A stretch of 64,000 bases of DNA, taken from positions 62,001-126,000 of the forward strand of contig NZ_JAUYUD010000085.1 of NCBI RefSeq assembly GCF_030692605.1, read 5' to 3'. Origin of the DNA: Lutibacter sp. GTDB taxonomy: Bacteria; Bacteroidota; Bacteroidia; Flavobacteriales; Flavobacteriaceae. Of the stretch, positions 1-64,000 are shown in pieces. The notes below the pieces were generated by a model. That model worked only from the letters and a program-made list of their open reading frames with translations, ran no database searches and was not told the DNA's origin. Made by a program: the position numbers and the translations under genes. How positions within the stretch are numbered: the first letter of the stretch is position 1; every line of letters starts with the position of its first letter.

Positions 1-1
1 T

Positions 2-928
2 ATGGCCAATTTTTACCAAAACTTTTATGAAGTCGCATTAAATTCCAATGAAGAAATTTTACCATTAATGGGTTCTAAAGAAGGAATAATGCAAATTTCA
101 TTGGCATTTTTGAATAAAGGTAATCAAGTTTTAATTCCAAATCCTGGCTATCCAACCTATACTTCTGTAACCAATTTGGTAGAAGCAAAACCACTTTTTT
201 ATAATTTAAATGAAGAAGAAAATTGGTTGCCTAATTTTAATGAAATTGAAAAAAATGATTTGTCGAATGTTAAATTAATGTGGATTAATTATCCTCATAT
301 GCCTACAGGAGCAACTGCAACGCTAAAAAATTTCGAAAAAATTATTTCCTTTGCAAAAAAGCATCAAATATTAGTTGTAAATGACAATCCGTATAGCTTT
401 ATATTAAATGAAAATCCCTTGAGTATATTACAAGTTGATGGAGCTAAGGAAATTGCTATTGAACTTAATTCGTTAAGTAAATCGTTTAACATGGCTGGTT
501 GGCGTGTTGGAATGGTTGTTGGGAATTCTGAATTTATGAATACAATTTTACAAGTAAAAAGTAATATGGATTCTGGAATGTTTTTAGGAATTCAAAAAGG
601 AGCAATTGCTGCTCTAAATTTGTCTAATAACTGGTTTAATGAATTAAATGCTACCTATTTAAGAAGGAGAGAAATTCTTTGGAAAATTTTTGATTTGTTG
701 GATTGTGTTTATCAAAAAGAAGCAGTTGGATTATTTGTTTGGGGAAAATTACCATCTGAAATTAAATGTGAAAATTTTACAGATCAATTATTATATGAAA
801 ATAATATTTTTATAACCCCAGGTACGGTTTTTGGAAGCAATGGTGAAGGATATATTAGAGCCTCATTATGTGTTTCAGAAGCTATTTTAGAAGAGGTATT
901 ACAACGCTTAATTGAAGCAAAAAAGTAG
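2..928 (+). CDS. PLP-dependent class I/II aminotransferase, 5'-truncated by the window edge
   Basis: Translation has PGYPTY, NYPHMPTGA and the lysine motif SLSKSFNMAGWRVG of aspartate-type aminotransferases; the N-terminus appears to continue upstream. Confidence 0.9.
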   Translation: MANFYQNFYEVALNSNEEILPLMGSKEGIMQISLAFLNKGNQVLIPNPGYPTYTSVTNLVEAKPLFYNLNEEENWLPNFNEIEKNDLSNVKLMWINYPHMPTGATATLKNFEKIISFAKKHQILVVNDNPYSFILNENPLSILQVDGAKEIAIELNSLSKSFNMAGWRVGMVVGNSEFMNTILQVKSNMDSGMFLGIQKGAIAALNLSNNWFNELNATYLRRREILWKIFDLLDCVYQKEAVGLFVWGKLPSEIKCENFTDQLLYENNIFITPGTVFGSNGEGYIRASLCVSEAILEEVLQRLIEAKK

Positions 929-930
929 TT

Positions 931-1779
931 ATGGAAAAATTAGTAATTATCGGTTTGGGATTAGTAGGTGGTTCTTTAGCTCTTGATTTAAAAAAGAGAT
1001 TGGGCTATCAAGTTTTTGGAATTGATCATAATCCGGAACATATTAAAAAAGCGTTGGAATTAGGAGTTATTGATGCTGAAATAAATCTTTCAGATCTTAA
1101 AGATGCATCAGTTGTTGTAATAGCAGTTCCAGTTGATAAAATTGCGAAAATTACTGCTACTGTATTAGATGAAATATCTGAAAATACATTGGTTTTTGAT
1201 GTTGGGTCGGTTAAAAATGAAATTTGTAAAGCACTTAAAAACCATCCGAAAAGGAAAAATTATGTAGCTGCTCATCCGCTTGCTGGAACAGAATTTTCGG
1301 GCCCGGAAGCTGCAATTTATGATTTGTTTGATGAAAAAGTAAATATTATTTGTGAAGTTGAAAAAACGGATTGGAAAATTTTAGATAAAGCCCTAGGAAT
1401 TTTTAAAAAATTGAATATGCGAATTAAAATGATGAACCCTGAGGAGCACGATAGACACATTGCCTATGTTTCTCACTTATCACATGTTAGTTCCTTTATG
1501 TTAGGAAAAACGGTGTTGGGAATTGAAAAAAACGAACAATATATTTTTGATATGGCAAGTACTGGTTTTGCTTCAACGGTTCGTTTGGCAAAAAGTTCTC
1601 CAGCAACATGGGCACCAATTTTTTTAGAGAATAAAGAAAATATAATCAGTTCTTTAGAGGAGTATATTAAAAATTTAGTGGAATTTAAAGAGTTAATTGC
1701 AGCCAATAATGGTGATGCAATTAAGGAGATAATGAGTGATACTAATTATATAAAATCAGTTTTAAAAGGAATTAAATAA
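931..1779 (+). CDS. tyrA: Prephenate dehydrogenase
   Basis: N-terminal GLGLVGGSLA Rossmann motif, AAHPLAGTEFSGPEAA and HDRHIAYVSHLSH motifs; sits between an aminotransferase and DAHP synthase. Confidence 0.93.
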   Translation: MEKLVIIGLGLVGGSLALDLKKRLGYQVFGIDHNPEHIKKALELGVIDAEINLSDLKDASVVVIAVPVDKIAKITATVLDEISENTLVFDVGSVKNEICKALKNHPKRKNYVAAHPLAGTEFSGPEAAIYDLFDEKVNIICEVEKTDWKILDKALGIFKKLNMRIKMMNPEEHDRHIAYVSHLSHVSSFMLGKTVLGIEKNEQYIFDMASTGFASTVRLAKSSPATWAPIFLENKENIISSLEEYIKNLVEFKELIAANNGDAIKEIMSDTNYIKSVLKGIK

Positions 1780-1798
1780 TAGTGAAATATTAAATAAA

Positions 1799-2875
1799 AT
1801 GGAAATAAATAAGGAAAACAGAAAGTGGTTAGACAGCATGAATTTAACACATCCGATTGTTATTGCTGGTCCATGTAGTGCAGAAACAGAAGAGCAAGTG
1901 TTAAAAACAGCTCATCTTTTGAAAAACACAGATACAAATGTGTTTAGAGCTGGTATATGGAAACCAAGAACGAGACCAGGCGGATTTGAAGGTGTTGGTG
2001 AAATTGGATTGCCATGGCTTCAAAAAGTGAAGGAAGAAACAGGTTTGTTAGTTACAACAGAAGTAGGTAATGCAGATCACGTAGAAAAAGCACTTAAACA
2101 TAATATTGATATTTTATGGGTTGGCGCAAGAACTACGGTTAACCCATTTGTAGTGCAAGAAATTGCTGATGCTTTAAAAGGTGTTGATATTCCTGTGTTG
2201 ATAAAAAACCCTGTTAATCCAGATTTAGCACTTTGGTTAGGAGCCGTAGAGCGTTTTAAATCAGTTGGAATTTCGCAATTAGGTGTAATTCATAGAGGAT
2301 TTTCAGAATATAACCCACTTCATTATAGGAATAAACCGAAATGGCATATAGCCATTGAGCTTAAAAAGGAATTTCCGGATTTACCATTAATTTTGGATCC
2401 TTCACACATTTGTGGAAGACGTGATACTATTTTTGATGTTTCTCAAACTGGTTTGGATTTAAATTATGATGGATTTATGATTGAAACGCATTTTGATCCA
2501 GATAATGCGTGGAGTGATGCTAGTCAGCAAATTACACCTGCACAATTAGATCAAATTACCAAGGATTTAAAAATTCGTCAGAAGTATAGTTATAGAGAAG
2601 ATTTTCAAAGTAATTTAAATCGTTATAGAAAAGAATTGGATTTAATCGATCATCATATAATTGAAATATTGACAAATAGAATGCAAGTTTCAGAAAAAAT
2701 AGGTCGCTTAAAACATCAGGAAAATGTTGCTATTTTGCAAAGTGCTCGCTGGTCTGAAATATTAGATGAAATGACTAAAGTGGCAGAAAAAAATGGATTA
2801 AACAAAGAATTTGTTGAAAAAATATTTAAAACAATTCATGTGGAATCAATAAATATTCAACATAACGTTAAGTAA
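1799..2875 (+). CDS. Bifunctional 3-deoxy-7-phosphoheptulonate synthase / chorismate mutase (type II)
   Basis: N-terminal IAGPCSAETEEQ DAHP synthase domain; C-terminal RYRKELDLIDHHIIEILTNRMQVSEKIGRLK chorismate mutase domain. Confidence 0.93.
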   Translation: MEINKENRKWLDSMNLTHPIVIAGPCSAETEEQVLKTAHLLKNTDTNVFRAGIWKPRTRPGGFEGVGEIGLPWLQKVKEETGLLVTTEVGNADHVEKALKHNIDILWVGARTTVNPFVVQEIADALKGVDIPVLIKNPVNPDLALWLGAVERFKSVGISQLGVIHRGFSEYNPLHYRNKPKWHIAIELKKEFPDLPLILDPSHICGRRDTIFDVSQTGLDLNYDGFMIETHFDPDNAWSDASQQITPAQLDQITKDLKIRQKYSYREDFQSNLNRYRKELDLIDHHIIEILTNRMQVSEKIGRLKHQENVAILQSARWSEILDEMTKVAEKNGLNKEFVEKIFKTIHVESINIQHNVK

Positions 2876-2876
2876 T

Positions 2877-2910
2877 TAAAAGGAGGGAATTTATTCCCTC
2901 CTTTTTTTTG
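2877..2910 (+). terminator. Rho-independent terminator after the tyrA-DAHPS operon
   Basis: aaggaggga-attta-tccctcctt hairpin followed by a T tract. Confidence 0.9.
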
Positions 2911-2978
2911 TTAATTTGCAGTGATAACTGTTTAAAAACAATATGTTTAAATTTCTAATCAAAACTTAAAAAAACTAC

Positions 2979-2986
2979 TACTTTTG
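2979..2986 (+). promoter_or_regulatory. Bacteroidota -7 promoter element (TAnnTTTG)
   Basis: TACTTTTG a few nt upstream of the ATG at 2995. Confidence 0.55.
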
Positions 2987-2994
2987 TATTATCT

Positions 2995-3972
2995 ATGAAA
3001 ACAGTAGAATACATAAAGCAACCCATCCTTCAAGAAATGGAACTCTTTGAAAGTAAATTCAAAGAGGCAATGGCAACACAAGTTCCACTTGTTAATAGAA
3101 TTACCCAATATATTGTAAGAAGAAAAGGAAAACAAATGAGACCAATGTTTGTTTTTTTGGTTGCAAAAATGGTTTCAAATGGAAATTTTAGTGAAAAAAC
3201 GTATAGAGGTGCTGCGCTTATTGAATTAATTCATACCGCTAGTTTGGTGCACGATGATATTGTAGATGATAGCAACCAGCGAAGAGGGTTTTTCTCAATA
3301 AATGCACTTTGGAAAAATAAAATTGCAGTGCTCTTTGGAGATTATTTGTTATCAAAAAGTTTATTGCTTTCTGTGGATAATGAAGATTTTGATTTATTAA
3401 AACTCATTTCGGTTGCCTTAAAAGAAATGAGCGAAGGTGAATTATTACAAATTGAAAAAGCAAGAAAACTTGATATCACCGAAGATATTTATTTCGATAT
3501 TATTCGTCAGAAAACTGCCACTTTAATTGCTGCTTGTTGTGGAATTGGTGCAGCTTCAGTTGGTGCTTCAAATGAAGAAATTGAAAAAATGAGGTTGTTT
3601 GGACAATTAATTGGAATTGCTTTTCAAATTAAAGATGACTTGTTTGATTATTCTGAAGAAAAAATTGGAAAACCTACAGGAATAGATATTAAGGAGCAAA
3701 AAATGACGTTACCACTTATTTATACGTTGAATAATTGCGATAAATCAGATAAAAAGTGGCTCATAAACTCAGTTAAAAACCATAATAAGGATAAGACAAG
3801 GGTAAAAGAGGTTATTAATTTTGTGAAAAAAAAAGGTGGTATTGAGTACACTTCAATTAAAATGAATGAATATCATAAAAGGGCTTTAGAAATTTTAGAA
3901 ACCTACCCAAATTCTCCCTACAAGGAATCTTTATTAACCATGGTTAATTACGTAATTGATCGAAAAATTTAA
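2995..3972 (+). CDS. Polyprenyl synthetase family protein (octaprenyl/all-trans IPPS-like)
   Basis: LVHDDIVDD first Asp-rich motif and QIKDDLFDY second Asp-rich motif. Confidence 0.93.
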   Translation: MKTVEYIKQPILQEMELFESKFKEAMATQVPLVNRITQYIVRRKGKQMRPMFVFLVAKMVSNGNFSEKTYRGAALIELIHTASLVHDDIVDDSNQRRGFFSINALWKNKIAVLFGDYLLSKSLLLSVDNEDFDLLKLISVALKEMSEGELLQIEKARKLDITEDIYFDIIRQKTATLIAACCGIGAASVGASNEEIEKMRLFGQLIGIAFQIKDDLFDYSEEKIGKPTGIDIKEQKMTLPLIYTLNNCDKSDKKWLINSVKNHNKDKTRVKEVINFVKKKGGIEYTSIKMNEYHKRALEILETYPNSPYKESLLTMVNYVIDRKI

Positions 3973-4070
3973 TTTTTGGACAATAAGCAATAGTTGAAAA
4001 GTCTAAAGTTTTGAGTTTGTTGAACATAGTTGAAGTATTTATTATTGGAATTAATAATCAACAACTTAAA

Positions 4071-5591
4071 TTACGGCATTAACTCCAATTCTAACAATTC
4101 TTCAAAATATTTTCTTGAATTTGAAAGTCGAGGTATTTTGTGTTGTCCACCTAATTTACCTTTTTGTTTCAACCAATTATAAAACAATCCGTTCGAAGCT
4201 ATATTGATTATAGGTAATGCTAAGGTCATATCATTATATCTTTTAGCTTCATAATCACTATTAATATCTTTTAAGGCATTGTCCAAAACTTCGGTAAAAT
4301 AGACTAAATCTTCAGGTTGTTTTTTAAATTCAATCAACCATTCGTGCCCACCATTTTTAGAGGCATGCATAAAAATGGGAGCAACCGTATAATCGGCAAC
4401 TTCAGCATTGGTTTTCAAACAGGCCTGTCTCAACCCTTCTTCTGCATTTTCAATAATTAATTCTTCACCAAAAACATTGATAAAATGTTTGGTTCGACCG
4501 GTAATCTTAATTCTAAAGGGGTTTAAGGAAGTAAATTTAATGGTATCTCCAATTAAATAACGCCATAAACCTCCATTGGTTGTAATTACTAGGGCATAAT
4601 TTTGATTTAGTTGTACTTCAGAAAGTGGAATTGCTTTTGATTTTTCTCCTTCAAATAAATTCATTGGGATAAATTCATAAAAAATACCATAATCTAACAT
4701 CAATAACATTTCTTGAGAATTATTCTGATCCTGAATTGCAAAAAAACCTTCAGAGGCATTGTAGGTTTCATAGTATTTAAAATCTTCTTTTGGAATAATT
4801 TTTTTAAATTGTTCTCTGTAAGGATTAAAATTAACGCCCCCGTGAAAATATACTTCAAGGTTTGGCCATACTTCTAAAATATTTTTTTTTCCTGTTTTTT
4901 CTAGCACTTTATGTAATAAAACTAGCATCCAAGATGGAACACCTACTAAACTGGTAATATCTTCGTTAACAGTTTCATCAATAATTTTGGTCATTTTACT
5001 TTCCCATTCACTCATTAATGCCGTTTCTAGTTTCGGGGCACTACTAAAATCGGCCCAAAAAGGAAGGTTTTCAATAATAATGGCAGAAAGATCTCCAAAA
5101 AAACTATTGTTATCTTCATATACAGCGCTGCTACCACCCAATCGCAGCCCTTTTCCTATAAATAATTGAGTTTCTGGGTTGTTATTTATATATAAACAGA
5201 GCATATCTTTCCCGGCTTTTAAATGACAATGTTCTATTGCTTCGTCGCTTACCGGAATAAATTTGCTTTTTGCATTAGTGGTTCCACTAGATTTTGCAAA
5301 CCATTTAATACTCGTAGGCCAAAATACATTTGGTTCTCCTTTTCTTGTTCGTTCAATTAAAGGTTCTATGGATTCATATTGCTGAATTGGAACTTTTTCA
5401 GAAAATTGTTGATAGTTTTTAATCTTGTCAAATTCATATTTAGTGCCTAATTCAGTCCATTTTGCTTTAGAGAGTAATTTAGAAAGTAATTCCTGCTGAA
5501 CTTCAATAGGATATTTTAAAAATAATTCGATTTGGTGTTTTCTTTTTTTAAGAAACCAAGAAATTATTGAGTTTACAAATGTAAAAGGCAT
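4071..5591 (-). CDS. GH3 auxin-responsive promoter family protein
   Basis: 506 aa; KSSGTTNAKSKFIPVS, YNASEGFFAIQ and GGLWRYLIGDTIKF motifs of bacterial GH3 adenylating enzymes. Confidence 0.9.
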   Translation of the reverse strand: MPFTFVNSIISWFLKKRKHQIELFLKYPIEVQQELLSKLLSKAKWTELGTKYEFDKIKNYQQFSEKVPIQQYESIEPLIERTRKGEPNVFWPTSIKWFAKSSGTTNAKSKFIPVSDEAIEHCHLKAGKDMLCLYINNNPETQLFIGKGLRLGGSSAVYEDNNSFFGDLSAIIIENLPFWADFSSAPKLETALMSEWESKMTKIIDETVNEDITSLVGVPSWMLVLLHKVLEKTGKKNILEVWPNLEVYFHGGVNFNPYREQFKKIIPKEDFKYYETYNASEGFFAIQDQNNSQEMLLMLDYGIFYEFIPMNLFEGEKSKAIPLSEVQLNQNYALVITTNGGLWRYLIGDTIKFTSLNPFRIKITGRTKHFINVFGEELIIENAEEGLRQACLKTNAEVADYTVAPIFMHASKNGGHEWLIEFKKQPEDLVYFTEVLDNALKDINSDYEAKRYNDMTLALPIINIASNGLFYNWLKQKGKLGGQHKIPRLSNSRKYFEELLELELMP

Positions 5592-5612
5592 CTTTATTTA
5601 GCTATATTTAGA

Positions 5613-6434
5613 GTGTTAAATTTAATAAACTTTTCTATGCAATACCAAACTATCTTAAAAAAAATGATAACTGAACTTAATGATGAAGTTGATTATTATT
5701 TGAATGTTGAAGATGATTTTTTAAATATGAATCAACTTTTAGGCAGAGAACTGGAAATAAGTTTTGAAGGATACCATTGTTTGTGTTGTGAAAAAGAAAA
5801 GAAAATATTTAGACAAGGGTTTTGTTACGATTGTTTTTATACCAGTGCTCAAGTAGGGGATTGGATAATGAGGCCTGAATTAAGCACTGCTCATTTAGAT
5901 ATTGAAGACAGAAATTTGGAATATGAAAAGAAAGTGCAATTGCAACCACATATTGTTTATTTGGCCGTATCGAGTAATGTAAAAGTTGGAGTCACAAGAA
6001 AAACACAGGTGCCATATAGATGGATTGATCAAGGTGCAACAGAAGCAATTGAAATTGTTGAAGTTCCAAACAGATTTTTAGCAGGAATTACCGAGGTTGC
6101 CTTAAAAGAGTATGTGGCCGACAAAACAAGTTGGCAAAAAATGTTAAAAAATGAGGTTTTGGATGTTGACTTATTTGAAGAAAGAGAAAAATTAAAAATA
6201 TACATTCCAGAAGAAACTAAACCTTATTTTTTAGAGAATAACGGAAAAATTACTAAAATTAATTACCCAGTTAAGAGCTATCCTATAAAAATAAAATCGT
6301 TAAGTCTGGAAAAAACTCATGTGTATAAAGGGGAATTAAGTGGAATTAAAGGGCAATATTTAATGTTTAAAGATGGCACTGTTTTTAATGTAAGAAATAG
6401 TGAAGGTTATAAGGTAATTATTACTATTTCATAG
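5613..6434 (+). CDS. DUF2797 domain-containing protein
   Basis: Cys motifs CLCC and CYDC with VSSNVKVGVTRKTQVPYRWIDQGA, as in the DUF2797 family. The first Met may lie slightly downstream. Confidence 0.8.
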   Translation: MLNLINFSMQYQTILKKMITELNDEVDYYLNVEDDFLNMNQLLGRELEISFEGYHCLCCEKEKKIFRQGFCYDCFYTSAQVGDWIMRPELSTAHLDIEDRNLEYEKKVQLQPHIVYLAVSSNVKVGVTRKTQVPYRWIDQGATEAIEIVEVPNRFLAGITEVALKEYVADKTSWQKMLKNEVLDVDLFEEREKLKIYIPEETKPYFLENNGKITKINYPVKSYPIKIKSLSLEKTHVYKGELSGIKGQYLMFKDGTVFNVRNSEGYKVIITIS

Positions 6435-6504
6435 GGAAAAGTCTAAAGTTAGAAGTAAAAAAAAGGCGAATTAAAAAAATAATACGATTGATTTCAATTT
6501 TTAA

Positions 6505-7203
6505 TTAGTCATTTTCAATTAATTCAATTTCTTCACCAATTTTTAAATTGAATCTTCTTCGGAATAAATGAACTACAAAATATAGAACAGGGGTGTCAAA
6601 AAGAGCAATAATTATTTTAAATAGGAATCCGCTAATTAATAATGTTGAAAACAATTCCCAAGGTAAAACGCGAAAGGTACATAATAAAAATAACACGGTT
6701 AAAGTATCAATGAACTGTGATGAAAATGTCGAAAAATTATTTCTAAGCCATAAATGTTTTCCGTTGGTTCGCTTTTTCCAATAATGATAAATTCTAATAT
6801 CGATGAACTGTGCAAATAAATAAGCAAACATAGATGCTAGAACAGCCAGAGGAGATAATCCAAAAACTTTGGTAAACAATTCATTATTTATTGGAGAATC
6901 TGAAATTGCGGGTACATAATTAGCTAATAAAATAATTCCCATTGAAAAAGCAGAGGCGAATATGCCAGCAATTACTATTTGATTGGCCTTTTTTTTGCCA
7001 TATATTTCTGAAACAATATCGGTAATTAAAAAAGTAATTGGATAAGGTAAAATTCCTACAGATAATTCAAAGCGAAATAATCCAAAAGGATTCCAATAAA
7101 AAAATTTCTGAAAAATTAAATTAGAAACTACCAGTGCGGCAATAAACATGGAGCCTAAAATTAAATAAATTATAAAAGCTTCTGATTTTAATTTGGAATT
7201 CAT
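6505..7203 (-). CDS. Queuosine precursor transporter (YhhQ/VUT family)
   Basis: Multi-TM protein with LPYPITFLITDIVSEIYGKKKAN and FAQFIDIRIYHYWK motifs. Confidence 0.9.
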   Translation of the reverse strand: MNSKLKSEAFIIYLILGSMFIAALVVSNLIFQKFFYWNPFGLFRFELSVGILPYPITFLITDIVSEIYGKKKANQIVIAGIFASAFSMGIILLANYVPAISDSPINNELFTKVFGLSPLAVLASMFAYLFAQFIDIRIYHYWKKRTNGKHLWLRNNFSTFSSQFIDTLTVLFLLCTFRVLPWELFSTLLISGFLFKIIIALFDTPVLYFVVHLFRRRFNLKIGEEIELIEND

Positions 7204-7239
7204 AGTTAGTGGATTAATACGAATATAGTAATTTATTCT

Positions 7240-7247
7240 TATTTTTG
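7240..7247 (+). promoter_or_regulatory. Putative -7 element for fabD
   Basis: TATTTTTG (TAnnTTTG) about 28 nt upstream of the ATG. Confidence 0.55.
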
Positions 7248-7274
7248 CATTTTAAAACAAATTAAAGAAACTAC

Positions 7275-8156
7275 ATGAAGGCATACATATTTCCAGGTCA
7301 AGGCGCACAATTTTCAGGAATGGGATTTGATTTATATGAAAAATCAGAACAAGCGAAAGAACTTTTTGAAAAAGCAAATGAAATACTTGGGTTTTCAATA
7401 ACCGATGTAATGTTTAAAGGTACAGCGGAAGAATTACAACAAACTAAAGTAACACAGCCAGCAATATTTTTGCATTCAGTTATTTTGGCAATAGCATTGG
7501 GAACAAATTTTAAACCAGAAATGGTTGCTGGTCACTCTTTAGGAGAATTATCTGCGTTAGTTGCAAATGGTGTTTTAACTTTTGAAGATGGACTAAAGTT
7601 AGTTTCAAAAAGAGCACTAGCAATGCAAAAAGCATGTGAAGCTCAAGAATCAACAATGGCTGCTGTGTTGGGGTTAGATGATGTGGTTGTTGAAGAAGTT
7701 TGTGAAGAAATTGATGGTGTTGTTGTTGCAGCAAATTACAATTGCCCTGGTCAATTGGTAATTTCTGGTGAAATTTCTGCAATTGATAAGGCTTGTGAAG
7801 TTTTAATAGCAAGAGGAGCGAAAAGAGCATTGAAATTACCTGTTGGCGGCGCTTTTCATTCACCGTTGATGGAGCCGGCACGAGAGGAATTAGAGAAGGC
7901 AATAAAGAATACAACATTTAGCGAACCTACATGTCCAGTTTATCAAAATGTTGTTGCAAAAGCTGTTACAAATCCAGAAGAAATTAAAGAAAATTTAATA
8001 GCACAATTAACGGCTCCTGTTCGTTGGACACAATCGGTTGAACAAATGATTGCTGATGGCGCCACAGAATTTATTGAAGTCGGTCCTGGAAAGGTGTTAC
8101 AAGGTTTGGTTAAAAAAATCGATAAAAGTGCGGTTGTAATTTCAGCTGTGGTTTAG
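7275..8156 (+). CDS. fabD: ACP S-malonyltransferase
   Basis: FPGQGAQFSGMG, AGHSLGELSALV and GGAFHSPLM motifs. Confidence 0.95.
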   Translation: MKAYIFPGQGAQFSGMGFDLYEKSEQAKELFEKANEILGFSITDVMFKGTAEELQQTKVTQPAIFLHSVILAIALGTNFKPEMVAGHSLGELSALVANGVLTFEDGLKLVSKRALAMQKACEAQESTMAAVLGLDDVVVEEVCEEIDGVVVAANYNCPGQLVISGEISAIDKACEVLIARGAKRALKLPVGGAFHSPLMEPAREELEKAIKNTTFSEPTCPVYQNVVAKAVTNPEEIKENLIAQLTAPVRWTQSVEQMIADGATEFIEVGPGKVLQGLVKKIDKSAVVISAVV

Positions 8157-8416
8157 TTTAATAGAGATTGAACGTTATTTGAGCATTGGAATTTTATAAA
8201 AATTCAATTTATGGAAGGAAAATGGTTTTGATGCATTTATCAAATAAGTATAAAAGTTTGATTTAAATCTTGATTTAAAAAGCTAATTAGATAAACGATT
8301 TGTAAATTGAATTTTTTGACTTTTACAGATGTGACAGAACATTTAAACCTTAGTTTAAAAATGTACATCCAATGAATTTTAGTAAAAATATTTCCTCTTT
8401 TTATACTTGAAATTTG

Positions 8417-9433
8417 TTAGTATTTATACCATTGCCATAACGAAGCAGAAACAAGACCCAAGGTATGTCGTTCAACTTTTTCAGATAGTTCTAACTTTCG
8501 AATAGCATGTAATAACCTTTTGATAATTTCGCTTGATATTTTTTCCGCATGTTTTGATTGTTTCCAAATACTTAGTAAGTGACTATCCATAAAAGCATCA
8601 CGTTTCTTTGTAAAAATAAGAGGATCCTCTGAAGCAGCAAGATGAAGGAATAAATTCCATTGTTCGGCCTCAAGGTCAATCCATACATCCTTGGCATCAT
8701 CAATTAACCAATAACAATACCCCACGGCTTTTCCGATAGCCCGAGCATTTTTTAAAAGTGACTGATCATTTGAGTGTCCCATACGAGCCGTATATTCAGC
8801 CATCATTCGGAATGGTTCAGCCGACTTAAGATAAAGTGCTTTTTTAATTTTATTCAGGTCTGCGTGATCAGACAGTCTTTCTTTTGAAAGAAAATTTTGT
8901 GCTTCAAATAGTTGCTTCATCACTTTAAAAAGCACATCTGTTTTCTGAGATCCTTCTTTTTTTATCGCAGTTTTTTCCAAATCGAGTAATACACTCCCGG
9001 CTAGATTACTTAGGAGTTTTTGGGCTGGATTAAGGATGCTAGTTTTAGAATAACTTTTATTAATAAAGGGCTGAAATACTTTTAGAGAAGTTACTTCGTC
9101 TAAATCATCCATCTCGTCACAAATATAATCGAACAGACTAATTCCTAAGTTAAATCGACCGCACCAATCTGCTGCAGCTTCAGTGGAGGATTTATTTAAG
9201 CTAAACCATACGGCAAAAATTTTACCCATTGTAGCTCCAAAACCATATACAGAGTGAAGCTGTGAACCATTAATAACTGAAGAGATGGCAGCGGAATTTT
9301 TAATCCAATCTGATTTGGAATTCCCATGTTCCCGAGTTTCAATATATTCAATTAAAAACTCCTGATGATGGGGTAAACCGGCCTTTTGCCAGGTTTCGAA
9401 AAAAAATGTCCCAAAGTGGTCATTCCAATCCAT
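8417..9433 (-). CDS. Class I isoprenyl diphosphate synthase / terpene synthase-like protein
   Basis: Variant first Asp-rich motif FDYICDEMDD and second motif WLIDDAKDVWID; all-helical; stop/start adjacent to the class II-like cyclase gene. Confidence 0.72.
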   Translation of the reverse strand: MDWNDHFGTFFFETWQKAGLPHHQEFLIEYIETREHGNSKSDWIKNSAAISSVINGSQLHSVYGFGATMGKIFAVWFSLNKSSTEAAADWCGRFNLGISLFDYICDEMDDLDEVTSLKVFQPFINKSYSKTSILNPAQKLLSNLAGSVLLDLEKTAIKKEGSQKTDVLFKVMKQLFEAQNFLSKERLSDHADLNKIKKALYLKSAEPFRMMAEYTARMGHSNDQSLLKNARAIGKAVGYCYWLIDDAKDVWIDLEAEQWNLFLHLAASEDPLIFTKKRDAFMDSHLLSIWKQSKHAEKISSEIIKRLLHAIRKLELSEKVERHTLGLVSASLWQWYKY

Positions 9434-10506
9434 TAAACATTTGTGGTTTTAGGCTTTGAGCTCTTATATTCAAGTGATTCGGATTTTCTCCAGCAATCTA
9501 AGGCATAACAGGCCATGGCGGTAGCAAAAATTCCGTCTTGATCGGAAACAAATGAATTTCCTCCTCCATGGGCGTTGTTCCATGAAGCAATCTGGCTGGG
9601 GTCTATCACATCAGGAGCAGGGATTCGCAAAATAAAACTTCCAGCCCAACTTCCATCTTGCAGTTGAGATTTTAGCAAGGCGTTCCCACACCTTGCTCTT
9701 TCTTGATTATAGCCCAAGTACGATAAATGAACAAAAGATTCAAGTGCCAGTGCAGAAGTAAAAGGATCTAAAGTTTCTGATGAATCTTGTCCGAAACCAC
9801 CATTTAGAAGTTGTTGGCGAATCAGCCCCTCGGCAATCTTTCTAGAATTTTCTTCGGGTAAAAACTCTTGTTGCAATGACAACGCTCTTAGCAAAAGCGT
9901 TGATGTATAATATGGACCTCGCCACCAATACGAATTGATAAAGCCTTCACTTGTTTGACTATTTATAAGCCAGTTTAGAATTCCTGGCACTTTTTCATTA
10001 TTGATATCTGCAAGTACCGCTGCTATGGAAACATCAGGGTGGGCAGATGTCCAGCCGGCAATAAAATCATCGCTAGGTGCAGAAATAAATTGACGAATAC
10101 CAGATTCTATTCGGTAGGTTGAAACACCTTTGTTTATAAAATGACTCCACAAAAAAACTTTAGCCTTCTCTAAGGCTAAGCCTGTCAATTCAGGGCTAGA
10201 TTTTAGGGCCAATAAAGACCATGCACTTGAATCTGCATCTGGAGGAACCATGACACTATATGACCAGCCTCCGGAAGAGTGGCGGGATTTTAAAAGAAAA
10301 TTTTGTGATTTTTTTATGGCCTCGGCGTCTTCACAAAGGGTATAAATATGTGCTAATACAAAACCAGTGACCCATATATCAGATTCCCCTGCCATAGTTG
10401 GGAAACCTCTCCAATTCCCGTTAACAGCTTTAGACAGAAGATATTTTATTCCTTTTTCAATGGCGTTGTCTACAGCCTCAAAGTCAAATTCATGTTTTAA
10501 ATTCAT
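9433..10506 (-). CDS. Prenyltransferase/squalene-oxidase-repeat protein, putative single-domain class II terpene cyclase
   Basis: Several QW-like repeats (KSRHSSGGWSYS, RQQLLNGGFGQ, KSQLQDGSWAGS) and a PPDADSSAW motif at the position of the class II DxDD/DxDTT catalytic motif. Confidence 0.75.
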   Translation of the reverse strand: MNLKHEFDFEAVDNAIEKGIKYLLSKAVNGNWRGFPTMAGESDIWVTGFVLAHIYTLCEDAEAIKKSQNFLLKSRHSSGGWSYSVMVPPDADSSAWSLLALKSSPELTGLALEKAKVFLWSHFINKGVSTYRIESGIRQFISAPSDDFIAGWTSAHPDVSIAAVLADINNEKVPGILNWLINSQTSEGFINSYWWRGPYYTSTLLLRALSLQQEFLPEENSRKIAEGLIRQQLLNGGFGQDSSETLDPFTSALALESFVHLSYLGYNQERARCGNALLKSQLQDGSWAGSFILRIPAPDVIDPSQIASWNNAHGGGNSFVSDQDGIFATAMACYALDCWRKSESLEYKSSKPKTTNV

Positions 10507-10571
10507 TCACTATTAGTTAAAAATAGGTTTTGAAATATACGGAAATTTTCTCGTTCCTTAAAAATTTTGAT

Positions 10572-10603
10572 TATCTTTAAATTATGATTGAAACTCAATC
10601 ATA
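10572..10603 (+). promoter_or_regulatory. Putative divergent promoter with operator-like inverted repeat
   Basis: TATCTTTA (near TAnnTTTG) followed by the perfect inverted repeat TATGATTGA-AAC-TCAATCATA (10583-10603) upstream of the 10631 ORF. Confidence 0.5.
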
Positions 10604-10630
10604 GTATTATTAACTACTTAAAACTAAAAA

Positions 10631-10984
10631 ATGGATAGAAAAATCACAATCGAAAAAGGAAATCCAGATGGGACACTAACCCTATCTGATAAGGATGATA
10701 CTAATGGTATCTCCGGCGACCAAATTACTTGGGTTATTGCCCCTAATTCTGGTGTCGCAAGCATTACTAAAATTCATGAAAAAGATGACTCAAATAATGT
10801 TTTCATTGGTGAGCCATCACTGCAACCAGATGGTTCTTGGATGGGAACCTTAATTAATGTTGAAGTTGTAACTATTGAGAAATACTATATAAATTGGACA
10901 ACAGCTGGTGGTGGTTGGCTTGGTCAAGATGGTAAAGGCCTACCTATGACCTACGATCCAAAAATTACGGTTAACCCGAAATAA
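10631..10984 (+). CDS. Small uncharacterised protein, probably beta-rich, ending TYDPKITVNPK
   Basis: 117-aa ORF, 5 nt upstream of the cyclase gene; no recognised enzymatic motif. Confidence 0.75.
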   Translation: MDRKITIEKGNPDGTLTLSDKDDTNGISGDQITWVIAPNSGVASITKIHEKDDSNNVFIGEPSLQPDGSWMGTLINVEVVTIEKYYINWTTAGGGWLGQDGKGLPMTYDPKITVNPK

Positions 10985-10989
10985 TAATT

Positions 10990-12825
10990 ATGCTGTTTGA
11001 AAGAAAAGCTTGTTACTTGCTAATAGGCTTTTTTTACCTACTAACTAATATTTGTTCTGCCCAAGATCAAAGAGTGGCAGATAGTCTGGCAGTTATCTAT
11101 AAAGCGGATTCTTTAAAGGGCGAAGCTAAATTAGAATTGCTAAGAAACCTGTGTTTTAATGAGGTTAATGACCTTAAAAAGGCCTTACAATTTGCAGAGG
11201 AGTTAATCAACTTGTCCGAACAAATAGACAATAATTATTATAAGGCTCACGGTTATTTTCAAAAGGGAACTAAAAATGCACGGTTAGGAGATTTGGAAGA
11301 AGCTGTAAAGGCTTTTTTTAGGGGTGCAGAAATTGCAAAGAAAGATAAAAATATTAATCTTGAAGGCAGTTCCTATGGAGCTTTAGCTGATATTTATTCC
11401 ATTTCTGACAATCACAAAAATGCGATGCTTTACTATAATAAGGCTATTGCTACCCTACGAAAATCAGATGACACGATTGCCTTGGCGTCCTACATTTTAA
11501 ATGCGGGTGACGCCTTGCTCGCTAACAAAGAATATGATTCGGCCCTAGTGTACTTTAAAGAATCAGGAGCAATTTTTGAACGAGTCAATTACGCAATTGG
11601 GAAAGCCTATAACTTAGGTAATATAGGGATGGTCTATGCCAATATTGGGAAAAATGAACTTGCTGAAAAAAACATCAATGAAGCAATCCGAATATTGGAA
11701 GAATCTGGCGATTACCATCCTATTTGTGTCTATCTTATCTACATGTCCGATATCTATTTAGAAAAGGGAGATCATGGCGCTGCATTAAAGTATGCTCAAA
11801 GAAGTTTAGAATTAGGAGAAAAATATGGATTAAAAGAACAGATCGGTGATGCCAATCTCAAATTATCTGAACTGTACGAAAATGCAGGGAACACAAAAAA
11901 ATCCTTAAAGCATTATAAGGATTACATTGTCTATCGGGATAGTTTGAACAATATCAAATCGGTACAATACATGGCCGATCTACGCACTAATTACGAAGTA
12001 TCTCAAAAGCAAACTGAAGTAAACTTGCTCAGCCAACAAAAAAAGAACCAACGAATAGTTGTAATTGCTACAGTAATTGCAATGTTTTTGATAGGTTTAA
12101 TTGCCATTGGACTATTCAGACGAAATAAATTTATTCAAAAGACCAAACAAATCATTGAGAAAGAAAAAGAGCGTTCCGATAATTTATTGCTGAATATACT
12201 ACCTGAAGAAACAGCTCTTGAGTTAAAAGAAAATGGGAAAGTACTGGCTAAAAAGTTTGAATCTGTTACCGTTTTATTTTCTGACTTTAAAGGTTTTACA
12301 AAGTATTCAGAAAACTTATCTCCAGAATCTTTGGTAGAAACTATTGGTTTTTATTTTTCAAAATTTGATGAAATCACAGAAAAGTATGGCCTAGAAAAAA
12401 TTAAAACCATTGGAGATGCTTATATGTGTGCCGGAGGTTTGCCTTTCCCAACAGAAGATCATGCCTACAAAATGGTAATGGCAGCCTTTGAAATTGCTGA
12501 ATTTGTAGAAAAGACCAAAAAAGATGTAGAAGCCAGTGAAATGACTTTTGATATTCGTATTGGTATTAATACTGGTACTGTTGTAGCTGGTGTAGTGGGA
12601 AGTAAGAAATTTGCCTATGATATTTGGGGAGATACTGTAAATGTTGCCTCTCGAATGGAATCTATGTCTGAACCGGGAAAAATAAATGTATCAGAAAATA
12701 CTTATGAGTTGATAAGGAACGAATTTGACTGTGAGTATAGAGGTGAAATTGAGGTTAAAAATAGAGGGATGATGAAGATGTATTTTGTAAATAACATTAA
12801 AATTGGGAAACTTCGAGTTTTTTAA
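10990..12825 (+). CDS. TPR-repeat, membrane-anchored class III adenylate/guanylate cyclase
   Basis: Signal peptide, tetratricopeptide repeats, TM segment IVVIATVIAMFLIGLIAIGLF, and a cyclase domain with SDFKGFT, EKIKTIGDAYM, FAYDIWGDTVNVASRM. Confidence 0.93.
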   Translation: MLFERKACYLLIGFFYLLTNICSAQDQRVADSLAVIYKADSLKGEAKLELLRNLCFNEVNDLKKALQFAEELINLSEQIDNNYYKAHGYFQKGTKNARLGDLEEAVKAFFRGAEIAKKDKNINLEGSSYGALADIYSISDNHKNAMLYYNKAIATLRKSDDTIALASYILNAGDALLANKEYDSALVYFKESGAIFERVNYAIGKAYNLGNIGMVYANIGKNELAEKNINEAIRILEESGDYHPICVYLIYMSDIYLEKGDHGAALKYAQRSLELGEKYGLKEQIGDANLKLSELYENAGNTKKSLKHYKDYIVYRDSLNNIKSVQYMADLRTNYEVSQKQTEVNLLSQQKKNQRIVVIATVIAMFLIGLIAIGLFRRNKFIQKTKQIIEKEKERSDNLLLNILPEETALELKENGKVLAKKFESVTVLFSDFKGFTKYSENLSPESLVETIGFYFSKFDEITEKYGLEKIKTIGDAYMCAGGLPFPTEDHAYKMVMAAFEIAEFVEKTKKDVEASEMTFDIRIGINTGTVVAGVVGSKKFAYDIWGDTVNVASRMESMSEPGKINVSENTYELIRNEFDCEYRGEIEVKNRGMMKMYFVNNIKIGKLRVF

Positions 12826-13132
12826 GATGAAAAAAAGTTAGAATAATAAACACTTTTTTAGATAAAATATGTTCATTGATTGCAAATTAAGTTTTGGCTA
12901 TTTAATTAAATTCAAACTGTAAGACAACCCTTATTTTACTATTTCCATTATTTATATCATTAACAGCTTTGTAGTTTATTGGACTTTGTTTGATTTTGTT
13001 GTTGTGGCAGATCGATTTCTTGGCACAGGGTTTATGTGTGAGCTTGTAATAAGGAAGTTAAATTTAATAACAAAATAAAATCTAAGGTCTTTTATAAATT
13101 CAGAACAACTTTTTCATCAAATTAACATTAAA

Positions 13133-14146
13133 CTATTTCAATGTTTGTTGCCATTTCCACGCAGAAAGTAATGCATCATCTAAAGATAATTTTGCAGTCC
13201 AACCTAATTCGGTTTTGGCAATAGTTGTATCGGCATAAGCAGCAGTAATATCACCTAATCTTCGCTCAACAAATTTGTAATTTAGTTTTTTACCTGTTAC
13301 TTTTTCAAAAGAATGAATAATTTCTAATACGGAGTTTCCAGTTCCAGAACCAATATTAAAAACTTCAAAATTAGAGTTGTTTTTAGCATCAATTAATCTT
13401 TTTAAAGCCACAATATGAGCTTGTGCCAAATCAACCACATGAATATAATCTCTTATGGCTGTTCCATCTGGAGTTGGATAATCATTTCCAAAAACAGACA
13501 GTTCTTTACGAATACCAGCAGCAGTTTGTGTTACAAAAGGGATTAAATTTTGTGGAGTACCAATGGGTAATTCTCCAATTTTTGCAGATTCGTGTGAGCC
13601 AATTGGATTAAAATAGCGCAAGGCAATTGCTCTTATATTTGAAACTTTAGTGGTATCTTTTATAATTTCTTCCCCCATTTTTTTTGTGTTTCCATAAGGT
13701 GATTCCGCTGGTTTTACAGTTGCATTTTCTGTTATTGGCAACTCATCGGCTTGTCCGTATACGGTGCAGGATGAACTGAAAATAAAATTCAACACATTAG
13801 TTGCTTTCATTTCTTGCAATAGATAAATCAAAGTGCTAATATTATTTTCATAATATTCTAAAGGTTTTTCAACGCTTTCACCAACTGCTTTTGAAGCTGC
13901 AAAGTGAATTACACCATCTATTTTATTGGTTGAAAAGAAATTTTGAACAGCCTTTTTATCTTTTAAATCAAAATTAAAATAACTTGGTTTTATAGCAGTT
14001 ATTGAAGTTATTTTATCTAAAACGTCTAGTGTTGAATTAGATAAATTGTCAATTATTAGAACTTCAAAACCTTCGTTTTGAAGTTCTACAACTGTATGAG
14101 ATCCAATAAAGCCTAATCCACCAGTTACTAAAATTTTCTTCATCAA
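13133..14146 (-). CDS. galE: UDP-glucose 4-epimerase
   Basis: GGLGFIGSHTVVEL, SSSCTVYGQ, SPYGNTKKMGE and RYFNPIGSH motifs. Confidence 0.93.
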   Translation of the reverse strand: MMKKILVTGGLGFIGSHTVVELQNEGFEVLIIDNLSNSTLDVLDKITSITAIKPSYFNFDLKDKKAVQNFFSTNKIDGVIHFAASKAVGESVEKPLEYYENNISTLIYLLQEMKATNVLNFIFSSSCTVYGQADELPITENATVKPAESPYGNTKKMGEEIIKDTTKVSNIRAIALRYFNPIGSHESAKIGELPIGTPQNLIPFVTQTAAGIRKELSVFGNDYPTPDGTAIRDYIHVVDLAQAHIVALKRLIDAKNNSNFEVFNIGSGTGNSVLEIIHSFEKVTGKKLNYKFVERRLGDITAAYADTTIAKTELGWTAKLSLDDALLSAWKWQQTLK

Positions 14147-15273
14147 TTAGTTACAAAATTTAAGATAGTATTTATAATAAAATCTTGTTGTTCTTTATCC
14201 AATTCGGTATGCATTGGTAACGAAATTACAGTATCTATCAACTCATTTGTAACTTTAAAATCTGCTTCGTTATAACGATCATCTACATACGCTTTTTGGC
14301 TGTGTAATGGCACAGGGTAATAAATAGCATTTGGAATTCCGTTATCTAATAAATGCTGATGCAATTCGTTGCGTTTTCCATTGGTGATTTGCAAGGTATA
14401 TTGATGAAAAACATGTGTTGTAAATAAACTTGTGGCAGGTGTTATAATGTTTTTGTTTGTTGAAAAAGCAGTTGAATAATAAGCTGCTGCTTTTTGTCGA
14501 GTATTGCAATAGTTATCTAATTCGCGTAATTTAATTCTTAAAATGGCAGCTTGAATACTATCTAGACGAGAATTTACTCCAACTACATCATGGTAATAAC
14601 GTTTGTACATTCCGTGATTTACAATGCCTCTTAATGTATGAGCAAGTTCATCATCATTGGTAAAAATAGCACCTCCATCTCCATAACAGCCTAAATTTTT
14701 AGATGGGAAAAATGAAGTTGTGCCAACAATACCGATAGTGCCAGCTTTCTTTTTTGTGCCATCACTAAATATATAATCTGCACCAATTGCTTGCGCGTTG
14801 TCTTCTATAACATATAAGTTGTGTTTTTTAGCAACTTTTAAAACAGCTTCCATATTTGCGCATTGCCCAAATAAATGAACAGGTACAATTGCTTTTGTTT
14901 TTGTGGTTATCGCCTTTTTTAGGGCTTCAATATCCATGTTAAACGTATCTTTTTTCACATCAACCAAAACAGGAGTTAATTGTAATAAAGCAATAACTTC
15001 AACAGTAGCAGCAAAGGTAAAATCTGCAGTAATAACTTCATCACCAGGTTTTAAATTTAAACCCATCATGGCAATTTGAAGCGCATCTGTACCGTTTGCA
15101 CAAGGAATTACATGTTTTACTCCTAAATAATTTTCTAGCTCTTTTTGAAATTGTTGAACTTCAGGACCATTTATATAAGCCGAAGATTCTAAAACAGCAA
15201 TAATATTTTTATCAACTTGGTCTTTAATTTTGATATATTGACTTTGTAAGTCAACCATTTGTATTTTTTTCAT
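14143..15273 (-). CDS. DegT/DnrJ/EryC1/StrS family aminotransferase (sugar aminotransferase)
   Basis: CANGTDALQIAMM, IEDNAQAIGADY and SFFPSKNLGCYGDGGAI motifs; overlaps galE by 4 nt. Confidence 0.92.
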   Translation of the reverse strand: MKKIQMVDLQSQYIKIKDQVDKNIIAVLESSAYINGPEVQQFQKELENYLGVKHVIPCANGTDALQIAMMGLNLKPGDEVITADFTFAATVEVIALLQLTPVLVDVKKDTFNMDIEALKKAITTKTKAIVPVHLFGQCANMEAVLKVAKKHNLYVIEDNAQAIGADYIFSDGTKKKAGTIGIVGTTSFFPSKNLGCYGDGGAIFTNDDELAHTLRGIVNHGMYKRYYHDVVGVNSRLDSIQAAILRIKLRELDNYCNTRQKAAAYYSTAFSTNKNIITPATSLFTTHVFHQYTLQITNGKRNELHQHLLDNGIPNAIYYPVPLHSQKAYVDDRYNEADFKVTNELIDTVISLPMHTELDKEQQDFIINTILNFVTN

Positions 15274-15359
15274 TGAAAGTGATTAAGTAATATACTGAAC
15301 AAAAATACAATAAAAGGGATTGCAATACAATCTAATAATTAGATAACCGCAACAACGTT

Positions 15360-16247
15360 TTATTCAAATAAATTGGAAGATAAATAACGATCACCTCTGT
15401 CTGGAATAACAGTGACAATAACTCCTTTGGTTAAAGTAGAGGCAATTTTGAGTGAAGCAACAACAGCACCTCCGCCACTCATTCCTGCAAAAACACCTTC
15501 TTTTTTAGCAAGTATCTTTGTCATTTCACTAGCTTCTTCCTCACTAATTTCCACAATAGAATCTACTTTTGAAGCATCAAATATTTTAGGTAGAAATTCT
15601 TTCGACCATTTTCTAATTCCAGGAATTCTTGAATTATCAGTTGGTTGAGCGCCAATAATTTGAATGTTCTTGTTTTTTTCTTTCAAAAAAGTTGAAGTTC
15701 CCATAATAGTTCCGGTTGTTCCCATTGCAGAAACAAAATGCGTTATTTCTCCGTTGGTATCTTTCCAAATTTCTGGCCCAGTAGTTTTATAATGTGCTTT
15801 CCAATTATCGTTATTGGCAAATTGATTTAACATATAATAGCCTTTTTCAATTACTTGTTTTTCGGCATAAGTTCTTGATCCTTCAATTCCAATTTCAGCA
15901 TCTGTTAACGTAACTTTTGCTCCATAAGCCCTCATCGTTTGAATACGTTCTTTTGTGGAGTTTTCGGGCATTACTAATTCAATGTTTAGTCCAAATTGTT
16001 GAGCAATCATAGCTAAAGCAATTCCAGTATTTCCGCTTGTTGCTTCAATTAAGTAATCGCCTTTTTTAATTTCATTTCTATTAATAGCTTCGTTAATCAT
16101 ATTAAAAGCGGACCTATCTTTTACGCTACCAGCAGGATTATTACCTTCTATTTTCAAAAATATTGACACGTCTTTTTTGTCGAAAATATTTTTAATTTTT
16201 ACTAAAGGTGTATTACCTATGAAATCACATATAGAATGCCGTATCAT
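15360..16247 (-). CDS. cysM: Cysteine synthase (CysM-type)
   Basis: NPAGSVKDRSA PLP lysine motif, EATSGNTGIA, GTTGTIMG. Confidence 0.9.
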   Translation of the reverse strand: MIRHSICDFIGNTPLVKIKNIFDKKDVSIFLKIEGNNPAGSVKDRSAFNMINEAINRNEIKKGDYLIEATSGNTGIALAMIAQQFGLNIELVMPENSTKERIQTMRAYGAKVTLTDAEIGIEGSRTYAEKQVIEKGYYMLNQFANNDNWKAHYKTTGPEIWKDTNGEITHFVSAMGTTGTIMGTSTFLKEKNKNIQIIGAQPTDNSRIPGIRKWSKEFLPKIFDASKVDSIVEISEEEASEMTKILAKKEGVFAGMSGGGAVVASLKIASTLTKGVIVTVIPDRGDRYLSSNLFE

Positions 16248-17038
16248 TTTTTTTTATTTAGTTTTAACTTAATTTCATTTGTATGGTAAACGATTGAGTT
16301 TTTTGGAACCGATGAGGTAATCCAAACATTTCCACCAATTGTACTGTTTTTACCTATAATAGTTTCACCTCCAAGTATTGTAGCATTTGCGTAAATGGTT
16401 ACATTATCCTCAACAGTTGGATGACGTTTCGTGTTTTTTAATTCCTTTGAAACTTGCAAAGCACCTAAAGTAACACCTTGATAAATTTTCACGTGGTCTT
16501 TAATTATACAGGTTTCACCTATAACCGTTCCAGTTGCGTGATCAATAAAAAATGATTTACCAATAGTTGCCCCTGGATGGATGTCGGTTCCAGTTTTACT
16601 ATGGGCATATTCGCTCATTAACCTTGGAATTAAGGGTGTATTTAATAGTAATAATTCATGACTAAATCTGTAAATAGCTATGGCATAAAACCCTGGGTAT
16701 GCCAAATAAACTTCTTCTATACTAGTGGAAGCAGGATCGTTATTTACCAATTCTTGAGCGTCTAAATTCAAATTTTCTAAAATAGTTGGTAATTTTAATA
16801 AGAAACTTGTCCAAATTTTTTCACAAGAACCATCTTTAATTAAGCAAGCAAGTTTATAAATTTCTTTAAAATCAGTTTCTAATTGTTCAATGTTACTTTT
16901 TACACAAGCTTCCGCATCAAATAAAGTATAGAATAAGTTGTTCGTAAATTTTTCAGTTTTATGTTTTAAACTGAAATTTAAATGAGGTCTATTTTTATTT
17001 GCAATAATTTTATGAATTATTTCTTCTTTTGTTGTCAT
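16244..17038 (-). CDS. cysE: Serine O-acetyltransferase
   Basis: C-terminal hexapeptide repeats (DIHPGATIGKSFFIDHATGTVIGET); 4-nt overlap with cysM. Confidence 0.9.
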   Translation of the reverse strand: MTTKEEIIHKIIANKNRPHLNFSLKHKTEKFTNNLFYTLFDAEACVKSNIEQLETDFKEIYKLACLIKDGSCEKIWTSFLLKLPTILENLNLDAQELVNNDPASTSIEEVYLAYPGFYAIAIYRFSHELLLLNTPLIPRLMSEYAHSKTGTDIHPGATIGKSFFIDHATGTVIGETCIIKDHVKIYQGVTLGALQVSKELKNTKRHPTVEDNVTIYANATILGGETIIGKNSTIGGNVWITSSVPKNSIVYHTNEIKLKLNKKK

Positions 17039-17086
17039 GTTTTTTGTTGACGATTTTAATTTTTGGTCGTAAAAATGTTTAATAGA

Positions 17087-17839
17087 TTACCAATGTTTGT
17101 ACACCTCATTAAAGGGAATTCTAAAACGATCGCCATAAACGCCCTCCGGTTTTCTAATTCCACAAGAAATAATCATATTTATTTCTGAACTAGTGGGAAG
17201 TTTCAGTATTTTTTTAACTCTTAATGAATCAATTCCTTCCATAGGGCACGTGTCGTAACCTTCTGCAGCCATGCTTAACATAAAAGTTTGTGCCGCTAAA
17301 CCTGCACTTTTATGGGCAACTACTCGCATATCTGATTTTCGGAGTTGGCGATAAGTTGGTCTAAATAAACCAGTTATCCACGAGCCAAAATATTTTAAAT
17401 AACCAAAAATTCCTAAAAACTCGCTATAAGCAAATGGCATAATTTTTTTATAATAATTTAATGCAAATTTTTCGCGCTTTGAATATTCTTGTGCTTGTTT
17501 TTTACCAAATAAATGAGTTAAATAAGTTTTATGAGATTTAACTCTATTTTTCCATAAATCTTTTCTAACCACCACAACTACCATTTCTTGGGCTGTTGAT
17601 GCTGCACTCTGGCCTAAACATGCAACAGCTAATTGATCTAAAACATTTTTAGAGGAAATATGGTGAAACTCCCATAATTGCATATTGCTGCTGTTAGGTG
17701 CAAGGGTGGCTTGTTCAATACATTTTTTAACTAATTGGGTATCAATTTGTTTATCATTATCGTACACTCTCACAGATCGACGATAATTTAATGCCTCTAA
17801 AAAGGCTGTTTTATTTTCCATAAGTGTAAAACTAAACAA
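17087..17839 (-). CDS. Nitroreductase family protein
   Basis: RRSVRVYD N-terminus, APNSSNMQLWEF, and C-terminal SCGIRKPEGVYGDRFRIP. Confidence 0.85.
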   Translation of the reverse strand: MFSFTLMENKTAFLEALNYRRSVRVYDNDKQIDTQLVKKCIEQATLAPNSSNMQLWEFHHISSKNVLDQLAVACLGQSAASTAQEMVVVVVRKDLWKNRVKSHKTYLTHLFGKKQAQEYSKREKFALNYYKKIMPFAYSEFLGIFGYLKYFGSWITGLFRPTYRQLRKSDMRVVAHKSAGLAAQTFMLSMAAEGYDTCPMEGIDSLRVKKILKLPTSSEINMIISCGIRKPEGVYGDRFRIPFNEVYKHW

Positions 17840-18002
17840 AAACTTTTGACTTTAAACTTTTCAAAAATGAAGATTTAACTCTGCTCGCTCACCTGTAATA
17901 GTTTACTGTTTTTTCTTCTTGCTTAAAGATTTCTAATTTTTAAAATTAATTTTTGCCTGTATTACTATTTTCTCTAAATTACTTTTAAACTATAAACTTC
18001 AT

Positions 18003-19118
18003 TTAAATAATAGTTGATTGTCCCAAGTCAATATTGTGTTTATTGTAAAAAGTATTGTCATTATCTAAAACAAAATCTCTTATAAAGTTTCCAACACTTG
18101 AAGTAGAAAAATGATTAATTTCGTTTAAATCTGGAGTGCAAATATTTAATTCAATAGATTTTTCAACTGCATTTTTTATTGTTTCTGCTTCATAAAATAG
18201 TCCAAAGTGGTCCAAAAGCATTGCGGCTGATAGTACTGCTGCCAATGGATTTGCAATATTTTTTCCTTTTGCTTGCCGATACGAGCCATGTATAGGTTCA
18301 AAAAGTGCCGATTTATTTCCTATTGAAGCAGAAGCCAATAAGCCTATAGATCCTGAAATTACACTGGCCTCATCTGATAAAATATCACCAAACATATTTT
18401 CAGTTAAAATAACATCAAACTGTTTTGGATTCAAAATTAATTGCATTGCAGCATTGTCTACATATAAAAAATCCAATTTTACGGTTGGATACAATTTTTT
18501 AATTTCTTGTACTCGTTTTCTCCATAATCTAGATGTTTCCAAAACATTTGCTTTGTCTACAAGGGTTAATTTTTTTCTTCTATTTTTTGCTGCAGCAAAA
18601 GCCATATGTGTAATTCTATCTATTTCTGCACTGGTATATGTACAAGTATCTGTTGCCGAATTTCCGTCTTCACTTAGTGTTTTTTCTCCAAAATAAATGC
18701 CTCCGGTAAGCTCTCTATAAATTATAAAATCGACTCCTTTAATCACTTTTTCCTTTAAATTTGATTTATGAATTAAAGGGGTATACGTAGTAATAGGTCT
18801 AATATTAGCAAATAAATCTAATTCTTTTCTCAGTTTTAATAGACCCTGCTCAGGTCTAATTTTGGAATTTGGATTGTTATCAAATTTTGGATCTCCTATT
18901 GCTCCAAACAACACGGCATCTGCTTTTTTACATATTTCAAGTGTTTTTTCGGGTAGTGGGTCTCCATAAGTGTCTATTGCAATACCCCCTACTAATTCGG
19001 TTTGATATAAAAATGTATGGTCGTATTTTTCAGCTATAGCATTTAACACTTTCAATGCTTGTTGAATAACCTCTGGACCAATTCCGTCTCCAGCCAAAAC
19101 AGCTATGTTTAGTTTCAT
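18003..19118 (-). CDS. leuB: 3-isopropylmalate dehydrogenase
   Basis: LAGDGIGPEV, TENMFGDILSDEAS and EPIHGSYRQAKGKNIANPLA motifs. Confidence 0.95.
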   Translation of the reverse strand: MKLNIAVLAGDGIGPEVIQQALKVLNAIAEKYDHTFLYQTELVGGIAIDTYGDPLPEKTLEICKKADAVLFGAIGDPKFDNNPNSKIRPEQGLLKLRKELDLFANIRPITTYTPLIHKSNLKEKVIKGVDFIIYRELTGGIYFGEKTLSEDGNSATDTCTYTSAEIDRITHMAFAAAKNRRKKLTLVDKANVLETSRLWRKRVQEIKKLYPTVKLDFLYVDNAAMQLILNPKQFDVILTENMFGDILSDEASVISGSIGLLASASIGNKSALFEPIHGSYRQAKGKNIANPLAAVLSAAMLLDHFGLFYEAETIKNAVEKSIELNICTPDLNEINHFSTSSVGNFIRDFVLDNDNTFYNKHNIDLGQSTII

Positions 19119-19195
19119 AGAAAATAGATTTAAAAAAAAGTAACCAAAATTATGGTTACTCTAAATTATGAAATATTTTTTGTTTTTAAATAAAC

Positions 19196-20371
19196 TTAAA
19201 CAGCAATTTTAGATTTGTTAATATGGTTAAGTTCCATTAAATGATTTAAATCCACATCATTTACCTCTTTATGTCTATCAGCAAATTTTAAAAATTGAGG
19301 ATACAAATCGTCTAATTCTATTTTTGTAAGGTTATAACCAATGTTTTTAGCTCTATAAGCCAAGGCAGCTCTACCACTTCGGGCAGTTAATACAATAGAG
19401 GATTCGGTTACGCCAACATCTGCGGGGTTAATAATTTCGTAGGTTTCTCTATTTTTAATTACACCGTCTTGATGAATACCAGAGCTATGCGCAAAAGCAT
19501 TTTCTCCAACAATAGCTTTATTTGGTTGTACTACCATACCCATACTTTGTTGCACTAATTGACTAGTGCTATACAATAATTTAGTGTTAATTCGGGTGTC
19601 TAAATTTAAGTAAGGATGCTGTTTTAAAATCATAACAACTTCTTCTAACGAAGTATTTCCGGCCCTTTCTCCAATACCATTAATCGTACATTCAATTTGA
19701 CGAGCTCCATTTTGTACACCAGCAATTGCGTTGGCCGTAGCCAAACCTAAATCGTTATGGCAATGGCATGAAAGAATCACGTTTTCTATTCCCTTTACAT
19801 TTTCTTTTAGGTATTTTATTTTAGCACCATATTCATTGGGTAAGCAATAGCCGGTTGTATCAGGAATATTTAACACTGTAGCTCCTGATTTTATAACTTG
19901 CTCACAAACTTTAGCTAAAAATTCATTAGAAGTTCTTCCTGCATCTTCGGCATAAAACTCAACATCTTCTACATATTTTTTAGCATAGGCAACGGCTTCT
20001 TTTGCACGTTCAATAATTTTAGCTTGAGTGGAATTAAATTTATATTTTATATGAGAATCAGATGTACCTATTCCTGTGTGGATGCGTGGACTTTTAGCAT
20101 ATTTTAAAGATTCTACAGCAACATCAATATCTTTTTTGTTTGCTCTTGTTAACCCACAAACTATGGCGTTTTTAACTACTTTGGATATTTCAACTACAGA
20201 AATAAAATCACCTGGACTCGATATCGGAAACCCAGCTTCAATTACGTCAACTCCTAATTTATCTAGTTGCTTAGCTATAATTATTTTTTGATTAGTATTT
20301 AATTTGCAGCCAGGGACTTGCTCCCCATCTCTCAAGGTTGTGTCAAAAATTAATACTCTATTTTTACTCAT
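19196..20371 (-). CDS. leuA: 2-isopropylmalate synthase
   Basis: [31 protein letters not shown] and GIGERAGN motifs. The 391-aa form lacks the long C-terminal LeuA regulatory domain. Confidence 0.93.
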
Positions 20372-20401
20372 TTTTAATTTTTTTTATCACTTTTGAATGT
20401 T

Positions 20402-20409
20402 CAAAAATA
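20402..20409 (-). promoter_or_regulatory. Putative -7 element for leuA
   Basis: TATTTTTG on the minus strand, about 30 nt upstream of the leuA ATG. Confidence 0.5.
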
Positions 20410-20521
20410 GAAGTATAGTATTTTTACATACATTAGTAGTTAGATTAGATTACAGTACTCAAGTAATTCAACAACTATTTAAAATGCACAAAATCAATAC
20501 AATAAAAATAATATTGTTACA

Positions 20522-22069
20522 ATGGCTATAGATCAAAAAGATTCACTTTTCACCTTAGTTAAGGCACTTACGAAATCTGAAAAAAGACAATTTAAGCTAT
20601 ATGTAGGAAGATTGGGTGGGAATACCGATGCTAATTTTATGGCTTTATTTAATTTATTGGACAAAGTAGAGGAATATGACGATGACTTAATTGTTAAAAA
20701 AACCAATATAAAAAAACAACAAATTTCAAATACAAAGGCTCATTTATATAAACAAATATTGGTGAGTTTACGGTTTAACCCTGTGCATCACAATGTAAGA
20801 GCCCAAATTAGGGAGCAATTTGATTTTGCTGCTATTTTATATAATAAAGGTTTGTACAACCAAAGTTTGAAGATTTTAGATAGAGCAAAAGAATTGGCAT
20901 TAAACAATGGCGAAAATAACTTGGCATATGAAATTGTTGAATTTGAAAAGGTGATTGAGTCGCAATACATTACAAGAAGTATGAGCAACCGAGCCGATGA
21001 ACTTGCTGTTCAAGCAAAAAAATTAAGCTTAAAAAATGTTCAAATAAGTAAATTATCCAATTTATCATTGCAATTATATAGTTTACTGTTAAAAGAGGGG
21101 TATGCTAAAAATGATACTGATGCTCAAAGGGTTAGGCTGTATTTTGAAAAAAAATTGCCAAAAATAAAATTGGATGAAATGGGTTTTCGAGAAAAATTGT
21201 TTTTGTACAAAGCCTATTTGTGGTATAGTTTTATAACACAAGATTTTGTTTCGAGCTATAAATATTCTCAAAAATGGGTAGATTTATTTGAAAATAATCC
21301 AGATATGAAAATTCAGAATCCTGTTTTTTATTTAAAAGGAGTTAATTATTTACTGGAATCACTTTATTTAATAAAATACAAAACAAGGTTCAATCAAACT
21401 TTAGAAAAGCTGCGGTATGATATTTTAAATGAAAACGTTGCCATAAATGAAAACACAAGTACATTAGCTTTTTTATACGTAAATCAAAATAAACTTAACT
21501 TATATTTTTTAGAAGGAAATTTTACGCTTGGGTTAACCTATGTTGAAACATTAGTAAAAGACATAAAATTACATGAAACGAGTATAGATGCACATCATAT
21601 TATGGTTTTTTATTATAAAATAGCTTGTATGTATTTTGGTGCTGGTAAAAATGAAGAATGTATTTTTTATTTAGATAAAATAATTAATAATAAAGATTTA
21701 AAAATGAGAGAGGATTTATTGTGTTTTTCTCGCGTTTTAAATTTGGTAGCACATTATGATGCTGGTTTAGATTATAATATAGAAGTTATTATTATTTCAA
21801 CATATAAGTTTTTATTGAAAATGAACGATTTGCATCAAGTGCAGCGTAAAATGATTTCATTCTTAAAAAATTTAAGTGAGGTTTATCCACAAGATATTAA
21901 AAAGGCTTTTATAAAATTACATCAAGAATTGAGTGAATTTGAAAACCACCCATACGAAAGAAGATCTTTTTTATATCTAGATATTTTGTCATGGTTAGAA
22001 AGTAAAATTCAAAATAAAACTGTCGAAAAAATTGTACAAGACAAAGCGAAATTGTTAGTGAAACATTAA
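20522..22069 (+). CDS. Conserved hypothetical protein, helical-repeat-like
   Basis: Long intact 515-aa ORF of helical composition; no recognised catalytic motif. Confidence 0.75.
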   Translation: MAIDQKDSLFTLVKALTKSEKRQFKLYVGRLGGNTDANFMALFNLLDKVEEYDDDLIVKKTNIKKQQISNTKAHLYKQILVSLRFNPVHHNVRAQIREQFDFAAILYNKGLYNQSLKILDRAKELALNNGENNLAYEIVEFEKVIESQYITRSMSNRADELAVQAKKLSLKNVQISKLSNLSLQLYSLLLKEGYAKNDTDAQRVRLYFEKKLPKIKLDEMGFREKLFLYKAYLWYSFITQDFVSSYKYSQKWVDLFENNPDMKIQNPVFYLKGVNYLLESLYLIKYKTRFNQTLEKLRYDILNENVAINENTSTLAFLYVNQNKLNLYFLEGNFTLGLTYVETLVKDIKLHETSIDAHHIMVFYYKIACMYFGAGKNEECIFYLDKIINNKDLKMREDLLCFSRVLNLVAHYDAGLDYNIEVIIISTYKFLLKMNDLHQVQRKMISFLKNLSEVYPQDIKKAFIKLHQELSEFENHPYERRSFLYLDILSWLESKIQNKTVEKIVQDKAKLLVKH

Positions 22070-22124
22070 TTTTAAGTTTAATTGGTGATTTATTAAATTT
22101 TATTTTTAATATTTGCTTTTCAAT

Positions 22125-22187
22125 ATGAAACTAAAAAACAACATCATTTCTATTTTAAACGTCGTAATTATTTTACGGTATAGATAG
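22125..22187 (+). CDS. Branched-chain-amino-acid-rich leader peptide MKLKNNIISILNVVIILRYR
   Basis: 20-codon ORF with 11 Ile/Leu/Val codons, followed by an intrinsic terminator and then ilvD. Confidence 0.8.
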   Translation: MKLKNNIISILNVVIILRYR

Positions 22188-22250
22188 GAACGTTTGTATA
22201 TTTAAAAAATAAAAAAAACCTTCCTAATACTATTTTAGGAAGGTTTTTTT
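22157..22250 (+). promoter_or_regulatory. Transcription attenuator of the ilv operon (1:2, 2:3 and 3:4 alternative pairings)
   Basis: 1:2 AAACGT(22157-22162)/ACGTTT(22190-22195) with inner CGTAA(22163-22167)/TTACG(22173-22177); 2:3 TAGGAACGTTT(22185-22195)/AAACCTTCCTA(22216-22226), one mismatch; 3:4 terminator. Confidence 0.8.
22211..22250 (+). terminator. Intrinsic terminator in the ilv leader (attenuator 3:4 hairpin)
   Basis: aaaaaaaaccttcctaa-tactatt-ttaggaaggttttttt. Confidence 0.93.
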
Positions 22251-22459
22251 ATGGTGTTATCATTGTAAAAAATAAAACTGTAACTATCTTGTTTGTAGAT
22301 AAATAAGTTCGATATAGAGGTATTGACTGTTGTAAAAGAAATGAACATAAACCATTTAATAGAAATGACTCAATTAAATTTGTGCCCTATTGTAAAAAAG
22401 TAACAAAAAACAGATTGTTTTAAAAATAATTTAAAATAATTTAAAAAGTACTAAATTAA

Positions 22460-24142
22460 ATGCAACTAAATAAATATAGCAAAAGAGTAACCCAAGATCC
22501 AACCCAACCTGCTGCACAAGCTATGTTATATGGTGTTGGTTTATCTGAAGAAGATTTAAAAAATCCTCAAATTGGTATTGCAAGTACAGGTTACGATGGT
22601 AATCCGTGCAATATGCATTTGAATAAATTAGCCTCTCAAATTAAAGAGGAAGTTAATAAACTTAACCAAGTTGGTCTAATATTTAATACTATAGGTGTTA
22701 GCGATGGAATTTCTATGGGAACATCTGGAATGAACTATTCTTTACCTTCTCGGGATATTATAGCCGATTCTATGGAGGTTGTAATGAATGCTCAAAGTTA
22801 TGATGGCATGATTGCAATTGTTGGTTGCGATAAAAATATGCCAGGTTCTATAATAGCAATGCTTCGCTTAAACCGTCCATCTTTAATGGTTTATGGGGGA
22901 ACCATAGCTTCTGGAAGGTATAAGGGCCAAAAATTAAATATTGTTTCGGCTTTTGAAGCATTAGGACAAAAATTATCTGGAGCAATTTCCGAAGAGGATT
23001 ATAAAGAAATTATAAAAAATGCGATACCAGGAGCTGGTGCTTGTGGAGGAATGTATACTGCAAATACGATGGCTTCATCTATTGAAGCAATGGGATTTGC
23101 CTTGCCGTATAATTCTTCAATTCCGGCAGAAAATCCTTTTAAAGAATTAGAAAGTGAGCGCATCGCCGCAGCAATTAAAAACTTATTAGAACTCGATTTA
23201 AAACCATTAGACATTATCACAAAAAAATCGTTAGAAAACGCAGTGACTTTGGTAAACGCTTTAGGTGGTTCTACCAATGCAGTATTGCATTATTTAGCCA
23301 TTGCGTATGCAGCAGGTATCGAATTCACGTTGGAAGATTTTCAACGTGTTAGTGATAGAACACCGTTAATTGCTGATCTAAAACCAAGTGGTGAATATTT
23401 AATGGAAGATGTTCATGGTGTTGGAGGAACACCAGCAGTTATGAAATACTTATTAGAAAAAGGATACCTGTATGGCGATTGTATGACTGTCACTGGTAAA
23501 ACCCTTGCTGAAAATTTGGCCAATGTAAAACCTTTAAGTTTTGAAGAAGATCAACAAGTAATTCATCCAACTGAAAAAGCGTTGAAGGCTTCAGGAAATA
23601 TTCAAATTTTGTATGGGAATCTGGCAACTGAAGGTGCTGTTGCCAAAATTAGCGGTAATGAAGGGAATTTATTTAAAGGGAAAGCAGTTGTTTTTGATGG
23701 AGAAGACCAAGCGAATGCAGGAATTGGAGCTGGTAAAGTTTCTAAAGGAGATATAGTTGTAATTAGATATGTAGGCCCAAAAGGTGGACCAGGAATGCCT
23801 GAAATGCTAAAACCTACTTCAATGATTATGGGAGCTGGGTTGGGGAAATCTGTTGCATTAATCACCGATGGACGTTTTTCTGGAGGAACTCACGGATTCG
23901 TAGTTGGTCATATAACTCCCGAAGCTCAAAATGGGGGCGCAATAGCATTGATCTATAATGATGATATTATTGAAATTGATGCGCTTAAAAGAACAATTAA
24001 TGTCCTTATTTCTGATGAAGAACTTGAAAGGAGAAAAGCGCTATGGACAGCACCAGAATTGAAACATAAGAAAGGAATATTATATAAATATGCAAAAACT
24101 GTTGCATCGGCTTCTGAAGGTTGTGTAACTGATAAATATTAA
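22460..24142 (+). CDS. ilvD: Dihydroxy-acid dehydratase
   Basis: [20 protein letters not shown] and [19 protein letters not shown] motifs. Confidence 0.96.
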
Positions 24143-24146
24143 ATTT

Positions 24147-25880
24147 ATGGAAACATTAAAAAGAGAAGTTGAAAAAGAAATAGCTGAAAAATCGATAAGA
24201 ATTACGGGTGCCGAAGCCGTTATAAAATGTTTATTAGCAGAAGGTGTTAATTTGGCCTATGGGTATCCAGGAGGTGCAATTATGCCAGTGTACGATGAAA
24301 TATACAAATATCAAGATCAATTTCACCACGTATTAACACGTCACGAACAAGGAGCAATACACGCTGCACAAGGATTTGCAAGGGTATCTGGAAAAGTTGG
24401 GATGGTTTTTGCAACATCGGGTCCAGGTGCAACCAACTTGGTTACAGGTATTGCTGATGCTCAAATAGATTCTACACCGTTGGTTTGTATTACTGGCCAA
24501 GTTGGATCGCATTTATTGGGCTCTGACGCTTTTCAAGAAACAGATATTATAGGTATTTCAACTCCAGTTACTAAATGGAACTATCAAATAACTAAGGCTA
24601 GTGAAATACCTGAAATAATTGCGAAAGCATTTTATATTGCAAAATCTGGTCGTCCAGGCCCGGTTTTAATTGATATTACCAAAGATGCACAGTTTGGTGA
24701 ATTGGATTTTTTATATAAAAAATGTGAAAAAGTAAGAAGTTATAGAGCGGTTCCAATATTAAATATAGATAAGGTTAAAGAAGCGGCTGCATTAATTAAT
24801 AGTGCTAAAAAACCATTTATTGTTTGGGGACAAGGTGTTATTCTTGGCAAGGCAGAGCAAGAGTTTAAAAAATTTATTGAAAAAACGAATATTCCTTCTG
24901 CTTGTACGGGTTTAGGCCTTTCCGCTTTAGAAACAGCACATCCATTACACGTTGGTATGGTTGGTATGCACGGAAATTATGCGCCAAACGTTTTAACCAA
25001 TTCTTGTGATGTTTTAATTGCTATTGGAATGCGTTTTGATGATCGAGTTACTGGGAATTTAGCAACCTATGCAAAACAAGCCAAAGTGATACACTTTGAT
25101 ATTGATCCTGCAGAAGTTGATAAAAATGTAAAGACTGATATTGCTGTTATAGCTGATGTTAAAGAATCTTTAGCTGAAATTATGCAGTTTGTAAATAAAG
25201 CTGATCATAAAGAATGGATGCAAGAATTTAATAAATTATATGATGTTGAACTTAAAGCTGTAATTAATGATCAGTTAAATCCTACAAAAGAAGGATTAAC
25301 AATGGGTGAAGTTATTAGTGGAATAAACAAAGAAACCAATGGCGATGCTATTATGGTTTCAGATGTTGGTCAGCATCAAATGTTTGCTTGGCGCTATGCT
25401 AATTTTAAAAAAACAAGAAGTAATGTAACTTCAGGAGGTTTAGGAACTATGGGATTTGCATTACCAGCAGCTATTGGTGCGAAAATGGGAGCGCCAGAAC
25501 GTGAGGTTGTTGCAATTATTGGGGATGGAGGTTATCAAATGACTTGTAACGAGTTGGGTACTATTCTTCAAACAAAGGCAGCAGTTAAAATTGTAGTGTT
25601 AAATAATAGTTATTTAGGAATGGTTCGCCAATGGCAAGAATTATTTTTTGACAAGCGATATGCCTCCACAGAAATGGTAAGTCCAAATTTTGTGAAGCTT
25701 GCAGAAGCGTATGATATTGAAGCGGTTAGAGTTTCAAAACGTGAAGATTTAGCAGGAGCCATAAAAACAATGATTGCATCTAAAGAAGCATTTTTTTTAG
25801 AAGTGGTTATAGAACAAGAAGATAATGTATTTCCAATGATACCAACAGGAGCAAGTGTTTCAGATATAAGATTAAGTTAA
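24147..25880 (+). CDS. ilvB: Acetolactate synthase large subunit
   Basis: GYPGGAIMPVYD, TSGPGATNLVTGIADA and the ThDP motif GDGGYQMTCNELGT. Confidence 0.96.
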   Translation: METLKREVEKEIAEKSIRITGAEAVIKCLLAEGVNLAYGYPGGAIMPVYDEIYKYQDQFHHVLTRHEQGAIHAAQGFARVSGKVGMVFATSGPGATNLVTGIADAQIDSTPLVCITGQVGSHLLGSDAFQETDIIGISTPVTKWNYQITKASEIPEIIAKAFYIAKSGRPGPVLIDITKDAQFGELDFLYKKCEKVRSYRAVPILNIDKVKEAAALINSAKKPFIVWGQGVILGKAEQEFKKFIEKTNIPSACTGLGLSALETAHPLHVGMVGMHGNYAPNVLTNSCDVLIAIGMRFDDRVTGNLATYAKQAKVIHFDIDPAEVDKNVKTDIAVIADVKESLAEIMQFVNKADHKEWMQEFNKLYDVELKAVINDQLNPTKEGLTMGEVISGINKETNGDAIMVSDVGQHQMFAWRYANFKKTRSNVTSGGLGTMGFALPAAIGAKMGAPEREVVAIIGDGGYQMTCNELGTILQTKAAVKIVVLNNSYLGMVRQWQELFFDKRYASTEMVSPNFVKLAEAYDIEAVRVSKREDLAGAIKTMIASKEAFFLEVVIEQEDNVFPMIPTGASVSDIRLS

Positions 25881-25882
25881 TT

Positions 25883-26404
25883 ATGGAAGAAAATAAAAAT
25901 TTTACAATTTCGGTATATACCGAAAATAATATAGGAATATTAAATCGGCTTTCAGCAATATTTTTAAAACGTCATATCAATATTGAAAGTATGACAGTTT
26001 CTAAATCTGAAATAGATCGCGTTCACAGGTTTACATTTGTAGTAATTGTGCCAGAAACGCTTATTAGAAAAGTTGTTCTTCAATTAGAAAAACAAATTGA
26101 AGTGATTGGTGCTTTTTATCATACTGAAGATGAAATTATTTATCATGAAACGGCCTTATTTAAAATTTCTTCGGAACACTTGTATGATGAACAAATTCAA
26201 GATAAAATGAAATTTAGAAGAGCACATATTATTTCAATAAATGAACGTTGGTTTGTTATTGAAGCAAGTGGTTTAAAAGAAGATATTGATAGGATGTATG
26301 ATAAATTAAAGCCTTATGGGTTGTTGCAATTTGTGCGTTCAGGACGTATTGCAATTACAAAACCTAAAATGGCAATATCAGAATTATTAGCAGAAATTAA
26401 TTAA
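25883..26404 (+). CDS. ilvN: Acetolactate synthase small subunit
   Basis: N-terminal ACT domain NNIGILNRLSAIFLKRHINIESMTV; adjacent to ilvB. Confidence 0.92.
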   Translation: MEENKNFTISVYTENNIGILNRLSAIFLKRHINIESMTVSKSEIDRVHRFTFVVIVPETLIRKVVLQLEKQIEVIGAFYHTEDEIIYHETALFKISSEHLYDEQIQDKMKFRRAHIISINERWFVIEASGLKEDIDRMYDKLKPYGLLQFVRSGRIAITKPKMAISELLAEIN

Positions 26405-26503
26405 GCCCCCTTTACCCCCGAAGTGGGAATAGGAGTTTATTAAAAACATATAAAAATTAGCTTAAAAAATAAAGACTTAAAACTTAAAACTAAAGACATA
26501 AAA

Positions 26504-27976
26504 ATGGCAAATTATTTTAACTCACTTCCACTACGTTTACAATTAGAGCAATTAGGACAATGTGAATTTATGGACAGCTCTGAATTTGGTGAAGGTGTAT
26601 CAGCTTTAAAAGGAAAAAAAATTGTAATTATCGGTTGTGGAGCTCAAGGGTTAAACCAAGGTTTAAATATGAGAGATTCAGGATTGGATATTTCTTATAC
26701 TTTAAGACCAAATGCAATTTCTGAAAAAAGACAATCGTTTTTAAATGCTTCTGATAACAAATTTAAAGTTGGTACGTATGAAGAAATGATTCCAACGGCT
26801 GATTTATTAATCAACTTAACGCCAGACAAGCAGCATACAAGTGTGGTAACTGAAGTAATGCCTTTAATGAAAAAAGGATCAACACTTTCGTATTCTCATG
26901 GTTTTAATATTGTTGAAGAAGGAATGCAGGTTAGAAAAGATATCACTGTAATTATGGTGGCGCCAAAGTCACCTGGTTCAGAAGTAAGAGAAGAATATAA
27001 AAGAGGATTTGGTGTGCCAACATTAATTGCAGTTCATCCTGAAAATGATCCTGAAGGAAAAGGTTGGGACTATGCAAAAGCATATGCAGTTGCAACAGGT
27101 GGACATACTGCAGGAGTGTTAAAATCATCATTTGTTGCTGAAGTAAAATCTGATTTAATGGGTGAACAAACAATTCTTTGTGGATTGTTGCAAACAGGTT
27201 CTATCTTATGTTTCGATAAAATGGTTGCTGAAGGTGTGGATGCTGGCTATGCTTCAAAATTAATTCAGTACGGTTGGGAAACCATTACTGAAGCGTTGAA
27301 ATATGGAGGAATTACCAATATGATGGACAGATTGTCTAATCCTGCTAAAATTGCTGCTTTCAATACATCTGAAGAATTAAAAGAAATTATGCGTCCGCTT
27401 TTTCAAAAGCATATGGATGATATTATGTCTGGACATTTTTCTAAAACAATGATGGAAGACTGGGCAAATGATGATATTAACTTATTAACATGGAGAGCTG
27501 CAACTGGCGAAACTGCGTTTGAAAAAACGCCTGCCGCTGATGTTAAAATTTCAGAACAAGAATATTTTGATAACGGAGTTTTAATGGTAGCAATGGTAAA
27601 AGCGGGTGTTGAATTGGCTTTTGAAACAATGACCGAAGCGGGTATTATTGAAGAATCTGCTTATTATGAATCTTTACATGAAACTCCATTAATTGCAAAT
27701 ACAATTGCTCGAAAAAAATTATTCGAAATGAACCGTGTAATTTCTGATACTGCAGAATATGGATGTTACTTATTTGACCATGCTTGTAAACCATTAATTG
27801 CTGATTACGTTAAAAAAGCGCCGAGCAATTTAGTTGGAAGACCATTTAATGATGGATCAAACGGAGTTGATAATAAAGAGTTAATTGAAGTGAATTCAGT
27901 AATTAGAAATCATCCAATTGAAGATATTGGTGCGTATTTACGTGAGTCTATGACTGCAATGACTAAAATAGTATAG
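26504..27976 (+). CDS. ilvC: Ketol-acid reductoisomerase, class II (long form)
   Basis: [41 protein letters not shown] and 490-aa length. Confidence 0.96.
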
Positions 27977-27982
27977 ATTTTT

Positions 27983-29245
27983 GTGAATACAAAAACCCAA
28001 AATAGCATTTCTTTAGAGAAAATATATAAAGCTCAACATAATATTAAAGGAGTTGTTGAACAAACTCCTTTGATTTTTATGAAGAATTTTTCTGAACGGT
28101 ATCATGCTAAAATTTACTTCAAAAGGGAAGATTTACAAGTGGTTCGTTCTTATAAAATTAGGGGAGCTTATAATAAAATTCAAGGGTTAACAAATGACAA
28201 ATTAAAAAATGGGATTGTTTGTGCAAGTGCTGGTAATCACGCACAAGGAGTTGCATACGCTTGTCAGAAATTAAAAGTACAAGGAACTATTTTTATGCCT
28301 GTAACTACACCACATCAAAAAATTGATCAGGTTAGAATGTTTGGTGGCTCATTTGTAGATATAAAACTTTTTGGTGATAGTTTTGATGATAGTCAGAAGG
28401 CTGCTGTTGAATTTTGTGAAAAAACTAAGACCACATTCGTGCACCCTTTTGATGATTTGGAGGTAATTGCTGGACAAGGAACTGTTGGATTAGAAATTTT
28501 AAATGATAGTGAAAATCCGATTGATTATTTATTTCTTCCTGTTGGAGGTGGAGGTTTAGCAGCAGGAGTTTCAAGCGTGTTTAAAACCTTAAGCCCAAAA
28601 ACAAAAATTATTGGGGTAGAGCCAATAGGAGCACCTTCGTTAACAACTTCATTAGAAAAGGGTGTAAATACAACCTTAGATGAAATTGATAATTTTGTTG
28701 ACGGAGCTGCCGTAAAGCGTATTGGAGAATTAAATTTTGAGATTTGTAAAGAATTATTAGATGGAACTGATACCATTTGTGAAGGACTAATTTGCTCTAC
28801 TATTTTAAAATTGTATAATGAAAATGCATTGGTAGTTGAACCAGCTGGGGCTTTGTCTATCGCTGCGCTTGAAAATTTCAAAAACGAAATTAAAGGAAAA
28901 ACCATTGTGTGTGTTGTGAGTGGAGGTAATAACGACATTACCCGAATGGAAGAAATGAAAGAACGAGCGTTATTTTACGAAGGTTTAAAACATTATTTTA
29001 TCATTAAATTTCCACAAAGAGCAGGTGCTTTAAAAGAATTTGTGGTAGATGTTTTAGGTCCAAATGACGATATTGCTTATTTTGAATATACCAAAAAACA
29101 CAACAGAGATAAAGGGCCAGCAGTAGTTGGTATAGAATTAGAATCGAAAGAAGACTTTGAACCATTATTAACTAGAATGAAGCAAAAAGGATTTTTAAGT
29201 GAATATTTAAATGAAAAACCAGAACTTTTTCAGTTTTTAGTGTAA
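27983..29245 (+). CDS. ilvA: Threonine ammonia-lyase
   Basis: KREDLQVVRSYKIRGAYNKI PLP lysine motif, ASAGNHAQGVAYAC, C-terminal ACT-like region. Confidence 0.93.
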   Translation: MNTKTQNSISLEKIYKAQHNIKGVVEQTPLIFMKNFSERYHAKIYFKREDLQVVRSYKIRGAYNKIQGLTNDKLKNGIVCASAGNHAQGVAYACQKLKVQGTIFMPVTTPHQKIDQVRMFGGSFVDIKLFGDSFDDSQKAAVEFCEKTKTTFVHPFDDLEVIAGQGTVGLEILNDSENPIDYLFLPVGGGGLAAGVSSVFKTLSPKTKIIGVEPIGAPSLTTSLEKGVNTTLDEIDNFVDGAAVKRIGELNFEICKELLDGTDTICEGLICSTILKLYNENALVVEPAGALSIAALENFKNEIKGKTIVCVVSGGNNDITRMEEMKERALFYEGLKHYFIIKFPQRAGALKEFVVDVLGPNDDIAYFEYTKKHNRDKGPAVVGIELESKEDFEPLLTRMKQKGFLSEYLNEKPELFQFLV

Positions 29246-29321
29246 AATAACAAAAAACAAAAAATGTGTTAATTATTTAACATACAAAATGTTAATGAAT
29301 TAATTTTTGTACTATTGTACC

Positions 29322-29396
29322 GTGAAAATAAATAAATTAAATAATACTGTTAAAACTCCCAGTCACACTTTCGACTTGCGCCGCTGTATGCGCTAA
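29322..29396 (+). CDS. Putative Arg leader peptide MKINKLNNTVKTPSHTFDLRRCMR (GTG start)
   Basis: 24-codon ORF ending CGC CGC TGT ATG CGC TAA, located upstream of the arg operon. Confidence 0.55.
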   Translation: MKINKLNNTVKTPSHTFDLRRCMR

Positions 29397-29442
29397 TTAT
29401 TAGTTTTAGATAACACAGTTTTAATCATTTTATATTTCAATT

Positions 29443-29547
29443 TTGCAACAATCAATTTTTAAATCACTTCATTATAAATTACCAATACAATTGTTAGTTT
29501 TTATAGTTGTACGCAGTTTTTCACCTCGTCGTCCCTTAGGGGCGTAA
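29443..29547 (+). CDS. Putative second small ORF of the arg leader, ...VVRSFSPRRPLGA (start uncertain)
   Basis: Open frame with an Arg-Arg pair (CGT CGT), ending just before the hairpin gaaaacga-tgcgt-tcgttttc and the GNAT gene. Confidence 0.35.
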   Translation: MQQSIFKSLHYKLPIQLLVFIVVRSFSPRRPLGA

Positions 29548-29624
29548 ATTTCTTTTGAAAACGATGCGTTCGTTTTCCCCTTAAAACATCATAAATTAAT
29601 TTTTCAACATTTAAAAAGTAAACA

Positions 29625-30245
29625 ATGGAAATTGTTATAGCCAATACAACGCATTTAAAATATGCAGAAATCATATGCGAAACTATTAAGGAGTCCGCAA
29701 AAGTTAGAGGAACCGGAATTGCAGAAAGAACTCCCGAATATATTTCAAAAAAAATTACCTATGGAGATGCTATTATAGCCGTTCAAAGCAATGAATTTGC
29801 TGGTTTTTGCTATATTGAAATTTGGGATAATAAAGAATTTGTGGTCAATTCGGGTTTAATTGTACATCCAAATTTTAGAAATCAAGGACTTGCCAGAAAA
29901 ATTAAAGAAAAGATTTTAGAACACTCTAAAAATAAATATCCAGAAGCTAAAATATTTGGTATTACAACAGGACTTGCGGTTATGAAAATTAATTACGAAT
30001 TAGGATACCAACCAGTAACTTTTTCAGAATTAACATCCGATGAAGCCTTTTGGAATGGTTGCAAAACTTGTAAAAATTATGATGTATTAATTAGAACCGA
30101 TAAAAAAATGTGTTTATGTACAGGAATGTTGTACGATCCTAAACACGAGAAAAATATAAAACAACACGGCTATAATTTAAAAGTATTAAGCAGATTAAAA
30201 AAAATAAAACAATCATTATTTCTGAAAAAAAATAATAATGAGTAA
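29625..30245 (+). CDS. GNAT family N-acyltransferase, candidate N-acyl(acetyl/succinyl)glutamate synthase
   Basis: GLIVHPNFRNQGLARKIKEK acyl-CoA-binding motif; first gene of the arginine operon; C-terminal CxxC...CxC cluster. Confidence 0.8.
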   Translation: MEIVIANTTHLKYAEIICETIKESAKVRGTGIAERTPEYISKKITYGDAIIAVQSNEFAGFCYIEIWDNKEFVVNSGLIVHPNFRNQGLARKIKEKILEHSKNKYPEAKIFGITTGLAVMKINYELGYQPVTFSELTSDEAFWNGCKTCKNYDVLIRTDKKMCLCTGMLYDPKHEKNIKQHGYNLKVLSRLKKIKQSLFLKKNNNE

Positions 30246-30323
30246 AAAGTAAAGAGGATAGTATGAGGTTATGGTTGCTTTAAATTTTTTAATACCAGAT
30301 TTCAAACACTTTATACCAAATTC

Positions 30324-31538
30324 TTGACACTAAATACAAAATATAACAAAATGGAAAAAGTAGTATTAGCATATAGCGGAGGTTTAGATACTTCCTACTG
30401 CGTAAAATATTTAATAAATGAGTTAAATTTAGAAGTACATAGTGTACTTGTAAATACAGGAGGTTTTTCAACTAGCGAATTGGAAGTTGTTGAGAAAAAG
30501 GCTTATGAAATGGGAGTTACTTCTCATACAAATAAAAATATATTAGAAGAATATTATAACAAGGCTATAAAGTATATGGTTTTTGGTAATGTGCTTAAGA
30601 ACAATACATACCCACTTTCAGTAAGTGCTGAACGAGTTTTTCAGGCGATAGAAGTGGTGAAATACGCAAAACAAATCGGTGCAAAACACATCGCTCACGG
30701 AAGTACAGGCGCTGGAAATGATCAGGTACGTTTTGATATGATTTTTCAAACGCTGGCTCCAGGTATTAATATTATAACACCAATTAGAGACTTAAAATTA
30801 TCTAGACAAGAAGAGATTGCTTATTTAAAAGAAAATGGCGTAGATTATTCTTGGGATAAAGCAAAATATTCTATTAATAAAGGAATCTGGGGAACAAGTG
30901 TTGGAGGTGTAGAAACGTTAACATCACATCAATCATTGCCTGAAGAAGCATACCCAAGTCAGTTAGAAAAAATAGAGCCTTCTAATGTGAGACTTCATTT
31001 TAAAAATGGAGAATTTATTGGTTTTAATAATGAATTTGATTCACCAGTAAATAATATTCTAAAGTTAGAAGCTATAGCTTCAAAATATGCTATTGGAAGA
31101 GATATTCACGTGGGAGATACAATTGTAGGGATTAAAGGAAGAGTCGGTTTTGAAGCAGCAGCAGCAGTTGTTACCATAAAAGCACATCATTTATTAGAAA
31201 AACATGTATTGTCTAAATGGCAACAAAACTTAAAAGATCAATTAGGTAATTGGTATGGAATGTTATTGCACGATGGTCAATATTTTGAACCAGTAATGAG
31301 AAATATCGAATCATTTTTACAAGATTCTCAAAAAACAGTTACTGGTGAAGTATTTGTAACTTTAAAACCATATCATTTTAGTTTAAATGGAATTGAATCT
31401 GAGCACGATTTAATGAAATCTAAATTTGGTGAATACGGAGAAACTAATAAAGCATGGACAGCAGATGATGCGAAAGGTTTTATTAAAATTTTAGGAACTC
31501 CAAATAAAATTTATCACAGTGTAAATTCAGAATTATGA
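30324..31538 (+). CDS. argG: Argininosuccinate synthase
   Basis: VLAYSGGLDTSYCVKYL and GSTGAGNDQVRFD motifs. The supplied ATG (30324) may be upstream of the true start at 30351 (MEKVVLAYSGG). Confidence 0.93.
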   Translation: MTLNTKYNKMEKVVLAYSGGLDTSYCVKYLINELNLEVHSVLVNTGGFSTSELEVVEKKAYEMGVTSHTNKNILEEYYNKAIKYMVFGNVLKNNTYPLSVSAERVFQAIEVVKYAKQIGAKHIAHGSTGAGNDQVRFDMIFQTLAPGINIITPIRDLKLSRQEEIAYLKENGVDYSWDKAKYSINKGIWGTSVGGVETLTSHQSLPEEAYPSQLEKIEPSNVRLHFKNGEFIGFNNEFDSPVNNILKLEAIASKYAIGRDIHVGDTIVGIKGRVGFEAAAAVVTIKAHHLLEKHVLSKWQQNLKDQLGNWYGMLLHDGQYFEPVMRNIESFLQDSQKTVTGEVFVTLKPYHFSLNGIESEHDLMKSKFGEYGETNKAWTADDAKGFIKILGTPNKIYHSVNSEL

Positions 31539-32512
31539 TAAAAGTTGGAATAGTTGGTGGTGCAGGTTATACGGCAGGCGAGTTAATTAGATTGGTAATG
31601 AACCACTCGAAAGTTGAATTAGATTTTGTGTACAGCACTTCAAATGCAGGAAATTATATTTATGAAGTGCATCAAGATTTATTGGGTTTGCTTGACTTAA
31701 AATTTACAGAAACCATAAATTCAAATGTAGATGTACTTTTTTTATGTTTAGGGCATGGAAATTCTAAAAAGTTTTTAGAACAAAACCAGTTTTCGAATAC
31801 TACTAAAATTATTGATTTAAGTAACGATTTCCGGTTAGAAAAAGATGCTGTTTTTGAAGGAAAAGAGTTTATATATGGATTGCCTGAACTTCAAAAAAAT
31901 AAGATTGAAAAAGCTAATTACATTGCAAATCCAGGATGTTTTGCAACAGCAATTCAGTTGGCTTTATTGCCATTGGTTCAACATAATTTGATAAAAAGTT
32001 CGGTGCATATTAATGCCACAACAGGTTCAACGGGTGCAGGAGTTTCTCCAAGTGAAACCACTCATTTTAGTTGGAGAGATAATAATTTTTCAATTTATAA
32101 AGCATTTACGCATCAACATTTAGGAGAAATAAATGAAAGTTTAGCATCGCTTCAAATGGGATTTTCTGAGAAATTATTTTTTATACCAAATAGAGGAAAT
32201 TTTAGCAGAGGAATTTTTGCTTCCATTTATTTAGAATTCGATAAAAGTATTGAAGTTGCTTTTGAATTGTTTGAAGATTTTTATAAAGATGCGTCATTTA
32301 CTCATATTTCAAAAATTCCGGTGCATTTAAAGCAAGTTGTAAATACCAACAATTGTTTTATTCATTTGGAAAAAAACAACAATACATTATTAATTACTTC
32401 AGTATTAGATAATTTATTGAAAGGGGCATCTGGACAAGCAATTCAAAATATGAATTTGATGTTTGGATTTAATGAAACAGAAGGATTGCAATTAAAAGCA
32501 AGTTCATTTTAA
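31535..32512 (+). CDS. argC: N-acetyl-gamma-glutamyl-phosphate reductase
   Basis: GGAGYTAGELIRL, ANPGCFATAIQLALLPL and TGSTGAG motifs. Confidence 0.95.
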   Translation: MIKVGIVGGAGYTAGELIRLVMNHSKVELDFVYSTSNAGNYIYEVHQDLLGLLDLKFTETINSNVDVLFLCLGHGNSKKFLEQNQFSNTTKIIDLSNDFRLEKDAVFEGKEFIYGLPELQKNKIEKANYIANPGCFATAIQLALLPLVQHNLIKSSVHINATTGSTGAGVSPSETTHFSWRDNNFSIYKAFTHQHLGEINESLASLQMGFSEKLFFIPNRGNFSRGIFASIYLEFDKSIEVAFELFEDFYKDASFTHISKIPVHLKQVVNTNNCFIHLEKNNNTLLITSVLDNLLKGASGQAIQNMNLMFGFNETEGLQLKASSF

Positions 32513-32525
32513 AAAACAAACACAA

Positions 32526-33317
32526 ATGAAAATAGCCATTATAGGTACAGGAAATTTAGGATTATCAATCGCCAATGGAATATTGAATAGCGATTTAAAT
32601 ATAACTTCATTATATGTTACAAAACGAAATATTGCTGAATTAAATAGCTTGAATTCAAGCGAAAAGATTAAAATAACAACCAATAATATTGAAGCAGTTC
32701 AACATTCAGAAATAATTATTTTAGCAGTACAACCGAAACAACTATCGTTGGTATTAAATGAAATAAAAGGGTATTTAAAGAGCAATAAACACGTTTTAAT
32801 TTCTACAGTAACTGGAAGAAAAATTGAAGAAATGGAACAACTAATTGGAGCTAATATACCAATTATAAGAAGTATGCCAAATACGGCTATTTCCGTTTCA
32901 CAATCTATGACTTGTTTGTGTGCAAATAAAGAAGGAGAATCAAAGTTAGAAATTGCAAAAAATATTTTTAATGCAGTTGGTACAACATTGGTAATTGAAG
33001 AGAAATTAATGCAAGCAGCAACAGTAATTTGTGCAAGTGGAATTGCTTTTTGGATGCGTTTGATAAGAGCAACTACACAAGGCGCTATTCAATTAGGATT
33101 CGATGCAAAAGAAGCTCAAAATTTAGCAATGCAAACGTGTTTAGGAGCGGCCAGTTTATTAAAAGAATCGGGCAACCATCCAGAACAAGAAATTGATAAA
33201 GTAACTACGCCAAGTGGCTGTACCATCGAAGGTTTAAATGAAATGGAACATCAAGGTTTAAGTTCGTCGTTAATTAAAGGTTTGGTAACTTCATATGAAA
33301 AAATTAATCAGATTTAA
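32526..33317 (+). CDS. proC: Pyrroline-5-carboxylate reductase
   Basis: IGTGNLGLSIANG, IIRSMPNTA and VTTPSGCTIEGL motifs. Confidence 0.93.
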   Translation: MKIAIIGTGNLGLSIANGILNSDLNITSLYVTKRNIAELNSLNSSEKIKITTNNIEAVQHSEIIILAVQPKQLSLVLNEIKGYLKSNKHVLISTVTGRKIEEMEQLIGANIPIIRSMPNTAISVSQSMTCLCANKEGESKLEIAKNIFNAVGTTLVIEEKLMQAATVICASGIAFWMRLIRATTQGAIQLGFDAKEAQNLAMQTCLGAASLLKESGNHPEQEIDKVTTPSGCTIEGLNEMEHQGLSSSLIKGLVTSYEKINQI

Positions 33318-33328
33318 TACTTTTAAAA

Positions 33329-34456
33329 ATGAAATTATTTGATGTATATCCACTATATAATGTTACACCTGTTAAAGCAGAGGGTGTTTATGTTTGGGAT
33401 GATAAAGGAACAAAATATTTAGACTTATATGGAGGTCATGGTGTTATTTCCATTGGACATTCACACCCTAAATATGTGGATTCTTTAACAAATCAATTAA
33501 AAGAAATTGGATTTTATTCCAATTCAATTCAAAATCCGTTACAAGTTGAATTAGCTCAAAAATTAGGAAAGCTTTCAGACTGTGAAAATTTCAATTTATT
33601 TCTTTGTAATTCTGGTGCAGAATCGAATGAAAATGCGTTAAAATTAGCTTCGTTTGTAACTGGAAAAAGTAGAATCGTTTCTTTTACAAATTCGTTTCAC
33701 GGAAGAACTTCAGCTGCTGTTGCTGTTACCGATAATATGAATATAAATGCACCAATAAATTTGCAGCAAAAAGTAACCTTTTTACCATTGAATGAGATTG
33801 ATTTAGTGTATCACGAAATTGGAAAAAAAGATGTTGCAGCAGTTATTATTGAAGGAATTCAGGGTGTTGGAGGCTTAGATGAAGGAACATCAGAATTTTT
33901 TAAAGAGGTTCAATCAGTTTGTAATAAAAATGGAGTGTTGTTAATTTTGGACGAAATCCAGTCTGGTTATGGCAGAAGCGGACAATTTTTTGCATTTCAA
34001 CAACACAACATTCAGCCAGATATTATTACAACAGCAAAAGGAATGGCAAACGGATTTCCAATTGGAGGTGTGTTGATTTCAAATAAATATGAAGCAAAAT
34101 ATGGAATGTTGGGAACAACTTTTGGTGGAAATCATTTGGCTTGTGCTGCTGCAATTTCAGTATTAGATAGTATTGAACAAGAGAAATTAATTGCCAATGT
34201 AAATGAAGTTTATCACTATTTTTTAGAAGAAATAAAATCGGTTTCAAAGGTTAAAAAGGTAAAAGGAAGAGGTTTAATGTTGGGTTTAGAATTTGATTTT
34301 GAAGTTGGAGAATTAAGAAAGAAATTGATTTTTGACAAAAATATTTTCACAGGCGGGTCTAACAATAAATACTTGTTGAGAATTTTACCGCCATTAACTA
34401 TAAAAAAAGAACAAATAGCTTTTTTTATAAATGCATTGAAAGAATTATTAGCATAA
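33329..34456 (+). CDS. argD: Acetylornithine/succinylornithine-type aminotransferase
   Basis: LFLCNSGAESNENALKLA, LLILDEIQSGYGRSG and TTAKGMANGFPIG motifs. Confidence 0.92.
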   Translation: MKLFDVYPLYNVTPVKAEGVYVWDDKGTKYLDLYGGHGVISIGHSHPKYVDSLTNQLKEIGFYSNSIQNPLQVELAQKLGKLSDCENFNLFLCNSGAESNENALKLASFVTGKSRIVSFTNSFHGRTSAAVAVTDNMNINAPINLQQKVTFLPLNEIDLVYHEIGKKDVAAVIIEGIQGVGGLDEGTSEFFKEVQSVCNKNGVLLILDEIQSGYGRSGQFFAFQQHNIQPDIITTAKGMANGFPIGGVLISNKYEAKYGMLGTTFGGNHLACAAAISVLDSIEQEKLIANVNEVYHYFLEEIKSVSKVKKVKGRGLMLGLEFDFEVGELRKKLIFDKNIFTGGSNNKYLLRILPPLTIKKEQIAFFINALKELLA

Positions 34457-35652
34457 TGAATAAGGCATTAACCATACAACAACGAAACGATGTTTTACTT
34501 TCAATGGCAAACATAATTGCTGCTGAAAAAGTAGAAATATTGAATGCAAACAAATTGGATGTAAACAATTACAATGGTGAAGATTTAGCCATGTATGACC
34601 GCTTAAAAGTAGATGAAGAAAAAATTAGTGGAATGATTTTGTCATTGCAACAATTAATTGCTGATATTGATCCTGTAGGAAAAGAATTATATCATTTCAC
34701 ACATGAAAACGGATTAAAAATCACGAATAAATCAGCATCGTTTGGTACTGTTTTAATCATTTATGAATCAAGACCCGATGTTACTGTTGAAGCTGCCGGA
34801 ATTGCATTTAAATCTGGAAATAAAATTTTATTAAAAGGTGGTAAAGAATCGATAAATTCAAACTTAAAAATTGTGAATTTATGGCACAAAGCATTAACAG
34901 AAAATGATATTTCAACAAATTGGGTGGAATATTTAAATTATAATAGAAATAAAACTCAAGCGTTTTTAGAAAATCCTACGCAAAAAGTAGATTTAATTGT
35001 ACCACGTGGTGGTGAAAAATTAATTGCTTTTGTAAAACAACATGCAACTTGCCCAGTAATTGTAAGTGGACGTGGGAATAATTTTATTTATGTAGATAAT
35101 GAAGCTGATTTAGATATTGCTTTAAAAGTAATTATCAACGGAAAAACCACAAAAATATCAGCTTGTAATGCAGTTGATAAGGTGCTTATAAATTGTAATT
35201 TACCAACTTTAGAATTATTTGTTAAAAGATTGATATATAAATTATTAGCATCGAATATTGAAATTTTAGTTGATGAGAATTTATCAGTTTATGAAAATGT
35301 TTCAGCCTATGAAAATGAGGATATTTGGTATGAAGAATTCCTAGATTATAAAATTGTAATTGGAAGTGTAAATTCTTCGGAAGAAGCTATTGCTAAAATT
35401 AATAAATATGGAGGCGGACATTCAGCAGTAATTATTTCAAAAAATGATAAAACTGCAACTGCTTTTATGGAATCGGTTGATTCAGCTGCGGTATATCAAA
35501 ATGCTTCAACTCGTTTTACTGATGGAGGACAGTTTGGATTGGGAGGAGAATTGGCAATCAGTACAGATAAATTACATCATAGAGGTCCAATGGGATTACA
35601 ACATTTAGTAACAAACAAGTGGTATATATATGGGAATGGGCAAATTAGATAA
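34456..35652 (+). CDS. proA: Glutamate-5-semialdehyde dehydrogenase
   Basis: YESRPDVTVEAAGIAFKSGNKILLKGGKE and NASTRFTDGGQFGLGGELAIST motifs. Confidence 0.94.
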   Translation: MNKALTIQQRNDVLLSMANIIAAEKVEILNANKLDVNNYNGEDLAMYDRLKVDEEKISGMILSLQQLIADIDPVGKELYHFTHENGLKITNKSASFGTVLIIYESRPDVTVEAAGIAFKSGNKILLKGGKESINSNLKIVNLWHKALTENDISTNWVEYLNYNRNKTQAFLENPTQKVDLIVPRGGEKLIAFVKQHATCPVIVSGRGNNFIYVDNEADLDIALKVIINGKTTKISACNAVDKVLINCNLPTLELFVKRLIYKLLASNIEILVDENLSVYENVSAYENEDIWYEEFLDYKIVIGSVNSSEEAIAKINKYGGGHSAVIISKNDKTATAFMESVDSAAVYQNASTRFTDGGQFGLGGELAISTDKLHHRGPMGLQHLVTNKWYIYGNGQIR

Positions 35653-36412
35653 AAAAAGAATATTACTTAAAATTGGTACAAATGTGCTCACTAAAGGAAC
35701 GAACAATATTTCTAGAGGCAAAATTGAAGATATAGCGCAACAAATTGCCTTTTTGAAAGATGATTATGAATTTGTAATTGTAAGTTCTGGAGCTATTGCA
35801 GCAGCCAAACAATTTGTAAATTTAGAAACTAATGGAAAAGAAATTAACGTTAAACAGGCATTAGCATCTATTGGTCAACCACATTTAATGCGAATTTTTC
35901 AGGAAAATTTCAGAGAATTGGGATTGCTAACATCACAATGTTTATTATCGTATTCAGATTTTGAAAGAGAACAATCGAAAATAAACATTGTAAACACCAT
36001 TAATGTGTTGGTTGAAAATAACTATATTCCAATTATAAATGAGAATGACACAGTGGCAACAGATGAAATAAAATTTGGTGATAATGATAAATTATCTGCG
36101 TTAACTGCAGCATTGTTAAATGTTGATTTGTTAATAATTGCAACAAATACAGATGGCATTTACACCAAAGAATCTATAGATGCAAATAGTGTAAAAACAA
36201 TTAAAGAAACTTCAAATGTTCTACTATTGCGTGAGCAAATAAAAAACTCAGTTTCTATACATGGAACTGGAGGAATGACTACTAAAATTGAAGCAGCTGA
36301 AATAGCTCAAAAAGCGAATATTGAAACATGGATTGTTAATGGTTTAATTGATAATTTTATGATCAATGCGATGAATAATAAAACAGAATTTACAAAAATA
36401 ACAATACAATAA
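35630..36412 (+). CDS. proB: Glutamate 5-kinase
   Basis: KIGTNVLTKG, SSGAIAAAK, NENDTVATDEIKFGDNDKLSA motifs; overlaps the proA 3' end. Confidence 0.94.
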   Translation: MGMGKLDKKRILLKIGTNVLTKGTNNISRGKIEDIAQQIAFLKDDYEFVIVSSGAIAAAKQFVNLETNGKEINVKQALASIGQPHLMRIFQENFRELGLLTSQCLLSYSDFEREQSKINIVNTINVLVENNYIPIINENDTVATDEIKFGDNDKLSALTAALLNVDLLIIATNTDGIYTKESIDANSVKTIKETSNVLLLREQIKNSVSIHGTGGMTTKIEAAEIAQKANIETWIVNGLIDNFMINAMNNKTEFTKITIQ

Positions 36413-36413
36413 A

Positions 36414-37361
36414 ATGCAACATTACACAAGCTTGAATGATCTTGATAGTTTGCTAATAACAGTGCAAGAAGCTATTGAGTTAAAGAAAAACCAATTACAG
36501 TTTAAAACTCTTGGAGAAGGTAAAACTATTTGTTTATTGTTTTTTAACAATAGTTTAAGAACACGTTTAAGTACCCAAAAAGCAGCTCAAAATTTAGGAA
36601 TGAATACTATTGTAATGAATTTCGGCAGCGAAGGTTGGGAATTGGAATTTGAAGATGGAGTTGTAATGAATCAAAATAAATCTGAACATGTAAAAGAAGC
36701 CGCTAAAGTAATTGCGCAATATTGTGATATTGTGGCTATTAGAGCTTTTGCATCGTTAACGGATAAAGAAAAAGATAAGGATGAAATGGTTATCAATAGT
36801 TTTAAAAAATATGCAGGAATACCTGTTGTAAATATGGAAAGTGCTACGGGTCATCCATTACAGGCGTTGGCCGATGCAATTACTATTGAAGAATTTAAAA
36901 CAGTTAAAAAACCAAAAGTGGTATTGTCTTGGGCACCGCATCCAAAAGCCTTGCCACATGCGGTTGCAAATTCTTTTGTGGAAATGATGCTGTTACAAGA
37001 TATGGATTTTGTGATTACACATCCAAAAGGTTATGAGTTAAATCCTGAAATAACTAAAAATTCAACAATAGAATACAATCAGGAAAAGGCCTTTGAAAAT
37101 GCAGATTTTGTGTATGTTAAAAACTGGAGTTCGTTTAATGATTATGGTAAAGTTGTAAATACAGATGTAAATTGGATGATCACTACCGATAAAATGAAAA
37201 TAACAAACAATGCTAAATTTATGCATTGTTTACCAGTTAGAAGAAACGTAATTGTGGCTGATGAGGTGTTGGATTCAGAAAATTCAATTGTAATTCAACA
37301 AGCAAATAATAGAACTTATTCAGCACAAATTGTCTTGAAAAAAATATTGGAAAACCTATAG
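36414..37361 (+). CDS. argF': N-acyl(acetyl/succinyl)ornithine carbamoyltransferase
   Basis: NNSLRTRLSTQKAAQNLGMN, WAPHPKALPHAVANSF and FMHCLPVRRNVIV; resembles the Bacteroides SOTCase architecture. Confidence 0.92.
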   Translation: MQHYTSLNDLDSLLITVQEAIELKKNQLQFKTLGEGKTICLLFFNNSLRTRLSTQKAAQNLGMNTIVMNFGSEGWELEFEDGVVMNQNKSEHVKEAAKVIAQYCDIVAIRAFASLTDKEKDKDEMVINSFKKYAGIPVVNMESATGHPLQALADAITIEEFKTVKKPKVVLSWAPHPKALPHAVANSFVEMMLLQDMDFVITHPKGYELNPEITKNSTIEYNQEKAFENADFVYVKNWSSFNDYGKVVNTDVNWMITTDKMKITNNAKFMHCLPVRRNVIVADEVLDSENSIVIQQANNRTYSAQIVLKKILENL

Positions 37362-37372
37362 TATTTAATGAT

Positions 37373-37395
37373 GTCACACTGAGCCTGTCGAAGTG
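37373..37395. repeat. Dispersed Bacteroidota-type intergenic repeat
   Basis: gtcacactgagcctgtcgaagtg between argF' and argB; imperfect inverted structure cacactg/cgaagtg. Confidence 0.5.
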
Positions 37396-37430
37396 TTTTC
37401 ACAAATAGTAAAAGGAAGAAAGTAAAAAAA

Positions 37431-38216
37431 ATGAAAAACAAAACATTACAAATCATTAAAATTGGAGGTAATATCATCAACGATGATAACGCGCTGACTT
37501 CCTTTTTAAAAGATTTTGCATTATTAGAAGGGCCAAAAATACTAGTTCATGGTGGTGGGAAAAAAGCGACTGAAGTTTCCGAGGCAATGGGGTTAGAACC
37601 CAAAATGATAGACGGTAGAAGGGTAACAGATGAAGTTAATTTAGAAGTTGTAACCATGGTATATGCAGGTTTATTAAATAAAAAAATTACGGCGCTTTTG
37701 CAACAATATAATTGCAATGCAATTGGATTATCTGGGGCTGACGCTAATTGTATTGTAGCTCATAAACGCATAGTAGAAGATGTTGATTTTGGTTTTGCAG
37801 GTGATGTTGATACTGTAAATTCAGAATTTGTTAATGTGTTAGTGCAAAATAAAATAACTCCAGTTTTTTGTGCAATTACCCATGATAAAAAAGGACAATT
37901 ATTAAATACAAATGCTGATACAATTGCTTCTGAAGTTTCAATTGCGATGAGTGAACTATACAATACAGAATTAAATTATGTGTTCGAATTTAAAGGAGTA
38001 TTGTTAGCAATTGAGGACAAAAATTCTGTAATAACTGAAATTAATTTGGCTAAATATGAACAATTAATAGAGCAGGGTATTATCTCCGAAGGAATGATTC
38101 CTAAACTTCATAATTGTTTTATCGCGTTAAAAAAAGGAGTTCAAAAAGTGAAAATTGGTGATGCTTCATTAATTAAAAAAACTAATAATTTATATACAAC
38201 ATTAAGTTTAAAATAA
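37431..38216 (+). CDS. argB: Acetylglutamate kinase
   Basis: KIGGNIINDD, VHGGGKKATE, GRRVTDEVNLEVV motifs. Confidence 0.95.
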   Translation: MKNKTLQIIKIGGNIINDDNALTSFLKDFALLEGPKILVHGGGKKATEVSEAMGLEPKMIDGRRVTDEVNLEVVTMVYAGLLNKKITALLQQYNCNAIGLSGADANCIVAHKRIVEDVDFGFAGDVDTVNSEFVNVLVQNKITPVFCAITHDKKGQLLNTNADTIASEVSIAMSELYNTELNYVFEFKGVLLAIEDKNSVITEINLAKYEQLIEQGIISEGMIPKLHNCFIALKKGVQKVKIGDASLIKKTNNLYTTLSLK

Positions 38217-39274
38217 TGACAAATCAATTAACCAAAGAAGCTATTGAATTGCTTAAAAATTTAATTTCAAAGCAATCATTTTCAGGTGAAGAAAATGAAA
38301 CTGCGATGTTAATAATGCAGTGGTTTTCTAGTCACGAAATAAAATTTGAAAGTGATAAGCATAATGTTTGGGCAAAAAACAAACATTTTGATGCTTCCAA
38401 AAAAACAATACTATTAAACTCACATCATGATACGGTAAAACCAAATAAAAACTATACAAAAAACCCGTTTAACCCTGAAGTTAGTGATGGAAAATTATAC
38501 GGTTTAGGCAGTAATGATGCTGGAGGTTGTTTGGTTTCATTGTTAGCAACATTTACTTATTTTTATGATAGAAGTGGTTTAAAATATAATTTTGTTATAG
38601 TAGCTTCTGCAGAAGAGGAAAGTTCTGGTCAAAACGGATTAAATAGTATGTTAGACATTATTCCACCAATAGATTTTGCTATTATTGGTGAGCCAACACT
38701 AATGCAATTAGCCATCGCGGAAAAAGGGTTGTTGGTGTTAGATTGTGAAGCAAAAGGAACTTCGTGTCATGCAGCACACGGAATGGGCGATAATTCTATC
38801 TATAATGCCATTGAGGATATTAATTGGTTTCAAACATACGAATTTCCAAAACATTCTGAAACCTTAGGGAAAGTTAAAATGACGGTTACTCAAATTGAAG
38901 CAGGGAACCAACATAATGTAATACCTGCAAGTTGTAAATATGTTGTGGATGTTAGAGTAACAAATGCATATAACAATGAGGAGGTTTTGGAAATTATACA
39001 ATCAAATGTAAAATCGGAAGTAGTAGCAAGGTCACTTCGATTAAATTCTTCATCCATACCAAAAAATCATCCAATTGTACAAGCGGGTATTAAATTAGGA
39101 AGAGAAACATATGGTTCGCCAACACTTTCTGACCAATCGGTTTTAAGTTGTCCTTCTTTAAAATTAGGGCCTGGACAAAGTTTACGTTCGCATACTGCTG
39201 ATGAATTTATTTACATTAAAGAAATTGAAGAAGGAGTAGATTTGTATATTAAAATATTAAATGAAATAGTGTAA
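38216..39274 (+). CDS. argE: M20 family deacylase (N-acyl-ornithine deacylase)
   Basis: LNSHHDTVKPN, GLGSNDAGGCLVSLL and SAEEESSGQNG metallopeptidase motifs. Confidence 0.92.
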   Translation: MTNQLTKEAIELLKNLISKQSFSGEENETAMLIMQWFSSHEIKFESDKHNVWAKNKHFDASKKTILLNSHHDTVKPNKNYTKNPFNPEVSDGKLYGLGSNDAGGCLVSLLATFTYFYDRSGLKYNFVIVASAEEESSGQNGLNSMLDIIPPIDFAIIGEPTLMQLAIAEKGLLVLDCEAKGTSCHAAHGMGDNSIYNAIEDINWFQTYEFPKHSETLGKVKMTVTQIEAGNQHNVIPASCKYVVDVRVTNAYNNEEVLEIIQSNVKSEVVARSLRLNSSSIPKNHPIVQAGIKLGRETYGSPTLSDQSVLSCPSLKLGPGQSLRSHTADEFIYIKEIEEGVDLYIKILNEIV

Positions 39275-39281
39275 AATTAAT

Positions 39282-39348
39282 GTCATATTGAGTGTAGTCG
39301 AAATATCTCATAGTTAATATTGAGATTCTTCATTTCATTCAGAATGAC
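39282..39348. repeat. Palindromic intergenic repeat (REP/MITE-like)
   Basis: gtcatattgagtgtagtcgaaatatctc...gagattcttcatttcattcagaatgac; imperfect inverted repeat with termini GTCAT/ATGAC. Confidence 0.75.
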
Positions 39349-39362
39349 AAAAAACAATAATT

Positions 39363-40640
39363 ATGAAACTTTGGGATAAAGGATTTTCAACCGACAAAAA
39401 AATAGATTTATTCACTGTTGGTAACGACAGAGAACTCGATTTAATTTTAGCAAAATACGATGTTATTGGAAATGTTGCACACGCAAAAATGTTGCACAGC
39501 ATGGGATTATTAACTGCTGAAGAATTAAAATCACTAGAAATAGTTTTAGAATCAATTTTAAAAACTATTGAAGAAGGAAATTTCATAATTGAAGATTCTT
39601 TTGAAGATGTACATTCTAAAGTGGAGTTTTTATTAACAGAAAAGTTAGGTGATATAGGAAAAAAAATTCATACGGCGCGGTCAAGAAACGATCAGGTTTT
39701 GGTAGATGTTCATTTATATATTAAAGATGCTTTAACTGAAATAAATGGTGAAGTTGATGCGTTATTTGACTTGTTAATTTTATTGGCTGAACAGTATAAA
39801 AATGTATTATTGCCAGGTTATACGCATTTGCAAGTGGCGATGCCATCATCGTTTGGATTGTGGTTTTCTGCCTACGCCGAAACGTTGATTGATGATATTT
39901 ATTTTTTAAAAGCTGCTTATAAAGTTGCAGATCAAAATCCGTTAGGTTCTGCTGCTGGTTATGGTAGTTCATTTCCAATTGATAGGGATTTTACAACCAA
40001 AGAATTAGGTTTTAAAACCTTAAAGTTTAATTCGGTGGCTGCTCAAATGGGTAGAGGGAAATTAGAGAAATCAGTTGCGTTTGCTATAAGTTCTGTTGCG
40101 AGTACTTTATCGAAAATGAGTATGGATATTTGTTTATATATGAGCCAGAATTTTAGTTTTATTTCATTTCCAGATGAATTAACAACAGGTTCAAGTATTA
40201 TGCCTCATAAAAAAAATCCAGATGTTTTTGAATTAATTAGAGGGAAATGTAACAAATTACAAGCACTTCCTTTCGAGTTTACGTTAATTACAAACAACTT
40301 ACCAAGTGGTTACCACAGAGATTTACAATTGTTGAAAGAAGGTTTAATTCCTTCGTTTTCAACCTTAAAATCATGTTTAGAAATGTTAACATATTCATTA
40401 AAAAATATTCGTGTAAGGACTGATATTATTGAGGAAGAAAAATACTTGTATTTGTTTAGTGTTGAGGAGGTTAATAAGTTAGTTCAAACTGGTGTTCCGT
40501 TTAGAGATGCTTATAAAATAGTTGGAAAAAGCATTAATGAAGGCACTTTTAATCCTGACAAAAAAGTGGTGCACACGCATAAAGGAAGTTTGGGTAATTT
40601 ATGTTTGGATGAAATCGTAAACAAGAAAAATAAGGCATAA
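39363..40640 (+). CDS. argH: Argininosuccinate lyase
   Basis: HTARSRNDQVLVD, LPGYTHLQVAMPSSFG and GSSIMPHKKNPDVFELIRG motifs. Confidence 0.96.
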   Translation: MKLWDKGFSTDKKIDLFTVGNDRELDLILAKYDVIGNVAHAKMLHSMGLLTAEELKSLEIVLESILKTIEEGNFIIEDSFEDVHSKVEFLLTEKLGDIGKKIHTARSRNDQVLVDVHLYIKDALTEINGEVDALFDLLILLAEQYKNVLLPGYTHLQVAMPSSFGLWFSAYAETLIDDIYFLKAAYKVADQNPLGSAAGYGSSFPIDRDFTTKELGFKTLKFNSVAAQMGRGKLEKSVAFAISSVASTLSKMSMDICLYMSQNFSFISFPDELTTGSSIMPHKKNPDVFELIRGKCNKLQALPFEFTLITNNLPSGYHRDLQLLKEGLIPSFSTLKSCLEMLTYSLKNIRVRTDIIEEEKYLYLFSVEEVNKLVQTGVPFRDAYKIVGKSINEGTFNPDKKVVHTHKGSLGNLCLDEIVNKKNKA

Positions 40641-40641
40641 T

Positions 40642-40671
40642 AACAATTGACAATTGATAATTGACAATTTT
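40642..40671. repeat. Low-complexity caattgacaattgataattgacaatt repeat
   Basis: Near-tandem 'attgacaattga' units after argH. Confidence 0.6.
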
Positions 40672-40709
40672 GAAATCGGCTATTGCCTATCTGCCTATTG
40701 GCCGCTCTG

Positions 40710-40727
40710 CGAAGTCTTCCGACTTCG
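40710..40727. repeat. Perfect hairpin cgaagtc-ttcc-gacttcg
   Basis: 7-bp stem, 4-nt loop. Confidence 0.6.
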
Positions 40728-40820
40728 AAACGCTGATTTTGATTTTTAGATTCTTAGTATTTTAGATTTTACTGGGAACTGAACACTAAGAACACCACAC
40801 TGCGAAGCCACGATATAAGC

Positions 40821-40842
40821 TGCAAAGTCGGGAGACTTTGCA
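40821..40842. repeat. Perfect hairpin tgcaaagtc-ggga-gactttgca
   Basis: 9-bp stem, 4-nt loop, no strong U tract. Confidence 0.65.
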
Positions 40843-40902
40843 GAGCTGTACTTTTGGAAATTCAGAACAATCAATTATTAATTTTTCATCATTAATTTTT
40901 AA

Positions 40903-41589
40903 TTAATTACAAGCATCCCAAATTATATCATCTGGAGTTGGTGCAATTAAGGCTATTTTTTCATTTGTTACTGGGTGAATAAATTCAATTTTACGAGCGT
41001 GTAAATGAATACTTGCATCTTTGTTGCTTCGGTCAAAACCATATTTTAAATCGCCTTTAATTGGTGAGCCAATAGCTGCTAACTGACACCTAATTTGATG
41101 GTGGCGACCTGTTTCCAAATCAACTTCTAACAAATGATAATTTTCTAAAGACTTGAGAAGTTTATAATGAAGAATTGATTTTTTACTGCCTTCAATTTCT
41201 GTACTATATGATGTAGATTTATTGTTTTTAGGATTTTTCTTCAAATATCCAACAAGAGTGTCTTCTTCTTTGTTAGGTTTATTTTTAACAACAGCCCAAT
41301 AGGTTTTATCAACTTTTTTTTCGCGTAGCATTTTGTTAAAGCGCTCTAAAGATTTTGATGTTCTGGCGAAAACAACAACGCCGGTTGTAGGTCTGTCAAG
41401 TCTGTGAACTACACCCAAAAAAACAGCGCCAGGCTTGTTGTATTTTTCTTTGATGTATGTTTTAACAATTTCACTTAATGGTGTATCACCGGTTTTATCA
41501 CCTTGAATAATATCACCTGATTGTTTATTAATAATAAGGAAGTGATTGTCTTCAAATAAAATGTTTAAATTGTTTTTGGTAGAAGGCAT
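40903..41589 (-). CDS. RluA family pseudouridine synthase
   Basis: VVHRLDRPTTGVVVFARTSKS and LETGRHHQIRCQLAAIGSPIKGDLKYG motifs. Confidence 0.93.
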   Translation of the reverse strand: MPSTKNNLNILFEDNHFLIINKQSGDIIQGDKTGDTPLSEIVKTYIKEKYNKPGAVFLGVVHRLDRPTTGVVVFARTSKSLERFNKMLREKKVDKTYWAVVKNKPNKEEDTLVGYLKKNPKNNKSTSYSTEIEGSKKSILHYKLLKSLENYHLLEVDLETGRHHQIRCQLAAIGSPIKGDLKYGFDRSNKDASIHLHARKIEFIHPVTNEKIALIAPTPDDIIWDACN

Positions 41590-41590
41590 T

Positions 41591-42202
41591 TTAGTTCTTT
41601 TTTCCTACTTCTTGATTGATGTTATCAATAAACTCAAGTATTTCTTCTCTTCCAGTTGCCTGGGTTGATGATGACACAAAGTGTTGAGGCATAGTTTCCC
41701 AAAGTGTTTGGGTCATAATTTTACTATAAACCTGAATATTTCTATTTAACTGAGATAATTTTAACTTGTCGGCTTTTGTAAAAATTATGCAAAACGGGAT
41801 TTCATTTTCACCTAAAAACTGCATAAATTCTAAATCAATTTTCTGAGGTTCTAATCTTGAATCTAATAAAACAAAAGTACAAATCAGTTGCTCTCGCTGC
41901 AAAAAATAAAGTTTGATAAAGCTTTGAAATGTTTCTTTAGTAGATTTTGAAACTTTAGCGTAGCCATAGCCAGGTAAATCGACTAAAAACCAATTATTAT
42001 TGATTTTAAAATGATTAATTAGTTGTGTTTTTCCAGGCTTACCAGATATCTTTGCGAGTTTGCTATGGTTTGTAATCATATTTATCAAAGACGACTTGCC
42101 AACATTGGAACGTCCAATAAAAGCATACTCTGGTAATTGTTCTTTTGGACATTTGGTCACATCAGAATTGCTAATAACAAAATCGGCCGAAGTAACCTTC
42201 AT
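41591..42202 (-). CDS. engB: Ribosome biogenesis GTP-binding protein YihA/YsxC
   Basis: FIGRSNVGKSSLIN, PGKTQLINHF, LVDLPGYGYAK, FTKADK. Confidence 0.94.
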   Translation of the reverse strand: MKVTSADFVISNSDVTKCPKEQLPEYAFIGRSNVGKSSLINMITNHSKLAKISGKPGKTQLINHFKINNNWFLVDLPGYGYAKVSKSTKETFQSFIKLYFLQREQLICTFVLLDSRLEPQKIDLEFMQFLGENEIPFCIIFTKADKLKLSQLNRNIQVYSKIMTQTLWETMPQHFVSSSTQATGREEILEFIDNINQEVGKKN

Positions 42203-42206
42203 AATA

Positions 42207-42971
42207 TTATAATTTTCTTTTTTTCAGCCAGTTATGTAAAATATGATTGAAATCATCTGGGAGTTCCATCATTGGGGCATGTCCACATTCATCCATCCAA
42301 AATAAGTCTGCATCAGGTAATAATTTTGCAAAATCGATAGCTACTTCTGGAGGAGTAACGGTATCTTGTTTACCCCAAATAACACAAGCAGGAGTATCCA
42401 TTTTTGGTAAATCTTTCGCCATATTGTGTCTTATAGCACTTTTAGCGATTGCCAAAATTCTGATAGCCCTATGCCTGTCGTTTACCGCGGCATAAATTTC
42501 GTCAATAACTTCTTTTGTAGCAACCTCTGGGCGGAAAAATACGTTTTGAGTTTTTGCTTTAATGTACTCATAATCACCTCTTTTTGGGTAGGTATCTCCC
42601 ATTGATTTTTCATATAGACCAGAACTTCCTGCTAAAACAAGACCAGACACATTTTTTAAATTCATTTTGGTGAAATATAAACCTACATGCCCACCTAAAG
42701 AATTTCCCAACAAAATAACATTGTCAATCTTTTTAAACTTCATAAATTCTTTTAAGAATTTCGACAGGTTTTTTACATTAGTTTTAAGAATGGGTAAAGT
42801 GTAAATGGGTAACTCAGGAATTAGAACTTTATAACCATTTTGAGAAAAATAGTTAAACACACCTTCAAAATTACTTAAGGTGCCCATAAGGCCATGTAAC
42901 ACTATAATTGGTTGACCTTCTCCTGCTTCTATATAACTAAATTTTCCTTCTGTTATAAGTTGATTGCTCAT
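42207..42971 (-). CDS. Alpha/beta hydrolase
   Basis: LHGLMGTLSNF, nucleophile elbow LLGNSLGGHVGL, C-terminal CGHAPMMELP. Confidence 0.92.
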   Translation of the reverse strand: MSNQLITEGKFSYIEAGEGQPIIVLHGLMGTLSNFEGVFNYFSQNGYKVLIPELPIYTLPILKTNVKNLSKFLKEFMKFKKIDNVILLGNSLGGHVGLYFTKMNLKNVSGLVLAGSSGLYEKSMGDTYPKRGDYEYIKAKTQNVFFRPEVATKEVIDEIYAAVNDRHRAIRILAIAKSAIRHNMAKDLPKMDTPACVIWGKQDTVTPPEVAIDFAKLLPDADLFWMDECGHAPMMELPDDFNHILHNWLKKRKL

Positions 42972-43120
42972 TAAATCTAAAGTTTTAAGCTATGTCACAA
43001 ATGTAATCTTTTTTTCTAAAAAATACTTTTTTTATTAAGTAGCCTGCATAATACGGTTTATTAAGTTGTTTTCCAATTTCTTATCCTAAAAATGGATAAA
43101 TGTGTAAAAGTTATCAACAA

Positions 43121-43150
43121 AGTGGGGTAAAGTGGTAAATTGTGGGAAAA
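43121..43150 (+). promoter_or_regulatory. Putative MraZ operator: three GTGG boxes at 10-bp period
   Basis: aGTGGggtaaaGTGGtaaattGTGGgaaaa, boxes starting at 43122, 43132 and 43142. Confidence 0.65.
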
Positions 43151-43156
43151 AATTTA

Positions 43157-43164
43157 TATTTTTG
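43157..43164 (+). promoter_or_regulatory. Putative -7 element of the dcw cluster promoter
   Basis: TATTTTTG (TAnnTTTG) upstream of the mraZ ATG. Confidence 0.6.
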
Positions 43165-43182
43165 AATACTCACAAATAAATA

Positions 43183-43656
43183 ATGGTAAATCTAATTGGG
43201 ACATATGAATGTAAAGCTGATGCCAAAGGGCGTTTAGTGCTTTCGGGTGCTTTAAAAAAACAACTTGCCCCAATGTTACAAGATGGTTTTGTTTTGAAAC
43301 GTGCTGTTTTTCAGCCATGTTTGGAGTTGTATCCAATGGCTGAATGGAATATTTTAATGACTAAAGTAAATAAGTTAAACAGATTTATTAAAAAGAATAA
43401 CGACTTTATTAGAAGGTTTACGGCAGGTGTAAAAATTGTTGAATTGGATGCCTCAGGGCGACTTTTAATCCCGAAAGATTTACAAAGTTTTGCAAACGTT
43501 TCAAAAAATATTGTTTTGAATGCGGCAGTTAATATAATAGAAATTTGGGATAAAGATAATTACGAAAAAGCAATTGATGGTGACCCAAGCGAGTTTGAGG
43601 CACTTGCTGAAGATGTTATGGGAAATGTAAAAGAAGATGAGAATGGAATATCATAA
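43183..43656 (+). CDS. mraZ: Transcriptional regulator / division protein MraZ
   Basis: GTYECKADAKGRLVLSGALKKQL and LDASGRLLIPKDLQSFA SpoVT/AbrB-like repeats; first gene of dcw. Confidence 0.94.
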   Translation: MVNLIGTYECKADAKGRLVLSGALKKQLAPMLQDGFVLKRAVFQPCLELYPMAEWNILMTKVNKLNRFIKKNNDFIRRFTAGVKIVELDASGRLLIPKDLQSFANVSKNIVLNAAVNIIEIWDKDNYEKAIDGDPSEFEALAEDVMGNVKEDENGIS

Positions 43657-44542
43657 TCCAGTTTTATTGACAGAAAGCGTTGATGCTTTAAACATAAAAC
43701 CAGATGGCATATATGTGGATGTTACTTTTGGCGGCGGTGGGCATTCCAAAGAGATTTTAAAAAGATTAGGAGAAAAAGGAAAATTATTTGCATTTGATCA
43801 AGATGAAGACGCTCAACAAAATAGCATTAACGATGAAAGGTTTGTTTTAATTCAACAAAATTTCAGATTCATAAAAAGATTTTTAAAGTTTTACGGCGTT
43901 ACAAAAGTAGATGGTATTTTTGCCGATTTAGGGGTTTCTTCCCATCAATTTGATGAAGCGGATAGAGGTTTTTCTACAAGATTTGATGCTAAGTTAGATA
44001 TGAGAATGAGTAAAGCAAGTAAAATTTCTGCTTTTGATGTAGTAAATAAATATGAGGAAGATAAAATCAGTTCATTGCTTTTTCAATATGGTGAACTTCG
44101 CAATGCAAAAGCCATTGCAAAAAAAATAGTAGCTAGCAGAGCTACCAATCTAATTACTACAAGTTTTGAATTAAAACAGGTTTTGGCCGAATTTGTTCCA
44201 AAAAAAGTTGAACATAAAATTTTAGCCCAAATATTTCAAGCAATTAGAATTGAGGTTAATGAAGAAATAACTGCCTTGAAAGAATTTTTACTTCAAACTC
44301 CAGACTTGCTTACAAAAAGTGGGAGACTTAGTGTGATTTCCTATCATTCATTAGAAGATAGGTTAGTAAAACGGTTTATTAGAGATGGGTTGTTTGAAGG
44401 GGAACCTGTAAAAGATATGTATGGTAATTTTCAAGTTCCACTAAAAAAAGTAGGTTCCTTAATTACTCCAAAACCAGCTGAAATTAAAGAGAATAATAGA
44501 TCACGAAGTGCTAAGTTACGAATTGCAACACTCAGTTTATAA
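43637..44542 (+). CDS. rsmH: 16S rRNA (cytosine(1402)-N(4))-methyltransferase
   Basis: YHNPVLLTESVDAL, DVTFGGGGHSKEIL, FADLGVSSHQFDEADRGFS. Confidence 0.96.
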   Translation: MRMEYHNPVLLTESVDALNIKPDGIYVDVTFGGGGHSKEILKRLGEKGKLFAFDQDEDAQQNSINDERFVLIQQNFRFIKRFLKFYGVTKVDGIFADLGVSSHQFDEADRGFSTRFDAKLDMRMSKASKISAFDVVNKYEEDKISSLLFQYGELRNAKAIAKKIVASRATNLITTSFELKQVLAEFVPKKVEHKILAQIFQAIRIEVNEEITALKEFLLQTPDLLTKSGRLSVISYHSLEDRLVKRFIRDGLFEGEPVKDMYGNFQVPLKKVGSLITPKPAEIKENNRSRSAKLRIATLSL

Positions 44543-44871
44543 TGGCTTTTAAAAAAAACATATTCGATCTATTAAAAGGTAACTTTTTAATAAATGAAGA
44601 CTCGTTGCAAAATTGGAGGTTCATTTTTTTTATAGTGGGTTTAATGCTTTTAATGATTGCCAGTTCTCATAGTTCAGATAAAAAGGTTATGGAGATTACC
44701 AAATTAAATAAAGAAATTAAAGAATTAAGAGCAGAGTTTGTTGACACCAGATCGATTGCAATGAAGCTAAAATTAGAATCTGCAATTAAAGAAAAAGTGG
44801 TTGATTTAGAATTAAAGCCTAGTGAAACACCACCTCAGTTAATAACAGTAACATCAAAAAACAAAAAATAA
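44542..44871 (+). CDS. FtsL-like cell division protein
   Basis: Short single-TM coiled-coil protein between rsmH and ftsI. Confidence 0.8.
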   Translation: MAFKKNIFDLLKGNFLINEDSLQNWRFIFFIVGLMLLMIASSHSSDKKVMEITKLNKEIKELRAEFVDTRSIAMKLKLESAIKEKVVDLELKPSETPPQLITVTSKNKK

Positions 44872-46860
44872 TTGGCTATTACAAAAAAGAGCATATTGAA
44901 CAAATTGTATGTTGTATTTACAATTATGACATTAATGTTACTGGCGATTATTGTTAGGTTAACTGATATTCAATATGTTGATGGTGATAAGTATAGAAAA
45001 TTATCTGAAGAAAATACATTAAGAAACGACACTATTTTTGCGAATAGAGGGAATGTATTTTCGGCTGACGGCAGTTTGTTAGCCACTTCTATGTCTCAAT
45101 ATGAAATTAGAATGGATGCCTATACTATTGACTCAGAATATTTTGAAAAAAATATAAATAAGCTATCCATAGAATTATCTAAAATGTTTGGAAATTCTGT
45201 AACACATTGGGAAACTAAAATTAGAAAGGCAAGAACAAATAAAAACAGGTACTTATTTATTGTTAGAAAATTAGGACATAATGATTATTTAAAAGTTCGA
45301 AAATTTCCAATTTTTAATTTAGGAATGTATAAAGGAGGTTTTATTGCCGAGCAATCAACGGTCAGAGCACATCCTTTAGGGAAAGTTGCTGAACGAACTA
45401 TTGGGTATGATGATTATAGAGGAGCTCCGGGTATAGAAGGTGCATACAAAGATTATCTAAATGGTAAAAATGGTTGGAGAATGAAACAAAAAATAACTCA
45501 AAACCAATGGAAACCAATTAATGATACCAATGAAAAAGAACCAATTGATGGAAAAGATATTGTTACTACAATTGATGTAAATATCCAAGATATTGCCCAT
45601 CATTCATTATTAAGACAGTTAGAGTTTTATGAAGCAGATCACGGTTGTGTGGTTGTTATGGAAACTAAAACAGGTGAAATTAAAGCAATTTCAAATTTGG
45701 GAAAAAATGATGATGGAAAATATTACGAACGGTTAAATTATGCGGTTGGAGAATCTCACGAGCCAGGTTCTGCTTTTAAAGTAATGTCATTTGTTGCCGC
45801 TTTAGAATCAAAAGCTATTGATACGAATACCGTTGTAGATACTGAAGGAGGGAAATATAGGTTGTACGGTAGATTTATAAATGATTCACGAAGAGGTGGC
45901 TATGGCAAAATTTCAGCTGCCAGAGCACTAGAAGTTTCATCAAATATTGGATTTGCTAGATTAATTGAAGAAAATTTCGGAAAAGACCCAAATAAATTCA
46001 TCAACATATTAAAAGGAATGAATTTAAACGATCAATTAGGATTGCCTATAAAAGGAGAAGGTGTTCCAGAAATACCTGCACCGGGAGAAAAAAAATGGAG
46101 TAAAAATGCGTTACCTTCAATTTCATACGGATACAATTTAAGCTTAACGCCACTTCAAATTTTAACTTTTTATAATGCAATTGCTAATAATGGAGAAATG
46201 GTAAGACCTCGTTTTGTTAAAGAAATTAGATCAAGAGATAATTCAGTAATTCATTTTGAAAAAGAAATTATAAATCCAGCAATTGCTTCTAAAGAAACGT
46301 TGGCGAAAGTACGCGAGGTATTGAAAAATGTAGTTGTACACGGCACAGGTCAAAAATTGTATAATCCGAATTTCTCAATGGCAGGAAAAACAGGAACTGC
46401 CAGAACAGAGTATTGGAAAGAAGATTGGAATGAGAATAAAAAATACATTTCATCATTTACAGGTTATTTCCCAGCAGATAATCCAAAATATTCCTGCATA
46501 GTTGTTATTCATAAACCTAAAGTGCAAACGGGATATTATGGTGCCGATGTGTCAGGACCTGTATTTAAAGATATTGCCCAAAAAATTTACACTTCTAATA
46601 GTGTACTTAGTAAAGTTGGTAATAAAATGCCAAAATTCAAACAAATTCAGAAAAACTTTAATTCTTACTATACCATTTCTAATAACGAAAATAAGTCAAT
46701 CCCAAATGTACTAGGAATGGCGGCAATGGACGCCATTCCTTTATTGGAGAATATGGGCTTAAAAGTTACTTACGAAGGAATGGGTAAGGTAAGAGAACAA
46801 TCGATAAAACCAGGTGATTCTATTGCGAAAGGAGTAACCATTATTTTAAAATTATCATAA
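44872..46860 (+). CDS. ftsI: Penicillin-binding protein (FtsI) with C-terminal PASTA domain, TTG start
   Basis: EPGSAFKVM (SxxK), SSN-type motif EVSSNIGFARL, KTGTART; C-terminal IPNVLGMAAMDAIPLLENMGLKV PASTA. Confidence 0.94.
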   Translation: MAITKKSILNKLYVVFTIMTLMLLAIIVRLTDIQYVDGDKYRKLSEENTLRNDTIFANRGNVFSADGSLLATSMSQYEIRMDAYTIDSEYFEKNINKLSIELSKMFGNSVTHWETKIRKARTNKNRYLFIVRKLGHNDYLKVRKFPIFNLGMYKGGFIAEQSTVRAHPLGKVAERTIGYDDYRGAPGIEGAYKDYLNGKNGWRMKQKITQNQWKPINDTNEKEPIDGKDIVTTIDVNIQDIAHHSLLRQLEFYEADHGCVVVMETKTGEIKAISNLGKNDDGKYYERLNYAVGESHEPGSAFKVMSFVAALESKAIDTNTVVDTEGGKYRLYGRFINDSRRGGYGKISAARALEVSSNIGFARLIEENFGKDPNKFINILKGMNLNDQLGLPIKGEGVPEIPAPGEKKWSKNALPSISYGYNLSLTPLQILTFYNAIANNGEMVRPRFVKEIRSRDNSVIHFEKEIINPAIASKETLAKVREVLKNVVVHGTGQKLYNPNFSMAGKTGTARTEYWKEDWNENKKYISSFTGYFPADNPKYSCIVVIHKPKVQTGYYGADVSGPVFKDIAQKIYTSNSVLSKVGNKMPKFKQIQKNFNSYYTISNNENKSIPNVLGMAAMDAIPLLENMGLKVTYEGMGKVREQSIKPGDSIAKGVTIILKLS

Positions 46861-48309
46861 GTGAATTTAATTAAAGACATTATTTACAAGGTTAAAATAA
46901 CCGCTGTTATTGGAAATACCAATAAACGGGTAAATGCTATTGTTTTTGATTCAAGAAAAATCAAAGAAAACAATTTATTTGTTGCTCAAAAAGGGTTGAA
47001 TTTTGATGGTCATTTTTTTATTGAACAGGCCATAAAATTAGGAGCAACTGCAATTGTTTGTGAATTATTACCAGCACAAATTAACCCTAACATCACCTAT
47101 ATTCAGGTTGAAGACTCTAATTTAGCTTTGGCTGTAATGGCTTCTAATTTTTACGATAACCCTTCGTCTAAGTTAAAATTAATAGGAGTCACTGGAACAA
47201 ATGGTAAAACTACCATTGCGACGCTTTGCTATAATTTGTTTCAAAAAGCAGGTTACAAAGCAGGATTACTTTCAACGGTTAAAATTATGGTGGCTAATAA
47301 ACAGTATGATGCCACACATACAACACCAAATTCAGTTGCAATAAATTATTATTTAAATGAGATGGTACTAGCTGGAGTTTCATTTTGTTTTATGGAAGTA
47401 AGTTCACACGGCATACATCAAAAAAGGACTGAAGGTTTGCATTTTGAAGGAGGCGTGTTTACCAATTTAACACACGACCATTTAGATTATCATAACACTT
47501 TTGCAGAATATAGAGATGTAAAGAAATCTTTTTTTGATTCACTACCAAAATCAGCTTTTTCTTTAACCAATATCGATGATAAAAATGGGTTGGTAATGAT
47601 TCAAAATACCAACGCCTCAAAAATGACATACGCTCTTAAAACAATGGCTTCATTTAAAGCCAAAATTATAGAGAATGGGTTTTCTGGTTTACTGCTAACT
47701 ATAAATGATAATGAAGTTTGGGTAAAATTAATTGGAAGTTTTAATGCTTATAATTTGTTAGCAGTTTTTGGTGTGGCAAAATTATTAGGATTGGAAACTA
47801 ACGAGACGTTAAGGTATTTGAGTGAGTTGGAAAGTGTGGATGGTAGGTTTCAATTTGTTGTTTCAGAAAATAAAATTACCGCAATTGTAGATTATGCACA
47901 TACTCCCGATGCCTTAAAAAATGTATTGGAAACTATAAATGATATTAAAAAAGGAAATGAACAAATTATAACCGTTGTGGGATGCGGTGGAGATAGAGAT
48001 AAAGCTAAACGTCCTGTTATGGGACGTATAGCTTCTCAATTGAGTTCTCAAGTAATAGTTACATCAGACAATCCAAGAAGTGAAGATCCTCAAGCAATTC
48101 TGAATGAAATAATTACAGGTGTTGAACCAATTCATAATTATAAAACACTTGCAATTTTAGATCGTGAACAAGCAATAAAAACTGCAGTTAAATTGGCTCA
48201 AAAAGGAGATATTATTTTAATCGCTGGAAAAGGGCACGAAACATATCAGGAAATAAAAGGGATAAGAAGTCATTTTGATGATTTCGAAATAGTTACAAAA
48301 TTATTATAA
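46861..48309 (+). CDS. murE: UDP-N-acetylmuramoyl-tripeptide synthetase MurE (GTG start)
   Basis: GVTGTNGKTTIATL, TTPNSVAINYYL, DNPRSEDP motifs. Confidence 0.95.
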   Translation: MNLIKDIIYKVKITAVIGNTNKRVNAIVFDSRKIKENNLFVAQKGLNFDGHFFIEQAIKLGATAIVCELLPAQINPNITYIQVEDSNLALAVMASNFYDNPSSKLKLIGVTGTNGKTTIATLCYNLFQKAGYKAGLLSTVKIMVANKQYDATHTTPNSVAINYYLNEMVLAGVSFCFMEVSSHGIHQKRTEGLHFEGGVFTNLTHDHLDYHNTFAEYRDVKKSFFDSLPKSAFSLTNIDDKNGLVMIQNTNASKMTYALKTMASFKAKIIENGFSGLLLTINDNEVWVKLIGSFNAYNLLAVFGVAKLLGLETNETLRYLSELESVDGRFQFVVSENKITAIVDYAHTPDALKNVLETINDIKKGNEQIITVVGCGGDRDKAKRPVMGRIASQLSSQVIVTSDNPRSEDPQAILNEIITGVEPIHNYKTLAILDREQAIKTAVKLAQKGDIILIAGKGHETYQEIKGIRSHFDDFEIVTKLL

Positions 48310-48325
48310 GAAATAACCAAAACCT

Positions 48326-49552
48326 ATGTTATATTATTTATTCGATTTTTTAGAAGCAGAATACGACTTTTTAGGAGCTGGTTTATTTCAGTACATTTCT
48401 TTTAGGTCTGCTTCGGCATTTATAGTATCCTTGTTAATTTCAACCATTTATGGAAAACGAATAATAAATTATTTACGTGATCAACAGGTTGGAGAAACGG
48501 TGCGTGATTTAGGGTTGGCTGGACAAACTGAAAAATCTGGAACCCCAACAATGGGGGGAATTATTATTATTTTATCAACCTTAATTCCAGTATTATTATT
48601 TGCAATCTTAGATAATATTTATATAATTATATTAATTGTAACTACCATATGGATGGGAATTATTGGTTTTATTGATGATTATATTAAAATATTTAGAAAT
48701 AATAAAGCTGGGTTAAAAGGAAGATTTAAAATTTTAGGGCAAATAACTTTAGGAATATTTGTTGGAAGTATGCTTTACTTTCATCCGAGTGTAACTTTGA
48801 AAGAAAAACTTCCAGTAAAATATCAATATATAACCCAAGATGGAACGCCAATTCTATTTGGTGAAGCAAAAAAATCGACAAAAACAACCATTCCTTTTGT
48901 TAAAAATAACGAGTTCGAATATGCAGAGGCAATGGAATTATTTGGCAAGGGTCTTAAAGAATATTCTTGGATACTTTTTATAATTGTTGTAACATTTATT
49001 ATAACTGCTGTTTCAAACGGAGCAAATTTAACCGATGGAATTGATGGATTAGCAGCAGGTACATCTTCAATTATTGTGCTCACCTTAGGAATTTTAGCCT
49101 GGGTTTCTGGTAATATTATTTTTGCGAATTATTTAGATGTAATGTATATACCCAATTCTGGTGAAATGACTGTTTTTATTGCTGCATTTGTGGGCGCATT
49201 GGTTGGTTTTTTATGGTATAATACTTATCCAGCTCAAGTGTTTATGGGAGATACAGGAAGTTTAACCATTGGCGGCATCATTGCTGTTTTGGCAATTTCG
49301 GTACGAAAAGAATTATTAATTCCAATTTTAGCAGGTGTATTTTTTATAGAAACTTTATCGGTTATGATTCAAGTGCTTTGGTTTAAATACACAAGAAAAA
49401 GATTTGGTGAAGGGAGAAGAATTTTTAAAATGTCGCCATTGCATCATCATTATCAAAAAGTAGGATATCATGAAAGCAAAATAGTAACTCGATTTTGGAT
49501 TGTTGGAATAATGCTGGCAGTGTTAACAATAGTAACCTTAAAGTTACGATAA
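48326..49552 (+). CDS. mraY: Phospho-N-acetylmuramoyl-pentapeptide-transferase
   Basis: [48 protein letters not shown]. Confidence 0.96.
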
Positions 49553-49599
49553 TATTAGAATTTTGAATTATGATTAACGAATTACGATTTGTTAAATAA

Positions 49600-49956
49600 A
49601 TGAAAGAATTATTAAAAAATAGAACAAAAAGATTTGCAATTGATTGCTGGAAGTTGTCTAAGAATTATACAGTATCTAGGGATTATGATGCTTTTTGCAG
49701 ACAATTAATAAGGTGTTCAAGTTCTGTTGGCGCAAATTACAGAGCAGCTTGCAGGGCTAAATCAAATGCCGATTTTATAAATAAGTTGAAGATTGTTGAG
49801 GAAGAAGCAGATGAAAGCATGTTTTTTTTAGAAATATTTTTAGAAATAAGTGAAGTGAATCATGATGAAATAAAGCGATTACATGTAGAAGCTAATGAAT
49901 TAGTATCCATTGTTGTGGCTTCAATTAAAACAATTCGAAACAAAAATGATAATTGA
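49600..49956 (+). CDS. Four helix bundle protein (S23/IVS-protein family)
   Basis: 118 aa; LIRCSSSVGANYRAACRAKSNADFINKLKIVEEEADESMFFLEI signature of the 23S rRNA-IVP-like family. Confidence 0.9.
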   Translation: MKELLKNRTKRFAIDCWKLSKNYTVSRDYDAFCRQLIRCSSSVGANYRAACRAKSNADFINKLKIVEEEADESMFFLEIFLEISEVNHDEIKRLHVEANELVSIVVASIKTIRNKNDN

Positions 49957-51338
49957 TAATGGAAAGCGAAAGTAACCGTCAATCGTCAATCGTCAATCGT
50001 AATTTAAAGCAACTTGTTGTTTTAGGTGCTGGAGAAAGTGGAGTTGGAACAGCATTATTGGGAAAAGAAAAAGGGTACAACGTTTTTGTTTCAGATAAAG
50101 GAACAATTTCACAAAAATATAAAGAAGTTCTTTTAAATAATGAAATTCAATTTGAAGAAGGTGGTCATACCGAATCTAAATTGTTTGAAGCTGAAATTAT
50201 TATGAAAAGTCCAGGTATTCCTGATACAGTTCCATTAATTATAAAATTAAAAGAACATGGAATACCAGTAATTTCTGAAATTGAATTTGCTTCAAATTAT
50301 ACCGATGGTTGCATTGTTGGAATTACAGGGTCAAACGGAAAAACAACCACAACCATGTTAATAAATCACCTTCTTAAAAAAGGAGATTTAAATGTAGGAA
50401 TGGGTGGGAATATTGGGATAAGTTTTGCGCAACAGGTTGCTCAAGAAAAATTTGACATTCATGTATTGGAAATAAGCAGTTTTCAATTAGATGGAATTAT
50501 AAATTTTAGACCTCATATTGCAATAATTACCAATATTACTCCAGATCATTTGGATAGGTATAATTACAATTTTGAGAATTACATTAATTCAAAATTTTTG
50601 ATTACAAGAAATCAAACTGAAAATGATTTTTTAATTTATGATTTTGATGATGAGGTAATTACAAATTGGTTAAATAAAAATAAAGTAAAAGCAATCTTGC
50701 TTCCTTTTTCATTAAAAAATGAATTAACACAAGGAGCATTTTTAAGAAATAATGAAATAGTACTAAAATATAAAACAGAAGAAACCATAATGAGTATTTC
50801 AACTTTAGCATTAAAAGGGAATCACAATACAAAAAACGCAATGGCGGCCGCCATGACCGCTTCTTTATTAAGAGTTAGAAAAGACACCATTAGAGAGAGT
50901 CTAGAAGATTTTGAAGGGGCAGAACACCGACTGGAATCAGTTCTAAAAATAAATGGAGTTCAATACATAAATGATTCTAAAGCAACCAATGTTAATGCAA
51001 CTTTTTATGCTTTAGATAGTATGCAAACTCCTACAGTTTGGATCGTAGGTGGTGTTGATAAAGGAAATGACTACTTGGAGTTAATGCCATTGGTTAGAGA
51101 AAAAGTAAAAGCGATTGTATGCTTGGGTCTAGATAATCAAAAAATTGTTCAAACATTTTGTAATGTGATTGACTTAATTGTTGAAACTGCAGGTGCAGAA
51201 GAAGCTGTAAAAGTTGCATATAAAATTGCCGAAAAGGGCGACACAGTATTGTTGTCTCCTGCCTGTGCAAGTTTTGATTTGTTTGATAATTATGAAGATA
51301 GAGGGAATAAATTTAAACAAGCCGTAAGAGAATTATAA
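49953..51338 (+). CDS. murD: UDP-N-acetylmuramoylalanine--D-glutamate ligase (supplied start is TTG; ATG at 49959)
   Basis: VVLGAGESGVGTALL, GITGSNGKTTTTMLI, YINDSKATNVNAT. Conserved homology begins around LKQLVVLGAGESG. Confidence 0.93.
   Translation: MIMESESNRQSSIVNRNLKQLVVLGAGESGVGTALLGKEKGYNVFVSDKGTISQKYKEVLLNNEIQFEEGGHTESKLFEAEIIMKSPGIPDTVPLIIKLKEHGIPVISEIEFASNYTDGCIVGITGSNGKTTTTMLINHLLKKGDLNVGMGGNIGISFAQQVAQEKFDIHVLEISSFQLDGIINFRPHIAIITNITPDHLDRYNYNFENYINSKFLITRNQTENDFLIYDFDDEVITNWLNKNKVKAILLPFSLKNELTQGAFLRNNEIVLKYKTEETIMSISTLALKGNHNTKNAMAAAMTASLLRVRKDTIRESLEDFEGAEHRLESVLKINGVQYINDSKATNVNATFYALDSMQTPTVWIVGGVDKGNDYLELMPLVREKVKAIVCLGLDNQKIVQTFCNVIDLIVETAGAEEAVKVAYKIAEKGDTVLLSPACASFDLFDNYEDRGNKFKQAVREL
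49977..50002. repeat. Heptanucleotide tandem repeat (CGTCAAT)x3 plus partial
   Basis: cgtcaatcgtcaatcgtcaatcgtaat at the 5' end of murD. Confidence 0.85.
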
Positions 51339-51342
51339 AAAA

Positions 51343-52533
51343 ATGAAGGAATTCCTTAAAAATATTGAAGGCGATAGAGCCATTTGGGCTATTGTAACGG
51401 TAATGGCATTATTGTCGTTTTTACCAGTTTACAGTGCAAGCACCAATTTGGTTTATGTTTCTAATAATGGGACTCCAATTTTCCATCTATTTAAACATTT
51501 TATATTACTTTTTTTAGGGTTTTTAATAATTTATGGAGTTCATAAAATTCCGTTTAGATATTTTAGTGGAGGTTCTATAATCATGTTTCCATTTGTGATT
51601 ATACTTTTAATTTTCACACTATCGCAAGGAACTACTATTGGTGGTTCTAATGCTAGTAGATGGCTTGAAATACCAATAATTGGAATTGGGTTTCAAACAT
51701 CAACTCTAGCAGGGCTGGTTTTAATGATATATGTAGCCAGATATTTGGCTAAAAACAAGGAAAACGATATTACATTTTCGCAAAGTTTTTGGCAATTATG
51801 GTTGCCAATTGCAATTACACTTTTATTAATTTTACCAGCTAATTTTTCGACAACAGCTATTTTATTTTTAATGATTTTGCTGTTATGTTTTATTGGTGGT
51901 TATCCAAAAAGATATATAGGAGTTATTGTTGGGATAGCCGTAGTAATGTTGTTTTTATTTATTTTAATTGCTAAAGCATTTCCTGATGCAATGCCAAATA
52001 GGGTTGACACATGGGGCAATAGAATTGAAAGTTTAACTGATAAAAATGCCGTAGAAGGGTATCAAATTGAAAAAGCGAAAATTGCTATTGCAACTGGAGG
52101 TTTATATGGAAGAGGCCCTGGGAAAAGTGTTCAAAAAAACTTTTTACCTCAATCTACATCCGATTTTATTTTTGCTATTATAGTTGAGGAATACGGCCTA
52201 ATAGGAGCGTCAATGGTTATATTATTGTATTTTTTATTATTGCTAAGAATTTTAATTGCTGCAAAAAAAGCAACATCTATATTTGCAACCCTTTTAATTA
52301 TAGGTGTTGGAATCCCCATTGTTTTTCAGGCAATTATTAATATGCTAGTGGCTGTTGATTTTGGCTTAGTTACAGGTCAAACATTGCCTTTAATAAGCAG
52401 TGGAGGAACATCCATTTGGATGACATGCATGGCATTGGGAATAATTTTGAGTGTAACTTCAGAAAAAATAGCTGCACCAACTAAAACAGATGAAGAAAAT
52501 CCTTTAGATATTTTACATGAAGCAATCGGTTAA
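51343..52533 (+). CDS. ftsW: FtsW/RodA/SpoVE family peptidoglycan glycosyltransferase
   Basis: Multi-[46 protein letters not shown]. Confidence 0.95.
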
Positions 52534-53611
52534 CATCATATTAAGTGGAGGTGGCACCGGTGGGCATATATATCCTGCAATTGCCATTGCAAATGAGTTG
52601 AAGAAAAAAAAATCTTCTGCTAATTTTTTGTTTGTAGGTGCAAAAGATAGAATGGAAATGGAGAAAGTCCCTCAAGCTGGCTATGAAATTAAAGGATTAT
52701 GGATTTCAGGTATTGAAAGAAAACTATCGCTAAACAATTTAATTTTCCCTTTTAAATTACTAAGCAGTTTATTCAATGCATTTAAAATAATTCGAAAGTT
52801 TAAACCAAATGTAGTTATAGGTACAGGTGGTTTTGCAAGTGGCGCAACTTTATTTGTAGCTAGTTTAATGGGCAAAAGAACATTAATTCAAGAGCAAAAT
52901 TCATATCCAGGGTTAACTAATAAATTATTAGCAAATAGAGTTGATAAAATATGTGTTGCGTATGATGGTTTAGATAAATTTTTTCCATCAGCGAAAATAA
53001 TTAAATCTGGAAATCCTGTTCGACAAGATTTATTAAATGTGGCTTCAAAAAGAGATGAAGCTGTCGATTTTTTTAAATTAAACGCTTCAAAAAAAACCTT
53101 ATTAATTCTTGGTGGAAGTTTAGGTGCAAGAGCCATTAATAAATTAATTGAAGAACATATTGATTGGATTGTTGATAGTGAAATTCAGGTGATTTGGCAA
53201 ACAGGTAAATTGTATTACAACGATTATAAAAAATATGGTGATATGCCAGGAGTTCAGGTTTTCGATTTTTTATCAAAAATGGATTTAACCTATGCTGCCG
53301 CAGATTTTATTATAAGCAGAGCAGGAGCAAGTTCAATTTCAGAACTGTGCATCGTGGGTAAACCGGTTTTGTTTATTCCATCGCCAAATGTAGCTGAAGA
53401 TCATCAAACCAAAAATGCTTTAGCAGTGGTTTCAAAAAATGCCGCATTGTTATTAAAAGAATCAGAATTAAATAGATTCGAAAGTATTACAAAAGAACTT
53501 TTTAAAAATTCAGAATTACAAGAAACATTAAGTAAAAACATTGTAAAATTAGCATTGCCCAATGCAACAAAAACGATAGTGTCTGAAATTGAAAAATTAA
53601 TTAGTAAGTGA
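52517..53611 (+). CDS. murG: Undecaprenyldiphospho-muramoylpentapeptide beta-N-acetylglucosaminyltransferase
   Basis: [45 protein letters not shown]. Confidence 0.96.
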
Positions 53612-53612
53612 T

Positions 53613-54962
53613 ATGTTGAAGTTAGAAGACATAAAGAACATATATTTCGTTGGTATTGGCGGGATTGGAATGAGTGCCTTGGCAACTTATTTCAAAACCA
53701 GCGGGAAAAATGTTGCTGGCTATGATAAAGTGTCAACAGATATTACTCAAGCGTTAAGTGAAATTGGTATTTTAATTCATTTTGAAGATGCGATTGACAA
53801 TATTCCTCTTGAATTCAAAAACAAATTAAACACATTAATAATTTATACTCCGGCAATTCCTAAAAATCATATCGAATTAAATTATTTTTTTGAAGCTAAT
53901 TTTAATGTTTTAAAGCGATCAGAAATTTTAGGAGAGATTACTAAAAACACCTTCTGCATGGCTGTTGCAGGAACCCATGGTAAAACTACAACTTCTACAA
54001 TATTGGGGCATATTGTTCACGAAGCAGGGTTAAAGGCTACTTCTTTTTTAGGTGGAATTTCAGAAAATTATAATTCGAATTTAATAATTGGAGGCGATGA
54101 GATTTCTGTGGTGGAAGCTGATGAGTTTGATCGTTCTTTTTTAAGATTATCACCTAATATCGCATGCATTACTTCAATGGATGCAGACCACTTGGATATT
54201 TACGGTGAAGCTAGCGAATTGGAAAAATCTTTTAAAGAATTTGCATCAAAAGTCTCAGATATTTTAATAATTAAAAAAGGATTACCATTAAAGGGAATTA
54301 CCTATGGAATTAATGAAGATGCTGATTTTGATGCAAGAAATTTAAGAATTGTAAATGGAACTTACATTTTTGATGTAAAAACACCTACAGAATATATAAC
54401 GGATATTAAAATTCAATTACCAGGAAAACATAATGTGCTAAATACGGTTGCGGCTTTAGCAATGGCAAATAGTTATGGAGTTTCGCTCCCAGTCATTGCT
54501 AAAGCTTTACTAACATTTAAAGGAGTTAAACGAAGGTTTTCATATAAAATTAATACAAAAAATTTAGTTTTAATAGATGATTATGCACATCATCCAACAG
54601 AAATAAATGCAGTATGCGATGCTGTTAAAGAAATGTATCCCAATAAAAAGAATATTGGAATTTTTCAACCCCATTTATTTAGTAGAACAAGAGATTTTGT
54701 TGAAGATTTTGCCGAGGCATTATCACAATTTGACTATTTAATTCTTTTGGATATTTACCCAGCAAGAGAATTACCAATTAAAGGAGTTACTTCAGAATGG
54801 TTGTTAAGTAAAGTTAAAAATAGGAATAAACAAATTTCATCAAAAGAAAATTTATATAAGAATTTAAAAATGTTAAATCCAGAAGTGGTTGTGATGATTG
54901 GTGCTGGTGATATTGGTGAAATGGTTTCAGAAATTAAAAACAAATTATTGAATGAAAATTAA
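53613..54962 (+). CDS. murC: UDP-N-acetylmuramate--L-alanine ligase
   Basis: FVGIGGIGMSALA, AGTHGKTTTSTI, DDYAHHPTEI. Confidence 0.96.
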   Translation: MLKLEDIKNIYFVGIGGIGMSALATYFKTSGKNVAGYDKVSTDITQALSEIGILIHFEDAIDNIPLEFKNKLNTLIIYTPAIPKNHIELNYFFEANFNVLKRSEILGEITKNTFCMAVAGTHGKTTTSTILGHIVHEAGLKATSFLGGISENYNSNLIIGGDEISVVEADEFDRSFLRLSPNIACITSMDADHLDIYGEASELEKSFKEFASKVSDILIIKKGLPLKGITYGINEDADFDARNLRIVNGTYIFDVKTPTEYITDIKIQLPGKHNVLNTVAALAMANSYGVSLPVIAKALLTFKGVKRRFSYKINTKNLVLIDDYAHHPTEINAVCDAVKEMYPNKKNIGIFQPHLFSRTRDFVEDFAEALSQFDYLILLDIYPARELPIKGVTSEWLLSKVKNRNKQISSKENLYKNLKMLNPEVVVMIGAGDIGEMVSEIKNKLLNEN

Positions 54963-55692
54963 CTGGTTATACATAAAAGGTGTTTTATTATTAGGTTTGG
55001 TAGTCTTTCTTGTAGGCTTCTCAAATCAAAGAAATAGTACGCTTAAAGTAACCGATGTTATAATAGAATTTGAGAAGGGAAATAATCTTTTTATGAATTA
55101 TCAAATAGTTAATAAATTGTTAATACAAAATGGCAAGACCGTTAGAAATAAAGAAAAATCTGTTATAGATTTACAAAAGCTCGAGGCAAATATACTGGCA
55201 CATCCTATGGTAGAAGATGCCACTGTTTTTTTAACAATAAACGGTGAATTGAGAGCTAAAGTTAGGCAACGAACCCCAGTTGCAAGAGTTGTTTTAAGTA
55301 GTGGTAGTTATTATATTGATAGGCAGGGAGAAAGGATGCCGTTATCTGAATTACATACTGAACGTGTGTTGATAATTTCAGGAGAAATTGCACCCAAAGA
55401 TTTGAAAAAAATTCATCTTTTGGTAACTGAAATAAGGAATGATTATTTTTTAAATGAAATGATTATTGATATTCAAAAAATGGAAGATGGAACCTATAAT
55501 TTGAGGACAAGAATAGGAGATCAAATTATAATTTTTGGAAAAATAGAAGAAATTAAACATAAATTAAAAAATTTGAATTCGTTTTTTAACAAAGCATTAC
55601 GAGATGGATCTATTGGAAATTATAGTTTAATAAACTTGAATTATAAAAATCAAGTGATTTGTACAAAAGTAGAAGAATATGGAACAGAATGA
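54952..55692 (+). CDS. ftsQ: Cell division protein FtsQ/DivIB
   Basis: N-terminal TM, POTRA-like region, position between murC and ftsA. Confidence 0.88.
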   Translation: MKINWLYIKGVLLLGLVVFLVGFSNQRNSTLKVTDVIIEFEKGNNLFMNYQIVNKLLIQNGKTVRNKEKSVIDLQKLEANILAHPMVEDATVFLTINGELRAKVRQRTPVARVVLSSGSYYIDRQGERMPLSELHTERVLIISGEIAPKDLKKIHLLVTEIRNDYFLNEMIIDIQKMEDGTYNLRTRIGDQIIIFGKIEEIKHKLKNLNSFFNKALRDGSIGNYSLINLNYKNQVICTKVEEYGTE

Positions 55693-57013
55693 TATAGCAG
55701 TTGGATTAGACATTGGAACAACAAAAATTGTTGCAATGATTGGTCGAAAAAATGAATATGGGAAAATAGAATTGCTTGGAATAGGAAAAGCAAAGAGCCT
55801 AGGTGTGCATAGAGGTGTTGTAAATAACATAACACAAACAATACAATCTATACAACTTGCTGTAGATGAAGCAATTGCTGTTTCTGGAATTAAAATTACA
55901 GACGCTATTGTTGGTATTGCAGGGCAACATATTAGAAGTTTACAACATAGTGATTACATTACCAGACCTAATTCTGAAGAGGTAATAAATGATGATGATA
56001 TTGAAAAACTTGAAAAACAGGTTTATAAATTGGTAATGTTACCCGGAGAAGAAATAATTCATGTATTGCCGCAAGAATTTAAAGTTGATGGACAAGCAGA
56101 AATAACTGAGCCAGTTGGAATGTACGGTGGCAGACTTGAAGCAAATTTTCATGTGGTAGTAGGTCAAATTTCGTCAATAAGAAATATTGGGAGATGCATA
56201 AAAAGTGCTGGATTGGATTTAGCAGGTATTACTTTGGAACCTTTAGCCTCAGCAGAAGCAGTTCTAAGTAATGAAGAAAAAGAAGCTGGTGTTGCGTTGA
56301 TTGATATCGGTGGAGGAACTACCGATTTAGCTATTTTTAAAAATGGAATCATTCGTCATACTGCAGTTATTCCTTTTGGCGGAAATGTAATTACTGAGGA
56401 TATTAAAGAAGGTTGTTCTATTATTGAAAAACAAGCGGAGTTATTAAAAACTAAGTTCGGGTCTGCGTGGCCTGGTGAAAATAAGGATAATGAAATTGTT
56501 TCTATTCCTGGATTAAGAGGAAGAGATCCTAAAGAAATTACCCTTAAAAACCTTTCAAAAATTATTCATGCACGCGTAGTAGAAATTATTGAACAAGTGT
56601 ATGTAGAAATAAAAAATTACGGACACGAGGAGTCTAAGAAAAAGTTAATTGCGGGTATTGTTTTGACTGGTGGAGGAGCTCAATTAAAACATATAAAACA
56701 ATTAGTTGAGTATATAACTGGTATGGATACTAGAATTGGGTATCCAAACGAAAATTTGGCGGGTGATACTGATGAAAGTATGTCAAGTCCACAATATGCT
56801 ACTGCAGTTGGTTTATTAATGAATGGTTTAAATAAAATTGATAGAGCAAAAGCAAAGTTAAAACCAATTCGGAAAGAAGATAAATTCGAAAGAGTAGAAA
56901 ATGACACGATAAAAGAAGAGCCTGAAATAATAGAAAAGCAAAAAGAACCTAAAAAATCCATATTTGATAAATGGGGAGATAAATTTAGAGACTTTTTAGA
57001 CAATGCCGAGTAA
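55679..57013 (+). CDS. ftsA: Cell division protein FtsA
   Basis: VGLDIGTTKIVAMIG, DIGGGTTDLAIF, VLTGGGAQLKHI. Confidence 0.96.
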   Translation: MEQNDIAVGLDIGTTKIVAMIGRKNEYGKIELLGIGKAKSLGVHRGVVNNITQTIQSIQLAVDEAIAVSGIKITDAIVGIAGQHIRSLQHSDYITRPNSEEVINDDDIEKLEKQVYKLVMLPGEEIIHVLPQEFKVDGQAEITEPVGMYGGRLEANFHVVVGQISSIRNIGRCIKSAGLDLAGITLEPLASAEAVLSNEEKEAGVALIDIGGGTTDLAIFKNGIIRHTAVIPFGGNVITEDIKEGCSIIEKQAELLKTKFGSAWPGENKDNEIVSIPGLRGRDPKEITLKNLSKIIHARVVEIIEQVYVEIKNYGHEESKKKLIAGIVLTGGGAQLKHIKQLVEYITGMDTRIGYPNENLAGDTDESMSSPQYATAVGLLMNGLNKIDRAKAKLKPIRKEDKFERVENDTIKEEPEIIEKQKEPKKSIFDKWGDKFRDFLDNAE

Positions 57014-57050
57014 CCAAAATAAATAAGAAAAGGACCAATAAAAATATATT

Positions 57051-58958
57051 ATGAGCAATTCAGATTTCAACAATATTTCATTCGATTTACCAAAAAATCA
57101 GTCAAACGTAATTAAAGTTATAGGAGTTGGTGGAGGTGGTAGTAATGCCGTTAATCATATGTATTCTCAGGGGATTGTTGGTGTTGATTTTGTGATTTGT
57201 AATACTGATGCTCAAGCGCTTCAAAATAGCCCTATTCCTTCAAAAATTCAATTAGGAATTTCACTAACAGAAGGCTTAGGTGCTGGTGCAAATCCAGAGG
57301 TTGGAGAGCGCGCTGCATTAGAAAACGAGCAAGAAATTAAGGAAATGCTTTCTCATAATTCTAAAATGATTTTTATTACTGTTGGTATGGGTGGGGGAAC
57401 TGGTACTGGTGCAGCTCCAGTAATTGCCAGAATAGCCAGAGAGATGGATATTTTGACTATTGGAATTGTTACTATCCCTTTTAGTTTTGAGGGTAAAATG
57501 AGGAATGAACAAGCTCAAAAAGGTATTGATAAAATGCGCCAATATGTTGATTCATTGGTTGTTATAAATAATAATAAATTAAGAGAAGTTTACGGTAACC
57601 TAGGCTTTAAAGCGGGTTTTTCAAAAGCCGATGAGGTTTTATCTACAGCAGCTCGAGGAATTGCAGAAGTTATAACACATCATTATACTCAAAATATTGA
57701 CTTAAAAGATGCGAAAACAGTGCTATCTAATAGCGGAACAGCCATTATGGGTTCTGCAATTGCCTCGGGTGAAAACAGATCTGAAATAGCTATTTCTAAA
57801 GCGTTAGACTCTCCTTTATTAAATGATAATAAAATTACAGGCGCTAAAAACGTGTTATTACTAATTGTTTCTGGTACTGAAGAAATTACCATTGATGAAA
57901 TAGGCGAAATTAACGACTTTATTCAAACTGAAGCAAAATCAAATGTGAACATCATAATGGGTGTTGGAGAAGATGAGACTTTAGGAGATGCGATTTCTGT
58001 AACCATAGTAGCAACTGGTTTTACTAAGGACCAGCAACATGAAATTTCGAATACTGAAGTAAAAAAAATAATTCATAATTTAAATACAGATCAAGAAGCA
58101 ATTTTTGATTTATCGGATAAAAAAATTATTCAATCAGGTGAGAAAAAAACAATTCATCCTTTAGGTGAAGAAACATTTTCGAGTTCTAAAATAGTTCATA
58201 GTTTGGATGAAGAAGAAGTAGAATCGGAATTTAATTTAATTGCAACAAATGAGTTTATAAAAAACATTGATGTTGTGTACGATCGGATTTCTTACGACAA
58301 AATTGAAGATTTTGTTATAACATCTGTAAAGCCTGAAATAATTGAAATTGAAGAACAAATTTTTGATATAAAAGAAGAAAAGCAAATATCCTTTACGTTT
58401 GATTTGCCTTTTGTTAAAAATACTAAAAAAGAAGGTGAAAATGATTTTAATTCAAATTCAGGAAAAACGGAAGTGGTTGATCCTCAAATTATAAAATCTA
58501 CTAAAAAAATTGATGATGATGTTTATTTTTCTTTAGAGGATTATGCCGATTTGGAAGATAGTTTGGTTAATGCAACAAAAAAAGAGGTTGTTAAACCAGT
58601 TATTGAAGATGAAATGCGTTTTTCATTAAGACAAGAACCAGATTTTGATATTAATAATTATGAGGTTGTTGATCATAAGGAGGTAACACCTTTAGCTTTG
58701 ACCATTGCAGAACTGCAAGAAAAGACAGTTGAACGAAGAGAAAAAATGAAGATATTCAACTATAAATTCGGAACTAATTTAAAGAAAAACATAGACGAGA
58801 TTGAAAAGGAACCAGCGTATAAAAGACGTGGTGTTGAGCTAAGTGATAATTTTCACTCGTCAAATATTACTGCTTCAAGAACAACTTTAGAAATAGATGA
58901 AAACGATGAAATTCAATTCAGATCTAATAACTCATTTTTACATGACAATGTAGATTAA
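57051..58958 (+). CDS. ftsZ: Cell division protein FtsZ with long C-terminal region
   Basis: [28 protein letters not shown] tubulin signature; extended acidic linker. Confidence 0.96.
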
Positions 58959-59003
58959 AAATTTGCCCAAAGACGAAACCAGGAGATTTATTTTCTAAGT
59001 TTT

Positions 59004-59053
59004 AACTCGAAAATCTTCATTGAAAATTGAAGTTTTTCGAGTTCTTTTTTTTT
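59004..59053 (+). terminator. Intrinsic terminator after ftsZ
   Basis: aactcgaaaatcttcatt-gaaa-attgaagtttttcgagtt hairpin followed by a T tract. Confidence 0.85.
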
Positions 59054-59080
59054 ATCTTCGCATTTCTAAACAGAATGAAA

Positions 59081-59530
59081 ATGAGTTTACAAAACAAAAT
59101 AATGGATAAAATTAAAGATGCAATGAGAGCTAAGGATAAAGTTGCTTTAGAGTCTTTAAGGGCAATCAAGTCTGAAATTTTATTAGCTCAAACAAAAAGT
59201 GGTGCAGCTGAAGAATTGAGCGAAGTCGAGGAAATAAATTTATTACAGCGTTTAGTTAAACAGCGTAAAGATAGCGCTTCGATATATTTAGAGCAAGGTA
59301 GAAATGACTTAGCAGAACCAGAATTAGCTCAAGTTGAAATTATTACACAGTTTTTGCCTGTTCAGTTAAGTAATGAAGAATTGACAATTATAATTGGTGA
59401 AATTATTCAAAAAGTAGGAGCAACCTCAATTAAAGAAATGGGAGCGATTATGGTAGAAGCATCAAAACAATTGGCTGGAAAATCTGATGGTAAATCAATT
59501 TCCTTGGTAGTTAAAAAATTATTAGGATAA
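59081..59530 (+). CDS. GatB/YqeY domain-containing protein (supplied ORF starts at 59027 inside the terminator; ATG at 59081 preferred)
   Basis: MSLQNKIMDKIKDAMRAKDKVALESLRAIKSEIL and KEMGAIMVEASKQLAGKSDGKSIS motifs. Confidence 0.9.
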   Translation: MSLQNKIMDKIKDAMRAKDKVALESLRAIKSEILLAQTKSGAAEELSEVEEINLLQRLVKQRKDSASIYLEQGRNDLAEPELAQVEIITQFLPVQLSNEELTIIIGEIIQKVGATSIKEMGAIMVEASKQLAGKSDGKSISLVVKKLLG

Positions 59531-59537
59531 TATTAAA

Positions 59538-59611
59538 GGCCTCGTGGCGCAATTGAATAGCGCACTGGATTTCGGCTCCAGCGGTTACAGGTTTGAATCC
59601 TGTCGGGGTCA
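59538..59611 (+). tRNA. tRNA-Arg (anticodon TCG)
   Basis: Cloverleaf: GGCCTCG acceptor, D-arm gcgc...gcgc, anticodon arm CTGGA-TTTCGGC-TCCAG, T-arm ACAGG-TTTGAAT-CCTGT, 3' CGGGGTC-A. Confidence 0.93.
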
Positions 59612-59632
59612 CAAGAGTTGTACTCAATTAAA

Positions 59633-59678
59633 CCAAAATCCTTGTAAATACTGTGTATTTTAAGGATTTTGGTTTTTT
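59633..59678 (+). terminator. Intrinsic terminator downstream of tRNA-Arg
   Basis: ccaaaatcctt...aaggattttgg followed by tttttta. Confidence 0.85.
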
Positions 59679-60037
59679 AGACTATTAATTTATTTAATTT
59701 GATATTTATAGTCAACAAATAAGTCAACAACCTTATTAGAGATTAACAATATTGACCGAATGACCAAAATGCTTTTGTTGAATTGACTTTCGTCTTTAAC
59801 AAAGTTCAGCTAAAATAATAAAAACTATGAAATCATCCTCAATTTTTCCAATTCAGATTTATTTTAATGAATCACCTGCTAAAAATAACCGAGTAGCTAT
59901 TTTTAAATATTGCTAACTTTAATCAATTATCAGCATATAAATGTAGAAATTGAATATGCTAAAGCCTTAAAACAAATTTTGAACCTAGTTGATAAAAATT
60001 GTAATATTGTAATAATATCTATTTTAGTTTAAAATTA

Positions 60038-62812
60038 ATGAAGTACATTCAAAATTTTCTTTTAATTATATCTCTTTTCATTTCTTGTAATGTAAAAGCT
60101 CAAGAGTTGCCTCCTATAGAGAAATATTCTACTGAAGATTATTTAGGTGGAAATCAGAACTGGATGGTTTCACAAGCACCCGATAAAATTATTTATGTTG
60201 CAAATAATGAAGGTCTTTTAGAATTTAACGGAGCTCGTTGGAAAATTTATCCATCTCCTAATAATACTATTATTAGAGCTGTAAATGTGGTTAAAGACAG
60301 AATTTATACAGGTTGCTATATGGAATTTGGATATTGGCAAAAGGACGATTTTGGCATGTTAAAATACAATTCTTTAGTTCCTTTTCTAGACGTTAAGATG
60401 GTTGAGGACGAGCATATTTGGAATATTATAACGTATAATGAATTGGTTATTTTTCAATCATTTGATAGGATATATTTTTATAATACTATTAAAAATAAAT
60501 TTAACACTATAAGTTCTGAAAATCAAATCACAAAAATTTTTAATATTAATAATGTAATTTATTATTATGTATTACATGAAGGACTATACACATTTAAAGA
60601 AGGGAAATCAAAGTTAATTTCAAATGATTTAGCATTTAATAAAGGGATCATCATAAATATTTTTTCATTAGAAGATGGATTGCTTATTCAAACTCGAAAT
60701 TTAGGTTTTTATACTTTTAAAAATTATATAGCAAAGGAATGGAATATTGAAGTAAATAAGGCTTTAGTAAAAATGAAAGTCTTTAACAGTATTCAACTTA
60801 AGGATAAAAGTTTTGTTTTAGGTACCATTTCAGATGGAATTATTTATTTAACAAAAGAAGGAATAATTGACTATCAAATTAACCAAACCAATGGATTAAG
60901 TAATAATACAGCACTATCTCTATTTGAAGACCAAGATGAAAATATTTGGGTGGGTTTAGATAATGGTATTAATTGTATCAACATAAAATCACCAGTTAGA
61001 ATTTTTAATGATGATAGAGGTTCGCTTGGGACAGTATACGCATCTACTGTATTTAATAAATATATTTATTTAGGAACCAATCAGGGTTTGTTTTATAAAA
61101 AAATAGATACTGAACAATCATATAAAATTATTGATGGTACTGCAGGTCAAGTATGGAATTTATTTGTTTTTAATAATGAGTTGTTTTGTGGTCACCATTT
61201 AGGTACTTATATAATTGAAAAGAATAAGGCCATAAAAATATCTAACATTCCCGGTACATGGGAGTTTAAGCCTATTCCAAACTTAAAAAATGGTTTGCTC
61301 CAAGGAAATTATAATGGTTTTAATGTATTGATTAAAAATGATGGTAAATGGAGCGTCAGAAATAAAATAGATGGATTTGATAATTCTGTTAGATTCTTTG
61401 AATTTTTAAATGCTACTGAAATATTTGTAAATCATGAATATAAGGGGGTTTTTAAGCTAAAGGTTGATGAGAACTATACTTTCTTTATAAAGGTTTCTAA
61501 GCAATTAGAACCTCCTTTAGGAAAACATTCTAGCCTAATAAAATTTAAAAATAATATCTTATATGGTTTTGATGAAGGTGTTTATAGGTATAATTCAAAA
61601 ATTAATAAATTTTTAAAAGATTCTATCCTAAGTCAAATAGTTACAAATGAAACCTATTTATCGGGGAAATTAGTTGTTGACGAAGCTCAAAATTTATGGG
61701 GTTTTACAAATGAAAACATGAGTTATGTATCAATTAATGATTTAACAAATGAATTTAATATTCATACAGTTTCAATTCCAGCAAATTTAAGAAAAGGAAT
61801 TTTAGGGTACGAAAATATTTCTCACCTTAAAAATAGTGAATACCTGATAGGTACAACTTGTGGTTATATAATACTAAATCTTGCCGCATTTGACCAAAGT
61901 AATGACTATACCGTTATTATGGATAATGTTATAATAAATAACAAAAACTCAACATACATAACTGTTAATTTAAAAGATGAAGGCGAATTTAAGTATAAAC
62001 AAAACTCAATAACTTTTAACTACAGCGTACCTGAATATAATAAATACCAAATCGTTAAATATCAGTATAAACTTAATGGTAATGTTGATAAATGGAGTGA
62101 GTGGACAGAAAAAACTGAATTGATATTTGATAACCTCCCATTTGGTAATTATAATTTTAAAGTGCGCGCAAAAATTGGGAATAAATTATCTGAAAATATT
62201 GCTAGTTACAATTTTGAAATTTTGAAACCATGGTATTTATCTAACTTAGCGGTTATAGCTTATCTCCTTTCATTTTTAGGTATTTTATTAATTATTCATA
62301 AATCAAATAAAAGATATTATAAAAAACAACTTTGGCATAAGCAATTAGAAAGTGAACAATTAATTATTCGAATGAAAAACGAAAAATTAAATCAAGATAT
62401 TGAAAATAAAAATAGAGAATTGGCTATATCTACTATGAGTATCATAAATAAAAATGAAGTACTTAACACTATTAAGAATGAATTAAAAGGTAATGATATG
62501 GAATCAAATAATTTACAAGTATTAAAATTAATTGATGGGAATTTAAATAACTCAAAAGATTGGGACGTTTTTAAGGAAGCCTTTAATAATGCCGATAAAT
62601 ATTTTTTAGATAAGATTAAAGAATTACACCCAAACTTAACTCCGAACGACTTACGTTTTTGCGCTTATTTACGTTTAAATTTAACTTCAAAAGAAATTTC
62701 ACCATTACTGAACATGACTGTAAGAAGTGTTGAAACAAAACGATATAGATTGAGAAAACAAATGGGTTTGCCACACGATTCGATTTTAGTAAGCTACATC
62801 TTAAATATTTAA
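60038..62812 (+). CDS. Membrane sensor/regulator: beta-propeller plus Y_Y_Y (triple tyrosine) domain, TM, coiled coil and LuxR-type HTH
   Basis: Propeller-type repeats (LFEDQDENIWVGLDNGINCI), Y_Y_Y region (YQYKLNGNVDKWSEWTE...FGNYNFKVRA), TM, C-terminal LTSKEISPLLNMTVRSVETKRYRLRKQM. Confidence 0.87.
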   Translation: MKYIQNFLLIISLFISCNVKAQELPPIEKYSTEDYLGGNQNWMVSQAPDKIIYVANNEGLLEFNGARWKIYPSPNNTIIRAVNVVKDRIYTGCYMEFGYWQKDDFGMLKYNSLVPFLDVKMVEDEHIWNIITYNELVIFQSFDRIYFYNTIKNKFNTISSENQITKIFNINNVIYYYVLHEGLYTFKEGKSKLISNDLAFNKGIIINIFSLEDGLLIQTRNLGFYTFKNYIAKEWNIEVNKALVKMKVFNSIQLKDKSFVLGTISDGIIYLTKEGIIDYQINQTNGLSNNTALSLFEDQDENIWVGLDNGINCINIKSPVRIFNDDRGSLGTVYASTVFNKYIYLGTNQGLFYKKIDTEQSYKIIDGTAGQVWNLFVFNNELFCGHHLGTYIIEKNKAIKISNIPGTWEFKPIPNLKNGLLQGNYNGFNVLIKNDGKWSVRNKIDGFDNSVRFFEFLNATEIFVNHEYKGVFKLKVDENYTFFIKVSKQLEPPLGKHSSLIKFKNNILYGFDEGVYRYNSKINKFLKDSILSQIVTNETYLSGKLVVDEAQNLWGFTNENMSYVSINDLTNEFNIHTVSIPANLRKGILGYENISHLKNSEYLIGTTCGYIILNLAAFDQSNDYTVIMDNVIINNKNSTYITVNLKDEGEFKYKQNSITFNYSVPEYNKYQIVKYQYKLNGNVDKWSEWTEKTELIFDNLPFGNYNFKVRAKIGNKLSENIASYNFEILKPWYLSNLAVIAYLLSFLGILLIIHKSNKRYYKKQLWHKQLESEQLIIRMKNEKLNQDIENKNRELAISTMSIINKNEVLNTIKNELKGNDMESNNLQVLKLIDGNLNNSKDWDVFKEAFNNADKYFLDKIKELHPNLTPNDLRFCAYLRLNLTSKEISPLLNMTVRSVETKRYRLRKQMGLPHDSILVSYILNI

Positions 62813-62851
62813 TATATAAAGTCTAATATGTAATTACAAATTATTTTTTAT

Positions 62852-62859
62852 TATCTTTG
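62852..62859 (+). promoter_or_regulatory. -7 promoter element of the IS transposase
   Basis: TATCTTTG (TAnnTTTG) 4 nt upstream of the ATG at 62864. Confidence 0.6.
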
Positions 62860-62863
62860 TGTT

Positions 62864-63385
62864 ATGAGTAGAGTAGCACTAAAGATAGAAAACTATAGTT
62901 CTGAAGAACTGAAGGCGTTATTGCGCAAAGACGAGAAATTTCAACAAGGGGTTCGTTTGTATGCTTGTTATCAGGTATCCAAAGGAAAAAAGCCAAAGGA
63001 ATTGGAAGATCTTTATGAAACATCGTTTAAATCCATATGCAATTGGGTAAACAAATTAAACGAAGGAGGGGTTGAGGCATTAATTGATAAAGAGAAACCT
63101 GGAAGACCACCAAAGCTTACCAAGGAGCAAAAGGAAAAAATCAAATTTGTTGTTTTGGAACAGAGCCCTGAGGATTACCAATATAATAGTTCAACTTGGA
63201 CAGGATTATTGCTGATAGATTGGATTGACAAGCAATATAATATTGTTTACAAGAAAGCCCAAATCTATAATATATTGAAAAATATGGGATTAACATTTCA
63301 AAAAAGCAAAGGCTTTTATCCAGAGGCAAAAGAAAGGGCCGAAAAAGTGGACGCGTTAAAAAAAACTTCAAGAAGAAAGGAATAA
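62864..63385 (+). CDS. IS630 family transposase, ORF A (HTH / winged-helix part)
   Basis: KGKKPKELEDLYETSFKSICNWVNKLNEGGVEALIDKEKPGRPPKLT. Confidence 0.92.
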   Translation: MSRVALKIENYSSEELKALLRKDEKFQQGVRLYACYQVSKGKKPKELEDLYETSFKSICNWVNKLNEGGVEALIDKEKPGRPPKLTKEQKEKIKFVVLEQSPEDYQYNSSTWTGLLLIDWIDKQYNIVYKKAQIYNILKNMGLTFQKSKGFYPEAKERAEKVDALKKTSRRKE

Positions 63386-63392
63386 TGGCAGT

Positions 63393-63914
63393 GTGATTGT
63401 TTTTCAAGACGAAGCAAGCCTGTCAAATACGGCGTCTGTTTCCCATAAATGGAGTCTTAAAGGCAAACAGCCGGCGGTTGCGCAAAAACAAAGAAAACGA
63501 GAAAGAAAAACCCTGTTTGGCTGTGTTGAGCCTAAAACAGGAATAGTGATATCTGATGTGGCCGATAGGGGGAATACCGTTACATTTTTTAAATTTTTAG
63601 TGAAAGTCGCTAAACTTTATCCAGAACAAAAAGTAGTTGTGGTTATGGATAATGTTAGATATCATCACGCAAAAAGGCTAAAGCCTGTTTTAGAGAAATA
63701 CAAAAATAGAATAGAGCTTGTTTATTTGCCCGCATACTCACCAGACTTAAATCCAGTTGAAAGGATTTGGTGGTATATGAGAAAAAAAATTTCACATAAT
63801 AGATATTTAGAAAAAATGGAAGATAGATTAACGAAATTCAATGAATTAATGAATACATTCAAGTCTGAAAACCAATTAGGGAAAAATCTATCCAATTTAA
63901 TTGTAAATATTTAA
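63393..63914 (+). CDS. IS630 family transposase, ORF B (DDE domain)
   Basis: VFQDEASLSNT, VVVMDNVRYHHAKRL, LPAYSPDLNPVERIWWYMRKK. Confidence 0.93.
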   Translation: MIVFQDEASLSNTASVSHKWSLKGKQPAVAQKQRKRERKTLFGCVEPKTGIVISDVADRGNTVTFFKFLVKVAKLYPEQKVVVVMDNVRYHHAKRLKPVLEKYKNRIELVYLPAYSPDLNPVERIWWYMRKKISHNRYLEKMEDRLTKFNELMNTFKSENQLGKNLSNLIVNI

Positions 63915-63920
63915 TAGACT

Positions 63921-64000
63921 TTATATAACAACAGATGTTAAACCTGCTGGTAAATTTGTTACAATAGCATTTGTTGCACTTCCACCAAATGTATAAACGG
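63921..64000 (-). pseudogene. 3'-truncated minus-strand CDS: Ig/adhesin-like surface protein fragment VYTFGGSATNAIVTNLPAGLTSVVI*
   Basis: Open minus-strand frame from the window edge, ending in a TAA made by the IS630 terminal repeat. Confidence 0.6.

Follow-up and report, generated by a model that had tools for sequence, protein, structure and literature searches.

A probable ribosome-mediated transcription attenuator, with a predicted separate promoter, upstream of the ilvDBNCA operon of Lutibacter

Is the short reading frame that lies, together with a terminator-like hairpin, in front of the ilvDBNCA operon of Lutibacter sp. part of a transcription attenuator read by the ribosome? In enterobacteria, the attenuators of ilvGMEDA, ilvB, trp, his and thr consist of a leader ORF with runs of codons for the product of the pathway and of three helices, 1:2, 2:3 and 3:4. 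A first-pass annotation had proposed such a three-way switch for this locus. We analysed it in the window (the whole stretch of 64,000 nt, from whose first letter all positions are counted) and in the ilvD upstream regions of relatives. Region 22120-22250 is very probably a ribosome-mediated (leader-peptide) transcription attenuator of ilvDBNCA that senses charged tRNA-Ile and tRNA-Val, with a separate promoter, P2. The features of the attenuator and of the operon are as follows.

22125-22187, + strand: leader peptide ORF of 20 codons (ATG at 22125, stop TAG at 22185-22187), translation MKLKNNIISILNVVIILRYR
22147-22155, + strand: strand 1, TTTCTATTT, over Ser-Ile-Leu codons, pairing with 22182-22190 in the fold
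22162-22178, + strand: inner hairpin of the leader, TCGTAA-TTATT-TTACGG, spanning Val/Ile codons in the fold
22185-22195, + strand: strand 2, the antiterminator, TAGGAACGTTT, which starts at the stop codon of the leader and lies 12 nt past the last Ile codon
22212-22250, + strand: intrinsic terminator hairpin (3:4) with 16 pairs, a 7-nt loop and a T-run
22216-22226, + strand: strand 3, AAACCTTCCTA, which forms the 5' arm of the terminator and can pair with strand 2
22460-24142, + strand: ilvD (Pfam), first gene of the operon predicted to be controlled
24147-29245, + strand: ilvB, ilvN, ilvC and ilvA (Pfam)

The 20-codon ORF and the intrinsic terminator ahead of ilvD were thus found as the first-pass annotation had described them, and the identities that it gave to the five ilv genes were borne out by Pfam; its count of 11 Ile, Leu and Val residues in the leader peptide has to be corrected to 10 of 20. 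The leader ORF ends 272 nt and the terminator 209 nt before ilvD, with the terminator standing between the leader ORF and the first structural gene. Folding of 22115-22260, which had been suggested as a check, gave an energy z of -5.4.

When the ilvD gene of the window was compared with its best match in each of 29 genomes of the genus, identities were 83-91%; named Lutibacter records lie at 85-87%. The genus set comprised 30 ilvD loci, from which one unparsed locus, L109 (contig end) and L087 (short and unlike the others) were left out. Every one of the 27 Lutibacter loci whose sequence is sufficiently intact carries the leader and terminator unit upstream of ilvD; among them are L094, L103 and L110, whose units were missed by the script and recognised by eye. 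The comparison of ilvD upstream regions, in which the leader ORF and the competing arms had been expected to be conserved, was therefore strongly positive. A further 80 named ilvD loci include at least 28 with the unit, from Flavobacteriaceae, Saprospiraceae, Chitinophagaceae and one record labelled Ignavibacteriae. When the order beyond the genus was sampled evenly, the unit turned up in 4 of 12 members of the family and in 1 of the 8 remaining, so it is patchy outside the genus, and its absence from about two thirds of the sampled family members counts against the proposed attenuator.

In about a dozen loci of the genus, a second unit in tandem, or what remains of one, follows the first unit ahead of ilvD. 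In L086, L088, L089, L091, L093, L096 and others it is a second Ile-rich attenuator (leader ...IILIQVIII..., arms ACCTGTATCA/TGATGCA), and in L094 and L104 it is seemingly reduced to remnants. Upstream of ilvD in L004 there is a leader remnant with the typical GTGATTATTTCAC hairpin, from which the terminator is gone and the second-promoter motif is kept; it looks like a decayed attenuator.

The short leader ORF rich in codons for the pathway products is kept in relatives. In the first-unit leaders of Lutibacter, Ile accounts for 30% and Val for 15% of the codons, compared with 7.7% and 6.8% in the neighbouring genes (3.9-fold and 2.2-fold over-representation), and Leu is two-fold depleted (0.5x). 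Of the Ile, Val and Leu codon runs first claimed, the Ile and Val part holds and the Leu part does not. Since Leu is depleted and Ile and Val are enriched, the signals read by the ilv leader appear to be Ile and Val, not Leu. Only 7 of 132 Ile codons in these leaders are ATA, against 71 of 268 in the neighbouring genes, and sensing probably proceeds via the tRNA-Ile that reads ATT and ATC.

For the 1:2 pairing, AAACGT (22157-62) and ACGTTT (22190-95) with an inner CGTAA/TTACG hairpin had been put forward. These pairings are present, but the helix supported by relatives is that of TTTCTATTT (22147-22155) with AGATAGGAA (22182-22190) around TCGTAA/TTACGG. Across relatives strand 1 overlies Asn-Ile-Ile-Ser codons and faces the stop region. 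In 28 aligned sequences the 1:2 helix is 87% paired, with compensatory changes present, and the 3:4 terminator is paired in 96.7% of cells; the inner hairpin shows compensatory GC to AU changes. When 1:2, inner hairpin and terminator were taken together, 88% of cells were paired versus 44-52% when the structure was slid, and 32 both-side changes were counted versus 13 expected, a number reached in none of 500 shuffles. The leader folding energy per unit has a mean z of about -2. A 1:2 pairing able to sequester the antiterminator strand therefore exists, though the window's own leader/1:2 structure is weak (z -0.8), unlike that of relatives with a strong 1:2 helix. RNAalifold on the sequence alignment A2 returned the terminator alone because MAFFT misaligns the leader end, and it was replaced by per-unit folding and a named structure.

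The 2:3 antiterminator (22185-95 with 22216-26) forms 10 of 11 pairs in the window and starts at the leader stop codon, both as first described. Within the genus no covariation of the antiterminator arms could be scored, the test being uninformative because the arms are nearly invariant, and a cross-clade swap was used in its place. The types of terminator arm vary by clade (CCTTCC, CTGTATC, CTCCC, CCATTC, CCCTT). In 53 of 55 units the own stop region, at the leader end, pairs with the terminator 5' arm better than the stop regions of other classes do (mean 2.7 kcal/mol, p 1.9e-10), and an earlier swap test without clade classes was weaker (p<0.05 in 12 of 30 units); the sequences are related, so neither p-value is that of independent samples. 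It can be seen that the arms co-change, and the comparison of relatives supports the three-way switch of a ribosome-mediated attenuator.

The distance from the end of the last Ile/Val codon to the antiterminator has a median of 12 nt (IQR 11-14) and falls within 10-15 nt in 76% of cases, compared with 18% (maximum 38%) in the codon-shuffled control; the leader and spacing scripts choose the best-looking ORF and duplex, which somewhat favours the hypothesis, and the codon-shuffle and cross-clade controls were therefore used. The position of the antiterminator is more variable relative to the stop codon than relative to the last Ile/Val codon. Such a fixed codon-to-antiterminator distance is what a ribosome footprint would select. 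Folding with the ribosome footprint masked gave a mean probability of upstream pairing of strand 3 of 0.69 with the ribosome on the Ile/Val codons and 0.13 with the ribosome at the stop codon. Of the 55 units, 54 showed this contrast in the direction expected; part of it follows from the geometry with the antiterminator at the stop codon, which makes it a consistency check and not an independent proof. In these models strand 2 stays accessible while the ribosome sits on the stall codons and is covered once the ribosome has reached the stop codon. In the window unit the modelled antiterminator pairing is already 0.77 without a ribosome, so an untranslated leader should give read-through and not termination.

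Which promoters feed this switch? Two sites were predicted.

22108-22115, + strand: predicted -7 box of P1, AATATTTG (consensus TAnnTTTG), with the start expected near 22120, about 5 nt before the leader ATG
22262-22382, + strand: predicted P2 module, ATTGTAAAA-N59-TTGTAAAA-N37-TAAATTTG, downstream of the terminator, with its -7 box at 22375-22382

An nATATTTG-like box (5-of-6 match) occurs in 24 of 25 Lutibacter first units, ending 3-14 nt, mostly 6-12 nt, from the leader ATG. The -7 box of Flavobacterium psychrophilum sits at -12 to -5 (PMC9723704). The predicted 5' UTR of the leader is accordingly about 2-8 nt in the genus, that is, near-leaderless; in F. psychrophilum the median 5' UTR is 24 nt and leaderless mRNAs make up 5.5% (PMC9723704). 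A sigma-70 style promoter scan was discarded as uninformative for Bacteroidota.

The P2 module is kept in 27 of 27 Lutibacter loci, is better conserved than the P1 region, and ends in an exact TAnnTTTG box, TAAATTTG, 77 nt before ilvD. Exact matches to the module number 13, every one of 121 nt and at most one per genome, and those compared with the places of ilvD lie just upstream of that gene. A diverged form occurs in other Flavobacteriaceae, with or without the attenuator. Transcripts from the predicted P2 would bypass the attenuator. A promoter of ilvD downstream of 22250, with the terminator as the 3' end of the upstream transcript, had been named at the outset as evidence that would speak against attenuation; the conserved promoter was indeed found, and relatives contradict the terminator part (see below). 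With a conserved promoter there, the attenuator could control only the transcripts from the upstream promoter. P2 limits the attenuator rather than refuting it, and it could leave the attenuator a minor control.

The alternative that survives best takes this furthest: the attenuator would be real yet nearly idle, with most ilv mRNA coming from P2 and control lying with a DNA-binding regulator at the 121-nt module. A -7 box that fits the consensus, a module retained in every one of the 27 Lutibacter loci and also in relatives lacking the attenuator, and the L004 locus, where the terminator was lost and P2 retained, all favour it. However, P1, leader, arms and spacing are clearly conserved genus-wide, and the attenuator is retained in Flavobacterium, where terminator and ilvD are only about 40 nt apart and sequence comparison of the loci that have the attenuator found no P2 motif. 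We regard an idle attenuator as unlikely.

An attenuator in working order could act as follows; the start sites, the stalling, the response to amino acids and the relative output of P1 and P2 are what we infer. Transcription would begin at P1, some 5 nt ahead of the ATG of the leader, and the first ribosome would read the Ile/Val-rich leader. With Ile and Val ample, this ribosome would reach the stop codon and occupy strand 2 (22185-22195), strand 3 would then pair with strand 4, and transcription would end. With Ile-tRNA or Val-tRNA scarce, it would halt on the Ile/Val codons, breaking the 1:2 structure, and strand 2 would stay open because the last Ile codon lies 12 nt upstream; pairing of strand 2 with strand 3 would then let the polymerase run into ilvD. 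P2 (about 22375-22387), with its single-copy upstream module, would provide attenuator-independent transcription. Sequence comparison speaks for the leader, the terminator, the competing arms and their co-change, the spacing, the linkage to ilvD and the conservation of P2. A more specific version, possible but less likely than not, is that on the near-leaderless leader (about 2-8 nt) the first ribosome loads at the 5' end without Shine-Dalgarno pairing and reports Ile/Val-tRNA charging to the polymerase, supplemented by an operon-specific P2 that acts via a rigid, single-copy, 121-nt module bound by a regulator. To our knowledge, Shine-Dalgarno sequences are not expected in Bacteroidota.

Leaders of the same type were looked for elsewhere in the genome. 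A His-rich leader, MTFIQLHHHHFHSGTQAS, followed by a terminator, precedes hisG (L116), and a Trp-rich leader, MKKNTNTNWWWNSLKQKAS, followed by a terminator, precedes trpE (L131). Both are conserved in nearly all genus genomes sampled, and Lutibacter seems to use attenuation as a general device. In the gap upstream of leuA (minus strand, 20372-20521), inspection by eye gave no obvious leader ORF or terminator, and no leader was found near homoserine dehydrogenase genes. An own-genome similarity match (L083) was rejected as merely a similar terminator beside an unrelated gene. These leaders bear on a second alternative, that the terminated P1 transcript of ~130 nt is a small RNA or small-protein mRNA acting in trans. 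It would be a discrete predicted transcript, and the leader residues are conserved; but the conserved residues are those of the pathway's product, and the genome carries the His and Trp versions in front of its his and trp genes, which makes this alternative highly improbable.

The neighbouring gene raises a third alternative. Gene 20522-22069 lies upstream on the same strand and the terminator is ~143 nt downstream of its end, as would fit a terminator that serves to end the transcript of 20522-22069 and a leader ORF that is a chance product of AT-rich DNA. Its product, a protein of 515 aa encoded at 20522-22066, has no Pfam match; homologues of this protein adjoin ilvD in other Flavobacteriaceae and are divergent in one Saprospiraceae record. 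The gene upstream of the unit differs among species and is divergent in L008, L018, L038, L040 and L041. In these relatives the terminator therefore cannot belong to the end of the upstream gene, and the unit is linked to ilvD and not to its upstream neighbour. In 3000 dinucleotide shuffles of 22070-22459, a comparable terminator arose 0 times, a comparable Ile/Val-rich ORF 58 times, and both in register 0 times. As leader residues and spacing are conserved as well, we give this alternative hardly any weight. An RNA-binding-protein or tRNA-binding (T-box) attenuator would have terminator/antiterminator logic too, but it is equally implausible, given that no T-box or other Rfam match reached the gathering score and that what is conserved is how far the Ile/Val codons lie from the antiterminator, a distance readable only by a translating ribosome. 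The Rfam scan of the whole window gave only a tRNA at the gathering score; the leader families (Leu, His, Thr, Trp, Phe) and T-box stayed below the curated score, the best being Phe_leader on the + strand with 22.4 bits, where 55 are needed.

The ribosome-mediated attenuator preferred here is like the enterobacterial ones in its pathway-codon leader, its three helices, strand 2 near the leader stop and a terminator before the first gene. It is unlike them in the lack of an Rfam match at the gathering score in the window, in the predicted 5' UTR of only about 2-8 nt, and in the separate promoter downstream of the terminator. Vitreschak and colleagues in 2004 reportedly predicted, by comparison, leader-peptide attenuators for amino-acid operons outside enterobacteria, in Bacteroidetes/Chlorobi, and Lopatovskaya and colleagues in 2010 are said to have predicted attenuators in Bacteroidetes/Chlorobi. 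In F. psychrophilum, transcript mapping and RNA structure gave strong hints of leader-peptide attenuation in front of amino-acid operons, as published in 2021 (PMC9723704). The attenuator kind is thus already known even in Flavobacteriaceae, and the window unit adds a member; its placement in a Bacteroidota chromosome was correctly noted in the first-pass annotation but is not unprecedented. Family and proposed mechanism are the same as in that work, and, set against its accessible part, in which no operon is named, the present comparison tests arms, codons and spacing across genomes and describes P2. Salmonella mgtCBR has tandem attenuators, with a pair of short leader ORFs within a single long leader region (PMC3641672). 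Some Lutibacter relatives resemble mgtCBR in having two leader ORFs; the signals differ, and the window has one unit. What is new is the predicted near-leaderless leader, the second promoter and, in relatives, the tandem units.

For a stalled ribosome to bring about attenuation, the first ribosome has to follow close behind RNA polymerase. Taken together, conserved Ile/Val attenuation with a tight 12-nt spacing across Bacteroidota, and the His and Trp versions in the genus, are evidence for functional transcription-translation coupling in a phylum whose translation starts do not depend on Shine-Dalgarno sequences. The attenuators are ready-made reporters for testing such coupling, and the near-leaderless leader and the second promoter give specific, testable predictions.
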